Below, one piece after another: positions 1 to 64,000 of a DNA stretch of 64,000 nt. This DNA comes from Flavobacterium dankookense (GTDB lineage Bacteria; Bacteroidota; Bacteroidia; Flavobacteriales; Flavobacteriaceae). Position 1 is the stretch's first letter. Each line of letters begins with the position of its first letter. The notes beneath the pieces are model-generated. The model saw only the letters and a program-made list of their open reading frames with translations. It did no database searches and was not told the origin of the DNA. The stretch is from contig NZ_SNXR01000015.1 in assembly GCF_004362665.1 (NCBI RefSeq), forward strand, positions 1-64,000. The letters are read 5' to 3'. The position numbers and the translations under genes were made by a program.

Positions 1-117
1 TGGGATGGAAGTTACAACGGTCAACCACTACCATCAACTGATTACTGGTTTAGTGTACAGTATTTAGAACAAAATGTAAGTAAGGAGTTTAAGGCCCATT
101 TCTCAATAAAAAGATAA
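1..117 (+). CDS. C-terminal end of a T9SS type B (gliding-motility-type CTD) secreted protein, 5' truncated by the window
   Basis: Reading frame 1 is open from the first base to TAA at 115-117 and gives 38 residues beginning WDGSYNGQPLPSTDYWFSV and ending FKAHFSIKR. The pattern WDG-(x)-NG-(x)5-SxDYWF followed by a KGHFSL/KAHFSIKR-like end is the hallmark of the gliding-motility-associated (type B) C-terminal sorting domain used by the type IX secretion system. The same signature ends the protein at 26270-28405. Only the extreme C terminus is visible, so the passenger domain is unknown. A PorP/SprF gene follows after five bases, a pairing typical of type B substrates. Confidence 0.85.
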   Translation, partial: WDGSYNGQPLPSTDYWFSVQYLEQNVSKEFKAHFSIKR

Positions 118-122
118 TAACA

Positions 123-1124
123 ATGATGATTTTAAGAAAATTTTATTTAGCACTTTTATTAGTATTTGCTAGTCAAACTTTCGCTCAGGAAGGATTGCCA
201 GTTTATTCAGATTATTTATCTGACAACTATTATTTACTACATCCTTCTATGGCTGGAGCAGCAAATTGTACCAAAGCAAGATTAACAGCAAGACAACAAT
301 GGTTTGGACAAGAAGATGCGCCAGCATTACAAACGTTGAGTATAAACGGTTCGATTGGTGAAAGGTCTGGTGGAGGAATTATTGTTTTTAACGATAAGAA
401 CGGTTACCATTCACAAAAGGGTATGAAGTTGACTTATGCGCATCATTTAATGTTTTCAAGAGACAATGTTGATTTAAACCAACTTTCATTTGGTATGAGT
501 GCTGGTTTTGTTCAAAGTCAATTGGATGAAACTAGTTTTTATGATAATAACCCGGAGTTAGATCCAGCAATTTATGGAATTGTACAAAGTGCTTCATATT
601 TTAATATGGATATTGGTGCATCTTATAATTTTCTAGATTTTTATGTTCATGCTACTGTGAAGAATGTTTTGGCTAGTGATAGAAAACTATATACAGACAG
701 AGAACCTGTTAATTTACGTCGATTTATTTTGAATTCAGGCTATACTTTTGGAGAAGAAGATGGAATTCTTTGGGAACCATCATTTATGTTTCAATTGGTA
801 ACTCAAACACAAGAGAAAACAGTAGATTTAAATTTAAAAGCTTATAAAGAACTTGACTTTGGAAGGCTTTGGGGTGGAATATCTTATAGAAGAAGTCTTG
901 ATGGCGCACAGTTTGTTGAAGGGCAATCTGTAGGCGATCAAAAATTACAATATGTTACTCCAATTGTTGGATTGAACTTTAAAAATTATATGGTTTCCTA
1001 TACTTATTCTCACTTGTTAGGAAATGTTCAGTTTGATACTGGTGGTTTTCACCAAATAACTTTGGGTATTAATTTGTTCTGTAAAAGAGATAAATACCAC
1101 TGTAATTGTCCTGCTATTAATTAA
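123..1124 (+). CDS. PorP/SprF family type IX secretion outer membrane protein
   Basis: The 333-residue product starts with a signal peptide (about residues 1-21, ending SQTFAQ). The mature N terminus has the family pattern YSDYLSDNYYLLHPSMAG followed by RQQWFG, then alternating beta-strand sequence to the end, as expected of an outer-membrane barrel. Family members assist secretion or surface attachment of T9SS type B cargo such as SprB. Here the gene lies 5 bases after a type B CTD gene and is probably co-transcribed with it, which suggests a dedicated substrate-partner pair. Two ATG codons are adjacent at 123 and 126, so the exact start is uncertain by one residue. A strong terminator follows at 1131-1160. 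Confidence 0.9.
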   Translation: MMILRKFYLALLLVFASQTFAQEGLPVYSDYLSDNYYLLHPSMAGAANCTKARLTARQQWFGQEDAPALQTLSINGSIGERSGGGIIVFNDKNGYHSQKGMKLTYAHHLMFSRDNVDLNQLSFGMSAGFVQSQLDETSFYDNNPELDPAIYGIVQSASYFNMDIGASYNFLDFYVHATVKNVLASDRKLYTDREPVNLRRFILNSGYTFGEEDGILWEPSFMFQLVTQTQEKTVDLNLKAYKELDFGRLWGGISYRRSLDGAQFVEGQSVGDQKLQYVTPIVGLNFKNYMVSYTYSHLLGNVQFDTGGFHQITLGINLFCKRDKYHCNCPAIN

Positions 1125-1130
1125 TATAAA

Positions 1131-1160
1131 TGTCCCGATAGTATCGGGACAATTTTTTTT
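1131..1160 (+). terminator. Rho-independent terminator after the PorP/SprF gene
   Basis: A near-perfect 10-bp inverted repeat (TGTCCCGATA, one central base, TATCGGGACA) is followed by ATTTTTTTT. It sits seven bases after the stop of the PorP/SprF gene and just before the gamma carbonic anhydrase start at 1166. Confidence 0.85.
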
Positions 1161-1165
1161 GAACT

Positions 1166-1681
1166 ATGGTTATAAAAGCTGTAAACGGAAAATCGCCTTC
1201 AGTTCCTGAGGATTGTTTTGTTGCTGAAAATGCAACTATTCTTGGCGATGTTACTTTTGGAAAGTTATGTAGTGTTTGGTATAATGCTGTCATTCGAGGT
1301 GATGTTCATTATATCAAAATAGGTGATAAAGTAAATATTCAGGATGGAGCTGTTATTCATTGTACGTATCAAAAGCATCCAACAGAAATTGGGAATAATG
1401 TTTCTATTGGTCATAATGCAATAGTCCATGGTTGTAAAATTCATGATAATGTTTTGATTGGAATGGGAGCAATTGTTATGGATAATTGTGTTGTTGAAAG
1501 TAATTCTATTGTTGCGGCTGGCGCTATTGTTACTCAAAATACAGTGATTGAATCGGGTAGTATTTATGCTGGTGTTCCTGCTAAGAAAGTGAAATCTATT
1601 GATCAATCTGATTTTGCTGGTGAGATTGAACGGATTTCGAATAATTATGTGATGTATTCGAGTTGGTTTAAGGAAGATTAA
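1166..1681 (+). CDS. gamma carbonic anhydrase family protein (left-handed beta-helix)
   Basis: The 171-residue protein is built of hexapeptide repeats of the left-handed parallel beta-helix type (for example ATILGDVTFG, NVSIGHNAIVHGC, VLIGMGAIVMD). The three histidines expected to bind metal in gamma-class carbonic anhydrases are visible at H65, H83 and H88, and the R44/D46 pair (IRGDVHY) is also present. Length and order match the YrdA/PaaY/CaiE group. Activity as a hydratase is therefore plausible but many relatives have no proven substrate. The gene begins 6 bases after the upstream terminator, which leaves little room for its own promoter. Confidence 0.85.
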   Translation: MVIKAVNGKSPSVPEDCFVAENATILGDVTFGKLCSVWYNAVIRGDVHYIKIGDKVNIQDGAVIHCTYQKHPTEIGNNVSIGHNAIVHGCKIHDNVLIGMGAIVMDNCVVESNSIVAAGAIVTQNTVIESGSIYAGVPAKKVKSIDQSDFAGEIERISNNYVMYSSWFKED

Positions 1682-1726
1682 AAGAAGCCGATAGTTTGAT
1701 TTTTAGCCCCGATTGAAGTGGAAATC

Positions 1727-1784
1727 CTGTCATTGCGTTTGCGTAATGTGTTTGATTGGATTGCTTCGTTCCTCGCAATGACAG
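1727..1784. repeat. dispersed inverted repeat, degenerate copy
   Basis: Arms CTGTCATTGCG (1727-1737) and CGCAATGACAG (1774-1784) are perfectly complementary over 11 bp. The right arm continues inward through a 23-base stretch (1759-1781) that is identical to 10246-10268. The left arm is degenerate beyond the outer 11 bases. It lies between the convergent gamma carbonic anhydrase and murI genes. It belongs to the same TGTCATTSCG family as the repeats at 22231-22281 and 36453-36522. Confidence 0.75.
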
Positions 1785-1836
1785 ATTGCAACGGAAAGCA
1801 GGAAAAAGGCTTAAAAAAGTTATTATTGTTTGGCTT

Positions 1837-2616
1837 CTAAAAATCTTTTTTTATTACCGAGTGTTTATTCTTTAGAATTTCTTCAAGTACTTTTGGGTCT
1901 GAATTGGTGTAGAAAATGGTTTTGGCTTTGTGATTTTCTTCGTTTAGTATTTCTTTTTCTTGTAGAATATTTTTTGTTTGACGGGCAACAGCTTCGCCAG
2001 AGTCTATAATTTTAATCTTTTTTGGCAGAATTTTTTTTATCTGTGGAATCAAGTAGGGATAATGACTGCAACCAAGGACTAGATAGTCGATATTAGCATC
2101 GATCATGGGTTGTAAGTAATCATTGAGCAGTTGTTTCATTTCGGGCGAATTAATGGCTCCATTTTCGATTAATGGTACTAATCTGTGCCCAATTTGTTCT
2201 ATGATTTTGGTATTGTGGAATTGTTGGGCTGTTTGATGGAATAATTCACTATTTAATGTTCCTTTTGTTGCTAGTATTCCGATGGTTTGTGTTTTCGAAT
2301 GTAAAGCGGCTGGTTTTATTGCTGGTTCTATTCCGATGAAAGGAATGTCGTATTTTGCTCTTAATTCTTTGATTGCGTTTGTGGTTGCAGTATTGCAGGC
2401 AACGACTATTATTTTACAATTTTGGTTGAGAAGGAACTCGGTGTTTTTAATGCTTAAAGCAATAATTTCTTCTTTGGATTTTTGTCCGTAAGGTGCGTTT
2501 TTACTATCGGCTAGATAAATGGTATCTTCATTTGGGAGTAGTTCGTGTATTTCTGCCCAAATGGATGTTCCGCCAATGCCAGAATCGAAAAGTCCTATAG
2601 GATTATTTTTTGTCAT
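1837..2616 (-). CDS. murI: glutamate racemase
   Basis: The 259-residue protein interconverts L- and D-glutamate in the cytoplasm, supplying D-Glu for peptidoglycan. The diagnostic features are the N-terminal IGLFDSGIGGTSIW with catalytic-region Asp11/Ser12, the first catalytic cysteine in VVACNTATTNAI (C74), and the second in LGCSHYPYL (C183, with H185). Length is normal for the family. The gene is set apart from the upstream ompH operon by a terminator at 2632-2672. A promoter-like motif ends only a few bases before the ATG, which suggests a very short or absent leader. Confidence 0.95.
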   Translation of the reverse strand: MTKNNPIGLFDSGIGGTSIWAEIHELLPNEDTIYLADSKNAPYGQKSKEEIIALSIKNTEFLLNQNCKIIVVACNTATTNAIKELRAKYDIPFIGIEPAIKPAALHSKTQTIGILATKGTLNSELFHQTAQQFHNTKIIEQIGHRLVPLIENGAINSPEMKQLLNDYLQPMIDANIDYLVLGCSHYPYLIPQIKKILPKKIKIIDSGEAVARQTKNILQEKEILNEENHKAKTIFYTNSDPKVLEEILKNKHSVIKKDF

Positions 2617-2621
2617 AGAAA

Positions 2622-2653
2622 CAAAAGTAAAAAAAAACTGCTCAATCCATCAA
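2622..2653 (-). promoter_or_regulatory. Bacteroidota-type promoter for murI
   Basis: On the minus strand TTG (2653-2651) is followed after 21 bases by TACTTTTG (2629-2622), matching the TTG/TAnnTTTG consensus of the primary sigma factor in Bacteroidota. The -7 box ends six bases before the murI ATG (2616), so the transcript could begin at or next to the start codon. The -33 TTG lies inside the loop of the preceding terminator. Confidence 0.55.
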
Positions 2654-2672
2654 TTTGGTTGAGCAGTTTTTT
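2632..2672 (-). terminator. terminator after the ompH operon
   Basis: Stem CTGCTCAA (2638-2645) / TTGAGCAG (2659-2666), extended by a run of A on the left and T on the right. Read on the minus strand, the hairpin is followed by nine T. It closes the bamA-ompH-ompH transcription unit. Confidence 0.75.
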
Positions 2673-2693
2673 GATAATTATTTGAATTAATTC

Positions 2694-3194
2694 TTAGAAA
2701 CCTAAGTCTTTTTTAATGTCATCTGTTAAGTCTGGTCCATCAGTTAAAAGTAAGTCTGCAGCATTAAGTACATATTGGTATCCTTTTGCTTTACCCACTT
2801 TTTGGATTGAAGCTTTTACTTTGTCCATAAGTGGTTTTACTAGGTCAGATTCTTTCTTTTGTAATTCTTTTTGAGCATTATCTCTGTAATCTGTAATACG
2901 TTTTACTAAGTCTTGCACTTCTGTTTGACGAGTTGCATTGACAGCGTCTCCAACAGTTGCAGCTTCTTGGTCGTATTTTTTGATTTTGTTTTGATATTCC
3001 TCAGCCATTGTTTTGTATTCTGCATCATAAGTAGCGCTCAATTTTTCTAATTGTTTTTGAGCATCTAACATCGCTGGCATTTTAGAAATAATTTCATTTA
3101 CATCTACGTGTGCAGTTTTAGCTTGAGCATTCATCGTTTGCATTGTTCCTAGAAACAATACTCCAGCTATAAGTAATGATTTCAATCTTTTCAT
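2694..3194 (-). CDS. OmpH/Skp family periplasmic chaperone (short paralogue)
   Basis: The 166-residue protein has a signal peptide (about residues 1-24, ending TMNAQA) and then the Skp-like order: a short beta segment (KTAHVDVNEIISKMP), a long charged coiled coil (about 40-125), and a C-terminal beta segment (YQYVLNAADLLLTDGPDLTDDI). Skp proteins are trimeric and hold unfolded outer-membrane proteins in the periplasm for delivery to BamA. The gene lies downstream of bamA and of a longer paralogue (3223-4218) with a 28-base gap, so the three are probably one operon. Confidence 0.88.
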   Translation of the reverse strand: MKRLKSLLIAGVLFLGTMQTMNAQAKTAHVDVNEIISKMPAMLDAQKQLEKLSATYDAEYKTMAEEYQNKIKKYDQEAATVGDAVNATRQTEVQDLVKRITDYRDNAQKELQKKESDLVKPLMDKVKASIQKVGKAKGYQYVLNAADLLLTDGPDLTDDIKKDLGF

Positions 3195-3222
3195 TGTTTT
3201 AAAAGTATTAATTAATTATTGT

Positions 3223-4218
3223 TTATTCTTCTTTTTTTGGTTCTTCCTTTGGTTGCGTTTTTTTCTCTTCTCTTGCTTTCTTTGCTGCTTCCCTGTCTTC
3301 TAGAATTTTTTTCTTTTTGTCTTCTAAAGCTTTTTTTCTGTCTTCTATAATTTTTGCTTTTGCAGCTGCTTTATCTTCTTTTGGTGTTTCAGTTGCTGTT
3401 CCGTCAACTGCTTTCTCCGTTTCATCAACTTCACCTTCTTTATTGTCATTTGCAGAAACCGTGCCAGTTTTTTTATTTTCTCTTGCTTCGGCAGCAGCTT
3501 TTCGTTTATCGTCTTGTTCTTTTTTTCTAGCTTCAGCTGCTAATTTTCTGTCTTCTAGCTGTTTGTCTCTTAAAGCTTTTTTGTCTTCAAGCGCTTTTCT
3601 TCTTGCTGCTAAAGCTGGATTTTCATCTTCAACATCTTCTTGATATTCTTTAGCTTCTTGCGCTTTTAATTGTTTCTTTGTCATTTCCTGTCTTTTTTCA
3701 GCTCTTGTAATTGTTCTAATTACTTGGTCGCTTATATCGTGTCTTTTGGCTGTAAAAAGCATAGTTAAATCGGAAGATTTGTCAAAAACGTAATCATATT
3801 TTTTTAGTTCAGCTATATCTTGAACGGCGGTAAAAACTTGGTCTTGAATTGGTTTTACTAGAACGGCTTTTTGGGTAATTAAATCACCATTCGGACCAAA
3901 TTTCTTTTGTTGGAAGTCTAGTAGTTCCGTTTCTTGAAATTTTATTTCTTCTTCACGTTCTTCAATTAATTCTCTTGTAAGCAATGCTTTTTCAGTTTTT
4001 AACGCATCTTTTAATTTAGCGATTTCAATTTTTTTTGCTTCAATATCTTGTTTCCACTTTTGTGCTTTTTGCTCTAATTGACTATTAGCTTCGGCATAAT
4101 CAGGTACATTCTGTAAAATGTATTCCATATCTATATAACCTATCTTGATTCCTCGTGATTGGGCATTTGCTTGGAATACTAAAAGTAGAAGAAATGCTGC
4201 TAAAAAATATTTTTTCAT
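3223..4218 (-). CDS. OmpH/Skp family chaperone with an extended charged C-terminal tail
   Basis: Residues 1-20 form a signal peptide (ending FQANAQ). Residues 22-170 have the OmpH pattern (IKIGYIDMEYILQNVP, a coiled coil, then KYDYVFDKSSDLTMLFTAKRHDISDQV). Unlike the usual 160-190 residues of the family, this protein is 331 long: from about residue 175 the rest is low-complexity Lys/Glu/Ala/Arg sequence with LEDKKxLxDK-type repeats, likely helical or disordered. Position right after bamA supports a role in outer-membrane protein transport. The role of the tail is unknown; binding to peptidoglycan or client proteins is only a guess. Confidence 0.87.
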   Translation of the reverse strand: MKKYFLAAFLLLLVFQANAQSRGIKIGYIDMEYILQNVPDYAEANSQLEQKAQKWKQDIEAKKIEIAKLKDALKTEKALLTRELIEEREEEIKFQETELLDFQQKKFGPNGDLITQKAVLVKPIQDQVFTAVQDIAELKKYDYVFDKSSDLTMLFTAKRHDISDQVIRTITRAEKRQEMTKKQLKAQEAKEYQEDVEDENPALAARRKALEDKKALRDKQLEDRKLAAEARKKEQDDKRKAAAEARENKKTGTVSANDNKEGEVDETEKAVDGTATETPKEDKAAAKAKIIEDRKKALEDKKKKILEDREAAKKAREEKKTQPKEEPKKEE

Positions 4219-4252
4219 ACAATTATGATTTAGAAATAAATATCAAATATAA

Positions 4253-6946
4253 TTAAAATTGTTGACCAATGATAAAATGTGTTTCCCAACCGTTCTTTTG
4301 TGTCAATCCTGGCAACGCATCAAATCCATGTGCGAAATCAATTCCTAATAATCCAAAGGCTGGCATGAATACACGTAAACCAAATCCTGCTGAACGTTGT
4401 AGCACAAATGGATTGTATTCTTTAAAACCATCATAAGAAGCTCCAGCTTCAAGGAAAGTTAAAGCATAAATGGATGCAGCCGCTTTCAATGTTAATGGAT
4501 ATCTTAATTCTAGAGAGAATTTATTATAAATTGTTCCACCTACTTGGTCTCCATTAGCGTCAATTGGTGTTAGCGATTGGTTTGGATAACCTCTTAGTTG
4601 AATTACTTCTCTACCATCAAGTGCAAAATTCGCTAAACCATCACCACCAAGAAAGAATCGTTCAAAAGGAACTACACCTCGTTCATTATTGTACGCGCCT
4701 AGGTAACCGAATTCGCTCAGTGCTCTTAATACTAATGCTTTTTGTGGAGTACCAATTAATTTAGTGTACCAATCGGCTTTGAATTTTAGTTTATAGTATT
4801 CTAACCAATTGAATCGCTCTTGGTCAACTTTTGGTTCGTTTGCAGAGGCTTGTGTAAAATCTGAACCAACGGTTTGATATATTCTTGAACCTTCCGAAAC
4901 TTCTTGAAGATAATCTCCAATCGCTGGACTTTGATTATTGGCATTAGGTTGAACTGTAAATTGAAAATCATCAGTATATTTCAATTTGTATTTTTCTTGA
5001 TTTGAAAGATTACCATAATCAATTCCATTCCATAAAGAATAAGGTAATGTGAATTTTGCAGAAAAGCTAAACTCAGAACCAGATGTTGGATATATTGGGT
5101 TAACACCTTTGTTGTTTCGTGTTAAGCCTAAAGTAAACGCTAAATTTCTTGATGCACCATTTCCAAAAGTAAATAAGCCGGTATTATAATTGTTCAAATC
5201 ATAATATTGAAAACTTGTTGCGGCTGATAATACAAAGAAATCGTCAGGAATAGTCAAGCGTTTTGCTAAACCAACAGATAACGATGTAATGTTGAAACTT
5301 CTGCTTCTGTCTACATTACTGTTTCCTCCGTTGAATAAAAATTGTTTACTGTGAGAAAGCGATGTAGAGAATTGAATTGGTTTTTTTCCACCTAACCATG
5401 GTTCTGTAAAAGATAAACTATAGGTTTGGAAGAATGTACTTGCTTGAGCTCTCAAAGATACTTTTTGACCATCACCCATTGGAAGTGGTTTGTAAGCTTC
5501 TTTGTTAAATAAATTTCTTAGCGAAAAATTATTGAAAGATAAACCAAGCGTTCCAATAAATCCACCACCGCCATATCCACCTTGAAGTTCAATTTGGCTA
5601 GAACCTTTTTCTACTAAATTATATTCAATATCTACTGTTCCTGCTGCTGGATCAACATTTTTAAATTTAGGATCAATAGCTTCTGGATCGAAGAAACCTA
5701 GTTGACCAATTTCACGAATGGTTCTTACTAAATCCTCTTTGCTATATTTTTCACCAGGATGTGTTTTTAGTTCTCTGTATATTACTCTATCATGAGTTTT
5801 TTCGTTTCCAACAACTGTTATATTATTGAAGTAGGCAATTGGACCTTCAACTACTCTAATTTCAAAATCGATTGTGTCGTTTGCTGTTTTTACTTCTACT
5901 GCATTTATTGTCGAGAACAAATAACCGTTATTTTGGTATAAATTGGTAATGTCTTCTCCGTCGGGTTTTGATTTGTCAGCAATGCGTTTTTCTAATAAAA
6001 CGCCATTATAAGTTTCTCCTTTTTTAATTCCAAGAATTCTTCCCAACAGTTGGTCTGAATAAACCGAATTTCCTAAGAACTTGATGTTTCCAAATCGGTA
6101 TTTTTTTCCTTCTTCAACCTTAATATTAATAGCAAGTTTTGATTTTTTGTCATTTAAATATACTGAATCCGTAATTACACGTGCATCTCGATACCCTTTT
6201 TCTTTATATTTTTCTACAATAGAAGTAAGGTCTTCTTTGTATTTATCTTTTACAAATTTTGAGGCTTTAAATATTCTAATTGGATTGATTTGCTTGGTGT
6301 TTTTCATTGCTTTTCGCAATGCTTTATCACTCAATTGTTCGTTACCATCAAAAGCTATCTGAGATATTTTTAATTTATCACCTTTGTCAATATTTACAAG
6401 CATTCTTACATTGTTTCCTTCTGCTGTGTCTACCTCTGTTTTTATAAGTACTTTGGTGTTGAAATATCCGTCTTTTTTATACTTATTTTCAATATAGTTT
6501 TTGGTTGTGGTGATAAGGTTTTCGTTTACAATTTTTCCTTTGGTAAGTGAATTGTCTTTAATTAAACCTTCAACTTTTGATTTTTTTACACCATTAATTT
6601 TTACTTCACTAAGTTTTGGAAGTTCGCTAATATTTAAATCTAACCAAATACTATCGTTTTCAATTTTATCCACATAGAAGTCTATATCACTAAACAAACC
6701 AAGTTTTCCAAGTTTTTTGATGGCATTACTAACTTCTTCACCAGGAACAGTAATTTGTTGACCTTTTTCAAGTCCAGTAAAGGTTACTACTGTTTGTTGG
6801 TTGTAGCTAATTTTGCCAATAACATTTACATTAGCTAAAATGTATTTTTTTCCTTGATCAAAAGGTGTTCTTTCTTGGGCTTGTAATTGAAAAATATTTC
6901 CAAGGCACAATGCCATTAGAAATAGTTTAAGTGTCTTTATTTGCAC
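4253..6946 (-). CDS. bamA: BamA, outer membrane protein assembly factor
   Basis: About 897 residues from the chosen start. A signal peptide (TLKLFLMALCLGNIFQLQAQ) precedes five POTRA-like repeats (roughly 30-430, e.g. LSEVKINGVKKSKVEGLI, YRFGNIKFLGNSVYSDQLL, AYFNNITVVGNEKTHDRVI) and an Omp85 barrel to the C-terminal FIIGQQF, which ends in Phe as barrels usually do. It inserts beta-barrel proteins in the outer membrane. The frame is open upstream to 7123, but that overlaps uppS. I prefer GTG at 6946, eight bases past the uppS stop, because it gives a good signal peptide; GTG at 6970 and ATG at 6916 are alternatives. It lies in an operon with uppS upstream and two Skp genes downstream. Confidence 0.93.
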   Translation of the reverse strand: MQIKTLKLFLMALCLGNIFQLQAQERTPFDQGKKYILANVNVIGKISYNQQTVVTFTGLEKGQQITVPGEEVSNAIKKLGKLGLFSDIDFYVDKIENDSIWLDLNISELPKLSEVKINGVKKSKVEGLIKDNSLTKGKIVNENLITTTKNYIENKYKKDGYFNTKVLIKTEVDTAEGNNVRMLVNIDKGDKLKISQIAFDGNEQLSDKALRKAMKNTKQINPIRIFKASKFVKDKYKEDLTSIVEKYKEKGYRDARVITDSVYLNDKKSKLAINIKVEEGKKYRFGNIKFLGNSVYSDQLLGRILGIKKGETYNGVLLEKRIADKSKPDGEDITNLYQNNGYLFSTINAVEVKTANDTIDFEIRVVEGPIAYFNNITVVGNEKTHDRVIYRELKTHPGEKYSKEDLVRTIREIGQLGFFDPEAIDPKFKNVDPAAGTVDIEYNLVEKGSSQIELQGGYGGGGFIGTLGLSFNNFSLRNLFNKEAYKPLPMGDGQKVSLRAQASTFFQTYSLSFTEPWLGGKKPIQFSTSLSHSKQFLFNGGNSNVDRSRSFNITSLSVGLAKRLTIPDDFFVLSAATSFQYYDLNNYNTGLFTFGNGASRNLAFTLGLTRNNKGVNPIYPTSGSEFSFSAKFTLPYSLWNGIDYGNLSNQEKYKLKYTDDFQFTVQPNANNQSPAIGDYLQEVSEGSRIYQTVGSDFTQASANEPKVDQERFNWLEYYKLKFKADWYTKLIGTPQKALVLRALSEFGYLGAYNNERGVVPFERFFLGGDGLANFALDGREVIQLRGYPNQSLTPIDANGDQVGGTIYNKFSLELRYPLTLKAAASIYALTFLEAGASYDGFKEYNPFVLQRSAGFGLRVFMPAFGLLGIDFAHGFDALPGLTQKNGWETHFIIGQQF

Positions 6947-6953
6947 TGAAAAT

Positions 6954-7694
6954 TTATTTAATTTGTTCACTTGTTTTTCCAAATCTTCTTTCTCTTTTTT
7001 GATAGCTAATGATGGCATCGTATAAATCGTTTTCTTTAAAATCGGGCCACAAAACATCAGTAAAATAAAATTCGGCATAGGCAATTTGCCATAGCAAAAA
7101 GTTACTGATTCTGTGTTCGCCACTGGTTCTTATTACCAAATCTACATCGGGTAAATTGTGCGTGTAAAGATGCTCATTAATAATTGATTCGTCAATACCG
7201 TCTAGAGAAATTATATTATTTTTAACTTTATCACTTATTTTTTTAACAACATTTAACAGTTCTTCTCTTGAGCCATAACTCAAGGCAAGCGATAATGTCA
7301 TTCGGGTATTATTTCTTGTCTTTTCAATTACTGAGAGGAGTTCTTTTTTTACTTTTTCAGGAAGGTGCTCAAGATTGCCAATACAGTTTAATCGAATGTT
7401 ATTTTTTTGAAGTGTATCAAGTTCTTTTTTTAAGGAAGAAATTAATAATTTCATCAAAGTATCTACTTCTAGTTTTGGTCTGTTCCAGTTTTCGGTAGAA
7501 AATGCATAAAGCGTTAGATTTTGAATTCCAAGTTTAGCACAAGTTTCAACAGTAGTTTTCACGGATTTAGTTCCATTTTCATGACCAAAAACGCGTAGCA
7601 TTCCTTTTTGTTTTGCCCATCGACCATTGCCATCCATAATAATGGCTAGGTGTTTTGGAAGGTTGTCTTTATCTATTGTTGTTTCTAAACTCAT
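6954..7694 (-). CDS. uppS: undecaprenyl (polyprenyl) diphosphate synthase
   Basis: The enzyme condenses isopentenyl diphosphates onto farnesyl diphosphate to make the C55 lipid carrier for wall and glycan precursors. Diagnostic motifs are HLAIIMDGNGRWA (catalytic Asp21, Arg25), LYAFSTENWNRP, and near the C terminus VIRTSGEHRISNFLLWQ followed by AYAEFYFTDVLWPDF. The start at MSLETTID gives 246 residues, normal for the family; an upstream ATG would overlap the preceding porG gene by 70 bases. It begins two bases after the porG stop, so the two are likely co-translated. Confidence 0.95.
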   Translation of the reverse strand: MSLETTIDKDNLPKHLAIIMDGNGRWAKQKGMLRVFGHENGTKSVKTTVETCAKLGIQNLTLYAFSTENWNRPKLEVDTLMKLLISSLKKELDTLQKNNIRLNCIGNLEHLPEKVKKELLSVIEKTRNNTRMTLSLALSYGSREELLNVVKKISDKVKNNIISLDGIDESIINEHLYTHNLPDVDLVIRTSGEHRISNFLLWQIAYAEFYFTDVLWPDFKENDLYDAIISYQKRERRFGKTSEQIK

Positions 7695-7696
7695 TT

Positions 7697-8383
7697 TTAT
7701 TCTGCGCAATAACACGGTTTGTTTCCAAAGGTGTAAGTTAATGTAAACCCAGTAAAAACATACCAATCATTACTATTTATATTACCAAATTTTAATGGTT
7801 CTAAATTTTTATTTTTTGGCAAACTTCCATCTAAATTATCAGTGAAAGTATATCTTGCTCCAACTTCTACACCAAGAATGAAATGATCCAGAATATTGGT
7901 TTTAATACCAATTGTCATCGGAATCGCAATTGCTCCCGTTGTATAGTCTTTTTTTGTTTCATTATTCAAAACGTATAATTCATCATACACGACATAGGTC
8001 AATCCTGAATGCACATATGGTGTTATTTTTCTAACTAGAACTTCGTGAAGATTAAAATCAAAAAAATTAAATTCTAATCCTGCTGAAAATTCTTTTATAT
8101 TATTCTTAAAATTATAGCCTCTTAAATATCTCCCCGGAACATTAGAATCTAAATCGTTTGCCGTGATGGATGTTTGAGTATAGGAAAATCGATACGAATG
8201 TCGTGGCGATTTGTTCCATTTATACAAAATTCCAACGGCAACTTCATTAGGATTGATGTAGTTGGTTTTTCCAACATCTCCAATATAATTGCTTCCACCA
8301 AGAAATACTCCAATCTCGTGGATTTGAGCACTTAAATAGTTCTGAAACAGCAAACAAAAAAATACTATTAAACTCTTTTTCAT
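7697..8383 (-). CDS. porG: PorG-like (DUF6089) type IX secretion outer membrane protein
   Basis: The 228-residue product has a signal peptide (MKKSLIVFFCLLFQNYLSAQ) and the DUF6089 pattern IHEIGVFLGGSNYIGDVG, NPNEVAVGILYKWN, PRHSYRFSYTQTSITANDLDS, FSAGLEFNFF and TPYVHSGLTYV, all short amphipathic strands of a small barrel. PorG is the outer-membrane T9SS protein that binds the PorK/PorN ring. I chose the start at 8383 rather than 8413 because it begins directly at the signal peptide. The position upstream of uppS and bamA is the conserved Flavobacteriaceae order, which supports the call. Confidence 0.85.
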   Translation of the reverse strand: MKKSLIVFFCLLFQNYLSAQIHEIGVFLGGSNYIGDVGKTNYINPNEVAVGILYKWNKSPRHSYRFSYTQTSITANDLDSNVPGRYLRGYNFKNNIKEFSAGLEFNFFDFNLHEVLVRKITPYVHSGLTYVVYDELYVLNNETKKDYTTGAIAIPMTIGIKTNILDHFILGVEVGARYTFTDNLDGSLPKNKNLEPLKFGNINSNDWYVFTGFTLTYTFGNKPCYCAE

Positions 8384-8401
8384 CAATTTGAAAATAGCGT
8401 G

Positions 8402-8409
8402 CAAATATA
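8402..8409 (-). promoter_or_regulatory. possible -7 element upstream of porG
   Basis: TATATTTG on the minus strand fits TAnnTTTG and lies 19 bases before the porG ATG. No clear TTG was seen at the usual spacing, so the call rests on one box. Confidence 0.3.
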
Positions 8410-8548
8410 ACAATTCTGACTACTTATGAAACATCTAAACTAGATTTCTGTTAAATAAAATTGAAGTAGTCAATGAATTGGAACTTGAACAATGATATTT
8501 TTAAAACGATTTTTTTTGATTTGTAGTATAATTAGAAATACTTTTTTT

Positions 8549-9430
8549 CTAATTTCTTTTGTCTTCTCCCCAAAGTAGCTTGTTGCGTAAGGTTTTTAGA
8601 AATGTTTCTTCAGGTATTTCTACCATGTTGATTTTGAATGGTGTTTTTCTGATTTTTAATTCAGTGTGGTTACTAACAGAAGTGATTCTAGAGTCTAATG
8701 AAACTAAATATTGCTCTTCTCTTCCAGAAACTTTTAGTTTTATTTCGGTGTCATCAGGAATTACTAATGGTCGAGCATTTAAATTATGTGGTGCAATTGG
8801 CGTAATGACTAAACCTTTTACTTCGGGTGTTAAAATTGGTCCGCCACAACTTAGTGAATAGCCAGTAGAACCTGTTGGTGTTGAGATTATTAAACCATCA
8901 GCCCAATAGGAATTTAAATATTCATCGTTTAAAAAAGTTTCAATAGTAATCATCGAGGTTGTATCTTTTCTTGAAACGGTAACTTCATTCATCGCAAAGT
9001 TGATATCAAAATTGGCTTCAAGTTCAGAACTTTCAATACTTAAAAGTGTTCGCTCTGAGATGGAATATTTTTTTTCTAAAACTATTTTTAAAAAAAGTTC
9101 AATATTTTCTTTCTGAACTTTGGCCAAAAAACCAAGTCGTCCTGCATTTACACCAAGAATTGGAATGCCAGAATCTCGAACAAAAGTTGCTGCTCTCAAA
9201 ATCGTACCATCGCCACCAATACTAATTAAGATATCAAAACTACTGTTTAAATCTTCGTGAGATGAAAATGTTTTGTATTGTCTTTCAACAATTTTTTCTT
9301 CATAAAGTATTTTCAAAAACTTTTCTTCAATAACCATTTCAACGTTATTTCTGTTGAAAAAAACAAAAATATCCTTGATAATTGGTCGAGTGTCGTTTTG
9401 ATAATATTGTCCGAAGATGGCAACTTTCAT
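8549..9430 (-). CDS. nadK: NAD kinase
   Basis: The 293-residue cytoplasmic enzyme phosphorylates NAD to NADP. The GGDG motif (SIGGDGTILRAA, residues 72-75), VNAGRLGFLAKV, the catalytic-domain STPTGSTGYSLSCGGPI and APHNLNARPLVIP are all present in order, and length is normal. It is on the minus strand 165 bases upstream of porG and probably has a separate promoter from that operon. It reads towards porG from the CBS-domain gene at 9481. Confidence 0.95.
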   Translation of the reverse strand: MKVAIFGQYYQNDTRPIIKDIFVFFNRNNVEMVIEEKFLKILYEEKIVERQYKTFSSHEDLNSSFDILISIGGDGTILRAATFVRDSGIPILGVNAGRLGFLAKVQKENIELFLKIVLEKKYSISERTLLSIESSELEANFDINFAMNEVTVSRKDTTSMITIETFLNDEYLNSYWADGLIISTPTGSTGYSLSCGGPILTPEVKGLVITPIAPHNLNARPLVIPDDTEIKLKVSGREEQYLVSLDSRITSVSNHTELKIRKTPFKINMVEIPEETFLKTLRNKLLWGEDKRN

Positions 9431-9480
9431 ATGGTTATTTTTTTATTTTGTAAGTCGTAGTTCAAACTTAGTACTTTGAA

Positions 9481-10140
9481 TTACATATTTAAATATTTAT
9501 CCAAATATTCCGAACGCTCTTTCAAATTGTTCAGATAATTATCTTCTTGATGCTCTGAAACAATTTCATAATTGTATCTTCTAAAGGTTTGAATGATGTC
9601 GTTCATCACGCCAAGCGTAATTTTAACAGTAACTTGAATTTTTTCTAAATTGGCTTCAGAAACAAAAAGGCCTAGCAATTTACCGTTATTACTTTCCACA
9701 ATTTGTGCAATTTGACTCATTGAATAATCAACCAAGTTTTTTTCGACAACGATTATTCCTCCTGTTTCTTTTAGAAAAGGCGTTTCGTTTAAAAATTTTA
9801 TAACATCAGTAATTTCATAATAGCCAACATATTTATTATTTTCATCAAGAATTGGAACTAGATTGGCGTTATTTCGAGCAAAAACCTCTAAAACATCAAG
9901 CCAAATCATCGAACTTCTAACAAAAAAACCCTCTAAAGCATAACGATAATCGGCAATGTTTTTATTAAAATCAAATGTTTCAGCATCAACAGATGAAATA
10001 CAACCCAAATAAATGCCATCATCCAAAACTGGAAAATGGGACAACGTACTTTCGGCAAAAAAATCTTGAATTTCTGCCACAGTTTCGTTACTCGAAAATG
10101 GTTTAAAATCGTTATTGATATATTCTGAAAGATGTCTCAT
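9481..10140 (-). CDS. CBS domain protein with C-terminal ACT-like region
   Basis: The 219-residue soluble protein has two CBS motifs (about 1-55 with FPVLDDGIYLGCISS, and 70-120 with LVPILDENNKYVGYYEITDVIKFL). The C-terminal part, about 125-205, has an ACT-like pattern (GGIIVVEKN, MSQIAQIVESNNGKLLGLFVS, VTVKITL). CBS pairs bind adenosine ligands and are often regulatory, but the ligand and target are unknown. It sits just upstream of nadK on the same strand with a 50-base gap, a conserved pairing in this family as far as I recall, and is divergent from pdxJ. Confidence 0.8.
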   Translation of the reverse strand: MRHLSEYINNDFKPFSSNETVAEIQDFFAESTLSHFPVLDDGIYLGCISSVDAETFDFNKNIADYRYALEGFFVRSSMIWLDVLEVFARNNANLVPILDENNKYVGYYEITDVIKFLNETPFLKETGGIIVVEKNLVDYSMSQIAQIVESNNGKLLGLFVSEANLEKIQVTVKITLGVMNDIIQTFRRYNYEIVSEHQEDNYLNNLKERSEYLDKYLNM

Positions 10141-10245
10141 GTATTCATTTTTTAATCGACTGCAAAATAATCAAATTTTCGGACATGTTGACTTGCTTTA
10201 ACTTTGTATTTTTGTGAAAATAATAATTCGAATTGAAGCGTATGA

Positions 10246-10268
10246 GATTGCTTCGTTCCTCGCAATGA
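10246..10268 (+). repeat. half copy of the dispersed repeat in the pdxJ leader
   Basis: These 23 bases are identical to 1759-1781, one inward arm of the dispersed inverted repeat. No complementary arm was seen nearby. The copy ends eight bases before the pdxJ ATG at 10276, so it probably forms part of the pdxJ 5' untranslated region, and it supplies an out-of-frame ATG (10265) just upstream of the real start. Confidence 0.8.
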
Positions 10269-10275
10269 AAAAAAA

Positions 10276-10989
10276 ATGACAAAACTAAGTGTAAACATCA
10301 ATAAAATAGCAACTTTACGAAATGCTCGTGGCGGAAACGTACCCGATTTATTAAAGGTTGCAACGGATATTCAAAAATTTGGCGCACAAGGAATAACTAT
10401 TCATCCGCGACCAGATGAAAGACATATTCGCTATCAAGATGCTCGCGATTTGAAATCAATTGTTTATACCGAATATAATATTGAAGGAAATCCGCAACAC
10501 AATTTTATCGATTTAGTACTGGAATGCAAACCGACACAAGTAACTTTGGTTCCCGATGCGATTGGTGCGATAACTTCGTCGGCTGGTTGGGATACAATAA
10601 AATTCCAGGATTATTTAACCGAAGTAATTGCAGAGTTTCAACGAAACGGAATTCGAACCTCAATTTTTGTTGATCCAATTCAAGAAATGATTGAAGGCGC
10701 CAAAAAAACCGGAACCGATAGAATTGAATTATACACAGAAGCTTTTGCACATCAATATAGTTTGGGAAACGAAAAAGGAATTGAACCGTATACAAAAGCC
10801 GCAATTTTAGCCAATGAATTAGGTCTTGGAATTAATGCTGGACACGATTTGAGCTTGGATAATATTAAATTTTTCAAAGAAAACATTCCTAATTTATTGG
10901 AAGTTTCTATTGGTCATGCCTTGATTTCTGAAGCGTTATATTTAGGTTTGGATAATGTGGTAAATATGTATTTGAATAAACTAAAGTAA
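10276..10989 (+). CDS. pdxJ: pyridoxine 5'-phosphate synthase
   Basis: The 237-residue enzyme makes pyridoxine 5'-phosphate from 1-deoxyxylulose 5-phosphate and 3-amino-2-oxopropyl phosphate, the ring-closing step of the DXP-dependent vitamin B6 pathway. The family signature is clear: LSVNINKIATLRNARGGN, GITIHPRPDERHI, VTLVPD, RTSIFVDP, RIELYTE, GINAGHDLSLDN and VSIGHALISEALYLGL. Length is normal for a TIM barrel of this class. The alpha/beta hydrolase gene follows after five bases and is probably in the same transcript. Confidence 0.95.
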   Translation: MTKLSVNINKIATLRNARGGNVPDLLKVATDIQKFGAQGITIHPRPDERHIRYQDARDLKSIVYTEYNIEGNPQHNFIDLVLECKPTQVTLVPDAIGAITSSAGWDTIKFQDYLTEVIAEFQRNGIRTSIFVDPIQEMIEGAKKTGTDRIELYTEAFAHQYSLGNEKGIEPYTKAAILANELGLGINAGHDLSLDNIKFFKENIPNLLEVSIGHALISEALYLGLDNVVNMYLNKLK

Positions 10990-10994
10990 AATTT

Positions 10995-11756
10995 ATGATG
11001 TTTTCACGAATTGAAGGAGAAGGAAAGCCACTTTTAATTATTCATGGTTTTTTAGGAATGAGTGACAACTGGAAATCATTTGGCTCACTTTATGCTGCCG
11101 AAGGTTTTCAAGTTCATATACTCGATTTACGAAATCACGGAAAAAGTTTTCATTCGGATGAGTTTAGTTATGAAATCATGGCAAACGATGTTTTGGATTA
11201 TTGCCAACACCATAATCTGTCGAACATTTCAATAATTGGGCATTCGATGGGTGGAAAAGTAGCGATGCTTTTTGCAACAACTTATCCCGATTTGGTTGAA
11301 AAATTAATTGTAGCTGATATTGGTCCAAAATATTATGCGCCACATCATCAAGATATTTTAGCTGGATTGAATGCGGTTGATTTTTCTGAAAAACCAGATA
11401 GAAGTCAAGTTGAAGAAACGTTGTATCCATTTATTCCCGATTTTGGAACACGACAATTTTTAATGAAAAATTTATATTGGATTGAACCAGGACAATTAGC
11501 ATTTCGATTCAACTTGCCTGTTTTTAATGAAAAAATTGAGCAAATCGGAACAGCTTTACCAAGTGAAAATCGTTTTGAAAAGCCAACACTTTTTATTCGT
11601 GGCGGAAATTCGAAATATATTTTGGATACGGATTTGCCCCAAATTCAAAATCATTTCCCTAACTTTAAACTCGCAACTATACCAAATGTTGGTCATTGGC
11701 TTCATGCCGAAAACCCAAAATTGTTTTTTGAAGAAACCAGTAAATTTTTGAAATAA
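10995..11756 (+). CDS. alpha/beta hydrolase (YbfF-like esterase)
   Basis: The 253-residue protein has the alpha/beta-hydrolase fold signatures LLIIHGFLGMSDNWK (oxyanion region), LDLRNHGKS, nucleophile elbow IGHSMGGKVA (Ser84) and a C-terminal VGHWLHAENP with the catalytic His. It resembles the acyl-thioesterase/esterase YbfF and Bacteroidota homologues encoded next to pdxJ. The natural substrate is unknown. No signal peptide was seen, so it is likely cytoplasmic. ATG codons at 10995 and 10998 are both possible starts. It is flanked by pdxJ (5 bases) and a small membrane protein (4 bases), indicating an operon. Confidence 0.88.
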   Translation: MMFSRIEGEGKPLLIIHGFLGMSDNWKSFGSLYAAEGFQVHILDLRNHGKSFHSDEFSYEIMANDVLDYCQHHNLSNISIIGHSMGGKVAMLFATTYPDLVEKLIVADIGPKYYAPHHQDILAGLNAVDFSEKPDRSQVEETLYPFIPDFGTRQFLMKNLYWIEPGQLAFRFNLPVFNEKIEQIGTALPSENRFEKPTLFIRGGNSKYILDTDLPQIQNHFPNFKLATIPNVGHWLHAENPKLFFEETSKFLK

Positions 11757-11760
11757 ATAT

Positions 11761-12102
11761 ATGAAACTCATCATCCGACTACTTGTTACATCCGTTTTAG
11801 TAATGATTATTTCTCACCTTATGACAGGTGTAATTGTTGACGAATTTACCTCGGCATTAACCGTTGCAATTGTTTTAGGACTTTTAAATCTTTTTGTAAA
11901 ACCCATTTTAGTCATTTTGACATTGCCTGTAACTATACTAACTTTAGGCTTTTTCTATCTGGTTATAAATGCTGGAATGATTTTGGTTTGCGACCATTTT
12001 GTTGATGGTTTTAAAGTCAATTCGTTTTGGACGGCAATGCTGTTTAGCATAATATTATCGTTGTCGCAGTCAATAGTCTTTAAATTGACAAATAATGACT
12101 AA
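11761..12102 (+). CDS. phage holin family / YvlD-like four-helix membrane protein
   Basis: The 113-residue product is almost entirely hydrophobic, with four predicted membrane segments (about 3-22, 30-50, 55-80, 88-108) and the pattern GLLNLFVKPILVILTLPVTILTLGFFYLVINA, characteristic of the YvlD/phage-holin superfamily IV group. Despite the name, such chromosomal proteins are not usually associated with lysis and have no settled function. It is the last gene of the pdxJ-hydrolase operon; tig follows with its own promoter. Confidence 0.82.
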   Translation: MKLIIRLLVTSVLVMIISHLMTGVIVDEFTSALTVAIVLGLLNLFVKPILVILTLPVTILTLGFFYLVINAGMILVCDHFVDGFKVNSFWTAMLFSIILSLSQSIVFKLTNND

Positions 12103-12134
12103 AATAATGGGCTAAAAATCAATAAAATAAAAAC

Positions 12135-12165
12135 TTGGTTGGGTTGTAGAAATGTTATAATTTTG
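12135..12165 (+). promoter_or_regulatory. promoter for trigger factor
   Basis: TTG (12135-12137), 20 bases, then TAATTTTG (12158-12165) matches the Bacteroidota promoter consensus. The expected start point, about seven bases further, leaves a leader of roughly 25 bases before the tig ATG at 12199. Confidence 0.6.
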
Positions 12166-12198
12166 CAACCCAATTTTAGTATGTAAAAAACACAAGAA

Positions 12199-13527
12199 AT
12201 GAACATCACAAAAAATAATGTAGACGCATTAAATGCAATAGTTACAGTTGAAATATCAAAATCAGATTACTCAGCAAAAGTTGAAAAAACATTAGCAGAT
12301 TATAGAAAAAATGCTGCCATTCCTGGTTTTAGAAAAGGTGCAGTTCCAATGAGCTTAATCCAAAAACAATATGGAAAAGCGGTTTTATTGGATGAAGTAA
12401 ATAAATTATTGCAAGAAAATTTAAACAGATTTCTAGTTGAAGAGAAATTAGACATCCTTGGAAATCCGTTGCCAAAAGTAACTGAAGATTTCAATTGGGA
12501 TGTTGAAGATTATAAATTTGAATTCGAATTAGGTTTAGCTCCTGAATTTTCAGTTGATTTAACAGCAAAAAATGACTTGGTACAATACAAAATTGTTGCC
12601 GATAATAAAATGTTGAACGACCAAGTAGCAAGAATTCAAAAACAATACGGAAAACTTATCGCAAAAGATACTGTTGAAGACGGAAACGACGTTTCTGGAA
12701 TTTTTGCAAACGAAGAAAAAGGAATCAACAACAGAACAACTCTTTCTTTGGATGTTTTTGCTGATAAAAAAACAGCTAAAGCTTTTATTGGTAAAAAAGT
12801 TGGTGACGTTATCACGCTAAATACCAAAGGTTTGTTTGATGACGATCACAAATTGATGGATTATTTAGCAGTTAGTCACGACGATGTTCATGGTTTGGAT
12901 GTTGATGTTACTTTTACAATTGATGAAGTAACTACTCACGAACCAGCAGTTTTAGACCAAGAATTATTTGACAAATTATTCGGGCCAAAAGTTATTACTT
13001 CAGTTGATGAATTGAAAGCAAAAATCAAGGAAGATGCCGAAAAACAATTTGAACAACAAGCAGATCAAAAATTCTTAAATGATGTTACTGAATTTTTAGT
13101 TACTTCGACGAAGTTTGATTTACCAGCTGAATTTTTAAAAAAATGGATACAAACAGCAGGCGAAAATCCACTTTCTGCCGAAGAAGCTGAAGTAGAATAC
13201 TCAAAATCAGAAAATGGATTACGCTACCAACTAATTGAAGGAAAAGTAGTTACTGATAATAATTTACAAATTACTTTTGAAGATTTAAAAACTTATACTT
13301 CAGATGTAATCAGAAAGCAAATGGCACAATTCGGTCAAATGAACCCAACTGATGAAGATATTCAAGGAATTGTTGCTCGAGTAATGTCTAATCAAGAAGA
13401 AGTAAAAAGATTATCACAACAAGTGATGAACGAAAAAATGCTAAACTTATATAAAGATAAAGTTAAGGCAAAATCCAAAGAAGTTTCTTATGATGATTTC
13501 ATCAAAGCTATGTATGGTGAGATTTAA
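12199..13527 (+). CDS. tig: trigger factor
   Basis: The 442-residue ribosome-associated chaperone has the N-terminal ribosome-binding domain with the RxGFRKG signature seen here as AAIPGFRKGAVPMSLIQKQYG (about residues 37-58), a divergent central PPIase-like region and a helical C-terminal arm region. The Bacteroidota version has a weak FKBP-like middle, so prolyl isomerase activity should not be assumed. It stands immediately upstream of clpP and clpX, the classic tig-clpP-clpX order, linking nascent-chain folding with proteolysis. Confidence 0.93.
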   Translation: MNITKNNVDALNAIVTVEISKSDYSAKVEKTLADYRKNAAIPGFRKGAVPMSLIQKQYGKAVLLDEVNKLLQENLNRFLVEEKLDILGNPLPKVTEDFNWDVEDYKFEFELGLAPEFSVDLTAKNDLVQYKIVADNKMLNDQVARIQKQYGKLIAKDTVEDGNDVSGIFANEEKGINNRTTLSLDVFADKKTAKAFIGKKVGDVITLNTKGLFDDDHKLMDYLAVSHDDVHGLDVDVTFTIDEVTTHEPAVLDQELFDKLFGPKVITSVDELKAKIKEDAEKQFEQQADQKFLNDVTEFLVTSTKFDLPAEFLKKWIQTAGENPLSAEEAEVEYSKSENGLRYQLIEGKVVTDNNLQITFEDLKTYTSDVIRKQMAQFGQMNPTDEDIQGIVARVMSNQEEVKRLSQQVMNEKMLNLYKDKVKAKSKEVSYDDFIKAMYGEI

Positions 13528-13616
13528 TTAAATTTTTATTATCTTTGAATGTTAAATAAAGATTATATTTAGCATTATTGCTGTAAAAAGAAATATTAAA
13601 GATTATACATTAAATA

Positions 13617-14306
13617 ATGAACTACGGAAAAGACACGAGAGCTTCGCTCGAAATGGCGAAGCAATTTAAAAAGTTTGCTACAAAAAATCACGGTGTAAAC
13701 AGTATGTATTATGACAAAATCGTAAGCAGCATGACACCTTATATTATAGAAGAACGTCAGCTGAATGTATCTCAGCTTGACGTTTTTTCTCGTTTGATGA
13801 TGGATAGAATCATCTTTTTAGGAACAGGTGTTGATGATCATATTGCTAACATTGTTCAAGCTCAGTTGCTTTTTTTAGAAAGTGTTGATGCATCAAAAGA
13901 TATTCAAATCTACATCAATTCTCCAGGCGGAAGCGTTTATGCTGGTCTTGGAATTTATGATACTATGCAATACATCAAACCAGATGTAGCCACTATTTGT
14001 ACAGGAATGGCAGCATCAATGGGTGCGGTTTTACTTTGTGCTGGAGCAGCTGGAAAACGTTCGGCTTTACCTCATTCAAGAGTAATGATTCACCAACCTT
14101 CTGGTGGCGCACAAGGTGTTGCAACAGATATGGAAATCAACTTGAAAGAAATGTTGAAGTTGAAAGACGAATTGTATCAAATTATCTCACATCATTCAGG
14201 TCAAACATTTGACAAAGTACACAAAGATTCAGAACGCGATTATTGGATGATTGCTGACGAAGCGAAAGAATACGGAATGATTGATGAAGTATTAAGAAGA
14301 AGCTAA
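13617..14306 (+). CDS. clpP: ATP-dependent Clp protease proteolytic subunit
   Basis: The 229-residue serine peptidase shows the full triad: Ser134 in GMAASMGAVLLCAG, His159 in RVMIHQPSGG and Asp208 in DSERDYWM, with INSPGGSVYAG upstream. It is longer than many ClpP by an N-terminal stretch of about 30 residues (MNYGKDTRASLEMAKQFKKF...), which probably includes a propeptide; an internal Met30 is an alternative start. ClpP forms a tetradecameric barrel that degrades proteins fed by ClpX, encoded 38 bases downstream. Confidence 0.96.
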   Translation: MNYGKDTRASLEMAKQFKKFATKNHGVNSMYYDKIVSSMTPYIIEERQLNVSQLDVFSRLMMDRIIFLGTGVDDHIANIVQAQLLFLESVDASKDIQIYINSPGGSVYAGLGIYDTMQYIKPDVATICTGMAASMGAVLLCAGAAGKRSALPHSRVMIHQPSGGAQGVATDMEINLKEMLKLKDELYQIISHHSGQTFDKVHKDSERDYWMIADEAKEYGMIDEVLRRS

Positions 14307-14344
14307 TAAAATAAGATTCCCTAAATCTTATAAAACCTATAAAA

Positions 14345-15577
14345 ATGGCAAGAGAAGTACTAGAATGCTCGTTTTGTGGTAGAAAAAAACCAGAAACAAA
14401 TCTATTGATTGCTGGAATTAATGCACATGTCTGTGACAGATGTATTGAACAAGCACATGGAATTGTATTGGAGGAATTGAAAACCACTTCAAAGGTTAAA
14501 ATTGCTACGGATTTAGTTCTAAGAAAACCTAAAGAAATTAGAGCTTTTCTTGATCAATATGTTATAGGTCAAGATCAAACTAAAAAAGTAATGGCTGTTG
14601 CTGTTTACAATCATTACAAAAGATTGATGCAACAACAAGTTGCTGATGACGTTGAGATTGAAAAATCAAACATCATCATGGTTGGACAAACCGGAACAGG
14701 AAAAACATTGGTTGCCAAAACCATTTCAAAGATGCTTGACGTTCCACTAGCAATTGTTGATGCAACGGTTTTGACCGAAGCAGGTTATGTTGGAGAAGAT
14801 GTAGAAAGCATTTTAACACGCTTGCTTCAAGCTGCCGATTATGACGTCACAAAAGCGGAAAGAGGAATTGTATTTATTGACGAAATTGATAAAATTGCTC
14901 GAAAAAGTGATAATCCATCTATAACACGTGATGTTTCTGGTGAAGGTGTGCAGCAAGCTTTGCTAAAACTCCTTGAAGGAACAATTGTTAATGTTCCGCC
15001 AAAAGGTGGAAGAAAACATCCTGATCAAAAATTTGTTGAAGTAAATACGCAAAATATTCTTTTTATTGCTGGTGGAGCTTTCGATGGCATTGAAAGAATT
15101 ATTTCAAAACGTCTAAATCGTCAGGCAGTTGGATATAGCACGTCAAAAAACGGAGATAATATTGATAAAGACAATTTATTGCAATATATAATTCCAAAAG
15201 ACATTAAAGACTTTGGTTTAATTCCTGAAATTATTGGACGTTTACCTGTTTTAACACACATGGATCCGTTAGATAAAGAAACTTTGCGTTCTATTTTAAC
15301 AGAGCCAAAAAACGCTTTGATTAAGCAATATGAAAAGCTTTTCGCAATGGATAACGTGAAATTTACAATCACAGACGATGCATTGGATTATATAGTGGAA
15401 AAAGCGTTAGAATATAAATTAGGAGCAAGAGGTTTGCGTTCACTTTGCGAAGCAATTTTAACCGATGCTATGTATGATTTACCAAGTAGTAACGACAAAA
15501 CACTTCATATTGATAAAGAATATACCGAAGATGCTTTAAGCAAAAATTTATTAAAACGATTGGAAATAGCGTCTTAG
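14345..15577 (+). CDS. clpX: ATP-dependent Clp protease ATP-binding subunit ClpX
   Basis: The 410-residue AAA+ unfoldase starts with a zinc-binding domain with C8, C11, C30 and C33 (CSFC...CDRC), followed by Walker [15 protein letters not shown], Walker [12 protein letters not shown], sensor regions ([27 protein letters not shown]) and the GARGLRS sensor-2 motif. It recognises tagged substrates and threads them into ClpP. Length is normal. It is the last gene of the tig-clpP-clpX cluster and is followed by a strong bidirectional terminator. Confidence 0.97.
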
Positions 15578-15585
15578 AACAAATT

Positions 15586-15613
15586 AAAAAATCCCTCAAT
15601 TTGAGGGATTTTT
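15586..15613. terminator. bidirectional terminator between clpX and a TonB-dependent receptor gene
   Basis: Stem ATCCCTCAA (15591-15599) / TTGAGGGAT (15601-15609) flanked by A5 on the left and T4 on the right, so a T-run follows the hairpin in either direction. It separates two convergent genes. Confidence 0.85.
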
Positions 15614-15642
15614 AATTTAAAAAAATTTTTGAAATCTGTGTT

Positions 15643-17829
15643 TTACTTCACAAAACCACCACCACTTTTTACTTTCTCCGTTTCAATAGTAGTGTTTTCG
15701 TTTTGCAATTTTAAATTTCCAAAGTTATAGGTCAACGAAATTCTAAAATGTCTCGAGTCATTCTTTTCATAGAAACGTGTTTGCAAATTGGTTGATGAAA
15801 TCAAAGCATTTACTTCGTTTTGATTGAAAATATCAAACATATGTAAACCCAATTTCAGTTTTTTGTTCATGAAATCTTTATTAAACGAAATATCAAATTG
15901 TTGGATTGGTTTGGTGATTTTGTAAATTTCCCAAACACCACCTTCAGGTAAAATGAAATAATTCAATGTATTTTTTACATCCCAAGGCAACATGATTTGC
16001 GCTTGCGCACCATAATTCCAAACTGGCGAAGAATCAAATGAGAAATCGTATCCATCGGTTAAATTCTTGATGTAATTGATGTTTACGAAGATGTAATTCA
16101 TCTTGTCGATATTGTTCATTCGCTTTTGGAATTCTTCTTTTCCTTTGAAGAAATAATCCAACGGAATTGGGAAATTGGCATAAGCACTGAATGTCTTAAA
16201 TCGATCAAACTGTTGGAAGGTTTGTGTGCTAACCAATTCGCCTGGTTCAGCCGTCATCAAGAACAAATTGTGATCTTTAGAAACGGTATAATTTGTTCCT
16301 AATTGTATGAATTGCAACGCTGAAATTTTAAATTCAAAATTGTCAAAAAAGCTTGGGTTCAACAATAAATTTCCTCCCGAAGTGTTATATTGGTCAAAAT
16401 TTCCACCATTTGGATCCAAAACACTATAACTAGGTTGTGAAATTTTTCTCGAATACGAAGCGGTAACGTTTACATCATTGGTTACTTCATACATTGCACT
16501 AACATTTGGAAACAAATTATTGTTCTTAAAATCAATATTCGTTTTTACATCATCAACAATTCCAATTCTATCCACTTCAAAATTTTCAAATCGCAATCCA
16601 GCCGTTAAATGTAGTTTTTTGATTTTTTTTCTAACTTCAGCATAAAAAGCTAAATTGGTTTCTGTATAATCAAAATCGATTATGTCAGTTGTAGCCGAAT
16701 TCAAATTGTAGCTTCCTAAGTTATTCACTTTTATAGTATTGAATTTTCCACCAGTATTTATCGAAAAGTTTTGTTTTTCAAACGGAATAGCAAAATCATA
16801 TTTCAAATAATAATTCAATAGCTCAAAGTCATTTTTGAAGTTATTGAAACTCGATACATTATTTTCTACTGCACTAGTTTTGGTGTCTGGATTTCGGTTA
16901 AATGTATTGGTGAACGCAATAATATCTAACGTTCTACCAATTGTATCTAACTTGGTTTTGTATTGCAAACTGATTTCGTGGTTGCTCGCTTTTGTTTTAG
17001 TTGTTCCATTATTGAAATAATCTGGAATTTCTGAACCAGAAGTTAGCGCATCAAAATTTCCTCTATCGTTTGCAAATGTTGTATTGTAATTAAATAACAA
17101 ATTCGATTTTTCGCTCAATCTGTAATTGGTTCCAACTCGTGCATAAAAATTACGGTTGGTGTTTACATTCAAACGGTTTTGGTTTATGAATTTGTCGGGA
17201 TCAAAAGTGGTAAAAGTTTGTCCATTTCTAGATTTTTGTTCCCACTCAATATAATTATAACCAATCATTGTTTGCCAACTCAAGTTTTTTTCTTTTCCGT
17301 TAAGCAAAATCTGCGGACTTGGTTTTTGGTATTTATTGAAATTGTAGTTAATGTTAAAACTAGCGTTTATTCCTTTTAATCGTTTCGTACTTGTAACTAA
17401 ATTGATAATCGAACCGCTTGCATTGGCATCAAAAGCGGCTCCAGGATTATAGATTAATTCCGCTTTTTCGATTGCATTTGCAGGCAATGATGATAAATAA
17501 TTCTCCAAATCGCTTCCGCTTAAAGTACTTGGTGCGCCGTCAATATAAATGACAACGCCTTTTCCGTTGAGTGACAATCCGCCAGTTGGAGAAGCAATTA
17601 CGCCAGGCATTTTTTTCACGGCATCATACGCATTACCGGTACTTAACATTGCATTGTCTTTTACGCTAACCGTTGTTTTATCAGAATCAACTTTGATGAA
17701 TTTTTTCTGTTGCGTGATGGTAACTTCCTTAAGTTCTTTGGGTTTGATAGTGTCGTTTTCTGTCTTTGTTTCTTGGGCAAAAACGGTTGTTGCTGCTAAA
17801 GACAGTGCAGCCATAAAGAATGATTTCAT
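15643..17829 (-). CDS. TonB-dependent receptor, outer membrane beta-barrel family
   Basis: The 728-residue protein has a signal peptide (ending AATTVFAQ), a plug region (about 35-150: KELKEVTITQQKKFIKVDSDKTTVSVKD, DAVKKMPGVIASPTGGLSLNGKGVVIYIDGAP, SSLPANAIEKAELIYNPGAAFDANASGSIINLVT) and a large barrel. It belongs to the group with an outer-membrane-protein beta-barrel 3 domain rather than the SusC type: the N-terminal carboxypeptidase-regulatory-like domain is absent and no SusD gene adjoins. The ligand is unknown. It is convergent with clpX and on the same strand as the lipoprotein operon upstream. Confidence 0.88.
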   Translation of the reverse strand: MKSFFMAALSLAATTVFAQETKTENDTIKPKELKEVTITQQKKFIKVDSDKTTVSVKDNAMLSTGNAYDAVKKMPGVIASPTGGLSLNGKGVVIYIDGAPSTLSGSDLENYLSSLPANAIEKAELIYNPGAAFDANASGSIINLVTSTKRLKGINASFNINYNFNKYQKPSPQILLNGKEKNLSWQTMIGYNYIEWEQKSRNGQTFTTFDPDKFINQNRLNVNTNRNFYARVGTNYRLSEKSNLLFNYNTTFANDRGNFDALTSGSEIPDYFNNGTTKTKASNHEISLQYKTKLDTIGRTLDIIAFTNTFNRNPDTKTSAVENNVSSFNNFKNDFELLNYYLKYDFAIPFEKQNFSINTGGKFNTIKVNNLGSYNLNSATTDIIDFDYTETNLAFYAEVRKKIKKLHLTAGLRFENFEVDRIGIVDDVKTNIDFKNNNLFPNVSAMYEVTNDVNVTASYSRKISQPSYSVLDPNGGNFDQYNTSGGNLLLNPSFFDNFEFKISALQFIQLGTNYTVSKDHNLFLMTAEPGELVSTQTFQQFDRFKTFSAYANFPIPLDYFFKGKEEFQKRMNNIDKMNYIFVNINYIKNLTDGYDFSFDSSPVWNYGAQAQIMLPWDVKNTLNYFILPEGGVWEIYKITKPIQQFDISFNKDFMNKKLKLGLHMFDIFNQNEVNALISSTNLQTRFYEKNDSRHFRISLTYNFGNLKLQNENTTIETEKVKSGGGFVK

Positions 17830-17903
17830 TTTGATTAATTTTCGATTGATGATTGTTAGTAAGACTTTATTTCAATCAAAATGTTACAAAAAATCAAAAA
17901 AAA

Positions 17904-18050
17904 TTAAGCCTTTTGAATTTCGACTTTCTCAAAATTGTCTTTTGATACGTTTTCAACCAAACATCTTCGTCCAACGCCACATTTCATTCTTCTTGGTCCA
18001 CAAGAAGTTAGAAATCCGAATAGTAAAAGTATAACTAGAAGTTTTTTCAT
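17904..18050 (-). CDS. very small lipoprotein, 48 residues
   Basis: Reading the minus strand from ATG at 18050 gives 48 residues starting MKKLLVILLLFGFLTSCGPRR and ending with TAA at 17904. The lipobox LTSC (Cys17) follows a short hydrophobic segment, so the mature lipid-anchored peptide is only about 32 residues, with two more cysteines and several basic residues (RRMKCGVGRRC). The ATG overlaps the stop of the upstream lipoprotein gene (ATGA arrangement), implying translational coupling. I do not recognise a family. Two-Cys basic lipopeptides of this size are easily missed by gene finders. Confidence 0.7.
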   Translation of the reverse strand: MKKLLVILLLFGFLTSCGPRRMKCGVGRRCLVENVSKDNFEKVEIQKA

Positions 18051-18682
18051 TTTTTCATTTTTGAATATTTTTCAATCTCTTTTTCTCGTTCTATTAAAAA
18101 ATTGTCATCAATAATTTGAAACATACAAGGAATTATATGAATACTCATAATACCTTCATTAAATAGTAAATGTGCGTACATATTTAATTCATTGTGATTT
18201 TCTCCAAAATCAATAGCAGGATATTCTTTCTTTGCTATTAACTTTACCAATGAATCAAAATTAATTCTGTTTTTAAATTCAGCTAAATCATTTTTGGAAT
18301 AAGAATTAAATCCAATATTATTTAATGCTGCGGTATCTTTAAATTCAAAATATCGTTCTTTATTTTGAAGTAGAATTTCAGTGTAATGTTTTATTTCTTC
18401 TAATAGAGTTTCATCGTCATATTTTTTGTTTTCTATTCGAAAAGCACCGTATAAAAAATCAGGATAAGTACAGATTTCCTTTATTTCATTGGTGTTTAGG
18501 TTTTTTACGTTTACAACAACATAAGAAGCTGTGTGAGAGTTGTTTTTGTAATTGACTAATTTAACGTAGTTTGTATATCGAATAGAATCAGTTGTTGATT
18601 TGAATTGTTTTTTCTCTTTGCTTTTTGTGTTATTGCAAGCAACTAGGAGTAAAGTCAAGAAAAGAGCAAAGATTTTTTTCAC
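18047..18682 (-). CDS. uncharacterised lipoprotein
   Basis: The 211-residue product starts MKKIFALFLTLLLVACNN with a lipobox LVAC (Cys16), so it is probably a lipoprotein. The rest is a mixed charged sequence without a motif I can name (for example TNEIKEICTYPDFLYGAFRIENK). It starts two bases after the stop of the GH3-family gene and its own stop overlaps the next ATG, so it lies inside a tight minus-strand operon. Confidence 0.8.
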   Translation of the reverse strand: MKKIFALFLTLLLVACNNTKSKEKKQFKSTTDSIRYTNYVKLVNYKNNSHTASYVVVNVKNLNTNEIKEICTYPDFLYGAFRIENKKYDDETLLEEIKHYTEILLQNKERYFEFKDTAALNNIGFNSYSKNDLAEFKNRINFDSLVKLIAKKEYPAIDFGENHNELNMYAHLLFNEGIMSIHIIPCMFQIIDDNFLIEREKEIEKYSKMKK

Positions 18683-18684
18683 TT

Positions 18685-20211
18685 TTAAAACGATTTCTTC
18701 GTTTGCATTCCAATAAGTTGTTCCAAATAATCTCGTTGATTGGAAAGTCTCGGAATTTTGTGTTGTCCGCCGAGTTTGTTATTGTCTTTCAGCCAATCAT
18801 AAAACAAGTTTTCTCGCGCTACATTAATTTTTAATTGGTTTAATGTCATGTTGTTGTAGCGTTTGGCTTCATAATCGGAATTGACTGATTGTAGATTTTC
18901 GTCCAAAACTTTTTGGAACAAATGGATATCTTCGGGATGTTTTTTAAATTCAATCATCCATTCGTGTGCGCCTTTTTCTTTATCTTTCATAAAAATAGGA
19001 GCAACGGTATAATCTTTTACTTCGCAGTGCAAAGCGGAACACGTTTTTGCAATGGCCGAATCGGTGTTTTCAACCATTAATTCTTCGCCAAAAACATTAA
19101 TATGATGTTTCGTTCGTCCTGAAACTCGAATTCTGTATGGATTTAATGAAGTAAATCGAACAGTATCACCAATCATGTATCGCCATAAACCTGCATTGGT
19201 AGTGATGACAACTGCATAATTTTTAAATAATTCCACATCGGCTAAACGAACAATTTTTTGATTTGGTGTGCCAAAAGTATCCATTGGAATAAATTCATAG
19301 AAAATACCATAGTCCAACATCAGCAGTAAATCGTTGGAATAATTCAAATCTTGAATGGCAAAAAATCCTTCGGATGCATTGTAAATTTCGTAGTATTTGA
19401 AATTCGAATTTGGTAAAATCTTTTTGTATTGTTCACGATACGGTTCAAAACTTACGCCACCGTGAAAATAGACTTCTAAATTTGGCCAAAGTTCAAAAAG
19501 GTTTTCTTTTCCCGATTCAGTTAAAATTCGGTTTAACAAAACCAACATCCATGAAGGAACGCCAGCAAAACTGGTTACATTTTCGTTTCTAGTTTCGTTG
19601 ATTATGGCAGTGAGTTTGCTTTCCCATTCGCTCATTAGCGATGTTTTATTGCTTGGTGTACTACTGAATTCTGCCCACATTGGCATGTTTTCAATCAGAA
19701 TTGCTGACAAATCACCAAAAAAAGTATTGTTATTTTCGTGGATTTGTGAACTTCCACCGAGACGCAAACTTTTGCCTAAAAACATTTCGGAGTTTTCGTT
19801 GTTGTTCAAGTACATGCAAAGCAAATCCTTGCTGGCTTTGTAATGACAATTCTCTAAAGCTTCGTTACTAACGGGAATAAATTTGCTTTTGGCATTGGTT
19901 GTTCCGCTTGATTTGGCAAACCATTTGATTGGTGTATTCCAAAAAATATTTTGATAACCTTTTCGCGTTTCTTCTATCATGGGTTCCAAATCTTCATAGG
20001 AAGAAATCGGAATTCGTTCGGCAAAAGTTGAATAGGATTTTATGCTTTCGAAATCATATTTTTTTCCAAGAACAGTTTCTTCACATTGGCGAAGCAAGTT
20101 CATTAATAATTCGTCCTGAACTTCATTAGGATATTTTAAAAACAACTCAATCTGATGAATGCGCTGTTTCAAAACCCATGAAGCAATCGAATTTATTAAG
20201 GGATATAACAT
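18685..20211 (-). CDS. GH3 auxin-responsive promoter family protein (acyl-adenylate-forming)
   Basis: The 508-residue protein matches the GH3 family: AKSSGTTNAKSKFIPVS (nucleotide motif), RLGGSSQ, FAGVPSWMLVLLNRIL, YFHGGVSFEPYREQY, YEIYNASEGFFAIQD and RYMIGDTVRFTSLNPYRIRVSGRTKHHINVFGEE. Plant members adenylate hormone acids and join them to amino acids; the bacterial substrate is not established. Length is near the norm. It is followed two bases later by a lipoprotein gene. A heptamer tandem repeat lies immediately upstream of its start, between it and the amidase gene. Confidence 0.88.
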   Translation of the reverse strand: MLYPLINSIASWVLKQRIHQIELFLKYPNEVQDELLMNLLRQCEETVLGKKYDFESIKSYSTFAERIPISSYEDLEPMIEETRKGYQNIFWNTPIKWFAKSSGTTNAKSKFIPVSNEALENCHYKASKDLLCMYLNNNENSEMFLGKSLRLGGSSQIHENNNTFFGDLSAILIENMPMWAEFSSTPSNKTSLMSEWESKLTAIINETRNENVTSFAGVPSWMLVLLNRILTESGKENLFELWPNLEVYFHGGVSFEPYREQYKKILPNSNFKYYEIYNASEGFFAIQDLNYSNDLLLMLDYGIFYEFIPMDTFGTPNQKIVRLADVELFKNYAVVITTNAGLWRYMIGDTVRFTSLNPYRIRVSGRTKHHINVFGEELMVENTDSAIAKTCSALHCEVKDYTVAPIFMKDKEKGAHEWMIEFKKHPEDIHLFQKVLDENLQSVNSDYEAKRYNNMTLNQLKINVARENLFYDWLKDNNKLGGQHKIPRLSNQRDYLEQLIGMQTKKSF

Positions 20212-20216
20212 GTTTT

Positions 20217-20276
20217 GAATTAAGAATTAAGAATTAAGAATTAAGAATTAAGAATTAAGAATTACGAATTACGAAT
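20217..20276. repeat. heptanucleotide tandem repeat upstream of the GH3-family gene
   Basis: After a partial GAAT, six perfect copies of TAAGAAT are followed by two copies of the variant TACGAAT. The array ends six bases before the GH3-family ATG (20211) on the minus strand, so changes in copy number would alter its leader or promoter spacing. Confidence 0.95.
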
Positions 20277-20295
20277 TTTGTCAATTATTCACTAA

Positions 20296-20907
20296 TTACT
20301 TTAAATTAGACACAAAGTTTAAAATCGTTTGTGCAATTTGATTTTGTCCTTCTTCACTTGTAATATATTCTCTGTCAGTTGTGTTTGAAAGAAAACCCAT
20401 TTCTAAAGTTAAAGCTGGAGCTTCAGAATTTTTTAAAATCCAAAAAGGAGCTGTTTTTACACCGCGGTTTTTTAATGGAATATTTTTTTCGAAGTCTAAT
20501 ACTAGTTTTTGAGCCAATTCGTTTGATTTTTCATAGGCAACCGATTTATCGGAAACAAAAATTTCGAAACCGCTAGCTGTTATATTTTTATTTTGATTGA
20601 CATGTAATGAAAGTACTAAATCAGGTTTGATACTGTTAATGAAGTTAGTTCTTTCGGCTAACTCCACAAATTTATCGTCATCACGAGTAAAAAGTAGCTT
20701 GATGTTTTTATCAGAATTTAGCGCTTCAATTTTTTTGGAAATGCTGTTTGCCAAATCTTTTTCTAACAAATAATCGTGTTTTCCGCCAAAATCATGTCCG
20801 CCATGACCAGCATCAATAACCACAGTAATAGTTTCTTTTTCAGAAGAAATAAAAGATACGGTTGCAAAAGCAACAACGAGAAGTAAAACTTTGAATAGGT
20901 TTTTCAT
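20296..20907 (-). CDS. N-acetylmuramoyl-L-alanine amidase
   Basis: The 203-residue exported enzyme (hydrophobic N-terminus VLLLVVAFATVSF) is an Amidase_3 domain almost from end to end. The zinc ligands and catalytic glutamate are in place: His35 in VIDAGHGGHDFG, Glu50 in LLEKDLA, His102 in VLSLHVNQN and Glu169 in LTLEMGFLSNTTD. It cleaves the bond between MurNAc and the stem peptide, acting in the periplasm on peptidoglycan. There is no recognisable extra targeting domain. It follows the hypothetical gene at 20923-21327 by 15 bases. Confidence 0.92.
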   Translation of the reverse strand: MKNLFKVLLLVVAFATVSFISSEKETITVVIDAGHGGHDFGGKHDYLLEKDLANSISKKIEALNSDKNIKLLFTRDDDKFVELAERTNFINSIKPDLVLSLHVNQNKNITASGFEIFVSDKSVAYEKSNELAQKLVLDFEKNIPLKNRGVKTAPFWILKNSEAPALTLEMGFLSNTTDREYITSEEGQNQIAQTILNFVSNLK

Positions 20908-20922
20908 GGTTGGAGATTTAGG

Positions 20923-21327
20923 TTAGTTAAATTTTATAAATTTACCCGAATAAATTGTGTCATTTTCAGACTCTTTACCCAAATAAAAAGTATAGATTTT
21001 TTCATTTTGCTTGGTAATATTGAATGTAGCTCTGTATTCTTTTAATATTTCTTCAATCTCTTCTGTTTTAACTAATGGTTCGGTGTAGCCAATAACTCTA
21101 AATGAATTTTCATCTATCCAAATAATGTCTAAACTTTCAATTTTTTTTGCAATTTTAATGATAAATTTATCATCTTTAATTTTAAAATCATAATCTAACA
21201 AACCAACTTTTTTGAATTTCTTATCTAATACTGTTTTATAATTTCCGTCAGGAATTCTTTTTGTCTCTGAGTTAATTGTGAAAGCGCAAAAAAATGTAAA
21301 ACTAAGTAGGATAATTATATTTTTCAT
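20923..21327 (-). CDS. uncharacterised exported protein
   Basis: The 134-residue product has a signal sequence (MKNIIILLSFTFFCAFTINS) and a small mixed alpha/beta body (RIPDGNYKTVLDKKFKKVGLLDYDFKIKDDKFIIKI ... DTIYSGKFIKFN written here in separate pieces). I recognise no domain. It lies directly upstream of the amidase gene, as the first gene of a probable five-gene minus-strand operon that also includes the GH3-like enzyme and two lipoproteins. Confidence 0.7.
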   Translation of the reverse strand: MKNIIILLSFTFFCAFTINSETKRIPDGNYKTVLDKKFKKVGLLDYDFKIKDDKFIIKIAKKIESLDIIWIDENSFRVIGYTEPLVKTEEIEEILKEYRATFNITKQNEKIYTFYLGKESENDTIYSGKFIKFN

Positions 21328-21412
21328 TTTATAAATTTATTTAAACAATCTTTGTATAACGCTAAAATACTAAAATTATTATAAATTTAGCCAAAAATCT
21401 GAAATTGATAGT

Positions 21413-22207
21413 ATGACATACGAAGGCGTTCTCACCAAAATGCAAACCGAATTTTCAAATCCAATTCAATATTATTTGGTATTTGAAAATAGTTTTTTAA
21501 GCTTAAACCAACTTTTAGACAAATCGATGGAAATTAATTTCATTGGTTACCAATGTTTGAATTGTGGTAAAAAGAAAAAAATTTTCCGACAAGGATTTTG
21601 CTATGATTGTTTTATGAGTTCGGCTTCGGCTGGCGATTGGATTATGAAACCCGAACTTTCCACAGCGCATTTGGATATTGAAGACAGAGATTTAGAGTAT
21701 GAAAAAAAAGTACAATTACAACCACATATCGTGTATTTAGCATTGTCAAGCGAAGTGAAAGTTGGCGTTACGCGAAAAACTCAAGTTCCAACACGCTGGA
21801 TTGATCAAGGTGCTGTTCAAGCCATTCCAATTGTTGAAGTTCCCAATCGTTTTTTGGCAGGAATTACCGAAGTTGCCTTGAAAAATCATTTTGCCGATAA
21901 AACCAATTGGCAAAAAATGCTAAAAAATGAAACACCAGAAGTTGATTTGCTAAAAGAAAAATCATCATTAAAATATTTAATTCCAAAGGAAGTTCAAGAA
22001 TATTATGATGTTGATAAAAACGATTTATACAAATTGCATTTTCCAGTTTTAGAATATCCGAAGAAAGTAACTAGCTTAAATTTGGATAAATCTCCCAATT
22101 TTTCTGGAAAATTAACTGGAATAAAAGGACAATATTTACTTTTTGAAGACGGAACAGTTTTTAATGTTCGCACTTTTGAAGGTTATGTAGTGAAGATTTC
22201 GATATAA
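21413..22207 (+). CDS. DUF2797 domain protein
   Basis: The 264-residue protein starts with the DUF2797 pattern: an N-terminal region followed by a zinc-ribbon-like C48-x2-C51 ... C63-x2-C66 cluster (CLNCGKKK, GFCYDCF), LSTAHLDIEDRDLEYEKK, HIVYLALSSEVKVGVTRKTQVPTRWIDQGA. The last stretch resembles the YIG-type core of the GIY-YIG nuclease fold, as noted for this family, but catalytic residues are not obvious and the function is unknown. It is a single-gene unit divergent from the operon to its left and convergent with the AsmA-like gene. Confidence 0.85.
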   Translation: MTYEGVLTKMQTEFSNPIQYYLVFENSFLSLNQLLDKSMEINFIGYQCLNCGKKKKIFRQGFCYDCFMSSASAGDWIMKPELSTAHLDIEDRDLEYEKKVQLQPHIVYLALSSEVKVGVTRKTQVPTRWIDQGAVQAIPIVEVPNRFLAGITEVALKNHFADKTNWQKMLKNETPEVDLLKEKSSLKYLIPKEVQEYYDVDKNDLYKLHFPVLEYPKKVTSLNLDKSPNFSGKLTGIKGQYLLFEDGTVFNVRTFEGYVVKISI

Positions 22208-22230
22208 AAATAAAATTATAACGCAAACTT

Positions 22231-22281
22231 TGTCATTCCGTAGGAATCTCAAAATTACTATAAGATTCCTACGGAATGACA
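22231..22281. repeat. dispersed inverted repeat, complete copy
   Basis: Two 19-base arms (22231-22249 and 22263-22281), starting TGTCATTCCGTAGGAATC, are perfectly complementary across a 13-base loop. The repeat occupies the space between convergent genes (DUF2797 and AsmA-like) and could fold in RNA of either strand. It is a short relative of 36453-36522. Confidence 0.9.
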
Positions 22282-22363
22282 AAAGAAACTCTGAATAACA
22301 AATGCAAAAAGCACAAAATTCTGGTGAACTTTGTGCTTTCTTTGTGTCTTAGTGGTTAAAAAA

Positions 22364-24964
22364 CTATTCCGTTTTCTTTGGTTCTTCTTTTTTCTTTTTA
22401 CCAAAAATATCTTTAATCAAGTTGTTGGCTTTGGTTTTGACATCTTTTTTGACATCAGTTTTTGTAGTGTCATTTTTAGGTTTTGTAGCATTGGAAATGA
22501 TAGAATTCACGGTATTTTTAGTACTTGAAACAACTTTTTCTTTTTGTTGTTTTACCAAATTATTTACCAAGTTCGTTGTGGCTTGTTTCACATCGGTAGT
22601 GATTTTTGGCGATGAAAAATTTCCTCCAATGATTGCATTTACAGGAATACTTTGTACTTTTTGAGCATCGGCTGGCGATAATTTTGCAATTAAATTATTG
22701 GCTTCGGTTCCAAGATATTTTGCTGGAACATCTAGTTTTAAATTGTAATTCATGTTTTGATCAAAACCATGTGTTCCGCCAACATTCACTTTGATGTCTT
22801 GGTATTTGATGTCGAATGGTTTTACATTTACTTTTCCATCTTTAAACGTAATTGCTGCTTTTAAATCATTCAAATTTAATTTTTTCAAATCCACAAAATT
22901 CAAGTTGTTATCCAAAGCAGTTAACAATGTTGAATTACTAGAATTTACTGTTGTTGAAAGCAATTGACCTAACAAATCTCCGGTTAAACTACTCAGAATT
23001 GGTGTCATTTCTGTTTCATTAAGATTTCCAGATAATTTGATGGTTGAATTTAATTTTCCATTAATAATTCCGGCAATTGGAGCAATTTTTTTCATCATAT
23101 CCAATTGGGTAAACGTTTGCATTATATCTACTTTGTTTAATCCTAAATCCATGTTGAATTTTGGTGTTTTTTCTTTGGTAGAAACATCGCCATTAAATGA
23201 AATTGAGCCTCCGAAAATATCCGTTTTTCCGTTTTGTAATGTTGCCTTTTGGTCTTTAATGATGATTTTTCCTGAAACGTTTTTCAAAGTTAAATTATCA
23301 TACAAAACCGTGTTGGCTTTGGCAGTTAAAGAACAATTCAAGAACGCTGGAATTTTCATTGCTTCTGATTTTTTAGTTGCCGTTTCCGTTTTTGGAGCTT
23401 CGGTTGTCATAAAATCATTTACCGCTAATTGATTGGAATTTAGGTTGAAATTTCCTTTCAACTCTTGATTTTTGAATACAAATCCGTAGAAATTTTCCAA
23501 AACGCCATTAACCGAAATATCACTTTTTCCTGTTGTGGCACTAAATTGTTGTAGGTTTACTGTGCTTGGATTGAAAGCGACTAAAACTTTGCTGATGTTC
23601 ATTGTTTTTCCGTTTTCATCGGTATAATTAAATCCAGATAAATCAATAGTTCCAGCATTTTTTATCCTCGCATAATCACTTTTTTCTACCGATTGCATAT
23701 CAAATTCAGTTGTGACATCGGCTTTCAACATTCCACTTAAAGGTTTGTCCAATTTTACTGGATAAGCTTTTGTAACGTTTGCTAAATTGATTGTTCCTTT
23801 TAAAGCGGCATTAACTAAAGCATTTTCAGCTAAATTTTTAATATTAGCTTTCGCATTGAAAACATCTTGGTCAATTTGAAATGATAATTTGTCCAGATTC
23901 ACATAGGTATCATTCATTACACCAGTTTCGTTGATAATTTTGGTGTCAATCACAATGTTTTTGACCGATTTTGGTAAATTAGGATATTGGAATGAAGCAT
24001 TATTGGATGCAATTTCGATGTTGAATTTTGGTACAGTAGTTTCAGAATACAAACCTTTAGCAAAACCCGCAACGGTAAAGTCGCCACTCGTTTTTACATT
24101 GTCTAAATTAGCTGCATATTGCGCCGGAATTAATCCTAAGAAATTCTTGAACGACGAAGTTGGCGTTTTGAACTTCAAGTCATATTCTTGTCCAGCTTCA
24201 ACAATTTGGATAAATCCGTCAAATTCTAAAGGCAATTCGTTGATTTTCGCCTTGTTTTCTTTGAAGGTATATTTACTTTTTTCTAAATCAATTCCTAAAA
24301 TGGCGTCCAACGAAAGTGCCACATTATTCATGTAGTTGGCTTTGTCCATCGAAAGAGAAACTTTGGTTGTTGTTTTCGTAATTAAATCTAATTTCGTTGA
24401 AGTAAAATCGCCTTTTCCTTCATGATTGATACTGTCAAGAACCATTTTCATTTTTGATTTTTCATCATAAAACTGAAATCTGAAATTCTCGATTTCGTAT
24501 TCTTTTATTTTTAAGGCTAAAGGTTTACTTTTTTCGTCTTTTGCATCTTCTTTTTTATTTTTTAAGGCAATGTCAAAGTTTCCAATACCATCTTTATTGA
24601 AAATAATGTTTATCAAACCGTTTTTGGATGAAATTCCGTCAATATTCATTGGTTCGTTTTCACCTTTAAATAATTCTTTGATGGACATTTTTAAATTTAG
24701 TTCTTCAAAAGAAACCAAAGTATCGCCTTCAAAAGGCGCTTTGTTGATAATCGAAAGTTTATCAATCGTTACACTTGCATTTGGAAAGTTCTTGAACAAA
24801 CTCAAATCAGCATCGGCAAAAGCTACTTTCGCATCTACATTTTCATTAATAGAAGTTAAGATTTTAGCTTTGATTTGGTCTTTGAAAAAGTAAGGAATAG
24901 CAAAAGCTGCCACAACCAACAATAGAAAAACAATTCCAACGATTTTTAAAATTTTCTTTAGCAT
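22364..24964 (-). CDS. AsmA-like inner-membrane-anchored protein
   Basis: The 866-residue protein has an N-terminal membrane anchor (KIVGIVFLLLVVAAFAIPYFF, about 6-27) and AsmA-type repeats in the periplasm (KAKILTSINENVDAKVAFADADLSLFKNFPNASVTIDKLS near the start, and GKINIKPFDIKYQDIKVNVGGTHGFDQNMNYNLKLDVP-like sequence near 740-780). The AsmA/TamB/YhdP superfamily bridges the two membranes and is implicated in phospholipid and outer-membrane homeostasis. From about residue 800 the tail is low-complexity Lys/Thr/Asn-rich. It is alone in its unit; a dispersed repeat follows its stop. Confidence 0.87.
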   Translation of the reverse strand: MLKKILKIVGIVFLLLVVAAFAIPYFFKDQIKAKILTSINENVDAKVAFADADLSLFKNFPNASVTIDKLSIINKAPFEGDTLVSFEELNLKMSIKELFKGENEPMNIDGISSKNGLINIIFNKDGIGNFDIALKNKKEDAKDEKSKPLALKIKEYEIENFRFQFYDEKSKMKMVLDSINHEGKGDFTSTKLDLITKTTTKVSLSMDKANYMNNVALSLDAILGIDLEKSKYTFKENKAKINELPLEFDGFIQIVEAGQEYDLKFKTPTSSFKNFLGLIPAQYAANLDNVKTSGDFTVAGFAKGLYSETTVPKFNIEIASNNASFQYPNLPKSVKNIVIDTKIINETGVMNDTYVNLDKLSFQIDQDVFNAKANIKNLAENALVNAALKGTINLANVTKAYPVKLDKPLSGMLKADVTTEFDMQSVEKSDYARIKNAGTIDLSGFNYTDENGKTMNISKVLVAFNPSTVNLQQFSATTGKSDISVNGVLENFYGFVFKNQELKGNFNLNSNQLAVNDFMTTEAPKTETATKKSEAMKIPAFLNCSLTAKANTVLYDNLTLKNVSGKIIIKDQKATLQNGKTDIFGGSISFNGDVSTKEKTPKFNMDLGLNKVDIMQTFTQLDMMKKIAPIAGIINGKLNSTIKLSGNLNETEMTPILSSLTGDLLGQLLSTTVNSSNSTLLTALDNNLNFVDLKKLNLNDLKAAITFKDGKVNVKPFDIKYQDIKVNVGGTHGFDQNMNYNLKLDVPAKYLGTEANNLIAKLSPADAQKVQSIPVNAIIGGNFSSPKITTDVKQATTNLVNNLVKQQKEKVVSSTKNTVNSIISNATKPKNDTTKTDVKKDVKTKANNLIKDIFGKKKKEEPKKTE

Positions 24965-25131
24965 GATTTAACGATTTAATTTTTCAATTACTTAACAAAA
25001 ATAATGCCTTTTAGGGTAATCATCTTCATTGTTTATATAATTTTTAAGAATTTTATCACTAAAATAGTTATCAACAGCCTGATTGTTTTTTTATCTAATC
25101 TGAAATAGTTTTATTTAATTTGTGCCTACGT

Positions 25132-26265
25132 ATGAGTAAGCAGCATCAAGTAATTTTATCGTTAGGAACTAATCAAGGTAATCGTCTTGAAAATATTGAG
25201 CGTTGCATTACCGCAATTCATCAAGAAATTGGTACTGTTATTAAAGTTTCAAAGCTTTATGAAACGCCATCTTGGGGTTTTGAAAGTGAAGATTTTTACA
25301 ACTGTGCTTTAATTGTTCATACATACAAAACAGCACACAAAGTTTTGGATGAAGTATTGCTTTTAGAAGAAGCTTTGGGCAGAGTTCGTTCTGAAGTGGA
25401 AGGTTATCAGGCTAGAATAATTGATATCGATGTCATTTCTTTTGATGAAGAAATAATTGCTACCGAAAAATTAAAATTACCACATCCTGAAATGCAAAAT
25501 CGTTTGTTTGTTTTGCTGCCAATGCGTGATTTAAATTTGGATTGGCGTCATCCAATCTTGCAGCGATATCTACACGAGTTACTTGTGCTTTCAGAAGATA
25601 AAAGCAATTGTAAGTTTGTTCAAAACCTAGAAAATCCCATTGCGAAAATAAAGTTAAGTGACTTTAATTATATTGCCATTGAAGGAAATATTGGCGCAGG
25701 AAAAACAACATTGGCAAATAAATTAGCCGAAGATTTTAATGCAAAAATGGTTTTAGAACGTTTTGCTGATAATCCGTTTTTGCCAAAATTTTATGAAGAT
25801 CAAAGTCGCTATGCTTTTCCACTCGAAATGTCATTTTTAGCCGATAGATATCAGCAAATTTCAGATGATTTAGCGCAATTTGACTTGTTTAAGGATTTTG
25901 TTGTAGCCGATTATCATATTTTTAAATCCTTGATTTTTGCAAAAGTTACACTGGCCGAAGATGAGTTTCGATTATACAAAACGATGTTTGACATTATTTA
26001 TAAAGAAATGCCAAAACCAGATTTGTATATTTATTTGTATCAGAATACGGAACGATTACTGCAAAATATTAAGTTGCGTGGTAGAAGTTATGAGCAAGAA
26101 ATTCCAGCCGAATACTTAGAAAAAATCAACAGCGGTTATTTGGATTATATTAAATCACAAAAAGATTTGAATGTCTTAATCATTGATGTTTCGAATAAAG
26201 ATTTTCTTCAAAATCAAGAAGATTATGCTTTTATTTTAGAAGAAATCCAGAAAAAACTTCAATAA
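25132..26265 (+). CDS. folK: fusion of FolK (HPPK) and a deoxynucleoside kinase
   Basis: The 377-residue protein joins two enzymes. Residues 1-150 are hydroxymethyldihydropterin pyrophosphokinase: LSLGTNQGNRLENI, ETPSWGFES, DFYNCALIV, GRVRSEVEGYQARIIDIDVI and PHPEMQNRLFVLLPM. Residues about 180-377 are a P-loop deoxynucleoside kinase: IEGNIGAGKTTLANKL (P-loop at 185-193), LERFADNPFLPKFYED and the LID-type RGRSYEQEI. The first makes a folate precursor and the second salvages deoxynucleosides, so both serve thymidylate and DNA supply. I recall the fusion in other Bacteroidota. A TTG 12 bases upstream is an inferior start. Confidence 0.92.
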   Translation: MSKQHQVILSLGTNQGNRLENIERCITAIHQEIGTVIKVSKLYETPSWGFESEDFYNCALIVHTYKTAHKVLDEVLLLEEALGRVRSEVEGYQARIIDIDVISFDEEIIATEKLKLPHPEMQNRLFVLLPMRDLNLDWRHPILQRYLHELLVLSEDKSNCKFVQNLENPIAKIKLSDFNYIAIEGNIGAGKTTLANKLAEDFNAKMVLERFADNPFLPKFYEDQSRYAFPLEMSFLADRYQQISDDLAQFDLFKDFVVADYHIFKSLIFAKVTLAEDEFRLYKTMFDIIYKEMPKPDLYIYLYQNTERLLQNIKLRGRSYEQEIPAEYLEKINSGYLDYIKSQKDLNVLIIDVSNKDFLQNQEDYAFILEEIQKKLQ

Positions 26266-26269
26266 ACAA

Positions 26270-28405
26270 TTATCTTTTTAAACTAAAATGTCCTTTTTTC
26301 TCAGGCAAAGTTGCATCAATTATTGCCGAAAACCAATAATCATCACTTTGTAACAATGCGCCATTAAATGTTCCGTCCCAAAGCGGATTTTGAGAATTTA
26401 AAATGGTGATTAATTTACCGTATCTATCAAAAATTGAAATTTTCGGATTATTATAAAAACTCATCCCTTTGATAGTCCAATAATCATTATATCCGTCGCC
26501 GTTTGGAGTGAAAACAGATGGATAAACAATATGTGAAAAAGGAAAATCATCAAAACCACAATTATTTTTATCATTTACAAAAGCAATATAAATTCCTCCA
26601 GTTGGAAGGTAAAAAGTGTTTGATGATTGATAGTTAATTCCGTCAATAGAATATTCAAAATCGCCGGGATTGGTTTCAATTGTTGCAAAATTATTTGAAA
26701 TAGTAACATTTGAAATAGTTGGCGATTCATTTACGTTTACAATAAAGTTTTGATTGATTGAACATCCAAAACTATTTGTGATTTTTACTGAAAAAGTTGC
26801 TTCGGTTGATGCCAAAATACTTTGTGATAATTCACCAGTTGACCATTCATAATCCATTCCATTGATTCCTGCGGTCAAAGTTATTTCATCATTTTCACAA
26901 ATTGTAATTTCAACATCGCTTACCGCAGGTGGATTTTGATTTACAGTGATATCCACAGTTGTTCTTGGATTTGAAATACAGTTGTTATTGTCTGACTCTA
27001 CATAATAGGTTGTAGATGCATTTAGAACTGGAGTTGTAAAAGGATTTCCTGTAAAAATAGGAGTTGTTGATGCTATATCGTCATACCATTTTACTACTCC
27101 AATAGAAGTATTTGCGTTTAGTGCGATTGAATTTCCTTCACAAAGTGGAGTTGTAGCATTAATGTTTAAAATGGGTCTTTCAAAAACAGTTACTGTTATC
27201 GGTGTTCGATTAAAAGTTGTACAACCTACAGGAAAAGCATCTAAATAATAAGTTGTAGTAGTATTTAAAATTGGTGTTGTAAAGGAATTTCCAGTTGTAA
27301 TTGGACTTCCGCCGGTTTGAGTATCATACCAAGAAATGGTTCCGTCAGTTGCAGTTGCATTTAAAGTTACTGAACCCGAATCGCAAATTCCATAACTACT
27401 AACTGGATTTATAACCGGAATAATAATAGTTGTACTTGTCGAAATATTTAAAACTGGATCGCCAGGCATTCCGCCATATTCTACGATATATCCTTTGGGT
27501 TGATAATTGCCGCTTGCTTCTCCAGTGTTAGATAAATCATTCCACGAACCAGGAATTCCAACGCCTGGTGCAGTTATATGAGCATAGTCTTCGTCTCCAG
27601 CATTGTTTGGTTCTCCATTATTCCATTTTGCATATGATGATGTAAATCCATTTATTCCTCCATTCCAAAAAATAGTTCCAATTTCTGGTCCAGTCATCCA
27701 TCTCCAAATTCCTTCTATTTGTTCATCGCTTCCGCCAATCCATCCAGCTCCAGCAGCTTGTTCTCCAGAGAGTTGTGCTTCATCCGCTGAGGCTATAGTT
27801 GCTAAATAACCTTGAAGTCCATAATAAGTACTGTTTTCGGCTGCAATTTTTGCATTTGACCAAGTTATTCCAACATTGGGAACATATTGATAATAATGAT
27901 CTGTTGAGGGTAAATAATTTGCTTGACCAACTGTGATGGAAAAAGTTCTAGTTCCAGATGGATTTGTTGTGTTATTTTGAAATACAATATCTTTTACCGC
28001 AGCTATAATTTCGGCATAAGTTGGCTGACTAGTAATGCCAGTTACAGTTAGTTTTCCTGAAGCTTGGTTCCAACTCGAAGTTATGTTGGGATGAATTCCT
28101 GTCAATGTTAATACATCTTGCCCGTTTACATATCCAGATGAAATTTGAATATAAATGGCATCAATTCCTGTATCATCAGGATCAACAATATTAAAATCGG
28201 TAACAATTTTAGTTTGAGTTTGCGGACAATAGATTTGATTTCCCGTTGCTGTTAGAATGGGAGCAACATTTGAAAGCGGATTTTTTGGCTTGTTTTTTTT
28301 CCAAAAATGAGTTTGCAACTGATTAATTTTCAGCGAGTCATTCGTTGGATTGTGTCCGAAAATAAATTGAAAGAAAAATAAAAAGAGTAAAACTGATTTT
28401 TGCAT
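26270..28405 (-). CDS. secreted T9SS type B substrate with a C-type lectin-like domain and Ig-like repeats
   Basis: About 711 residues with a signal peptide (MQKSVLLFLFFFQFIFG). Roughly 170-315 is a C-type lectin-like domain: WSNAKIAAENSTYYGLQGYLATI, WIGGSDEQIEGIWRWMTG, KWNNGEPNNAGDEDYAHI and GSWNDLSN. Two or more repeats with GSVTLNATATDGTISWYDTQ / ITTGNSFTTPILNTTTTYYLD follow (Ig-like, Ig_7 type). The C terminus (VFTPNGDGYNDYWTIKG, WDGTFNGALLQSDDYWFS, GHFSLKR) is a type B sorting domain. It is therefore predicted to be exported by T9SS and act on or outside the cell surface, possibly in glycan binding. The start at 28405 is preferred over 28492 because of the signal peptide. Confidence 0.88.
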   Translation of the reverse strand: MQKSVLLFLFFFQFIFGHNPTNDSLKINQLQTHFWKKNKPKNPLSNVAPILTATGNQIYCPQTQTKIVTDFNIVDPDDTGIDAIYIQISSGYVNGQDVLTLTGIHPNITSSWNQASGKLTVTGITSQPTYAEIIAAVKDIVFQNNTTNPSGTRTFSITVGQANYLPSTDHYYQYVPNVGITWSNAKIAAENSTYYGLQGYLATIASADEAQLSGEQAAGAGWIGGSDEQIEGIWRWMTGPEIGTIFWNGGINGFTSSYAKWNNGEPNNAGDEDYAHITAPGVGIPGSWNDLSNTGEASGNYQPKGYIVEYGGMPGDPVLNISTSTTIIIPVINPVSSYGICDSGSVTLNATATDGTISWYDTQTGGSPITTGNSFTTPILNTTTTYYLDAFPVGCTTFNRTPITVTVFERPILNINATTPLCEGNSIALNANTSIGVVKWYDDIASTTPIFTGNPFTTPVLNASTTYYVESDNNNCISNPRTTVDITVNQNPPAVSDVEITICENDEITLTAGINGMDYEWSTGELSQSILASTEATFSVKITNSFGCSINQNFIVNVNESPTISNVTISNNFATIETNPGDFEYSIDGINYQSSNTFYLPTGGIYIAFVNDKNNCGFDDFPFSHIVYPSVFTPNGDGYNDYWTIKGMSFYNNPKISIFDRYGKLITILNSQNPLWDGTFNGALLQSDDYWFSAIIDATLPEKKGHFSLKR

Positions 28406-28461
28406 CGTTAAAATTAGAGAAAATAAATCGTATAAACTCTTAATAAAATCGTAATGAAATG

Positions 28462-28992
28462 TTAGAATTTCATTTTTTGAAACAAATCCCAAACCACAAT
28501 TCCAGCACTTACTGAAATATTTAGCGAATGTTTGGTTCCCAATTGAGGAATTTCAATTGTCCCATCACAAAGTTCAATTGCTTTTTGATTTACGCCATAT
28601 ACTTCATTTCCAAAAACTAAAGCATATTTTTTTTCTTTTTCTACTTTGAAATTTTGAAGAAATGTAGCGTTTTCTACTTGTTCAATTGCATAAACTGCTA
28701 TCATTTCATTTTTAAGTTTTTCAATTACAGCAAGAACATTTTCCTGATATTCCCACATAACAGTTTCAGTAGCGCCAAGAGCTGTTTTGTGGATTTCTTT
28801 ATTTGGAGGAATGGCAGTTATACCACAGAGATAAATTTTTTCAATCAAAAAAGCATCAGATGTTCTAAAAACAGAACCAATATTGTGAAGACTTCTGATG
28901 TCATCGAGAATAATAACGATAGGCGTTTTTTTAGCTTCTTTAAAATCAGCAATTGATTTTCGCTCTAGTTCTTTATTTTCAAGCTTTCTCAT
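28462..28992 (-). CDS. TrmH/SpoU family RNA methyltransferase
   Basis: The 176-residue SPOUT methyltransferase has the trefoil-knot motifs NIGSVFRTSDAF (motif 1), ALVFGNEVYGVNQ (motif 2) and LNISVSAGIVVWDLFQ (motif 3). The short N terminus (MRKLENKELERKSIADFKEAKK) is typical of the Bacteroidota group. Whether it modifies tRNA or rRNA cannot be said from sequence. The ATG at 28992 fits the family N terminus better than that at 29010. It precedes the lectin-protein gene on the same strand by 57 bases and follows the terminator of the DUF1573 gene. Confidence 0.9.
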   Translation of the reverse strand: MRKLENKELERKSIADFKEAKKTPIVIILDDIRSLHNIGSVFRTSDAFLIEKIYLCGITAIPPNKEIHKTALGATETVMWEYQENVLAVIEKLKNEMIAVYAIEQVENATFLQNFKVEKEKKYALVFGNEVYGVNQKAIELCDGTIEIPQLGTKHSLNISVSAGIVVWDLFQKMKF

Positions 28993-29020
28993 TTTAGAAT
29001 TTTTAGACAAATATATTCAA

Positions 29021-29060
29021 AAAAAATCTCGTCTCATTTTTACAACGAGACGAGATTTTT
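29021..29060 (-). terminator. terminator after the DUF1573 gene
   Basis: Arms AAAAATCTCGTCTC (29022-29035) and GAGACGAGATTTTT (29047-29060) are a perfect 14-bp stem with an 11-base loop. On the minus strand the hairpin is followed by a run of T. Position is just after the stop at 29079. Confidence 0.88.
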
Positions 29061-29078
29061 AAAATCAGTAATTAATAA

Positions 29079-29543
29079 TTAACTTTTTGTTGGTTCAGCT
29101 GCTGGAGCGTTGTCAACAACAGTTCCTTTTATAGTAAGAACTTTTGGTGTTTCTGAAGCGTTTGATGTTACAGTTACAGTTTTTGTAAAAGCACCAACTC
29201 TGTTAGTGTCATATTTTACACCAATAGTAGCTTTTGCGCCAGGAGCAATTTCTCCTTCAGGTTTTGTTGGAACTGTACAGCCACATGAACCTTGAGTGTT
29301 AGTAATTTTTAATGGTTTTGTACCATTGTTAGTCAATACAAATTCTCTTTTCCCGTCAGCACCTTTTGCAATTGTTCCATAATCAATGGTTTCATTTTCG
29401 AAAACTAATCCAGCACCGTCAACTTTTGGTGATGCAGTAATAGTTGCAGCAGTTTCTTTTTTTACAGCTTTTTTTGCTGTTTGAGCATTTGTTGTTGCAA
29501 TACCGAAAACCGTTACTGCAGCTAATAAAATTATTTTTTTCAT
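29079..29543 (-). CDS. DUF1573 domain exported protein
   Basis: The 154-residue product has a signal peptide (MKKIILLAAVTVFGIATTNAQ) and then the DUF1573 Ig-like domain: FENETIDYGTIAKGADGKREFVLTNNGTKPLKITNTQGSCGCTVPTKP is the family core (written here from residues about 48-95), with the GSCGCTVP motif. Many Bacteroidota proteins have it; function is unknown, likely extracytoplasmic. A -7 element lies 26 bases upstream of the ATG. Confidence 0.85.
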   Translation of the reverse strand: MKKIILLAAVTVFGIATTNAQTAKKAVKKETAATITASPKVDGAGLVFENETIDYGTIAKGADGKREFVLTNNGTKPLKITNTQGSCGCTVPTKPEGEIAPGAKATIGVKYDTNRVGAFTKTVTVTSNASETPKVLTIKGTVVDNAPAAEPTKS

Positions 29544-29568
29544 TTTAAAAAGTTTTTAAGTTACAGGA

Positions 29569-29576
29569 CAAAACTA
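29569..29576 (-). promoter_or_regulatory. possible -7 element upstream of the DUF1573 gene
   Basis: TAGTTTTG on the minus strand fits TAnnTTTG, 26 bases before the ATG at 29543. I see no TTG at good spacing. Confidence 0.35.
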
Positions 29577-29695
29577 TCTAAATTTTCATTGCGTGATTTA
29601 TTTTTTACCTTAATTTTAAATTAATTTTTTTTAAGTAATCTAATCGTTCTAAAATATTTAAATTCGCTTTTTCATAAATTTAAATTCAAAATCCA

Positions 29696-32302
29696 TTGTC
29701 AGCTAAAGAAATTCAAACGAAAGAAACGCCTTTAATGAAACAATACAACGAGATAAAAAGAAAGTATCCCGATGCTTGTTTGCTTTTTAGAGTTGGTGAT
29801 TTTTATGAAACTTTTGGAGAAGATGCTATTCGGGCGTCAAAAATTCTAGGAATTGTTTTAACCAAACGTGGCGCAGGAAGCGAAACCGAAACGGCACTAG
29901 CAGGATTTCCACACCATTCGTTAAATACTTATTTGCCAAAATTAGTGAAAGCAGGACTTCGAGTAGCAATTTGTGATCAATTGGAAGATCCAAAAATGAC
30001 TAAAACAATTGTAAAACGTGGTGTTACAGAATTAGTAACTCCTGGAGTTTCTATGAATGATGAGGTTTTACATGCTAAATCTAATAATTTTTTAGCTTCA
30101 GTGTATTTTGGAAAAAAACAACTGGGCGTTTCTTTTCTTGATGTTTCAACAGGTGAATTTCTTACATCGCAAGGCAATGAGGAATACATAGATAAGCTGT
30201 TGCAGAACTTTCAACCAAGTGAAATTTTAATTCAAAAGAACAATAAAGCGGCTTTTAAACATAGTTTTGGCGATAATTTTAATGTGTTTTATTTGGAAGA
30301 TTGGATATACAAAGAGGATTATGCTCAAGAAATATTGACCAATCATTTTCAAACGAATTCCTTAAAAGGTTTTGGTGTAGAAGAACTTATGGAAGGAATT
30401 GTAGCTTCAGGAGCAATTTTATATTATTTATCAGAAACACAACATAATAAAGTTCAGCACATTACCAATATTCAAAGAATAGCTGAAGATGCCTATGTTT
30501 GGATGGATCGATTTACCATTCGAAATTTAGAATTATATCACAGTCACTCTCAAAATGCGGTCACACTTTTGGATGTAATTGATAAAACGCTTTCGCCAAT
30601 GGGTTCAAGATTATTGAAACGTTGGTTAGCATTGCCTTTGAAAGATATTCATAAAATTAGAAATCGACATGAAGTTGTTTCCTATTTGAATGAAAACCAA
30701 GAAATTCTTCAAAAAATTCAATATCAAATTAAGCAAATCTCGGATTTAGAACGATTAATTTCGAAAGTTGCAGCTGGTAAAATTTCACCACGAGAAATTA
30801 TTTATCTTAAAGAATCGTTGGATGCCATTATTCCTATAAAAAATTTGGCATTAGAAAGTAAACAAGAAGCGGTTCGAATAATTGGCGACAGTCTTCACGG
30901 TTGTGATTTGCTTCGCGAAAAGATAAAAACAACGCTCAATCAAGATGCGCCAGTTGCTATTGCTAAAGGAAATGCAATTGCAACAGGAGTTCATCAGGAG
31001 TTAGACGAATTGCGAAAAATTGCCTTTTCTGGAAAAGAATTTCTAGAAGGAATTGAAAAAAGAGAATCGGAACTCACAGGAATTTCCTCCTTAAAAATTT
31101 CATTCAATAATGTTTTTGGTTATTATATTGAAGTTCGAAATACTCACAAGGATAAAGTTCCAGCGGAATGGATTAGAAAACAAACTTTAGTTAATGCCGA
31201 AAGATATATTACCGAAGAATTAAAAGAATACGAGTCAAAAATTCTAGGTGCTGAAGAAAAGATACACCAAATAGAAACACAATTATTTGTACAGTTAGTG
31301 AATTGGATTTCGACTTACATTAAACCAGTTCAGTTAAATGCTAATTTAGTTGCACAGCTGGATTGTTTAACTTCGTTTGCCCAGCTTGCAATAGAAAACA
31401 ACTATGTTTGCCCAATTCTTGATGAAACTTTCGACCTAGAAATTAAAGAAGGTCGTCATCCTGTGATTGAAAAACAATTGCCTGTTGGTGTTCCGTATAT
31501 TTCAAACGATGTTTTTTTAGACCGAGAAACACAACAATTGATCATGATTACTGGTCCAAACATGTCTGGTAAATCAGCTATTTTAAGACAAACCGCTTTG
31601 ATAGTTCTTTTAGCCCAAATGGGAAGTTTTGTTCCAGCTGAAGCCGTAAGAATGGGAGTTGTTGACAAAATATTCACCAGAGTTGGTGCTAGTGATAATA
31701 TTTCAATGGGTGAATCGACGTTTATGGTTGAGATGAATGAAACGGCTTCGATTTTAAATAATATCTCAGATAGAAGTTTAGTGTTATTAGACGAAATTGG
31801 TCGTGGAACAAGTACCTATGACGGAATTTCAATAGCATGGGCAATTGCTGAATTTTTGCATGAAAATCCAGCCAGAGCCAAAACGTTGTTCGCCACACAT
31901 TATCACGAATTGAATGAAATGAGTGAATTGTTTCCGCGTATTCAGAATTATAATGTATCGGTCAAAGAATTAAAAGACACTGTTTTATTTATACGAAAAT
32001 TGGTTAAAGGCGGAAGTGCTCATAGTTTTGGTATTCATGTAGCAAAAATGGCTGGAATGCCACAGACGGTAATTCAAAAAGCGCAAAAACTACTTAAAAA
32101 ATTAGAAAAAAACCATTCAAACGAATCGCTAAATGGTGTTAAAGCTGTTAAAGATGAAATGCAATTAAATATTTTTAGTCTTGATGATCCTTTGCTAGAA
32201 GAAATTAGAGAAGATATTCTTGCGCTTGATATAAATACTTTAACGCCAGTAGAGGCTTTGATGAAGTTAAACGAATTGCGAAAAATGCTTCAAAAAAAAT
32301 AA
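29696..32302 (+). CDS. mutS: DNA mismatch repair protein MutS
   Basis: The 868-residue ATPase recognises mismatches. The phenylalanine-glutamate mismatch-contact motif is [10 protein letters not shown] (F36 and E38). The C-terminal ATPase has Walker [10 protein letters not shown] (619-627), the signature [14 protein letters not shown], Walker [17 protein letters not shown] and [10 protein letters not shown] chose a TTG start at 29696 because the residues [20 protein letters not shown] align with the usual MutS N terminus; the first in-frame ATG is Met14 (29735) and would drop part of that conserved stretch. It is a single-gene unit followed by the tRNA pair. Confidence 0.96.
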
Positions 32303-32366
32303 GTATTCGCTATTGATTTTGCTATCAAGCATTTATCATGGTTAGAATTTTTTTTCTATAAAAACG

Positions 32367-32397
32367 TTTGCATTATTCAATTTTAGTATTACATTTG
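32367..32397 (+). promoter_or_regulatory. promoter for the tRNA-Gly/tRNA-Leu operon
   Basis: TTTG (32367-32370), 19 bases, TACATTTG (32390-32397) is close to a perfect Bacteroidota promoter. The expected start point is about 40 bases upstream of tRNA-Gly. Confidence 0.7.
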
Positions 32398-32445
32398 CAT
32401 CCGCAATACGGAACAAGTATTGATGTTCAAACAAAATTTGAGAAT

Positions 32446-32518
32446 GCGAAAATAGCTCAGTTGGTAGAGCGCGACCTTGCCAAGGTCGAGGTCGCGGGTT
32501 CGAGCCCCGTTTTTCGCT
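32446..32518 (+). tRNA. tRNA-Gly (GCC)
   Basis: A complete 73-base cloverleaf: acceptor GCGAAAA/TTTTCGC, D-stem GCTC/GAGC, anticodon stem CGACC/GGTCG around loop TTGCCAA (anticodon GCC), T-stem GCGGG/CCCGT around TTCGAGC, discriminator T. CCA is not encoded. Confidence 0.97.
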
Positions 32519-32532
32519 CAACTATCATAAAT

Positions 32533-32618
32533 GCTCGGATGGTGAAATTGGTAGACACGCTGGACTTAAAATCCAGTGAACAGCAATGTTCGTGCGGGTT
32601 CAAGTCCCGCTCTGAGTA
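32533..32618 (+). tRNA. tRNA-Leu (TAA)
   Basis: An 86-base class II tRNA with a long variable arm: acceptor GCTCGGA pairs with TCTGAGT (with G-T pairs), anticodon stem CTGGA/TCCAG around loop CTTAAAA (anticodon TAA), T-stem GCGGG/CCCGC around TTCAAGT, discriminator A. CCA is not encoded. It is 14 bases after tRNA-Gly. The T-arm, acceptor 3' half and terminator recur beyond the GIY-YIG gene at 32946-33019. Confidence 0.97.
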
Positions 32619-32654
32619 CAAAAGCTTCAAACTATGTTTGGAGCTTTTTTTATT
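32594..32654 (+). repeat. proximal copy of the direct repeat bounding the GIY-YIG gene (functional tRNA 3' end)
   Basis: This segment holds the tRNA-Leu T-arm and 3' acceptor strand plus the terminator. The 10 bases GCGGGTTCAA (32594-32603) and 48 bases 32607-32654 are repeated exactly at 32946-32955 and 32972-33019, separated there by a 16-base palindrome instead of three bases. Confidence 0.97.
32621..32651 (+). terminator. terminator of the tRNA operon, first copy
   Basis: Stem AAAGCTTCAAAC (32621-32632) / GTTTGGAGCTTT (32636-32647) with one G-T pair and loop TAT, followed by T through 32651. The GIY-YIG start codon lies two bases beyond the T-run. Confidence 0.85.
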
Positions 32655-32943
32655 GTATAAAACGTATCTTGTCTATATATTATTTTCAGAAAAACTCGAT
32701 AGATATTATGTTGGAACAACTGATGAAGTCGAGAGAAGATTAAATGAGCATAATTCAGGTTTTTATACTGGTGTGTTTACATCAAAAGGAATTCCTTGGC
32801 GATTATGTTTGAGTTATAATTGCAAATCAAGTAAAAAGGCTTATGCTTTAGAACGATTTATTAAGAGAATGAAATCAAGAAAATTCATAGAGAAATTGAT
32901 TGATGACAAACGGCTTATTGATGATATAGTTGGGAAGTTATGA
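32653..32943 (+). CDS. small GIY-YIG nuclease domain protein
   Basis: The frame gives a 96-residue protein, a single GIY-YIG domain: KTYLVYILFSEKLDRYYVGTTDEVERRLNEHNSG (core from about residue 3, here as VYI...YVG), then GVFTSKGIPWRLCLSYNCKSSKKAYALERFIK with the conserved Glu of the active site, and a basic tail. The only in-frame start close to the domain is TTG at 32653; TTG at 32638 is an alternative. The same frame is open back through both tRNAs but that part is not coding. It is enclosed by duplicated tRNA-Leu 3' sequences, which suggests that the gene arrived as an insert at the tRNA. The function of these solo GIY-YIG proteins is not established. Confidence 0.8.
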   Translation: MYKTYLVYILFSEKLDRYYVGTTDEVERRLNEHNSGFYTGVFTSKGIPWRLCLSYNCKSSKKAYALERFIKRMKSRKFIEKLIDDKRLIDDIVGKL

Positions 32944-32955
32944 TAGCGGGTTCAA

Positions 32956-32971
32956 CTCCGAAGCTTCGGAG
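32956..32971. repeat. 16-bp perfect palindrome inside the tRNA remnant
   Basis: CTCCGAAGCTTCGGAG reads the same on both strands. It replaces three T-loop/T-stem bases (GTC) of the tRNA sequence and joins GCGGGTTCAA to CCGCTCTGAGTA. Confidence 0.97.
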
Positions 32972-32985
32972 CCGCTCTGAGTACA

Positions 32986-33016
32986 AAAGCTTCAAACTAT
33001 GTTTGGAGCTTTTTTT
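32986..33016 (+). terminator. second copy of the tRNA terminator
   Basis: Identical hairpin to 32621-32651, now placed just after the GIY-YIG gene; it could terminate that gene's transcript. Confidence 0.8.
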
Positions 33017-33027
33017 ATTTAAAAAAA

Positions 33028-33402
33028 ATGGGAACATTCGTAATTACAAAACGGCAAAATGGTTATTATAAATATGAATTTACCTCAAGAAAAGGTAAAA
33101 CCATATTTGTTAGTAATGATTTTGAATTACGATTTGAATGTGAAGATGATATTGAAGTGTTGAGAAAAGCAATTGACGATGTCTTTTTTATGAAGTTTAA
33201 ATCTAAAAACGGAAAGTTCTTTTTTAAAATTATTTTAAAAGAAAAGGAAATAGCTGTCAGCCGAAAATATACTACGCAATTATTACTCCAAAAAGGAATT
33301 GACGAAATAGTTAGAACGATTTCAAAATCAGAAGTACTTGATTTTACTGTTCAAGATTTTGCGTTTCCACCAGCTGAGGATATTTTTGATAACATTCCTT
33401 AA
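33028..33402 (+). CDS. YegP family (DUF1508) protein
   Basis: The 124-residue soluble protein has DUF1508-like repeats: MGTFVITKRQNGYYKYEFTSRKGKTIFVSND and, more divergently, FFMKFKSKNGKFFFKIILKEKEIAVSRKYTT. YegP-type proteins are small beta-rich proteins of unknown function. The ATG at 33028 lies 12 bases after the T-run of the second terminator copy, so its promoter must be within the repeat or upstream read-through. Confidence 0.75.
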   Translation: MGTFVITKRQNGYYKYEFTSRKGKTIFVSNDFELRFECEDDIEVLRKAIDDVFFMKFKSKNGKFFFKIILKEKEIAVSRKYTTQLLLQKGIDEIVRTISKSEVLDFTVQDFAFPPAEDIFDNIP

Positions 33403-33411
33403 GTATTGCGC

Positions 33412-33438
33412 AAAAAAAAGCCCTGCAGAGCAGAGCTT
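33412..33438 (-). terminator. terminator after the VVDSAAQ-repeat lipoprotein gene
   Basis: On the minus strand AAGCTCTGC, loop TCT, GCAGGGCTT (one G-T pair) is followed by a run of T. It lies 22 bases past the stop at 33460. Confidence 0.8.
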
Positions 33439-33459
33439 AAAACTAGAATTAAATTCTAA

Positions 33460-33687
33460 TTATTTTTTTGCAGCGTCAGCAGCTTCTTCTACTTTTTCAG
33501 CAGCTCCTTCAACAGCTTGAGCAGCAGAATCTACAACTTGAGCAGCAGAATCTACAACTTGAGCAGCAGTATCTACAACTTCAGTAGCAGTTGAGTCAAC
33601 AGCTTCAGTAGCAGCAGCATCAGTTTGTTTACAAGATACTACAGTTAATGTAGCGATAACAGCTAAACTTAAAAATACTTTTTTCAT
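33460..33687 (-). CDS. small repeat-containing lipoprotein
   Basis: The 75-residue product starts with a signal and lipobox (LTVVSCKQ, Cys19). The mature part is a low-complexity amphipathic helix with heptad-like repeats: EVVDTAAQ VVDSAAQ VVDSAAQ AVEGAAEKVEEAADAAKK. The period of seven residues matches a 21-base DNA repeat. Similar small Ala/Lys-rich lipoproteins are frequent in Flavobacteria (compare 41016-41276). Function is unknown. Confidence 0.82.
   Translation of the reverse strand: MKKVFLSLAVIATLTVVSCKQTDAAATEAVDSTATEVVDTAAQVVDSAAQVVDSAAQAVEGAAEKVEEAADAAKK
33519..33581. repeat. 21-bp tandem repeat coding for VVDSAAQ heptads
   Basis: Three consecutive copies (33519-33539, 33540-33560, 33561-33581) of GAGCAGCAGAATCTACAACT plus T; the first two are identical and the third differs by one base. 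The repeat is in frame in the lipoprotein at 33460-33687. Confidence 0.95.
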
Positions 33688-33724
33688 CTTACTTAATTAT
33701 AAAAGGTTAATTATTAATTCGGAG

Positions 33725-33732
33725 CAAAGATA
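33725..33732 (-). promoter_or_regulatory. possible -7 element for the small lipoprotein gene
   Basis: TATCTTTG on the minus strand fits TAnnTTTG, 38 bases before the ATG at 33687. The -33 TTG is not evident. Confidence 0.35.
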
Positions 33733-33826
33733 TAAATTTTTTTATTTCGAAAAACTTTTATTTAACTTTTTTTAAAATCTCTAACTTTGAATTCCGATTT
33801 TTATTTTACAATAATTGTGCCAAACT

Positions 33827-35986
33827 TTATTTTTTAACTTGTTTTTTTGATTTTGGGTAAATTATATTTAATTCGTCTATTATATTTTGGGCTCCAGCAA
33901 ATTTATCAATGATGAATAATATGTATCGAGCATCAACCATGATGTTTCTGCAAATATCTGGTGAGTAATAAATATCACTCATTGTTCCTTCCCAAACTCT
34001 ATCAAAATTCAAGCCAATTAAATTGCCATTTGCATCTAATGCTGGACTTCCAGAGTTTCCACCTGTTGTATGATTTGTTGCAATGAAACAAACTGGCATT
34101 TTTCCTTTGTGGCTGTATTTTCCATAATCTTTTGTATCATACAATTCGATTAATTTTTTTGGAACATCAAATTCATAATCGCCAGGAACATATTTTTCCA
34201 TCACACCATCAAGATAGGTTATTGGTTCATACAGAACGGCATCATTTGGTTTATAGCCTTTTACTTTTCCATAGGTTACGCGTAAAGTGCTGTTTGCATC
34301 AGGAAAAATTCGTGCTGATTTTGGGCTCAACTCCAAAATGGCTTTCATATAGGTTCTTTGTGTTGCAATATTTTTCAAATTGATTTCATCATATTTTGGC
34401 ACCACACTTTTTGTGTAAGAATCGGCCATCGCTTTCAAAATCTGATAACCTTTATCGTTATTGATTTTTTCTAAAACTGTTTTGGAATCACCTTCCAACA
34501 AACTTCTGAAATCTTGTAGGTTTACTAATTTTGAGTTGGTGTAAATATCGTTTGCTAATTTATTGGCATCTAAATTTTTCAATTCATTTGGTAGAAATTG
34601 ACTTGGTAATCTTTTAGCATAAATAGCAATCAATTGTTCAAATACATTTTTGTCAACTGTTGGATTAAAATCTTTGTAGAATGCATCAATACCTTTTGAT
34701 AAATTATTTTTTCTATCGGTAAAAGCTTGCTCGCCTTTGGTTGCCAATAATTGTTCTAATTGATATAAGCGATAACCGTTTTGTAATAACTCAGTATTTC
34801 GCATTGCAACTTCAGAGAATAAATCTCTTGCTAGGGCATAATCTTTTATTTCAGTATAATTTTTCTCGAAATCGCTCAATAAATTACCATATTCAGCTTG
34901 TTTTCCTGCTTTGATAACTTTTTCCTGAAATTCCTTTTCAAATTTTTGTTTTACACCTATAGCATTTGATTTTTTCAAACCTTTGGTTTCGCCAATCCAT
35001 TTTTTCCAATAATTGGCAATACTTGCATACTTGGATGCATATTGGATTTTGATAGCATTGTCTTTTCGCATAAAACCATCTTGAACTTTCAAAGCTGCAT
35101 CACGAACTTCAATTTTTGCCGGATTTGTAGTGTTTACAATTTGTTCTACAGCAACAGCAGGCAAATATTCCTGAGTTCTTCCGGGATAACCCATAACCAT
35201 CGTGAAATCATTTTCCGAAATTCCTTTAGCAGAAATAGGGAAGAAGTGTTTAGGTTTATAGGGAACGTTGTCTTTTGAATATTCCGCTGGACGGTTATTT
35301 TTGTCTGCATAAATTCTAAATAACGAAAAATCTCCGGTATGTCTTGGCCAAACCCAGTTATCAGTGTCTGAACCAAATTTACCAATAGAACTTGGTGGCG
35401 CACCAACCAATCGTACGTCTTTGTAGTTTTCGATTACAAATAATAAGTATTGATTTCCGTCATAAAACGTTTTAATACTATTTTCTTGCCATGATTCTTT
35501 AGGCAAAGTTTTAGTTAATGTACTGATGTTTGCCTGAATTTTTTTCTGTTTTTCAGCCTCAGATGTCATTGTTTCTGTTCCTTCTAGAACTTTAGTCGTT
35601 ACATCTTCAATTCGGATAATGAAGGTTACATATAAATCTTTGTTTGGTAATTCATCGTCCATTTTATAAGCCCAAAAACCATTGGTCAAATAATCATTTT
35701 CCACCGTTGAATGACTTTGAATATTGTCGTAACCACAATGATGATTGGTTAGAAGCAAACCTTTATCCGAAATCATTTCGGCAGTACAACCGCCATCAAA
35801 ATGAGGAACAGCATCTTTTAAACTGGATTTGTTAATCGAATAAATGTCTTCGGCAGAAATCTTCATGCCGAGGTTTTTCATTTCGCTTTCGTTCATTCCT
35901 TTTAATAAAGAAGGAATCCACATTCCGCCTTGTTGCGCTTGTGTTTGAATGAAAACGAATAGTAATAGTAATTTAATGTATTTCAT
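33827..35986 (-). CDS. S46 family dipeptidyl peptidase, DPP11-like
   Basis: The 719-residue exported serine peptidase has a signal peptide (VFIQTQAQ) and the S46 core: GGCTAEMISDKGLLLTNHHCGYD (His82/His83 near the N terminus) and TTGGNSGSPALDANG with the nucleophile Ser645. The S1-pocket residue 18 positions later is Arg663 (GLNFDRVWEG). In the characterised enzymes Gly is found here in DPP7 and Arg in DPP11, so preference for Asp/Glu at P1 is inferred. The enzyme removes dipeptides from oligopeptides, probably in the periplasm for amino-acid uptake. It starts five bases past the GNAT stop. Confidence 0.92.
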   Translation of the reverse strand: MKYIKLLLLFVFIQTQAQQGGMWIPSLLKGMNESEMKNLGMKISAEDIYSINKSSLKDAVPHFDGGCTAEMISDKGLLLTNHHCGYDNIQSHSTVENDYLTNGFWAYKMDDELPNKDLYVTFIIRIEDVTTKVLEGTETMTSEAEKQKKIQANISTLTKTLPKESWQENSIKTFYDGNQYLLFVIENYKDVRLVGAPPSSIGKFGSDTDNWVWPRHTGDFSLFRIYADKNNRPAEYSKDNVPYKPKHFFPISAKGISENDFTMVMGYPGRTQEYLPAVAVEQIVNTTNPAKIEVRDAALKVQDGFMRKDNAIKIQYASKYASIANYWKKWIGETKGLKKSNAIGVKQKFEKEFQEKVIKAGKQAEYGNLLSDFEKNYTEIKDYALARDLFSEVAMRNTELLQNGYRLYQLEQLLATKGEQAFTDRKNNLSKGIDAFYKDFNPTVDKNVFEQLIAIYAKRLPSQFLPNELKNLDANKLANDIYTNSKLVNLQDFRSLLEGDSKTVLEKINNDKGYQILKAMADSYTKSVVPKYDEINLKNIATQRTYMKAILELSPKSARIFPDANSTLRVTYGKVKGYKPNDAVLYEPITYLDGVMEKYVPGDYEFDVPKKLIELYDTKDYGKYSHKGKMPVCFIATNHTTGGNSGSPALDANGNLIGLNFDRVWEGTMSDIYYSPDICRNIMVDARYILFIIDKFAGAQNIIDELNIIYPKSKKQVKK

Positions 35987-35991
35987 ATTGT

Positions 35992-36438
35992 TTAGTATAG
36001 TTTGTATTTTAAAATTTTTCGATTATGAATTTCAAAACCGTTGGCAAGATACAATTTTTGTGCGTTTTGATTGTGATGTTCCACCTCAAGATAGAGCAGT
36101 TTTAACGATAATTTAGCAGTTTGCTCTTTTATAAATTGAATTGTTTTTGCTCCAATTCCTTTTCCTCTTGCCGATTCGTTGAGGTATAATTCGTCCAGAA
36201 AAGCAATTCGACCTTTGTATTCAAAACTGAATATAAAAGTTAAAATTACGTAACCTACAATTTCTCCTTCATGATAAATAAGCCAACATTTGCCTAAATT
36301 TTCATCAATAATGAATTCTTGAAATAATTTTTTAGTGGTTTCAATGTCGATAGGATAATTATCTATTGCATAGAACTCTTGCATCATTTTAGTGATGGTT
36401 TCGATTTGGGATAATTCTAATGGTTGGAAGTTTGTCAT
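35992..36438 (-). CDS. GNAT family N-acetyltransferase
   Basis: The 148-residue protein is a single GNAT domain: GYVILTFIFSFEYKGRIAFLDELYLNESARGKGIGAKTIQFI holds the acetyl-CoA loop (RGKGIG), and VEHHNQNAQKLYLANGFEIHNR the C-terminal motif B. The substrate is unknown. It lies just upstream of the S46 peptidase gene by five bases and is probably co-transcribed with it; it is separated from kdtA by an inverted repeat. Confidence 0.88.
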   Translation of the reverse strand: MTNFQPLELSQIETITKMMQEFYAIDNYPIDIETTKKLFQEFIIDENLGKCWLIYHEGEIVGYVILTFIFSFEYKGRIAFLDELYLNESARGKGIGAKTIQFIKEQTAKLSLKLLYLEVEHHNQNAQKLYLANGFEIHNRKILKYKLY

Positions 36439-36452
36439 TTTTTACCTATTTA

Positions 36453-36522
36453 TCATTCCGAGGAACGAGGAATCTCATATTATAATGTGTAAAGTTGTGC
36501 GATTCCTCGTTCCTCGGAATGA
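36453..36522. repeat. dispersed inverted repeat, longest copy
   Basis: Two 22-base arms (36453-36474 and 36501-36522), beginning TCATTCCGAGGAACGAGG, are perfectly complementary with a 26-base loop. The element fills the gap between kdtA and the GNAT gene, both on the minus strand. There is no following T-run. Confidence 0.93.
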
Positions 36523-36527
36523 CAAAA

Positions 36528-37787
36528 TTATGGATTGATATGATTCATGATAGTTTGCGTCGCACCCTTATTCATTTGAACAAATGTTTCACAAATATGT
36601 CCTTTTTCATGGCGAATGTCTTCGTTTGAAATCAAATTATCAAAAGCTTCGTTCAATTCGTTTTGATTTTTGATAGAAATACAACCTTCTTGATGAACCA
36701 AAGCCGTTGCTTCGGCAAAATGAGAATAATTTGGACCAAGAATAATCGGAATACCAAAAGTTGCCGGTTCTAAAAGATTATGTACACCGGGATTTCCAAA
36801 TCCGCCGCCAACATAAGCGATATCAGCATACGAATAAATTTTTGTCAAAATTCCAATGGTGTTGATAATGAAGACATTGAAATTAGATAAATCAAGGTTG
36901 TTTTTCTCTGAAAATAAAACTGTTTTTTTTGTGATTTGTGATTTGAGATTTGAAATTTGTTCTTCCTTTATATTATGTGGCGCAATAATAAATTTAATTT
37001 CTTCCGAAGATTGATTGATGTAATTTATCAATAATTCTTCGTCTTTTGGCCACGAACTTCCGATGACGATGGTTGTACATTTTGTCACTCCGAGCGCAGT
37101 CGAGGAGCTTTTTGTAAAACTTTCAATAAAATCAAGCGAATTATCTCTTTCCAAAATCGAAACCACTCTGTCAAATCGTGTATCGCCCGAAATTTTTACA
37201 TTTTGAAATCCTAAGCTTTGAAGTAATTTTTTCGAACTTTCATTTTGTACAAAAAAGTAATCAAATGTTTTAAGCGCTTTTCGATAAAATCCGCCATACC
37301 ATTTAAAAAATGCCTGGTTTTCTCTAAAAATTCCTGAAATTAGGTACGTTGTAACATTGGATTTTTTTAATTCATTCAAATAATTGGGCCAAAATTCATA
37401 TTTGATGAAAAAAACCATTTCAGGATGAACGAGTTTGAGAAATTTTTTAGCATTTGATTTGGTGTCCAAAGGCAAATAAACTGTTGCATCAGCAATAGTA
37501 TTGTTCTTCCTAACTTCATATCCCGAAGGCGAAAAAAAGGTAACTACAATTTTATGATTGGGGAATTTTTCTTTGATTTTTTCCATTACAGGCAAACCTT
37601 GCTCAAATTCGCCCAGTGAAGCTGCGTGAAACCAAATCGTTTTATCTGAAGGTTTGATTTTGTCTTCCAAGGTTTGAAAAACAGCTTTTCTACCATTAAC
37701 AAAAAGTTTTATTTTCGGACTGAAAACAGCAACAATTTTTACACCTAAACCTGCAATTTGAACCAAGAGATTGTAAAGAAAAAACAT
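36528..37787 (-). CDS. waaA: 3-deoxy-D-manno-octulosonic acid (Kdo) transferase
   Basis: The 419-residue inner-membrane glycosyltransferase transfers Kdo to lipid A precursor. An N-terminal membrane segment precedes IWFHAASLGEFEQGLPV (catalytic Glu60), HKIVVTFFSPSGYEV, ADATVYLPLDT, FFIKYEFWPNYL and, in the second domain, TTIVIGSSWPKDEELL, IAPHNIKEEQI and ADIAYVGGGFGNPGVHNLLEPA. Between the two domains residues 225-236 (TKSSSTALGVTK) are an insert coded by the minus strand of a dispersed repeat (37083-37113). As the frame is preserved and the rest intact, I expect the enzyme to be functional. Confidence 0.93.
   Translation of the reverse strand: MFFLYNLLVQIAGLGVKIVAVFSPKIKLFVNGRKAVFQTLEDKIKPSDKTIWFHAASLGEFEQGLPVMEKIKEKFPNHKIVVTFFSPSGYEVRKNNTIADATVYLPLDTKSNAKKFLKLVHPEMVFFIKYEFWPNYLNELKKSNVTTYLISGIFRENQAFFKWYGGFYRKALKTFDYFFVQNESSKKLLQSLGFQNVKISGDTRFDRVVSILERDNSLDFIESFTKSSSTALGVTKCTTIVIGSSWPKDEELLINYINQSSEEIKFIIAPHNIKEEQISNLKSQITKKTVLFSEKNNLDLSNFNVFIINTIGILTKIYSYADIAYVGGGFGNPGVHNLLEPATFGIPIILGPNYSHFAEATALVHQEGCISIKNQNELNEAFDNLISNEDIRHEKGHICETFVQMNKGATQTIMNHINP
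37083..37113. repeat. dispersed repeat unit lying inside the waaA coding sequence
   Basis: TGTCACTCCGAGCGCAGTCG begins the segment, followed by AGGAGCTTTTT. It has the TGTCAxTCCGAG start of the same repeat family as 36453-36522 and codes, on the minus strand, for about 11 residues of KdtA that ordinary family members lack, without shifting the frame. Confidence 0.7.
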
Positions 37788-37834
37788 AACTTATGAATTG
37801 TGACGCTAAAATACATCAGTTTGTAGAATTTTCA

Positions 37835-37864
37835 TTGGAATAAGTCATTAAATTAGTAGTTTTG
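37835..37864 (+). promoter_or_regulatory. promoter for the aminotransferase-galE-eamA unit
   Basis: TTG (37835-37837), 19 bases, TAGTTTTG (37857-37864) matches the Bacteroidota consensus. The leader to the ATG at 37887 would be about 15 bases. Confidence 0.65.
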
Positions 37865-37886
37865 CTTGACTTTAATTTACTTTTCA

Positions 37887-39017
37887 ATGAGAAAAATTCA
37901 AATGGTTGACCTTAAAAGTCAATACGAAAAAATAAAAAATACCGTTAACGCTTCTATTCAAGAAGTTTTAGATACCACAACATACATCAATGGACCATTG
38001 GTTCATGAATTTCAAAAAAATCTGGAGCAATACCTCGATGTAAAACACGTTATTCCATGTGCGAACGGAACTGATGCCTTGCAAATTGCCATGATGGGAT
38101 TGGATTTAAAACCCGGTGATGAAGTTATTACTGCCGATTTTACGTTTGCTGCAACCGTTGAAGTAATTGCTTTGTTACAATTAACACCTGTTTTGGTTGA
38201 TGTTGATTTAGTAAATATGAATATTTCTATTGAAGCCATCAAAAAAGCCATTACACCAAAAACAAAAGCCATCGTTCCGGTACATTTGTTTGGTCGTGCT
38301 GCGAATATGGAAGCGATTATGAGAATAGCCAACGAGCATAATTTATATGTTATTGAGGATAATGCTCAAGCTATCGGAGCCAATTGTAAATTTTCTGATG
38401 GTACAAAAAAGAAAGCAGGAACTATCGGTCATGTAGCTTCAACTTCATTTTTCCCAAGTAAAAATTTAGGTTGTTATGGCGATGGTGGAGCAATTTTTAC
38501 CAATGACGACGAACTAGCACATAAAATTCGCGGAATTGTAAACCACGGAATGTACGTTCGATACCATCATGATGTTGTTGGTGTAAATTCCCGTTTAGAT
38601 AGTATTCAAGCAGGAGTTTTGAATGCCAAATTACCTTTACTTGATGAGTATGGAAAAGCTAGACAAGATGCTGCAAGAAAATATTCGGCTGCTTTTGAAG
38701 GACATCAGCACATTGTAGCACCAACAATTTGTGATATTTGCGATTGTCATGTTTTTCATCAATATACATTGCGAATTACCAATGGAAAACGCGATCAATT
38801 GATGGAACATTTGCAGTCAAAACAAATTCCATGTGCTATTTATTATCCAATTCCGTTGCATAGTCAAAAAGCGTATGTTGATAGTCGCTACAAAGAAGAA
38901 GATTTTCCAGTAACCAATCAGTTGGTAAAAGAAGTAATTTCTTTGCCAATGCACACAGAACTTGACAACGAGCAAATCAAATATATCACAGATAGTGTTA
39001 TAGAATTTTTCAAATAA
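37887..39017 (+). CDS. DegT/DnrJ/EryC1/StrS family aminotransferase
   Basis: The 376-residue PLP enzyme belongs to the sugar aminotransferase family. It shows IQMVDLKSQYEKIK, CANGTDALQIAMMGL, VITADFTFAATVEVI, VIEDNAQAIGA and the Schiff-base lysine K192 in STSFFPSKNLGCYGDGGA, then SRLDSIQAGVL. Likely substrates are keto-sugar nucleotides in surface glycan synthesis; the exact sugar is unknown. A TTG seven codons upstream (37866) lies within the promoter and is rejected. It precedes galE by nine bases, consistent with a sugar-nucleotide operon. Confidence 0.9.
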   Translation: MRKIQMVDLKSQYEKIKNTVNASIQEVLDTTTYINGPLVHEFQKNLEQYLDVKHVIPCANGTDALQIAMMGLDLKPGDEVITADFTFAATVEVIALLQLTPVLVDVDLVNMNISIEAIKKAITPKTKAIVPVHLFGRAANMEAIMRIANEHNLYVIEDNAQAIGANCKFSDGTKKKAGTIGHVASTSFFPSKNLGCYGDGGAIFTNDDELAHKIRGIVNHGMYVRYHHDVVGVNSRLDSIQAGVLNAKLPLLDEYGKARQDAARKYSAAFEGHQHIVAPTICDICDCHVFHQYTLRITNGKRDQLMEHLQSKQIPCAIYYPIPLHSQKAYVDSRYKEEDFPVTNQLVKEVISLPMHTELDNEQIKYITDSVIEFFK

Positions 39018-39026
39018 TTTATAAAA

Positions 39027-40043
39027 ATGAAAAAAGTATTAGTAACTGGCGGATTAGGTTTTATTGGTTCGCACACGGTGGTTGAACTACACAACGCAGG
39101 TTTTGAAGCTATTATTATTGATAATTTGTCTAATTCTTCTATCAGTGTTTTGGATGGAATAGAACGAATTATTGGAAAAAAACCAGTTTTTGAAAATCTT
39201 GATTTAAGAGACAAAGCTTCGGTTCAAAGTTTCTTTGCAAAATATAATGATGTTGTTGGTGTAATTCATTTTGCAGCTAGTAAAGCGGTTGGTGAAAGCG
39301 TTGAAAACCCTTTGTTGTATTATGAAAACAATATCAATGCATTGGTTTATATTCTTCAAGAATTATCAAAAATGGCTGAAGCTAATTTTATTTTTAGTTC
39401 CTCTTGTACGGTTTACGGTCAAGCCGAAAAAATGCCAATTACTGAAGATGCATCCATACAACCAGCAATGTCACCTTATGGAAATACTAAACAAATAGGG
39501 GAAGAAATTATTACTGATACTGCAAAAGTGACCTCAATTAATTCCATTTTATTGCGATATTTTAATCCAGTTGGAGCACATCCAACGGCTGAAATTGGCG
39601 AATTACCAATTGGTGTTCCGCAGAATTTGATGCCGTTTATAACACAAACAGGAATAGGTTTGCGTGAGCAGCTTTCAGTTTATGGTGATGATTATCCAAC
39701 ACCAGATGGAACAGCAATTCGAGATTATATTCACGTAGTTGATTTAGCTAAAGCACATGTTGTAGCAATGCAACGATTATTGAACAAGCAAAATCTTGAA
39801 AAAGTAGAAACCTTCAATCTTGGAACTGGAACAGGAAGTTCTGTTCTTGAGGTTATTACTGCATTTGAAAAAGTTTCAGGTAAAAAATTACCATACAAAA
39901 TAGTTGGTAGAAGAGAAGGCGATATTACTTCGGCTTATGCAAATACCGATAAAGCCAATCAAGTTTTAGGTTGGAAAGCAGAACTAACTTTAGAAGAAAG
40001 TCTTGCTTCAGCTTGGAAATGGGAACAGAAAATTAGAAGTTAA
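39027..40043 (+). CDS. galE: UDP-glucose 4-epimerase
   Basis: The 338-residue extended SDR enzyme interconverts UDP-glucose and UDP-galactose. It has the NAD-binding motif VTGGLGFIGSHT (7-15), FAASKAVGESVENPLLYYENN, catalytic S-Y-K seen as SSSCTVYG and Y151-x3-K155 (SPYGNTK), RYFNPVGAHP, DYPTPDGTAIRDYIHVVDLA and FNLGTGTGSSVLE. Length and motifs are normal for GalE. It lies between the aminotransferase (9 bases) and an EamA-type transporter. Confidence 0.94.
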   Translation: MKKVLVTGGLGFIGSHTVVELHNAGFEAIIIDNLSNSSISVLDGIERIIGKKPVFENLDLRDKASVQSFFAKYNDVVGVIHFAASKAVGESVENPLLYYENNINALVYILQELSKMAEANFIFSSSCTVYGQAEKMPITEDASIQPAMSPYGNTKQIGEEIITDTAKVTSINSILLRYFNPVGAHPTAEIGELPIGVPQNLMPFITQTGIGLREQLSVYGDDYPTPDGTAIRDYIHVVDLAKAHVVAMQRLLNKQNLEKVETFNLGTGTGSSVLEVITAFEKVSGKKLPYKIVGRREGDITSAYANTDKANQVLGWKAELTLEESLASAWKWEQKIRS

Positions 40044-40091
40044 AATTCTATTTTCAACTTAATAACCTAAGTAAGCAACTCTTTTCTATTA

Positions 40092-40982
40092 ATGAATTCT
40101 AAACACGATTTCAAATTACTTTTTTGCTTACTGATGGTAGCGGTAGTTTGGGGCACAACTTATTTAGGTATTCGTGTAGCTGTAGAAACTATTCCGGCGT
40201 GGTATATTACTTCGGTTAGACAAGGATTAGCAGCGTTACTTATTTTAATTTTTTTGCTCTACAAAAAACAATTAGCTTGGATTGGTTGGGAAAATTTTAA
40301 ACTTCAATTTATCCCAGCCGTTTTAATGATTGTTATCGCTAACGGATTTACAACTATTGCAGAAAAAACAGTTCCCAGCGGATTAACATCAATATTAAGT
40401 GCATTGTCACCATTGCTTGTTTTTCTAGGAAGTACGATAATTGGTTTACAAAAACCAACCTTCAAAGGTTTTATAGGGGTTTTTATTGGTTTTCTTGGAG
40501 TAGTTTTTATTTTTAGAGATGGATTGGACGATATTTTAGATCCAAATTACAAGATTGGAATATTGTTTTTGAGTTTTGCTATTTTGTCTTGGTCAATTGG
40601 AACTGTTTATACCAAATTACATGTGCATAAATCCACTAATATTGCACTAAATTTATTCTATCAATTTTCAATTGCTGCGATTATACAATTTGTTTTGGCA
40701 TTGATTTTTAATCCAAATGTTGATTTTAGCACGTGGAGTTCAAGAAGTATTATCGCAACGTTATACTTAGCTGTTTTTGGATCAGTAATTGCTTTTTTCT
40801 GTTATCATTATGCCATCAAGAGAGTTTCCGCCATTCAGGTTTCGGTACTCAATTATATCAATACAATTATAGCGGTATTCTTGGGATGGTTGTTGCTTGA
40901 TGAAGTTATAAAATTAGATTTTGTTATAGCAACTATGCTGATAATAGTAGGCGTTTTTATCACAAATTATAAACGAAAATAA
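40092..40982 (+). CDS. EamA/DMT family transporter
   Basis: The 296-residue protein has about ten predicted transmembrane helices in two EamA repeats (about 8-145 and 155-290), with VVWGTTYLGIRVAVETIPAWY in repeat one and SWSIGTVYTKLHVHKST / VFGSVIAFFCYHYAIKRVSAIQVSVLNYINTIIAVFLGWLLLDE in repeat two. These are drug/metabolite exporters or nucleotide-sugar-type carriers; the cargo here is unknown. It is the last gene before a strong bidirectional terminator. Confidence 0.88.
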   Translation: MNSKHDFKLLFCLLMVAVVWGTTYLGIRVAVETIPAWYITSVRQGLAALLILIFLLYKKQLAWIGWENFKLQFIPAVLMIVIANGFTTIAEKTVPSGLTSILSALSPLLVFLGSTIIGLQKPTFKGFIGVFIGFLGVVFIFRDGLDDILDPNYKIGILFLSFAILSWSIGTVYTKLHVHKSTNIALNLFYQFSIAAIIQFVLALIFNPNVDFSTWSSRSIIATLYLAVFGSVIAFFCYHYAIKRVSAIQVSVLNYINTIIAVFLGWLLLDEVIKLDFVIATMLIIVGVFITNYKRK

Positions 40983-41011
40983 AAATCCTGTGTTTTTTTA
41001 CACAGGATTTT
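40982..41011. terminator. bidirectional terminator
   Basis: Perfect 12-bp stem AAAATCCTGTGT (40982-40993) / ACACAGGATTTT (41000-41011) with a T6 loop, between the convergent EamA and small lipoprotein genes. Confidence 0.88.
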
Positions 41012-41015
41012 CACT

Positions 41016-41276
41016 TTATTTCTTTACACTTTCTTTGAGTTTTTTTGCCGTTTCTTCCATTTTTTCGGCACTTTTCACTTTTAAGCTATCTACTTTAGAT
41101 TTTGTTTTCAATTTTAAACTATCTAATTCTGATTCTGCTTTTATTTTAGCCGAGTCAATACTGCTTTTCATTTCTTCGGTTACGGCATCTTTCGCTGCGT
41201 CGAGCTTTTCTTTTGTTTCTTCTTTGCAGGAAACAAGTAAAGTTGCCAATACTAAGGATAAAATTATTTTTTTCAT
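41016..41276 (-). CDS. small lysine/glutamate-rich lipoprotein
   Basis: The 86-residue product has a signal and lipobox (LATLLVSCKEE, Cys17). The mature chain is a highly charged, repetitive amphipathic helix (EKLDAAKDAVTEEMKSSIDSAKIKAES, SLKLKTKSKVDSLKVKS), similar in style to the lipoprotein at 33460-33687. No motif indicates a function. The M23 peptidase gene lies three bases upstream and may be in the same operon. Confidence 0.8.
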   Translation of the reverse strand: MKKIILSLVLATLLVSCKEETKEKLDAAKDAVTEEMKSSIDSAKIKAESELDSLKLKTKSKVDSLKVKSAEKMEETAKKLKESVKK

Positions 41277-41278
41277 AA

Positions 41279-41956
41279 TTAATATATATTTAATAGTTCG
41301 TTTGGATTAGGACAATTGTTTTTATAAAAATTTAAGTTGTTTTCTGAACTTACTCCAGGATAATCTCCTGTTTTTCCTTCCATATTCATGATGATTTGAA
41401 AATGTAAATGTGGCGCATAATCTCCATTTATTGGTGGTAATCCCAATGTGGCTATTTGTTCGCCTTTTATTACTTTTTGACCTATTTCTTTTTCTTGTAA
41501 ACTTTCTTCACTTAAATGACCATACAAAGAATAAAATAGGACATTGTTATATTCATGTTCGAGAATTATAGTTGGTCCATAATCACCTAAAGCAGTATTG
41601 TTTTGAAAACTATGAATTACACCATCTAAAACCGCATGAATGGAAGCTTGTTTGTTAATCCATAAGTCTAAACCGATGTGAATGTCTCGCTCATCAGCAT
41701 TTTCACTATTAAAAACAGTACTTCTTTTATATAAATTTCTTTTTTCTAAATAACCGCCATAAGCTATTTTTGCTTGCTTTTCATCAAGTTGGGATTGAAT
41801 AAAAAGTTCATAATCTGACGCGTTTTCTAATTTATAGTTCTTTAAATTTTCATTAAAAACAGATAAATCTAAAGGTATATATTCACTATAATTAATGCTT
41901 GGTTCAATGACTTTTGCGCCATTAATAAATGCTACTATCTCTCTGAATTTTTGCAT
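41279..41956 (-). CDS. M23 family metallopeptidase
   Basis: The 225-residue protein has the LytM/M23 zinc signature: RDIHIGLDLW (HxxxD) and APHLHFQII (HxH), with the intermediate YGHLSEESLQEKEIGQKVIKGEQIATLGLP. This fold usually cleaves peptide cross-links in peptidoglycan. No signal peptide is apparent at the N terminus (MQKFREIVAFINGAKVIEPS), so location is uncertain. It begins just after fabD (8 bases) on the same strand. Confidence 0.85.
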   Translation of the reverse strand: MQKFREIVAFINGAKVIEPSINYSEYIPLDLSVFNENLKNYKLENASDYELFIQSQLDEKQAKIAYGGYLEKRNLYKRSTVFNSENADERDIHIGLDLWINKQASIHAVLDGVIHSFQNNTALGDYGPTIILEHEYNNVLFYSLYGHLSEESLQEKEIGQKVIKGEQIATLGLPPINGDYAPHLHFQIIMNMEGKTGDYPGVSSENNLNFYKNNCPNPNELLNIY

Positions 41957-41964
41957 TATAAAAT

Positions 41965-42834
41965 TTAAGCTGAAATTGTTTCAACTTCTTTGTCAATTTT
42001 GTTTACCAATCCAACTAATACTTTTCCAGGTCCAACTTCAGTAAAACTAGTTGCTCCGTCTTTAATCATTTGTTGTACCGACTGTGTCCATCTTACTGGT
42101 GCAGTCAATTGAATAATTAGGTTTTTTTTGATTTCATCTGCATTTGAAACGGCATTTGCGGTTACATTTTGATACACAGGACAAGTTGGTGTTGAAAATG
42201 TTGTTGCTTCAATCGCTGCTGCCAATTCTTCTCTTGCTGGTTCCATCATTGGTGAATGGAATGCACCGCCAACAGGCAAAATCAGCGCCCGTTTTGCGCC
42301 AGCTTCCTTCATTTTTTCACAAGCTAGTTCCACCGCTTTATATTCTCCAGAAATTACTAATTGTCCAGGACAGTTATAATTAGCAGCAACAACAACTCCG
42401 TCAATTGAAGCACAAATATCTTCTACAACTTTGTCATCTAAATTTAAAACGGCTGCCATAGTCGAAGGCGTTATTTCGCAAGCTTTTTGCATTGCCAAAG
42501 CACGTTTGGAAACCAACTGCAATCCATCTTCAAACGATAAAGCTCCATTAACAACCAAAGCAGAAAATTCACCTAATGAATGTCCGGCAACCATATCTGG
42601 TGTAACATTTAGTGTTTTTGCTAGAATAACCGAATGTAAAAAAACGGCAGGTTGTGTAACTTTAGTTTCTTTCAATTCTTCGGCTGTTCCTTCAAACATA
42701 ATATCAGTAATTCTGAAACCTAAAATGTCATTTGCTTTTTCGAATAATGCTTTGGCTTCCGCCGAATTCTCATATAAATCTTTACCCATTCCGGTAAATT
42801 GTGCGCCTTGTCCAGGAAAAACGTATGCTTTCAT
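41965..42834 (-). CDS. fabD: malonyl-CoA-acyl carrier protein transacylase
   Basis: The 289-residue enzyme moves malonyl from CoA to ACP at the start of fatty-acid elongation. GQGAQFTGMGKDLYE, the nucleophile elbow VAGHSLGEFSALV (Ser86), QLVSKRALAMQKAC, GGAFHSPMM (catalytic His) and VGPGKVLVGLVNKI are all in place; length is normal. It is followed by an M23 peptidase gene by eight bases. Confidence 0.95.
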   Translation of the reverse strand: MKAYVFPGQGAQFTGMGKDLYENSAEAKALFEKANDILGFRITDIMFEGTAEELKETKVTQPAVFLHSVILAKTLNVTPDMVAGHSLGEFSALVVNGALSFEDGLQLVSKRALAMQKACEITPSTMAAVLNLDDKVVEDICASIDGVVVAANYNCPGQLVISGEYKAVELACEKMKEAGAKRALILPVGGAFHSPMMEPAREELAAAIEATTFSTPTCPVYQNVTANAVSNADEIKKNLIIQLTAPVRWTQSVQQMIKDGATSFTEVGPGKVLVGLVNKIDKEVETISA

Positions 42835-42967
42835 TTGTTTAGTTTTATTTTATAGATTTAATTCTAGAACAAAAGTAATAATTTATAAATAACTCTGTTG
42901 TCTTCTATTTTTATCTGGATTGTAACTTTTTATCATTAATCCGACGTATAAGTGTAAAAATATAACA

Positions 42968-44593
42968 ATGAAAAAAACACTACTCGTTTCTTTACTATTG
43001 ATTTTTGGTCTTATTTTGGTTTATTTAAACCATCCGGTTCTTCAGTTTGGGTTTTATGGATTTCCTATCATTGTTCTGATACTATTAGGAATTTACTTTT
43101 TCATATCGCTCGGGCTTTCTGTTGATAGCACTGGAAAAAAATTCATTATTTCATCACGACCAGGTAAATGGTTGTTGGTCATAATGCTCTTGGTTGGGTT
43201 GTACGTTACTATCGTTCCGTTACTAACTTCAGCCACGATTTTTCACACTTCAAGCTATCAAAAAATGATTGGAGAAGTTAAAAATGGTGAAAAAATCTCC
43301 ACACACATTGCTCCAATTTCAATGGATAAAATTCGGGTGGTTGATCAAGATTTAGCGTATTTGCTTGGCGAAAAAATTATTGGTTCACAACCTGCTTTGG
43401 GAAGTCAAATTGTTCTTGGTAAGTTTTCGATACAAAAAGTAAATAATGAATTGTATTGGGTTGCGCCATTATTACATTCTGGATTTTTCAAATGGTTGAA
43501 CAACCGCGAAGGCACGCCAGGTTATGTTATGGTTTCGGCAACCAACGAACGTGACGTAAAACTGGTGCAAACCGTAAACAATAAACCAGTAAAGATAAAA
43601 TACCAGTCAGGTGCTTATTTTCAAAGTGATATTTACAGACATGTTTATTTAAATGGTTATGCAACAACAGGTTTGGCTGACTTTACTTTTGAAATTGACG
43701 AACAAGGAAATCCATTTTGGGTAATTGCTACTTATGACAAGCAAATTGGTTTTTCAGGAGAAAACACCAATGGAATAGTAGTTGTTGATGCGCAATCAGG
43801 TGATATTAAAGAATATTCTATTGACAACGCACCAGCTTGGGTTGATAGAATTCAGCCTGCTGAATTTATTGAAAATCAACTTAATGATTGGGGTGAATAT
43901 ATCAAAGGATATTGGAATTTTTCTAACCAAGATAAGTTGCAAATTACGGAAGGATTGACATTAGTTTATGGTAAAAATGATCGTTCTTATTGGTACACAG
44001 GTTTAACATCAGTTGGTAGTGATGAAAGTTCTGTTGGGTTCGTTTTGGTTGATACACGAACAAAAGAAACAACGTTCTATAAACAAAGTGGAGCAACGGA
44101 ATATGCTGCGCAAAGTTCTGCCGAAGGTAAAGTGCAAGAGAAAGGATATAAAACGTCTTTACCTATTCCTTATAATATCAATAACATTCCAACTTATGTA
44201 ATGACGCTTAAAGACGATGGCGGTTTGGTGAAAATGTATGCCATGGTTGCTATTAATGATTATACTATCGTTGGTGTTGGCAACTCAATGAGAGAAACGC
44301 TAACATCGTTCAAGAGTGCTTTCAACTCTACTGGAAATAGAATTAATCCTTCGAGTGCTGATGCTAAAAAGAGTTTAAAATCTATAGTGACTAGAATTCA
44401 AAGCGATGTAAAGAATGGTAATAGTTTCTATTATTTTACTATTAAAGATTATCCAAATATTTTTGTGGGTTCATCTCAGGTTTCAGCAGAATTGCCAGTA
44501 ACCATCGTTGGAGATAGTATAGAAATATCGTTCGACATCGATGAAGAAAAGGTAATTGATGTAACTCGATTTGATAATAAAAATTTTAAATAA
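42968..44593 (+). CDS. uncharacterised membrane protein with a large soluble domain
   Basis: The 541-residue protein has three N-terminal hydrophobic segments (about 4-22, 28-50 and 66-90), then a soluble region to the C terminus. Visible features are DLAYLLGEKIIGSQPALGSQI, SGFFKWLNNREGTPGYVMVSATN, a middle beta-rich part with GIVVVDAQSGDIKEYSIDNAPAWVDRIQP, and a C-terminal small domain (VPVTIVGDSIEISFDID-like). The VxxAQSGDI piece resembles PepSY-type folds, but I cannot assign a family. It is a single-gene unit between a divergent fabD and a convergent redox operon. Confidence 0.75.
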   Translation: MKKTLLVSLLLIFGLILVYLNHPVLQFGFYGFPIIVLILLGIYFFISLGLSVDSTGKKFIISSRPGKWLLVIMLLVGLYVTIVPLLTSATIFHTSSYQKMIGEVKNGEKISTHIAPISMDKIRVVDQDLAYLLGEKIIGSQPALGSQIVLGKFSIQKVNNELYWVAPLLHSGFFKWLNNREGTPGYVMVSATNERDVKLVQTVNNKPVKIKYQSGAYFQSDIYRHVYLNGYATTGLADFTFEIDEQGNPFWVIATYDKQIGFSGENTNGIVVVDAQSGDIKEYSIDNAPAWVDRIQPAEFIENQLNDWGEYIKGYWNFSNQDKLQITEGLTLVYGKNDRSYWYTGLTSVGSDESSVGFVLVDTRTKETTFYKQSGATEYAAQSSAEGKVQEKGYKTSLPIPYNINNIPTYVMTLKDDGGLVKMYAMVAINDYTIVGVGNSMRETLTSFKSAFNSTGNRINPSSADAKKSLKSIVTRIQSDVKNGNSFYYFTIKDYPNIFVGSSQVSAELPVTIVGDSIEISFDIDEEKVIDVTRFDNKNFK

Positions 44594-44595
44594 GT

Positions 44596-44625
44596 AAAAG
44601 CCCTAACTATGTTAGGGCTTTTTTT
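44596..44625. terminator. bidirectional terminator
   Basis: Perfect 12-bp stem AAAAGCCCTAAC (44596-44607) / GTTAGGGCTTTT (44611-44622), loop TAT, followed by T. It separates the unknown membrane protein gene and the convergent FMN reductase gene. Confidence 0.9.
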
Positions 44626-45148
44626 ATAGAGCTATGGATTGTATCAATTCAATAAGGTCGGCATTTAATTCCTCGTTGATGATTTTCTCTTCCTTAAAGT
44701 TCTCATGAAAGCTAGGTAATGAAAAACTTCCTTTTACATTGCCACCTTGAAACGGAAATCGCTTATTTGCAATGTCTAAAACGGAACTTCCACCACGTGC
44801 GCCAGGCGAAGTAGCGAGAAGTAACATTGGCTTTTGTTGAAACGTTTTTGCATTGATACGCGAAGCCCAATCAAATATATTCTTAAATGCTGCAGAATAA
44901 CTACCATTGTGCTCTGCAAACGAGATTACGATACAATCGGCAGTGCCAATTCGATCATAAAATTGTTGTGCTAAGGGATGAATTCCATCTTCTTTTTCTC
45001 TATCTACAGAAAAAACAGGCATATCATAATCGTTCAAATCTAATACTTCTACACTGGCATTTTCAAACAAGCTTGCAGCATAAATTGCCAGTTGTTTATT
45101 GATAGAATTTTTGCTTGACGAAGCGCCAAAAGCGATGATTTTTTTCAT
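44624..45148 (-). CDS. NADPH-dependent FMN reductase family protein
   Basis: The 174-residue flavodoxin-like protein has IIAFGASSSKNSINKQLA (FMN phosphate loop), DLNDYDMPVFSVDRE and a second flavin loop SFAEHNGSYSAAFKNIFDW with PGARGGSSVLDI. Such enzymes reduce FMN or quinones with NAD(P)H. It is the last gene of a minus-strand operon and its start codon overlaps the stop of the YjdI-type gene by one base. Confidence 0.87.
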   Translation of the reverse strand: MKKIIAFGASSSKNSINKQLAIYAASLFENASVEVLDLNDYDMPVFSVDREKEDGIHPLAQQFYDRIGTADCIVISFAEHNGSYSAAFKNIFDWASRINAKTFQQKPMLLLATSPGARGGSSVLDIANKRFPFQGGNVKGSFSLPSFHENFKEEKIINEELNADLIELIQSIAL

Positions 45149-45375
45149 TATTTATTGTTTAAGTAATAGGTTAATGCTCCTGATGGGCATTTTTTAACGG
45201 TTTCAACAATTTTTTCTGTCGTTGAATTTTCTGGGTTAATCCATGGTTTTTCTTTTGGTTTAAAAACTGCAGGATTATTTTTCACACATTCTGCGGCATG
45301 AATACATTTCCCAGATTGCCAAACAATGGTCACTTCACCATTGGTATATTCTTTTTTTAAATTGTTTGCATCCAT
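45148..45375 (-). CDS. YjdI-type mono-cluster (4Fe-4S) protein
   Basis: The 75-residue protein contains GKCIHAAECVKNNPAVF and KKCPSGALTYYL, with cysteines C24, C30 and C63 plus H26, the pattern of the Fer4_19 single-cluster proteins. Only three Cys are present, so the fourth ligand may be His26 or the cluster may differ; this is typical of the family as I recall. Redox role is unknown. The gene overlaps the next gene by one base. Confidence 0.82.
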   Translation of the reverse strand: MDANNLKKEYTNGEVTIVWQSGKCIHAAECVKNNPAVFKPKEKPWINPENSTTEKIVETVKKCPSGALTYYLNNK

Positions 45376-45377
45376 AA

Positions 45378-45785
45378 TTATATTGTTGTTGGTATGGTTA
45401 TTTTGTTTTTCAGAATTTTAGAAACAGGACATTTCTCAGCAATAATCAACAATCGTTTTTTGGTTTCTTCGTCAACAATATTAGAAAAAGTGATGTCTCT
45501 TGTAATTATAGTTTCTAAATCGGGATTGTTTTTCTGAGATAAATTTAGTGAAATTTTTATTTCTGGAATATCCCATCCTTTTCGATCAATATACATTCGT
45601 AAAGTGGAAAGTGTACAACCGGCTAACGAAGCTAAAAGTGTACTGTAAGGATCAGGTCCAAGATCTTTTCCATCAATGCTTACTGGTTCATCCATAATCA
45701 ACTGACCATTTCTCCAATTGATAGTGCATAAATATTTTTGTGTGCCAATTTGACCTTCAATATTTTTTTCTAAAAGTGTTGCCAT
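45378..45785 (-). CDS. OsmC family protein
   Basis: The 135-residue protein has the OsmC/Ohr fold: GPDPYSTLLASLAGCTLSTLRMYIDRKGW with one reactive cysteine (about C56) and LIIAEKCPVSKILKN with the second (about C119). Such pairs reduce organic hydroperoxides. It is placed two bases upstream of the iron-sulfur protein gene in the redox operon, consistent with a stress role. Confidence 0.88.
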   Translation of the reverse strand: MATLLEKNIEGQIGTQKYLCTINWRNGQLIMDEPVSIDGKDLGPDPYSTLLASLAGCTLSTLRMYIDRKGWDIPEIKISLNLSQKNNPDLETIITRDITFSNIVDEETKKRLLIIAEKCPVSKILKNKITIPTTI

Positions 45786-45794
45786 AATTATTAA

Positions 45795-46079
45795 TTATAA
45801 AACGTCTCTGATTTCGGAAGTTTTGTCAAAAACACTCTTCGCAAAAGGACAAAGCGGAAGAATTTTAATTCCGTTTTCACGAGCATATTCTACGGCTTTT
45901 AGAACCATTATTTTACCGAAACCTTTTCCGTTATTTCCTGGATTTACTTCCGTATGGTCTATGATGATTTTGTCCTCACCAGCAAAAACAAAAGTCATCA
46001 TGGCTTCGCGTTTTCCATCAACTTCAACAAAGAAAAAACCTTTATTTCCGTCTATTTTTAATTGTGCTTCGTTGTTCAT
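45795..46079 (-). CDS. YjdJ-type GNAT N-acetyltransferase
   Basis: The 94-residue protein matches the small GCN5-like YjdJ family: GFFFVEVDGKREAMMTFVFAGEDKIIIDHTEVNPGNNGKGFGKIMVLKAVEYARENGIKILPLCPFAKSVF, with acetyl-CoA motif NNGKGFGK and the conserved CPFAK end. These are distinct from full-size GNAT enzymes and the substrate is unknown. Neighbouring YjdI and OsmC support a linked function. Confidence 0.85.
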   Translation of the reverse strand: MNNEAQLKIDGNKGFFFVEVDGKREAMMTFVFAGEDKIIIDHTEVNPGNNGKGFGKIMVLKAVEYARENGIKILPLCPFAKSVFDKTSEIRDVL

Positions 46080-46131
46080 ATGATTGATTACTTTTTTAAC
46101 TGAATACTAAAAACTGATTACTGAACATTAT

Positions 46132-46848
46132 TTATTGTTCCATCGGAATTTCCATCAACAAAAATTTCGCATCTGTTGAAGCTTTTATCTCCAAGGTTTC
46201 AAAATCGGTAATTCCCAATCCGTCACGAGTTTCTAATTCTTGTCCATCAACTGTTATGTTTCCTGAAATTACAAAAACATACATTCCATTTCCTTCTTTT
46301 TTTAATTGATAAGTCTTGGTAAAATCTTTATCAAAATCTGCTAAATGAAACCACGCATCTTGATGTATCCATACACCTTCATCATCAGCATTTGGTGAAA
46401 GTATTTGAGCGAAATTATTTTTTTGTTTCCTTACATCCAATGTAATTTGTTGGTAACGCGGTTCCACATTTCTGTATTTTGGAAACAACCAAATTTGAAA
46501 TAATTTAGTTTGTTGATTAGCATTTGGATTGAATTCACTGTGTTGAATTCCTGTTCCAGCACTCATTACTTGAACATCGCCTGTTTTTATTGTAGCGGCA
46601 TTTCCCATACTATCTTTGTGTGCCAAATCGCCTTCAAGAGGAATGGTGATGATTTCCATATTATTGTGTGGATGAGTTCCAAAACCCATTCCAGCAGCAA
46701 CGGTATCGTCATTCAAAACGCGCAACATACCAAACTGAACTCTATCTGGATTGTACCAACTTGCAAAACTAAAACTATGATAAGCGTTCAACCATCCGTG
46801 ATTAGCATGACCACGAGTATTTGCTTTGTGTAAAACTGTATTTTTCAT
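46132..46848 (-). CDS. pirin family protein
   Basis: The 238-residue bicupin protein has the pirin signatures NTRGHANHGWLNAYHSFSFASWYNPD, GFGTHPHNNMEIITIPLEGDLAHKDSMGN, VQVMSAGTGIQHSEFNPN and LFQIWLFPKYRNVEPRYQQ. The metal ligands of the first cupin are in THPHNNMEI and QHSE. Bacterial pirins include quercetinases and redox regulators, so the activity is unclear. It is the first gene of the operon pirin-YjdJ-OsmC-YjdI-FMN reductase; 52 bases separate it from the next gene. Confidence 0.9.
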   Translation of the reverse strand: MKNTVLHKANTRGHANHGWLNAYHSFSFASWYNPDRVQFGMLRVLNDDTVAAGMGFGTHPHNNMEIITIPLEGDLAHKDSMGNAATIKTGDVQVMSAGTGIQHSEFNPNANQQTKLFQIWLFPKYRNVEPRYQQITLDVRKQKNNFAQILSPNADDEGVWIHQDAWFHLADFDKDFTKTYQLKKEGNGMYVFVISGNITVDGQELETRDGLGITDFETLEIKASTDAKFLLMEIPMEQ

Positions 46849-46991
46849 GATGTATAAATGTATTAATTATTATGATACAAATTTACAATGATGTGTTTCT
46901 ATATGCACTTAATGTAGATTAAGAAATTAGAGCTCTATGAATTGCGTCTAGAGATATAAATTTCATTATTTTTATACTCAATAATTAAGTT

Positions 46992-47975
46992 ATGATTGAT
47001 AGAAACAGAAAAGTAAAATGGGGAATTTTAGGTTGTGGAAAAATTGCACACAAATTTGCTAATGATTTATTGTTAAATGATAATTCAGAACTAGTTGCTT
47101 GTGTTTCAAGAGATGTCGAAAAAAGTACTGCTTTTGCTGAAAAATACAACATACGTTTTTCGTTTGATTCTTATGAAGATTTTGCCAGATGTGATGAAAT
47201 TGATGTAGTTTATATTGCCACTCCAAATTCTTATCACAAAGAACATAGCTTACTTTGCTTAAGGAATAAAAAAGCAGTATTGTGTGAAAAACCATTAGCT
47301 ACAAATAAAGCAGATGTAGAAGAAATGATTAAAGTAGCGCAAGAGAACAAAGTTTTTTTTATGGAAGCAATGTGGACAAGTTGTTTGCCTAATATTATCA
47401 GTATTAACAACACGATACAAAAAGGTATTATTGGAGAACTAATTCACATTACTGCTGATTTTGGTTTTAAAACGGGTTATGATCCTAAAAGTCGACTTTT
47501 TGATCCGAATTTAGGCGGTGGTTCACTATTAGATATTGGTATTTATCCGTTGTATATTTCTTTGTTGCTTTTAGGAAAACCAAAATCAATTCGAGTGTCA
47601 ATGCGTTATTGTGAGACAGGTGTAGATACATCTTGTTCTGCTCTGTTGAGTTATGAAAATGGAGCAACAGCTGCTCTATTTTCCTCTTTTGAAACGGTTA
47701 CTGATATAAAATGCGAAATATACGGAACCGAAGGCAAAATTGTAATTCCTGGTCGATTTCATGAACAAAATGAATATCTGTTATCAAAACAAGGGTTTTC
47801 AGAACAATTAATAAAATCGGAGAAAGTCGGATTGGGTTATTATCATGAAATAGAGCATATTAACGAATGTCTTTACAGAGGAGAAGTAGAAAGTTTTATA
47901 ATGCCATTTCGTATGTCTTTAGACCTAATTGAAATTATGGATGAGATGAGGTTTAAATCTGAAAAGTTTTCTTAA
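46992..47975 (+). CDS. Gfo/Idh/MocA family oxidoreductase
   Basis: The 327-residue NAD(P)-dependent dehydrogenase has the N-terminal Rossmann motif WGILGCGKIAHKFANDL, VACVSRDVEKSTAFAEKY, VYIATPNSYHKEHSLLCL, the diagnostic CEKPLATN and MEAMWTSCLPNI, then GGGSLLDIGIYPLYISLLLLG. Substrates of the family are sugars or related polyols; not assignable here. It is divergent from the pirin operon and its stop overlaps the convergent Crp-like gene by four bases. Confidence 0.88.
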   Translation: MIDRNRKVKWGILGCGKIAHKFANDLLLNDNSELVACVSRDVEKSTAFAEKYNIRFSFDSYEDFARCDEIDVVYIATPNSYHKEHSLLCLRNKKAVLCEKPLATNKADVEEMIKVAQENKVFFMEAMWTSCLPNIISINNTIQKGIIGELIHITADFGFKTGYDPKSRLFDPNLGGGSLLDIGIYPLYISLLLLGKPKSIRVSMRYCETGVDTSCSALLSYENGATAALFSSFETVTDIKCEIYGTEGKIVIPGRFHEQNEYLLSKQGFSEQLIKSEKVGLGYYHEIEHINECLYRGEVESFIMPFRMSLDLIEIMDEMRFKSEKFS

Positions 47976-48553
47976 TTGTTGTTTTTTAACAACCTGCTTT
48001 TCATTTTACTAAAAAACTCAGGAGTTACACCAATATAAGATGCAATTTGTTTTTGCGGTACACGTTGAATGATGGTTGGATAGCGTTTGCAGAACTTATC
48101 AAATCGTTCTTCAGCAGTTAAACTTAAATTATCCATCAATCGTTCTTGATTAGCGACGAGTGAGTTTTCGGTTAAAATTCTAAAGAAACGTTCTAGTTTT
48201 GGAATTTCTGTAAAAAGTTCGTTTTGACTTTCTCTCGTAAGCAAAACCACTTCTGCATCTTCTAAAACTTCAATAAAAAGATTGCCTGGTTTTTTTGAAA
48301 TCAAGCTGTAGATATCGCCAATCCACCAACCTTCGCAAGCAAAACTCAATACATGTTCGACAATATCATCGTTAATATTGAAACTTCTCAACAAGCCAGA
48401 GTTGACAAAATAGGAATACTTGCTTATTTCGCCAGCATTAACAAGTATGGTTTTGGCTTTATATTGTTTGATTTCGGTTTTAGACAAAAATAGCAACTCT
48501 TCCTCTGGAGAAAGCGTTACTATTTTGTTGATACTGTCTATGATTTTTGCCAA
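47972..48553 (-). CDS. Crp/Fnr family transcriptional regulator
   Basis: The 193-residue protein has a cyclic-nucleotide-binding-like beta-roll (about 20-115: KTILVNAGEISKYSYFVNSGLLRSFN, EGWWIGDIYSLI) and a C-terminal helix-turn-helix (RVPQKQIASYIGVTPEFFSKMKSRL). No Fnr-type cysteine cluster is present, so ligand and target genes are unknown. It overlaps the convergent oxidoreductase gene by four bases; upstream, the DUF6370 gene ends two bases before its start. Confidence 0.88.
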   Translation of the reverse strand: MAKIIDSINKIVTLSPEEELLFLSKTEIKQYKAKTILVNAGEISKYSYFVNSGLLRSFNINDDIVEHVLSFACEGWWIGDIYSLISKKPGNLFIEVLEDAEVVLLTRESQNELFTEIPKLERFFRILTENSLVANQERLMDNLSLTAEERFDKFCKRYPTIIQRVPQKQIASYIGVTPEFFSKMKSRLLKNNN

Positions 48554-48555
48554 AA

Positions 48556-48879
48556 TTATTTCTTTTGAGGAAGTAATTTAAAATGAGAAACAACAAATTT
48601 GTTGTCTTTTACTTCTCCAACAACTTCCGCTTGACGAATAGCTGAGCAAAATCCGTCTTCGGCATGAGCATCGCCATGTTTGTTGATGTCTGTTCCTTCA
48701 ACGAAATAGCTTTTTCCGTCCATTCTAACGGCTAAATCGCAGCCACTTTTAGATTTCATTCCAAACTGGCATTGTCCGCAAGATGCTTCTACAATTTGAG
48801 TTTTTGTTGTTTCTTTTTTGTCTTGTGCAAATCCTAAACTAAACGTTAGGATAAATAATAAGCTTACAATTGATTTCAT
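48556..48879 (-). CDS. small exported Cys-rich protein (DUF6370-like)
   Basis: The 107-residue product has a signal peptide (MKSIVSLLFILTFSLGFAQ) and the sequence VEASCGQCQFGMKSKSGCDLAVRMDGKSYFVEGTDINKHGDAHAEDGFCSAIRQAEVVGEV (in pieces), with CxxC, a third Cys and a fourth in GFCSAIR, plus HxDxH. I recall this as the DUF6370 pattern. A metal- or cluster-binding role is suggested by the ligands but not known. It is encoded upstream of the Crp-like regulator and 12 bases after purT. Confidence 0.75.
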   Translation of the reverse strand: MKSIVSLLFILTFSLGFAQDKKETTKTQIVEASCGQCQFGMKSKSGCDLAVRMDGKSYFVEGTDINKHGDAHAEDGFCSAIRQAEVVGEVKDNKFVVSHFKLLPQKK

Positions 48880-48890
48880 GTTTATCTATT

Positions 48891-50054
48891 TTAATATTTT
48901 ATAGTAATTAATTTTGCTGCACTTTTCGCTTTCTCAACTATTTCTTCAATAGGAGTTTCTAAAGTGTAATTTACTAATGAAACTCCCATTCTTCGATATG
49001 GTCTTGAAGTTGGTTTTCCAAAGATACGAAAATCAGTTTTTGGTAAAGCAGCAATTTTTTCTAGTCCAGAAAATGTTGGATTTGTAGAATTCTCTGAAGC
49101 TAAAATTACTGCACTTGCTCCATTTTTTTCTAATGTAATTTCGAATATTGGTAAGCTTAAAATCGCACGAAGATGCAATTCAAATTCGTTGAAGTTTTGT
49201 GTTCCTGCAAGTGTAACCATTCCGGTATCGTGTGGTCTTGGTGATAATTCTGAGAAATAAACGCCATCATCAGCCAAGAAAAATTCTACACCAAAAAGTC
49301 CTGCGCCACCAAGTGCTTCAGTAACTTTTTCGGCCATGTCTTGAGCTTCAAATAAATCTTTGTCGGAAATTCGTGCTGGTTGCCAACTTTCTTGATAATC
49401 ACCACGTTCTTGACGGTGACCAATTGGAGCGCAGAATAATGTTGGATTATTATTTTGAGTTACGGTTAATAATGTGATTTCTGAATTGAAATTTACAAAC
49501 GCTTCTACAATTACTTCAACTACATCACCACGCGAACCTTCGACTGCATAATTCCATGCTTTTTCTATGTCTTCTTGAGATTTTATAGTTGATTGGCCTT
49601 TTCCAGACGAACTCATTAATGGTTTTACCACACACGGAATTCCAACTTCTTCAACTGCTTTTTGTAATTCTGATGCTGAGGTTGCGTATCTGTAATTGGC
49701 TGTTTTCAATCCGAGTTCTTTGGCAGCCAAATCGCGGATTGCTTTTCTGTTCATGGTGAAATTTGCAGCTTTCGCAGATGGAACTACGGTAATTCCTTGT
49801 TTTTCGTAATCGTAAAAACGTTCGGTTCTTATGGCTTCAATTTCTGGAACGATGAAATCGGGTTGGTGTTTGGCTATAATTCGATCTAATTCTGAACCAT
49901 CAAGCATGTTGATTACATCGAAACCATGTGCGACTTGCATTGCTGGAGCATTTTCGTAATTGTCAACTGCGATTATGGTTTGCCCGATGCGTTGTGCTGC
50001 GATTACAAATTCTTTTCCTAGTTCGCCTGAACCTAATAATAGTATTTTTGCCAT
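48891..50054 (-). CDS. purT: formate-dependent phosphoribosylglycinamide formyltransferase
   Basis: The 387-residue ATP-grasp enzyme makes formyl-GAR from GAR, formate and ATP in purine synthesis. Motifs are [95 protein letters not shown] and [13 protein letters not shown]. Length is normal. It lies downstream of the aminotransferase gene on the same strand, separated by a 98-base spacer with an inverted repeat. Confidence 0.95.
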
Positions 50055-50072
50055 TTTAATATTACTTTAAAA

Positions 50073-50129
50073 CATTAAGGTATTAAGAAAATTAAGGTTT
50101 TACACTTAATGAAACTTAATACCTTAATG
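50073..50129 (-). repeat. inverted repeat upstream of purT
   Basis: CATTAAGGTATTAAG (50073-50087) and CTTAATACCTTAATG (50115-50129) are perfectly complementary (15 bp) with a 27-base loop that itself contains a partial AAGGTTTTACACTTAATG echo. On the minus strand the hairpin is followed by only a short T-run (TTTT). It might terminate the aminotransferase transcript or fold in the purT leader. Confidence 0.7.
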
Positions 50130-50152
50130 GTTTTTTTATGAAAATTATTTCT

Positions 50153-51340
50153 TTATGCTAAAACTGCTGCAATTCTTTTCATTGCCTCAGTAAGTAATTC
50201 TTCGCTGGTTGCATAAGAAAAACGGATGCAATTTGGGTTTCCAAAAGCGTCACCTGTTACCGTTGCAACGTTGGCTTCTGAAAGTAAATACATTGAGAAA
50301 TCATCGGCATTGTTGATTAAAGTGCCGCGTAATGTTTTTCCGAAGAACGAAGAAACGTCTGGGAAAACATAAAATGCGCCTTCTGGAGTATTGATTTTTA
50401 ATCCCGGAATTTCTTTGATTAATCCAACGACTAAATCGCGACGGCTTTTGAAAGCTGCAACCATTTCGTTTAGTACGCTTGGATCTGCATCGACTGCTGT
50501 AATTGTAGCTCTTTGTGCAATAGAATTGGCTCCAGAGGTTACTTGGCCTTGCATTTTTGTACAAGCTTTGGCAATGAATTCTGGTGCGCCAATGTAACCA
50601 ATTCTCCAACCTGTCATGGCGAAAGCTTTGGCAACTCCGTTTACGGTAATCGTTCTTTCAAACATTCCTGGAATGGATGCGATGCTGCAAAATGTTCCCG
50701 AAAAATTGATGTGTTCGTAGATTTCGTCTGCTACGATAAAGATGTTTGGGTATTTTTTTAATACTTCGGCAATGGCTGTAAATTCTTCACGAGAATAAAC
50801 AGAACCACTTGGATTACAAGGCGAACTGTACCAAATCATTTTAGTTTTTGGTGTGATTGCTGCTTCTAATTGTTGTGGTGTGATTTTGAAATCATTTTCG
50901 ATTGAGGTTGGAACTTCAACAGGAATTCCGCCTGACATTTTAATAATTTCTGAATAGGAAACCCAATATGGAGCAGGAAGAATTACTTCGTCTCCATCAT
51001 TTAACATCACTTGAGCAACGTTGTATAATGATTGTTTTGCACCAGTAGAAACTACTATGTTTGCTGGTTTATAATCTAAATTGTTGTCTCTTTTGAATTT
51101 TCTGCAAATGGCTTCTTTCAATTCCATGTATCCATCAACAGGAGAATAGGTTGAGTAGTTTTCGTCGATGGCTTTTTTTGCAGCTTCTTTGATAAAATCT
51201 GGAGTGTTGAAATCTGGTTCTCCCAAACTTAAACTGATAATATCTTTTCCTTGTGCTTTTAATTCTCTTGCCAAAGCAGCCATAGCAAGTGTTTGTGATG
51301 TAGATAAATTGTTAATTCTGTTTGATAAATGGTTTTCCAT
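50153..51340 (-). CDS. pyridoxal-phosphate-dependent aminotransferase (aspartate-type, class I/II)
   Basis: The 395-residue enzyme has the class I aminotransferase pattern: LSLGEPDFNTPDFI, YSPVDGYMELKEAICRKF, VVSTGAKQSLYNVAQVML, LPAPYWVSYSEIIKMSGG, WYSSPCNPSGSVYSREEF, VADEIYEHINFSG and the Schiff-base lysine in TVNGVAKAFAMTGWRIGYIG. Closest to subgroup Ib aspartate aminotransferases, but the substrate is not certain. Length is normal. It is followed by purT. Confidence 0.92.
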   Translation of the reverse strand: MENHLSNRINNLSTSQTLAMAALARELKAQGKDIISLSLGEPDFNTPDFIKEAAKKAIDENYSTYSPVDGYMELKEAICRKFKRDNNLDYKPANIVVSTGAKQSLYNVAQVMLNDGDEVILPAPYWVSYSEIIKMSGGIPVEVPTSIENDFKITPQQLEAAITPKTKMIWYSSPCNPSGSVYSREEFTAIAEVLKKYPNIFIVADEIYEHINFSGTFCSIASIPGMFERTITVNGVAKAFAMTGWRIGYIGAPEFIAKACTKMQGQVTSGANSIAQRATITAVDADPSVLNEMVAAFKSRRDLVVGLIKEIPGLKINTPEGAFYVFPDVSSFFGKTLRGTLINNADDFSMYLLSEANVATVTGDAFGNPNCIRFSYATSEELLTEAMKRIAAVLA

Positions 51341-51375
51341 AGTTGTGTGTTGTGTGCTGTAAAATTGTTGTAAAT

Positions 51376-51402
51376 AAAAAAGACGTACAAAAATACGTCT
51401 TT
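51376..51402 (-). terminator. terminator after the desaturase gene
   Basis: AAAGACGTA (51379-51387) / TACGTCTTT (51394-51402) with a 6-base loop; on the minus strand a T-run follows. It separates the desaturase and aminotransferase genes. Confidence 0.8.
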
Positions 51403-51414
51403 AGAATTAATTTT

Positions 51415-52515
51415 TTATGCTGAAAGCAAAGGTTTTTGTCCCAAATCTCTCAGATGTTTGAAATGAGCTATGACAGCACTTCTCATGGTTTTGAATTCGT
51501 GGTAAGGAAGATTACATTCTTTAGCAGTTTCTTTTACAATTTCTGCAATTTTACCGTAATGAACATGACTGATATTTGGAAAAATATGGTGTTCTATTTG
51601 ATGGTTTAGTCCACCTGTGAACCAATTTACAATTTTGTTTTTTGGAGCAAAATTGGCCGTTGTATACAATTGGTGAATTGCCCAAGTGTTTTCCATTTCG
51701 CCTTCTTCATTCGGAACAGGATTTGTAGTTTCATCAACAACGTGTGCCAATTGAAATACAATACTTAAAATTAGACCAGCAGTATAATGCATTACAAAAA
51801 ATCCGATTAGAACTTGCCACCAAACGATTCCTAAAATCATTGGAATAGCTAGCCAAATAGAGAAATAAATAATTTTAGTAATTATTAAAGTCGTCCATAA
51901 AATCTTTGGACTTTTAGCTTCACCATAAGATAATTTTCTTCCTAAATAGGCTTTCATCTGTTTGAAATCGGTTGTAATTGCCCAATTGAAAGTCAATAAA
52001 CCATAAAGGAAAACCGAATAATAATGTTGAAATTTGTGAAAACGTCTCCATTCTGCTTCTTGAGTAAAACGAATTACTCGACCAGCATCTAAATCTTCAT
52101 CATGACCATGGATGTTTGTATAAGTGTGATGTAAAACATTATGTTGTACTTGCCAGTTATAAACATTTCCAGCTAAAATATAAATGCTTCCACCCATGAT
52201 TTTATTTATCCAAGATTTGTTGGAATAGGAACCGTGATTTCCGTCGTGCATTACATTCATTCCAATTCCTGCCATCCCAATTCCTGTTACTATTGATAAC
52301 AATAAAAACAGCCAAAAAGGCATATCGGTAAGTGTGATGATTAAAAAATAAGGAGTTAGAAAAACGGTAAATAAAATGATAGTTTTTAAGTGTAACTTCC
52401 AGTTTCCGGTTTTTTCAATTTTATTCTCTTTGAAGTAAGCATTAACTCGAGAATTTAATGTTCTAAAGAACTTCAAACTATCTTGTTTAGAGAAAGTTGG
52501 CATTGTTGTATTCAT
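51415..52515 (-). CDS. front-end type fatty acid desaturase
   Basis: The 366-residue integral membrane di-iron enzyme has three histidine boxes: HDGNHG (HxxxH), HNVLHHTYTN (HxxxHH) and NHQIEHHIFP (QxxHH). The Gln in the third box is the hallmark of front-end (delta-5/delta-6-like) desaturases, although no cytochrome b5 domain is fused. Four to six hydrophobic segments are visible. It would introduce double bonds in membrane fatty acids, perhaps for cold adaptation. I prefer ATG at 52515; 52503 is a close alternative. Single-gene unit. Confidence 0.9.
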   Translation of the reverse strand: MNTTMPTFSKQDSLKFFRTLNSRVNAYFKENKIEKTGNWKLHLKTIILFTVFLTPYFLIITLTDMPFWLFLLLSIVTGIGMAGIGMNVMHDGNHGSYSNKSWINKIMGGSIYILAGNVYNWQVQHNVLHHTYTNIHGHDEDLDAGRVIRFTQEAEWRRFHKFQHYYSVFLYGLLTFNWAITTDFKQMKAYLGRKLSYGEAKSPKILWTTLIITKIIYFSIWLAIPMILGIVWWQVLIGFFVMHYTAGLILSIVFQLAHVVDETTNPVPNEEGEMENTWAIHQLYTTANFAPKNKIVNWFTGGLNHQIEHHIFPNISHVHYGKIAEIVKETAKECNLPYHEFKTMRSAVIAHFKHLRDLGQKPLLSA

Positions 52516-52625
52516 GTGGTAATAATAATTTTGACAAATATAAATATTAATCAGATTGCACAAGTGTTAATTATTTAAAAAATAACATTTGCAAATTGAT
52601 TACTTTTGTCAAAAAGTAGCATTTT

Positions 52626-53255
52626 ATGGAAGAAATTTTAAAACAATTTCCAAATCTAACGGATTTACAAAAGCAACAATTTCAAAAACTTGAGGCATTA
52701 TATCAAGATTGGAATACTAAAATCAATGTAATTTCTAGAAAAGATATTGACGAATTATATACCAAGCACGTTTTACATTCGTTGGCAATTGCAAAAATTC
52801 AGCCGTTTGAACCTGGAACTTATGTGCTAGATGTTGGAACTGGTGGTGGTTTTCCTGGAATTCCGTTGGCGATTTTATTTCCAGAAACTCGATTTTATTT
52901 GATTGATGTAATTCTGAAAAAGATAAATGTGGTTAAAGCCGTTGCAGAAGCATTGGAACTTAAAAATGTAAAAGCCGAACAACTTCGTGCCGAAAATGTC
53001 AAAGGTGATTTTGATTTTATTGTAAGTCGTGCCGTAACCAACATGCCCGATTTTTATTCTTGGGTTAAAGACAAAATAAAAAAACAAAATAAGCACGAGC
53101 TAAAAAATGGAATTCTATATTTAAAAGGCGGCGATTTATCCGAAGAATTAAAGGATTTTCCAAAAGCAACGGAATACAACATTTCAGAGTTTTTCTCGGA
53201 TGAATTTTTCGAAACTAAGAAAGTTGTTCATTTGCCGTTAAAGTTTAAAGTATAA
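52626..53255 (+). CDS. rsmG: 16S rRNA (guanine-N7) methyltransferase
   Basis: The 209-residue SAM-dependent enzyme methylates G527 (E. coli numbering) of 16S rRNA. The N-terminal LYQDWNTKINVISRKDIDELYTKHVLHSLAIAKI, the glycine-rich SAM loop VLDVGTGGGFPGIPLAI, FYLIDVILKKINVV and FIVSRAVTNMPDFYSW are typical. Normal length. A -7-type TACTTTTG (52601-52608) precedes it. It is flanked by the desaturase (divergent) and a bidirectional terminator. Confidence 0.95.
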   Translation: MEEILKQFPNLTDLQKQQFQKLEALYQDWNTKINVISRKDIDELYTKHVLHSLAIAKIQPFEPGTYVLDVGTGGGFPGIPLAILFPETRFYLIDVILKKINVVKAVAEALELKNVKAEQLRAENVKGDFDFIVSRAVTNMPDFYSWVKDKIKKQNKHELKNGILYLKGGDLSEELKDFPKATEYNISEFFSDEFFETKKVVHLPLKFKV

Positions 53256-53257
53256 AA

Positions 53258-53285
53258 AAAAAGTCTCCAATTACGGAGACTTTTT
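53258..53285. terminator. bidirectional terminator
   Basis: AAAAAGTCTCC (53258-53268) / GGAGACTTTTT (53275-53285), perfect 11-bp stem with a 6-base loop, between the convergent rsmG and the T9SS hydrolase genes. Confidence 0.88.
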
Positions 53286-53288
53286 AGT

Positions 53289-55586
53289 TTATGATTTTAT
53301 AATCTTCTTCGTAATACTTCCTTTTTCATTTGAAATAGTTATTAAATAAACACCTTTATTTAATGATATCGGAATTTCTAAAACTCCATTTATAATATTG
53401 TGTTTTGTGTTGTAGATGGTTTTTCCTAGTAAATCCACAACTTTAATATTCGCGTTTTCAATTGCATACGATGTATTAATTTCTATGGAATTAACAACTG
53501 GGTTTTTTATCCATAAACTTTCAAATGCAATTTCATTAGTTGCTAACTCACCATTTAAAATTTCATTAATGGCGAAAGTTACATTGTTTTCGTTTAAAGT
53601 CACATGATTTTCATTTACTGTTGGTATTGAAGAAGCAACAAAAGGTGTAACCGAATTTGAATCTACAGGTGAATATAAATTATTAGTACTCGATATTGCC
53701 ATCGAACTCCAAGTTGGAATAAAGGTGAAATAGTCTGCATTTAAATTATTGAAAAACTCAGTTAACAACGGATCGGTTCCAAGTCCTTCTTCAAATCCAG
53801 TCATATCAAATCTTCCACCAGGAGCAGAGTCTAAACCATCAGTAAATGTTGGAGCTTTTGAATTGGCTAAACTTTCGAAACCAGTAAACCAGAAGAAAAC
53901 CAAATATTGTTGACCTTGCAATCTGCTCACCTGATTCGTTTGATTTGCTGCAGGAGTAAATCTGAGATTTAAGATAGCTCTTTGTGTTGAGCTAACATTG
54001 AAGGTATAGTTCATTACTTCAAAATTTGGAGTGTAATTCATAGCTCCATTACTGGCTCCATTTGAAATAGTTACATTTCTAACTGTTGTTGGAAATCCCA
54101 TTGTATTTAATTCATTTTGAAAAGCAGTTCTAAAATTTGGAGCTCCAGTTGGAACTAATGAAGCTGAAGCAGTGTTAAATTCAAAAGCACTATTAGGCTG
54201 TAGATGTCCTTCAAAATGGTCAATTAGCATTTGTCTTGCTGCTGGACTTTTTATCAAACCATCAACAACAGGTTGAACAGCAGCTATTCCTAATGGTCCA
54301 TAAGCCATGTAATTGAAAAGATGTTGAAAACCTATCGGAACATTGGCACCTTGATGTGGCGAGTCAAACGAAATATATAAACGCGTATCATGATTTAAAT
54401 TATTCATTTCCATATAGCGTAGAGCATATCTAGAAATCAATCCACCCATACTCGGTCCAATAACGACGTTTTTTTGATTGCCAACTTTTTGAGCATTAAT
54501 TTGATTGATTAACTCCACTAAAATAAATGCATTTCTTTGAATAAAATCAACGCCACCATCAACAACAGTTGCGGTATTTGTTCGAGTATAAGTTGGAAAA
54601 TTTAAAAGCACAATGTCATAACCTTCTGTTCTTAAATAATCAGCAAGGTTTTGGTTTGAACCATAATTTAAAGAGGAATAAAGAGTTGCAATATCACGAG
54701 TATCTCCAGGATCAAAACCATCTACTAGGAAAATTGGTTTGTCTAAAATTCCATCAACAGTGTCGAGGAAAACTTCATATTCGCCTTGTCCAAAAAAACT
54801 TTGACTTTCTCCATAACCTTGATAAGGAATGGTTGCTGTTATTTCTGATACAATATTTGGAGAAAATGCTGTTGAACTATTTCTGTTTGCGACTAAATTT
54901 TTCTTGTCAAAAACTTCAATATCAAATGATTGAATGATTGATTTTCCATCAGTAAATTGAATTTTGCAAGAGACTGTTTGTTTTCCAATTTGATTAAAAT
55001 TAATTTGAAATGGAATATTACTTTGTATTGTTTTCCAATCATTATGACCATTGTATTGAAGCCCAATACTTTTAATTTTTCTTGATGTAGTGTTGAAAAT
55101 CAATTCATCTTTGAGAATAAAGCTTACTGCTTTACTGTTTGATTTTGAGAGCAAAGCCGACATTAAATTTACTGAATGTGTATCGAAAATAGCATTAGCA
55201 TTTTGCTTTGCTTCAAACTGTTGATTAGCATTTAAAACCAAATCACCATTAGTTAGGCTTTTTTGACTAATTTTATCAAAATCAGCAATTAAAATACTCA
55301 ATGGAACTTGATTTTGAGCAAAACCTAAATTTGCAACTTCTTTTAAAGTTTCCAGTTTTGGTAAACGATTTAAAAAATCAGCCCGTTGCATTTCATGATA
55401 AACTTGAAAAAAATAAGTTGAAGTTATACCTACTTTTTTTAATTCGGTTGCATTTGAAATTCCGAAAACTTTGTCATAGATGATTTTTGTTTCTGATTTG
55501 TTTTTCAATAAATCATACGATTTGTCTTGTCCAAAAGTGAAAATGGAATAAAGAACGAAAAGGAGTAGCGTAATTTTTGTCTTCAT
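53289..55586 (-). CDS. secreted alpha/beta-hydrolase (PGAP1/lipase-like) with T9SS type A sorting domain
   Basis: The 765-residue protein has a signal peptide (MKTKITLLLFVLYSIFTFGQ), an N-terminal region of beta strands, a lipase-like alpha/beta hydrolase domain with nucleophile elbow VVIGPSMGGLISRYALRYME preceded by FLVDGFDPGDTRD, and a C-terminal type A sorting domain (KVVDLLGKTIYNTKH, LNKGVYLITISNEKGSITKKIIKS). It should be exported by T9SS. The substrate (lipid or ester) is unknown. Start 55586 is preferred over 55616 because it begins the signal peptide. It is co-directional with the AT-rich cassette upstream. Confidence 0.87.
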   Translation of the reverse strand: MKTKITLLLFVLYSIFTFGQDKSYDLLKNKSETKIIYDKVFGISNATELKKVGITSTYFFQVYHEMQRADFLNRLPKLETLKEVANLGFAQNQVPLSILIADFDKISQKSLTNGDLVLNANQQFEAKQNANAIFDTHSVNLMSALLSKSNSKAVSFILKDELIFNTTSRKIKSIGLQYNGHNDWKTIQSNIPFQINFNQIGKQTVSCKIQFTDGKSIIQSFDIEVFDKKNLVANRNSSTAFSPNIVSEITATIPYQGYGESQSFFGQGEYEVFLDTVDGILDKPIFLVDGFDPGDTRDIATLYSSLNYGSNQNLADYLRTEGYDIVLLNFPTYTRTNTATVVDGGVDFIQRNAFILVELINQINAQKVGNQKNVVIGPSMGGLISRYALRYMEMNNLNHDTRLYISFDSPHQGANVPIGFQHLFNYMAYGPLGIAAVQPVVDGLIKSPAARQMLIDHFEGHLQPNSAFEFNTASASLVPTGAPNFRTAFQNELNTMGFPTTVRNVTISNGASNGAMNYTPNFEVMNYTFNVSSTQRAILNLRFTPAANQTNQVSRLQGQQYLVFFWFTGFESLANSKAPTFTDGLDSAPGGRFDMTGFEEGLGTDPLLTEFFNNLNADYFTFIPTWSSMAISSTNNLYSPVDSNSVTPFVASSIPTVNENHVTLNENNVTFAINEILNGELATNEIAFESLWIKNPVVNSIEINTSYAIENANIKVVDLLGKTIYNTKHNIINGVLEIPISLNKGVYLITISNEKGSITKKIIKS

Positions 55587-55633
55587 AGGTTGTTTTTTTG
55601 ATGTTCGAATATACAAAAAATCTACAATTTAAA

Positions 55634-55675
55634 AAATAAAAAAAGTTCAAGTTTCGGCTTGAACTCTTTGATTTG
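55634..55675 (-). terminator. terminator and direct-repeat copy A bounding the AT-rich cassette
   Basis: Contains stem AGTTCAAG (55644-55651) / CTTGAACT (55658-55665). On the minus strand it is followed by a T-run, so it terminates transcription coming from 55862. The 42 bases match 58124-58165 at 36 positions. Confidence 0.75.
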
Positions 55676-55861
55676 CTATAGTTGCTAAACTGAAATTTAG
55701 TTCAAATTAAAGATTAAAACAGTTTATTATATATCGATTCAATACATTTGCCTGTTGCTACTTTAACAGCTGTAAACTTTCTACTAAGAAGAAATTTTAT
55801 CAAAGGGAAGTCAGAATTATTTATGTTTAAAAAAAATGCAAAGGACTATAAAATTTATATC

Positions 55862-56344
55862 TCATATAGTTTTCAATTCATCATAATCTATTATTTCCTT
55901 AACAAAATTACCATTTTTGTCATAATGCAATATTGTGGGAATTGACATGCTAAAACCTAAACCAAAGTCTTTCTGAAAATTCTTGTTGTAGTCGATTAAA
56001 ATATATGGAGTAATTTCATTAAGTTTATTCTTTTTTACGAAAGTAGAAACAGAAGTCAAATCTTTTTCTTCTGTGACAAATAAATAATTGACATCTTTTC
56101 TTTTTATTGATATTTTTTTAATTTCACTTATTGCATCCGTACAATAATCGCAATCAGTTGAAAAAAAAACTATTAATGTTTTTAATCTTGGTAAAGATGA
56201 AACTCTTACGATTTTGTTATTGATGTTTTTATATGAAAAATCAGGTATTTTGCTCCCTGATATATGTAGTATAAATGTTTGATATACAATAAATAGTGAT
56301 ACAAACATAAATAATAATTTAAGAATATTTTTATAATTTTTCAT
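55862..56344 (-). CDS. membrane-anchored thioredoxin-like protein
   Basis: The 160-residue protein has an N-terminal membrane anchor (LLFMFVSLFIVYQTFIL, about 10-27) and an AhpC/TSA or thioredoxin-like domain: LKTLIVFFSTDCDYCTDAISEI with a C65-x2-C68 pair (CDYC), VNYLFVTEEKDLTSV and IPTILHYDKNGNF with the cis-Pro region. It probably acts in the periplasm as a thiol oxidoreductase. Its start overlaps the end of the upstream gene by 14 bases, so the two are coupled. It lies in an AT-rich cassette with a small Cys-containing exported peptide. Confidence 0.8.
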   Translation of the reverse strand: MKNYKNILKLLFMFVSLFIVYQTFILHISGSKIPDFSYKNINNKIVRVSSLPRLKTLIVFFSTDCDYCTDAISEIKKISIKRKDVNYLFVTEEKDLTSVSTFVKKNKLNEITPYILIDYNKNFQKDFGLGFSMSIPTILHYDKNGNFVKEIIDYDELKTI

Positions 56345-57383
56345 AATTGTTTAGATCAAACTTTATTGCATTATTGTCGCAGAAATCTGACGTGCTTTCA
56401 ATCCTAAATTTGTTTGTGAATTTATTACCTTTAAAATTACCTTTTGTTTGTGTGAAAATTAAATCGTATTTTGATGTTACTAATTCATATTTTAAATCAT
56501 TTTTTTTAAATGAATAGAATAATGTCTCATTTTCAATGAAGTATGATTGTTGAGCTTTATCATCAACAATCAAACAGTCTACAGTGTTAGATTTATTTTT
56601 AGTTAAATTCATTTGAAGTTCATAGATGCCAAAATCATCTTTATCAACAATTATATAACCTTCGTAGCTAAATTTTCTTTTTTTCTTACTTTTAAATATA
56701 ATTTTGTGAAATACACTGTCGTTTATTATGTTGAAATAATAATCTTCTTTGTTTTTTAAAATTTCTGGAAAATCTTTCTGAAAATAAATACTTCTCATTC
56801 TTGAATTAATAGGAATCCAAAAAGAAACATTCTTGTCTCGAACATTGTATGTTAATGTGTTTTTAGCTTCTTTAAAATTTTTAATAATTTTATTCTGAAG
56901 ATTAATATATCTGCCATCGTTCATTTTCCAAATTAATCTGTTGTTTAAGTAATGTAAAGTGTCTTTTTCAACTAGCAATAAATTATAGTATTGTGTTTTT
57001 AGCGAATTGGAATATATCTGTTGGTTTTTTGTTAAATTATATTCGATTTTTTCTAAAATTTGTTTGTTGCTCAAATTTTGTATTCTAACTTCATTTAATT
57101 CAATAGTTTGGATGAAATCTAAAAAAATAACATCTGAAATATCTCCTTTAGATAGTGATAAATCATAATAATCCTCTTTTACAAGTTGAATAGAATTTAA
57201 GTTAGTAATATCAATTTTTACTTTTCCATAAGTGTTTGTGGCTCCAATCAATTTGTTTTCACTATACAAGAGAACATTATGTAGGCCTTCATTGTTTATT
57301 GATGACTTGATAATTATTTCTTTAACTTGACTTATTGAAAATGATACGTTTATTAAAAATAGAAATAAGATTATTTTTTTCAT
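56331..57383 (-). CDS. uncharacterised exported protein with carboxypeptidase-regulatory-like start
   Basis: The 350-residue product has a signal peptide (MKKIILFLFLINVSFSISQ) and an N-terminal segment, about 20-95, resembling a CarboxypepD_reg-like domain (SSINNEGLHNVLLYSENKLIGATNTYGKVKIDI). The remainder (about 100-350) is beta-rich with no family I recognise (SYEGYIIVDKDDFGIYELQMNLTKNK). It starts after a small-peptide gene and precedes a coupled thioredoxin-like gene, suggesting a three-gene cassette. High A+T, poor codon bias and no similarity to neighbours suggest recent acquisition (inference). Confidence 0.75.
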   Translation of the reverse strand: MKKIILFLFLINVSFSISQVKEIIIKSSINNEGLHNVLLYSENKLIGATNTYGKVKIDITNLNSIQLVKEDYYDLSLSKGDISDVIFLDFIQTIELNEVRIQNLSNKQILEKIEYNLTKNQQIYSNSLKTQYYNLLLVEKDTLHYLNNRLIWKMNDGRYINLQNKIIKNFKEAKNTLTYNVRDKNVSFWIPINSRMRSIYFQKDFPEILKNKEDYYFNIINDSVFHKIIFKSKKKRKFSYEGYIIVDKDDFGIYELQMNLTKNKSNTVDCLIVDDKAQQSYFIENETLFYSFKKNDLKYELVTSKYDLIFTQTKGNFKGNKFTNKFRIESTSDFCDNNAIKFDLNNYEKL

Positions 57384-57403
57384 TAATTAATTTTTTTATT
57401 AAA

Positions 57404-57432
57404 TATTTTCAGGGTCATAAACCCTGAAAATA
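57404..57432 (-). terminator. hairpin between the peptide gene and the downstream pair
   Basis: Perfect 12-bp stem TATTTTCAGGGT (57404-57415) / ACCCTGAAAATA (57421-57432), loop CATAA. No strong T-run follows on the minus strand, so it may be a partial terminator or mRNA stabiliser rather than a full stop. Confidence 0.5.
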
Positions 57433-57446
57433 TAATGATTAGTTCA

Positions 57447-57671
57447 TTATTCCCAGAACCAATCCCATGAACCATTGTTTTTACCACAAGGAGTTGAAGA
57501 AACTAAAACCTCTTGTCCATTAGCATCGAAGTCATAGACATCAATACTTCCTGTCCATACTTTTACAATTCCTAGAAAGTTAATGCTTGTTTTACAAGTG
57601 TTTACAGTTCTTCTTGCTTCTGCTGTGTACACAACACCTAGGAGACAAAGCCCCAAAATCATTTTTCTCAT
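57447..57671 (-). CDS. small secreted peptide with two cysteines
   Basis: The 74-residue product has a signal peptide (MILGLCLLGVVYTAEA, cleavage about residue 19-20) and a short mature chain with C26 and C62 and an aromatic, acidic end (GSWDWFWE). Two ATG codons (57671 and 57662) are possible starts. I know of no family. The partner genes encode an exported protein and a membrane thioredoxin-like protein that might form or reduce the disulfide; this link is inferred from position alone. Confidence 0.7.
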   Translation of the reverse strand: MRKMILGLCLLGVVYTAEARRTVNTCKTSINFLGIVKVWTGSIDVYDFDANGQEVLVSSTPCGKNNGSWDWFWE

Positions 57672-58184
57672 TTTGATAAGTTGAATTGTTAATAAATTAT
57701 TTTTTTGTTTAATTCGGTAAACAAACTTTCTTTCCTACAACCATTTTTTTCTTTGAGTAATGGATATATCTCGCAATTCGTAGCTACTGAATATTTTTAA
57801 GAACGACTTTTTATGCATTGATTTGATAAGTTTTAGATGGTATTAGAATTATTATCTAACAAAATTTTAATAAATTATAGTATTCTGTGACAGACAAATT
57901 TCCAATTACCTTATAAGCATCAGTAAAAACTTATATTAAACTCCCATAACAAAGCAGAAAACCCTTTTTTAGATCAACAATTTAGATTAATTAAATAACC
58001 TCAATTCGTAAATGAGTATTCAAATTTATATTTTGATTAAATAATTTTTTGTAGCTTTTTTTTTTTTTGGAATAGAATTTTTTCTACAAATATGTAATTT
58101 TGAACTAAACACCTTATTTATGCAAATAAAAAAAGTCCAAGCTTTCACTTGAACTTTTTGATTTGTTTTTAAAAAAAATAGGTA
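57672..58184. other. 513-base AT-rich spacer without a recognised gene
   Basis: Apart from the repeat copy B at 58124-58165, I see no coding signature, tRNA or clear promoter box; long A/T runs occur, including a T14-class tract near 58053-58066. Its composition and size are unlike the tight spacing elsewhere in the window, consistent with an imported or decayed segment upstream of the peptide gene. Confidence 0.5.
58124..58165 (-). terminator. terminator and direct-repeat copy B, after pruA
   Basis: Stem AAGTCCAAG and CTTGAACTT (with one G-T pair) followed on the minus strand by T-rich DNA; it lies 20 bases past the pruA stop. Match to copy A (55634-55675) is 36 of 42 bases. Confidence 0.75.
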
Positions 58185-59813
58185 TTATTCTCCCAAAAAT
58201 GGATAACGATAATCTTCTGGTGTTACAAATGTTTCTTTAATTGTTCTAGGTGAAACCCAACGCAATAAATTTTGCATTGAACCTGCTTTATCGTTTGTTC
58301 CCGAAGCTCTTGCGCCACCAAAAGGTTGCATTCCAACAACAGCTCCAGTTGGTTTGTCGTTGATGTAGAAATTTCCAGCACAGTTTTGTAAAGCAACAGT
58401 CGCTTCTTCAATGGCGTATCTATCTTGGCTAAAAACAGCTCCAGTAAGTGCATATTCAGAAGTTCCATCAACTAATTGCAGTGTTTCGTGCCATTTTGAA
58501 TCTTCATATACATAAATGGTAATTACAGGACCAAAAAGTTCTGTTTCCATAGTAGCATATTTTGGATTTGTTGTAACAATAACAGTTGGTTCAATAAAAT
58601 ATCCTTTGGATTTATCATAATTTCCACCAGCGATAATCTCCGCATCAGCATCTTTTTTCGCTTGGTCGATGTAACTTGCTAGTTTGTCAAAAGAAGCTTC
58701 GTGAATTACAGCGGTTATAAAATTTCCAAAATCTTCAGGCGAACCCATTTTTAAAGATTGTAAATCGGAAAGTAGTTTTGATTTTACATCATTCCATAAA
58801 CTTTGCGGAATGTATGCTCTTGATGCAGCCGAACATTTTTGTCCTTGGAATTCGAAAGCACCACGAACAATTCCAGTTACTACTTGTTTTACATTAGCCG
58901 ATGGATGAGCAAGAATAAAATCTTTTCCTCCAGTTTCACCAACTATTCTAGGATAAGTTTTGTAGTTGTGAATATTGTTACCAATTTTTTTCCAAATTTC
59001 TTTAAAAATAAAAGTAGATCCAGTGTAATGAATTCCTGCAAAATCAGGACTTGCAAAAGCAGTATCAGAGATCATTGCGGCATCACCAAAAACAACATTA
59101 ATTACGCCATCGGGTAAACCTGCTTCTTTGAAAATATCAATAATTACTTTTGCCGAAAACACTTGACTATCACTTGGTTTCCATAAAACTACATTTCCCA
59201 TCATTGCTGCACTTGCTGGCAAATTAGCAGCGATTGCAGTAAAATTAAAAGGTGTTACAGCATACACAAAACCTTCTAATGGACGATATTCAACACGATT
59301 CCAAATATCGGAAACCGAAGTTGGTTGGTCGTTATAAATTTGCGTCATGAATTCAACATTGTATCTCAAAAAATCGATTAATTCACAAGAAGCATCAATT
59401 TCGGCTTGAAATATTGTCTTTGATTGCGCAATCATTGTTGCAGCATTAATTCGTGCACGATAAGGTCCAGCAATTAACTCAGCGGCTTTTAAGAAAATAG
59501 CAGCGCGTTGTTCCCAAGCCATGTTTGCCCATTTTGTTCTGTTTTCTAAACAGTTGGCAATTGCTTTTTCAACGTGACTTTTTTCAACCAAATGATAGGT
59601 TCCAACAACATGCTGATGATCATGTGGCGCAGTCATGTTTCTTGTATTTCCGGTTCGAATTTCTTCACTTCCAATATAACTTGGAACATCAATGGTTTCG
59701 TTCCACATTTTTTTATAAGCTTCCAAAACTTTTGCTTTTTCGGGCGAATTTGGAGCATATGATTTTACGGGTTCGTTGACTGCTTTTGGCACGTGAAAAA
59801 ATCCTTTTAACAT
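58185..59813 (-). CDS. pruA: L-glutamate gamma-semialdehyde dehydrogenase
   Basis: The 542-residue aldehyde dehydrogenase of the class oxidising glutamate semialdehyde (P5C) to glutamate in proline catabolism shows FNFTAIAANLPASAAMMGNVVLWKPSD, the catalytic Glu region PRIVGETGGKDFILAHP and the nucleophile FEFQGQKCSAASRAYIP. The N terminus MLKGFFHVPKAVNEPVKSYAPNSPEK and overall length match the Bacteroidota one-domain PruA. It is on the minus strand downstream of apaG and T9SS plug genes. Confidence 0.93.
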   Translation of the reverse strand: MLKGFFHVPKAVNEPVKSYAPNSPEKAKVLEAYKKMWNETIDVPSYIGSEEIRTGNTRNMTAPHDHQHVVGTYHLVEKSHVEKAIANCLENRTKWANMAWEQRAAIFLKAAELIAGPYRARINAATMIAQSKTIFQAEIDASCELIDFLRYNVEFMTQIYNDQPTSVSDIWNRVEYRPLEGFVYAVTPFNFTAIAANLPASAAMMGNVVLWKPSDSQVFSAKVIIDIFKEAGLPDGVINVVFGDAAMISDTAFASPDFAGIHYTGSTFIFKEIWKKIGNNIHNYKTYPRIVGETGGKDFILAHPSANVKQVVTGIVRGAFEFQGQKCSAASRAYIPQSLWNDVKSKLLSDLQSLKMGSPEDFGNFITAVIHEASFDKLASYIDQAKKDADAEIIAGGNYDKSKGYFIEPTVIVTTNPKYATMETELFGPVITIYVYEDSKWHETLQLVDGTSEYALTGAVFSQDRYAIEEATVALQNCAGNFYINDKPTGAVVGMQPFGGARASGTNDKAGSMQNLLRWVSPRTIKETFVTPEDYRYPFLGE

Positions 59814-59927
59814 AATAGAGGTTTTAAGATTATTGAACTATTTTATAATTAGATAGCTTAAAAATTGAGAATTACTTAATTTTAAACAAAAGTACAAAGG
59901 TTTTTTTGAATTATTATCAAGTAGAAA

Positions 59928-60314
59928 TTAATTCAATGCAAATGGTGCGCTTAACTTAAATGTTGGCACAATTACTTTAAAATTTCGAGTAGAAGTGAAG
60001 TTGACCATATTAAAATGACCTCGCATTGCTCCAAATGGCGACGAGAGTAAACAACCCGAATTATAAGTATGGGATTCTCCAGGTTTTAGCACTGGTTTTT
60101 TGCCAATTACGCCTTCACCATCAACAACTTCAAGGTTGTTTAGAGAATCAAAAATTTCCCAATGACGAGTTATTAATTGTACTGAGTCTTTACTATGGTT
60201 TTCAATCGTAATTTCATAACTGAAGGCAAAATGAATCTTATAGTTTTTGAAGTACGTGCCTTCAAAACTAGTAGTGACTGAAATTTTTATACCTCGTGTT
60301 ATTTGAGTAACCAT
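59928..60314 (-). CDS. apaG: ApaG protein
   Basis: The 128-residue protein is a single ApaG/F-box-A domain of fibronectin III-like beta strands: YEITIENHSKDSVQLITRHWEIFDSLNNLEVVDGEGVIGKKPVLKPGESHTYNSGC with SPFGAMRGHFNMVN at the end. The function is unsettled; early links to cobalt/magnesium efflux are weak. It lies between pruA and the plug-protein gene, both on the same strand. Confidence 0.93.
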   Translation of the reverse strand: MVTQITRGIKISVTTSFEGTYFKNYKIHFAFSYEITIENHSKDSVQLITRHWEIFDSLNNLEVVDGEGVIGKKPVLKPGESHTYNSGCLLSSPFGAMRGHFNMVNFTSTRNFKVIVPTFKLSAPFALN

Positions 60315-60383
60315 ATAGAAAATTGTATAACGATGTCAAATTTACAAAAAATACAATTCTCAATGCTATTTTAACGTTAATTT

Positions 60384-61637
60384 TTAATAGGTTGCGTCAA
60401 TTGAATTTGCCAATCCTTTCCCGATAATTCTATCGTATCTTTGGTTGTTTTCTTTGTAGTAGACTAATGCAAAATAATTATTTTCTGTTTGATGAAAGTT
60501 GCCATCGATAGCATTTTCTTCATCAATTTTACCAGACGAGTCGGAAATCACATATTGAAAATTAGTGAATCCTTGTTTTATCATAATCGCTTTTTCATAA
60601 ACGCCTTTTTCTGCATTATAATCCATCTTGGTTTCGTCGTTGATTGCGAAATTATTGAACATTCCATTAACATAAATTGATTTTTTTCCAAAATAATTTG
60701 GAGCAGAAAGTGTAAAGAAAACCCATGCATAATCGGCTTCAATCTCGTTTCGTTCCGCATTAATGTTTTTGATTATAAAATTTCCATTAATATCTGGAAA
60801 AAAGGTATAAGGAACATTTGCTCTTGCTTGACTAGTATATAAATGTGAATTGTAAACACCTCCATTTGTATCTATTCCTGCAATGTTATTATTGGCAGCT
60901 CGAATGTCTTTGTTTTCAAAGAAAAGAAATTCATTTCCTGCCCAAAATTGAGTTTCAGAATCATATCTGTAAATTAAATCATTGCCGATAGTAAATTGCG
61001 GTTTTATATTGGTAATAGCATTATCAAATTTTCCATTTTGCATCAGCATTACTTTCACGTTTTGCAACGGACTTTGAAAATTAATTGTTGCTGATTTAAT
61101 GCTAAATTCAATGTTGTGTTTTTGATTTATTACAGATAAATTTCTTGGTCTTTTTACTTGCATTGGAACCGTAACTAAGTCTTCAAATAAAATAAATTTT
61201 CTAGAAAAAACAACTTCTTTATCATCATTTAAAATTTTGATAACATAATTTCCACTTACTCTAAATTGTGTAAATCGATTTGGAAAAGTTAACCGATAAT
61301 GGGAATAAAGTTGAAGTGTAGTCAATGAATTGGTGTAATCTTGAATTCGTTGATCATCAAATCCATTTAGATATTCATTTTTTGATAATTGTGACGGTTT
61401 CCAGTCATAATCACAATGGGTAATGGTGTAAAAATAATTGGCTTCAGTTCCGAATAAGTCATCAAATTGAAATTGAAAACTATCTCCAAGCCGAAAAATA
61501 GGAATCATGTTTTGCTCGTTTTGAACAAAAGTGATGGTTTTAATATTGTATGGTGGCGGAATTTCTTTCTCTATTTGAGCAAAAAGATTTCCTGAAAGTA
61601 AAATTGTAGTTAATAATAAAATATGCTTCTTGATCAT
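60384..61637 (-). CDS. type IX secretion system plug protein (DUF5103)
   Basis: The 417-residue exported protein (signal peptide ending LFAQ) has the DUF5103 pattern: PPYNIKTITFVQNEQNMIPIFRLGDSFQFQFDDL, YFYTITHCDYDWKPSQLSKNEYLNGFDDQRI, THYR-like YSHYRLTFPNRFTQFRVSGNYVIKIL and VYNSHLYTSQARANVPYTFF, then AIDGNFHQTENNYFALVYYKE. Known members are the Plug that binds the SprA translocon from the periplasmic side. The neighbourhood with apaG is, as I recall, conserved. Start is the ATG with the signal peptide. Confidence 0.85.
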   Translation of the reverse strand: MIKKHILLLTTILLSGNLFAQIEKEIPPPYNIKTITFVQNEQNMIPIFRLGDSFQFQFDDLFGTEANYFYTITHCDYDWKPSQLSKNEYLNGFDDQRIQDYTNSLTTLQLYSHYRLTFPNRFTQFRVSGNYVIKILNDDKEVVFSRKFILFEDLVTVPMQVKRPRNLSVINQKHNIEFSIKSATINFQSPLQNVKVMLMQNGKFDNAITNIKPQFTIGNDLIYRYDSETQFWAGNEFLFFENKDIRAANNNIAGIDTNGGVYNSHLYTSQARANVPYTFFPDINGNFIIKNINAERNEIEADYAWVFFTLSAPNYFGKKSIYVNGMFNNFAINDETKMDYNAEKGVYEKAIMIKQGFTNFQYVISDSSGKIDEENAIDGNFHQTENNYFALVYYKENNQRYDRIIGKGLANSIDATY

Positions 61638-61825
61638 AGGTTTAAAATTTCTATTTGTAAATATACTAATTTTTGCTACACAAATTATGCCGTAGTTTAT
61701 TGTTCTATTTTGATTGCTAAAATACAGTTAAATAAAATCGAACAAAAAAAATATTTTCCTACACTTGCAATAAATGTAATATTTATCCGTTATAATATTT
61801 TTAAACTTAACTAATTTATAATCTT

Positions 61826-64000
61826 ATGAAGAAAAATTTCAAGTCTCTTTTTCTTTTTTTATTTGCTTCAGCATCAGTTTTTGCTCAGCAATTAAAAGAA
61901 ACTGATGTAATTCCTTTTGACAAAAGTGTCAAAAAAGGAACATTAAAAAATGGTTTAACCTACTACATTAAAAAGAATGCAAAACCTGAAAACAAAGTCG
62001 ATTTACGATTGATTATCAATGCAGGTTCCATTTTAGAAAACGATGACCAACAAGGTTTAGCGCATTTCATGGAACACATGTGTTTCAACGGAACCAAAAG
62101 ATTTCCAAAAAATCAATTGGTAGATTATTTACAAAGTATTGGTGTAAAATTTGGTCAGCATTTGAATGCTTACACTAGTTTTGACGAAACCGTTTATTTC
62201 CTTCCAATTCCTTCGGATAGTCCTGAAAAAGTTGAGAAAGGTTTTCAAATTATTGAAGATTGGGCTTTTAACGCTAATCTAACTCCTGAAGAAATCGACA
62301 AAGAAAGAGGAGTTGTTTTAGAAGAATATCGTCTTGGACTTGGAGCAGACAAAAGAATGCAAGATAGATACATTCCAAAAATGATGTACAATTCTCAATA
62401 TGCTAATCGTCTCCCAATTGGTAAAAAAGAAATTCTTGAAAACTTTACCTATGATAAAGTAACAAGTTTTTACAAAGATTGGTATCGACCAAATTTGATG
62501 AGTGTAATTGTTGTTGGAGATATTGATGTGGCTGAAATGGAGAAAAAAATCAAAGACCATTTCGAAAAATATCAAAATCCTAAGAATGAAAAACCAAGAA
62601 AAGCATTTGAAGTTCCAAATCACAAAGAAACCTTTGTTTCAATAGAAAGTGATAAAGAAGCAGCTCAAACGCAAATCCAATTACTTTATAAAGATTACGG
62701 TTCGCCGAAAAAAATCAAAACAATTGGCGATTATAAAAACAGATTGGCGGAAGGTTTATTTTCAACGATGTTGAATAACCGTTTAAACGAATTAACGAAT
62801 TCTCCAACGCCACCATTCACTTATGGTTATACGTATCACGGTGGAACTTTTGCTAGAGAAAAAGAAGCTTTTCAGTCGTTTGCAATGATTGATGAGAAAA
62901 AACAAATTGAAGCGTTGAAAGTCTTAGTTTCTGAAAACGAAAGAGTGAAGAAATTTGGATTTACAGCTGGTGAATTTGAAAGAGCTAAAAATGAAATTTT
63001 ATCCAGAGTTGAAAGTCAATTTAAAGATAAAGACAAAACAGAATCGGAGAATTTTGTTTGGGAATGTCAGTCTAATTTCTTGGAAGGAATGCCAATGTCC
63101 GGAATTGAATGGGAATATGCAACGATTCAAAAAATCTTACCAACAATTAATTTAACGCAAGTTAATGGTTTGATAAAGGATTTTATTAAAGATGACAATA
63201 GAGTAATTGTAATCACATCGCCAGAAAAAGAAGGTTTGAAAAAAGTAACTGAAGCGGAAGTTTTAGATGCTTTAAAAGTTAATTCAAACGATTTAAAACC
63301 GTATGAAGATAAAGCAGTAGCTTCGAGTTTGATTAGAAATACTGTAAAAGAAGGAAGCATTTCAAAAAAAGAAACCAATGATAAAATTGGCGCAACAACT
63401 TTAACTTTATCTAATGGAGCAAAAGTAACGTACAAGAAAACCGATTTCAAAAATGACGAAATCATGTTAGAAGCCATCAGTTTTGGAGGTTCAAATTTGT
63501 ATTCTAATGATGAAATGAAGAAAACGCAGTTCGCTAACGGCGGTTTGACAGAAGCAGGTTTTTCTGGATTAAAACAAAATGATATTGATAAATTTATGGC
63601 AGGAAAAATTGCTTCTGTTTATCCATTTATAAGCAATACTACAGAAGGTTTCAGAGGAAGCACAACTCCAAAAGATTTAGAATATGCTTTCCAAATGATT
63701 CATGCCTATTTTACCGATTTAAATTTTGATGCCGATGCTTTTGAAGGTTACAAGCAAAAGCAATCTAACTTTTTCGAGAACATGATTTCACAACCTAATT
63801 TCTATTTCCAACAAGAGTTTTATACTTATTTGAATAAAGAAAATCCAAGATGGAACGGAATAGTACCAACAGCTGAAAAATGGAATGAAACGGATTATAA
63901 GTTAGCTTACAATAAATTTAAAGAACGTTTTTCTAATGCTGGTGATTTTGAATTTTTCTTCGTAGGAAATGTTGATGATGCAAAAATGGAAGAATTTGCC
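61826..64000 (+). CDS. M16 family zinc metallopeptidase, 3' truncated by the window
   Basis: The frame runs open from ATG at 61826 to the window end, giving 725 residues without a stop. A signal peptide (LFLFLFASASVFAQQ) is followed by the inverted zinc motif HFMEH (H80, E83, H84) in GLAHFMEHMCFNGTKRFP, the typical FGQHLNAYTSFDETVYFLPIP, and the third ligand region KERGVVLEEYR. The second half begins a repeated peptidase-like domain (LSNGAKVTYKKTDFKNDEIMLEAISFGG). Periplasmic pitrilysin-type proteases of this kind usually exceed 900 residues, so about a quarter is missing. Confidence 0.92.
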   Translation, partial: MKKNFKSLFLFLFASASVFAQQLKETDVIPFDKSVKKGTLKNGLTYYIKKNAKPENKVDLRLIINAGSILENDDQQGLAHFMEHMCFNGTKRFPKNQLVDYLQSIGVKFGQHLNAYTSFDETVYFLPIPSDSPEKVEKGFQIIEDWAFNANLTPEEIDKERGVVLEEYRLGLGADKRMQDRYIPKMMYNSQYANRLPIGKKEILENFTYDKVTSFYKDWYRPNLMSVIVVGDIDVAEMEKKIKDHFEKYQNPKNEKPRKAFEVPNHKETFVSIESDKEAAQTQIQLLYKDYGSPKKIKTIGDYKNRLAEGLFSTMLNNRLNELTNSPTPPFTYGYTYHGGTFAREKEAFQSFAMIDEKKQIEALKVLVSENERVKKFGFTAGEFERAKNEILSRVESQFKDKDKTESENFVWECQSNFLEGMPMSGIEWEYATIQKILPTINLTQVNGLIKDFIKDDNRVIVITSPEKEGLKKVTEAEVLDALKVNSNDLKPYEDKAVASSLIRNTVKEGSISKKETNDKIGATTLTLSNGAKVTYKKTDFKNDEIMLEAISFGGSNLYSNDEMKKTQFANGGLTEAGFSGLKQNDIDKFMAGKIASVYPFISNTTEGFRGSTTPKDLEYAFQMIHAYFTDLNFDADAFEGYKQKQSNFFENMISQPNFYFQQEFYTYLNKENPRWNGIVPTAEKWNETDYKLAYNKFKERFSNAGDFEFFFVGNVDDAKMEEFA

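Follow-up and report, generated by a model that had tools for sequence, protein, structure and literature searches.

A solo GIY-YIG gene between two copies of a tRNA-Leu 3' end in Flavobacterium dankookense: a candidate homing-type unit from a widespread family

Behind a tRNA-Leu gene of Flavobacterium dankookense lies a small gene for a solo GIY-YIG nuclease, enclosed by two copies of the tRNA's own 3' end and terminator. We consider it probable (roughly 60%) that this unit is a selfish homing-type element, consisting of the nuclease gene and target-derived DNA and copied by break repair. The family to which it belongs is widespread and, as far as literature searches show, undescribed. Our search of the open-licence literature, a scope that most subscription papers lie outside, returned no description of GIY-YIG units behind bacterial tRNAs, and the three mentions of tRNA in the accessible part of a GIY-YIG family survey concern other contexts (PMC1564403). 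A preliminary description of the locus had proposed a minimal mobile unit that has no integrase, sits at the 3' end of a tRNA and leaves that tRNA whole. That core idea is supported, and the interpretation as a whole holds in part, the unit being more specific than was proposed: it is locked to one tRNA type and carries a palindrome-bearing tRNA mimic.

The window, meaning the whole stretch of 64,000 nucleotides that was analysed, contains an intact tRNA-Leu(taa) gene, the target of the unit, at 32533..32619 on the plus strand, with a tRNA-Gly(gcc) gene upstream at 32446-32519 (both placed by ARAGORN). The parts of the unit all lie on the plus strand. Within the tRNA-Leu gene, a T-arm stretch that we call a', GCGGGTTCAA, occupies 32594..32603. 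The tRNA 3' end together with the terminator behind it, which we call B, occupies 32607..32654; the terminator, a hairpin and T run, was read off the sequence at ~32621-32652. The GIY-YIG gene (PF01541) follows at 32653..32943, with 96 codons from an assumed TTG start at 32653 to a stop at 32941-32943. Behind it, the downstream copy is a tRNA mimic, opened by a second a' (GCGGGTTCAA, 32946..32955), continued by a perfect 16-bp palindrome, CTCCGAAGCTTCGGAG (32956..32971), that replaces GTC of the T loop, and completed by a second B (32972..33019). The two B copies agree at 48/48 positions and are spaced 365 bp apart, which is the repeat period of the unit. The preliminary description had pointed out the perfect 48-bp direct repeat, its identity as the 3' part of tRNA-Leu plus terminator, the 10 identical bases before it and the 96-residue GIY-YIG gene; repeat comparison, ARAGORN placement and the PF01541 match confirm all of these.

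With up to two mismatches allowed, the palindrome has one match in the window versus none in 100 shuffles. The GIY-YIG gene is the only ORF of at least 60 aa on either strand between the B repeats, where no integrase gene is present; the Leu unit likewise holds no reverse transcriptase, the hallmark of Penelope-like elements, and no second ORF of at least 60 aa. Outside the unit, a neighbour gene of 124 aa (MGTFVI..., 33028..33402, plus strand) serves as a marker of the site in relatives, and a 75-aa alanine-rich putative lipoprotein with VDSAAQ-type internal repeats is encoded on the minus strand at 33460-33687. The GIY-YIG frame stays open upstream across both tRNA genes (32368-32943, 191 codons from a TTG), which is probably due to chance; long open frames were seen in other arrays too.

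The window protein matches PF01541 over residues 5-76 of 96 (46.5 bits; cut-off 22.6), and AlphaFold gives a single well-predicted domain with a mean pLDDT of 93. Y8, Y19, R29, H33 and E67, which we take to be the catalytic residues, are invariant in an alignment of all 21 class-T proteins, the class defined below. UPF0213 / COG2827 solo GIY-YIG proteins (1ZG2, 1YWL) and SLX1 are the nearest solved relatives, both by sequence (1ZG2, E 6.9e-14; SLX1, 8.2e-6) and by comparison with the predicted fold (again 1ZG2 and SLX1). SLX1 acts with SLX4 on branched DNA, and we know of no tRNA-linked units for it or for UPF0213 / COG2827 proteins. Homing endonucleases usually, if not universally, have a separate DNA-binding region; beside the nuclease domain of the window protein, 96 aa long with one predicted domain, such a region is absent. 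The ORF is under purifying selection, with dN/dS of 0.11-0.33 for 19 of 21 pairs in the Leu family and saturation in the other two (pN/pS 0.34-0.36); seven of ten Leu loci passed the ORF filter for this analysis, and two of the three missed (L233, L235) carry class-T frames. Carriage by phages or plasmids was rejected, as neither 50,697 phage records nor 72,556 plasmid records contain a match to the window protein; viral contigs scanned with the Val-clade alignment, hence for that clade only, gave no confirmed relative among 121 pattern matches. Identity with a defence system was also rejected, PADLOC models giving weak partial matches at most (best E 6.8e-5).

The arrangement is more than chance, because it recurs at tRNA-Met, tRNA-Val and tRNA-Phe of the same genome and in relatives. 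There are seven PF01541 matches in the 3.2-Mb assembly. Two belong to long proteins, whose open frames measure 610 and 456 aa, and the stretches retrieved around them show no tRNA. All five small GIY-YIG genes sit behind tRNAs: one each behind tRNA-Met, tRNA-Leu and tRNA-Phe, and two, as tandem units with a period of 363 bp, behind tRNA-Val; the gene at tRNA-Phe is interrupted by a stop. At each of these tRNAs, the 3' end and terminator are repeated behind the ORF, and a palindrome or hairpin embedded in tRNA sequence stands before the repeated part. As the preliminary description had predicted, related inserts thus occur at other tRNAs, flanked by copies of those tRNAs' own 3' ends, and they do so in this very genome.

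Small GIY-YIG genes of 26 genomes were sorted with two local profiles into class T, which includes the window gene, and a sister class R. Of the 21 proteins behind the class-T profile, 18 lie at an intact tRNA; since most of them are tRNA-linked, arrays that did not enter the profile serve as the test. Such held-out arrays lie within 120 bp downstream of a tRNA in 72 of 95 cases in the genus, at 18 of the 27 best-scoring loci in the phylum and in 39 of 51 cases in named genomes, the last collected with a Val-clade query, whereas a control that looked for a tRNA within the same reach downstream of the arrays gave 1, 0 and 0. The tRNA beside the Val-clade units of the named genomes is tRNA-Val in 39/39. 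Arrays drawn from 101 genus genomes and pooled with earlier ones make 122 distinct class-T arrays, of which 94 have an intact tRNA at most 120 bp upstream, 10 begin less than 400 bp from the end of the retrieved stretch, and 18 do neither. At four loci (L075, L081, L092, L093), only a tRNA 3' fragment precedes the array, as though the arrival of a larger element had parted the array from its tRNA.

A complete unit has the order tRNA 3' end, terminator, ORF of ~80-95 codons and palindrome-interrupted copy of the tRNA 3' part. Fifteen anticodon types are represented: Val, Met, Ala, Asn, Pro, Phe, Asp, Arg (two), His, Leu (two), Ser, Thr and Lys. The class-T profile (E<=1e-3) matches at least 165 of 247 Bacteroidota genomes, cross-matches to class R included; such counts are lower bounds in which weak or decayed units are under-counted.

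Class R consists of small GIY-YIG genes of ~100-120 aa (for example, L079, L082, L095, L097, L098 and L050). No tRNA occurs within 120 bp upstream at any of its 42 loci, nor upstream of any of 21 long GIY-YIG proteins. REP-like repeats such as GATTGCTTCGTTCCTCGCAATGAC often flank class-R genes, and the five genomes with an MKPGF-type gene (L079, L082, L095, L097, L098) all have the class-R-type repeat. The idea that REP copies track class R holds only partially, the repeat being present also in the window's genome (18 matches), which has no class-R gene, and in G099 (33 matches), a genome absent from the class-T profile matches listed. Two copies of this repeat lie in the window, at 1759-1782 and 10246-10269.

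Protein lineage and tRNA type are locked together. A tree was made from 112 class-T proteins, of which 87 bear a tRNA label, and the tRNA type changes 13 times on it, where the minimum is 12 and the mean for shuffled labels is 59.0; none of 200 shuffles was as low as 13. Genome labels change 102 times on this tree, which was built from 82 columns and has about half of its inner branches open. When phylum rows and further Leu rows are added (144 proteins, 111 labelled), there are 20 changes, against a minimum of 14 and a shuffled value of 76.9. The window protein pairs with that of L215 (G065), which has the same tRNA-Leu, the same palindrome and the same neighbour gene.

The mimic is a second feature of the family. 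Of 248 distinct units, 143 were analysed; the others lack a tRNA within 120 bp (59 units) or, although a tRNA is there, show no 3' end that could be recognised downstream (46 units). A perfect palindrome with a stem of at least 6 is present in 133 of these (mean stem 7.0 vs 4.4 in shuffles), and the stem reaches 0.05 against the unit's own 40 shuffles in 102. TCC(C)G stands near the palindrome start in 112 of the 143, the commonest form being TCC(C)G...CGG(G)A. The position of the palindrome goes with tRNA type. All ten Leu(taa) units analysed have the same palindrome at the same position in the T loop, and seven of eight Phe units have theirs in the T loop as well. Met units carry the palindrome 27 nt before the 3' end in 14/14 cases, and Asn units next to the variable loop in 7 of 13; the commonest Val form has it in the anticodon arm, as do most Ala and Pro units. 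That the palindrome always destroys the T loop is not borne out, as this loop is intact in 62 of 143 mimics.

Palindromes of the form TCCCGA...TCGGGA are also dispersed in many Flavobacterium genomes; the window's genome has 49 copies, one of them at 1133-1149 of the window. Their median number is 54 in 14 unit-bearing genomes, hand-picked from at least 89 for strong class-T matches, vs 2 in 12 others, which are all those without a listed match. The difference has a Mann-Whitney p of 0.0005 (0.0018 per Mb) over these 26 genomes, in statistics that ignore phylogeny. Four of the 26 are exceptions: G022 has units and 2 palindromes, and G093, G111 and G132 have no units and 45, 17 and 52 palindromes.

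Units occur in tandem, with up to six in one array (G007, one unit with stops) and five of exactly 350 bp each in another (L201). The preliminary description had suggested that the unit adds its own terminator. This fits 40 of 83 single-unit arrays, in which the first and last terminators are less than 70% identical, but in 36 of the 83, the window included, they are at least 90% identical. Of 24 multi-unit arrays, 16 have terminators ahead of the ORFs that are more similar to one another than to the last one. These comparisons imply that the first terminator often travels with the unit; since its two terminators are identical, the window itself cannot tell whether this happened there.

Near-identical units also occur at separate loci of one genome. 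Among the pairs listed, two tRNA-Met loci of G083 have such units between different outer flanks: the similarity sets in shortly ahead of the tRNA, takes in B, the first terminator, the ORF, a', the palindrome and the second B, and breaks off immediately after the second tRNA end, the last terminators being different. The pair L075/L093 in G007 shows the same pattern, and in G151 two tRNA-Val loci that differ in their upstream flanks both carry units. A clean empty site for the G083 tRNA-Met unit was sought and rejected, as the best flank match, in G018, sits behind a different tRNA-Met. The two loci concerned (L329 in G083, L330 in G018) have a similar downstream flank and terminator and a different upstream tRNA-Met, as if the tRNA had been exchanged.

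At the tRNA-Gly/tRNA-Leu site, all 29 relatives fetched, the closest 29 of at least 148 matching genomes, have a single copy of the repeat and are thus empty. The MGTF-type neighbour gene was found downstream in 25 of the 29, directly behind the single repeat copy. A pattern for the Leu mimic (at most 3 mismatches; control 0) occurs in 11 of 398 genus genomes and in 10 of the 333 that are at least 90% complete. The empty alleles that the preliminary description had anticipated therefore exist, and the unit is not fixed in relatives. A class-T frame is present in ten of the 11 genomes with the mimic, two of these frames being weak or broken, and G210 shows none; in nine of the ten, tRNA-Gly and tRNA-Leu are upstream, and one begins at a contig end. 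G285 and G302 have two units each. A MutS tree was made that covers 10 filled and 28 empty genomes, L024 (no MutS stretch) and G065 (contig start) being left out; on it the state of the site changes 8 times, with at least 3 changes forced by starred branches, and filled genomes cluster no more strongly than in shuffles (137 of 500 as low). The further apart two genomes are in MutS, the more their Leu proteins differ (rho 0.55, p 0.03, over 15 pairs that are not independent), which suggests an old insertion with many losses as well as gains. The patchiness amounts to turnover at the tRNA-Leu site, in which the directions of gain and loss are not separated.

If the unit is a homing-type element, its layout, [B + terminator] - ORF - [a' + palindrome] followed by a second B, suggests how it would most likely be copied. 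The putative nuclease would break or nick a matching tRNA gene, or the mimic beside it. Through a', the left end would then pair with the tRNA in a copy that bears the element; repair synthesis would extend through B, the terminator, the ORF, a' and the palindrome, after which the newly made end would anneal again at the second B. One unit would thereby be added and the tRNA restored, with a palindrome-bearing mimic downstream. Between sister copies, this process would yield tandem arrays, and between tRNA genes of the same type it would yield spread within the genome; the palindrome may shield the mimic or act as a recognition site. Break repair of this kind accounts for the restored tRNA, the mimic, the tandem arrays, the spread between same-type tRNAs and the lock. 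Also in favour of the homing-type reading are the placement at tRNAs of class-T genes but not of class R or of long GIY-YIG proteins, the palindrome in most units, the patchy presence at one site, the near-identical units at two tRNA-Met loci of one genome, the purifying selection and the precedent of SegB, discussed below. Several observations count against it. Cleavage enters as a supposition, and the donor's own intact tRNA would be a target too: the filled tRNA-Leu site keeps an intact tRNA, to be compared with the homing rule that the empty target is cut and the filled one spared. The T loop survives in the 62 mimics noted above, Leu-protein distance follows MutS distance, starred branches of the site-level tree force just 3 changes, 18 of 122 arrays have neither an intact tRNA nor a contig end to excuse them, and 46 of 248 units end without a recognisable tRNA 3' end. 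With conserved GIY-YIG residues, empty alleles at a fixed target and a lineage tied to one target, but without the separate DNA-binding region, the unit may be said to work like a GIY-YIG homing-type element, a kind of which it is a candidate member.

The main rival, which we regard as rather unlikely, is that the nuclease acts on the palindrome as a hairpin or cruciform and the unit moves by nicking there, possibly via a circle, the dispersed TCCCGA...TCGGGA palindromes being non-autonomous substrates, as REPs are of RAYTs. The palindromes found in most analysed units, their greater number in unit-bearing genomes, the REP-like repeats that often flank class R and the presence of a structure-specific nuclease, SLX1, among the nearest solved folds all speak for such an activity. 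However, four genomes run counter to the palindrome trend in a comparison that ignores phylogeny, no excised form was seen, and a palindrome alone leaves the tRNA-type lock unexplained. Ordinary RecA recombination between tRNA 3' ends, through circles or imported DNA, might instead gain, multiply and lose units passively while the nuclease has another role. For tandem change and precise loss the B repeats and tRNA homology would suffice, and loss is likely in the Leu family, but one cargo gene class at 15 anticodon types, clades that track tRNA type and conserved residues are left unexplained, so that we consider this account improbable. We give still less credence to a service to the host or its tRNAs, whereby the unit helps to raise tRNA dosage or to repair after tRNA attack, like SegB in phage T6; SegB is described, in the accessible part of the source, as amplifying a tRNA segment against a tRNA-cutting defence (PMC13096335). 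The repeated part here is not a whole tRNA, and because the downstream copy lacks a 5' end and contains a palindrome, arrays add no functional tRNA genes; matches to defence models were only weak and partial. Viewed alone, one locus would be compatible with an ordinary tandem duplication of the tRNA followed by decay, an unrelated gene having been trapped between the copies. This account is refuted by the recurrence of the same gene class and arrangement at 15 anticodon types in the phylum, and we judge it almost certainly wrong.

The nearest known case is SegB, a free-standing GIY-YIG homing endonuclease of phages T4/T6. In the portion of the source available, it has sharp cut sites within tRNA genes and a preferred motif, RAWTSGAAC (PMC13096335). 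The reverse complement of that motif as given there, GTTCSAWTY, appears to resemble the tRNA T loop; this likely SegB-type site is not simply abolished by the palindrome, for 62 of 143 mimics retain it. Tandem repeats of tRNA and segB are stated to need SegB and homologous recombination, homing is patchy, and the 718-bp repeat unit includes the full tRNA-Tyr gene, with no tRNA-type preference reported in that portion (PMC13096335). On this partial account of SegB, the two systems share a GIY-YIG gene adjoining tRNA genes, tandem repeats and patchy presence. They differ in that SegB is a larger protein encoded by a phage gene, whereas the units lie in a bacterial chromosome, encode a solo domain of ~80-95 aa, carry only the 3' part of the tRNA together with a palindrome-bearing mimic, and form clades locked to tRNA type. 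Prophages, ICEs, islands and other tRNA-targeting integrative elements similarly have the tRNA 3' end as a direct repeat and restore the tRNA. Unlike elements of the tyrosine-integrase type, the window unit has no integrase, a GIY-YIG gene as its sole gene, a size of 365 bp, a family habit of tandem arrays and a palindrome in the second copy. As in RAYT/REP systems, a small nuclease-type gene is linked to palindromes of which further copies are scattered over the genome, but the gene is GIY-YIG instead of a Y1/HUH transposase, and tRNA genes are targeted.

At somewhat less than even odds, we entertain the broader idea that the units, ~350-400 bp long, are phylum-wide integrase-free, tRNA-restoring elements in which a tRNA-type-specific solo GIY-YIG protein moves its own gene using the palindrome-bearing mimic as a recombination substrate, and that the same enzymes disperse REP-like palindromes, as a GIY-YIG counterpart of RAYT/REP.

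On the homing-type reading, the units would offer many natural enzyme/target pairs for the study of GIY-YIG specificity. If that reading is true, very small autonomous mobile units with one ORF of ~80-95 codons would be common in a major phylum, and a lone GIY-YIG domain could be tied to one tRNA type. The units would also explain the tRNA fragments behind many tRNA genes of unit-bearing genomes, and a selfish gene would occupy an essential gene harmlessly by carrying that gene's own end.
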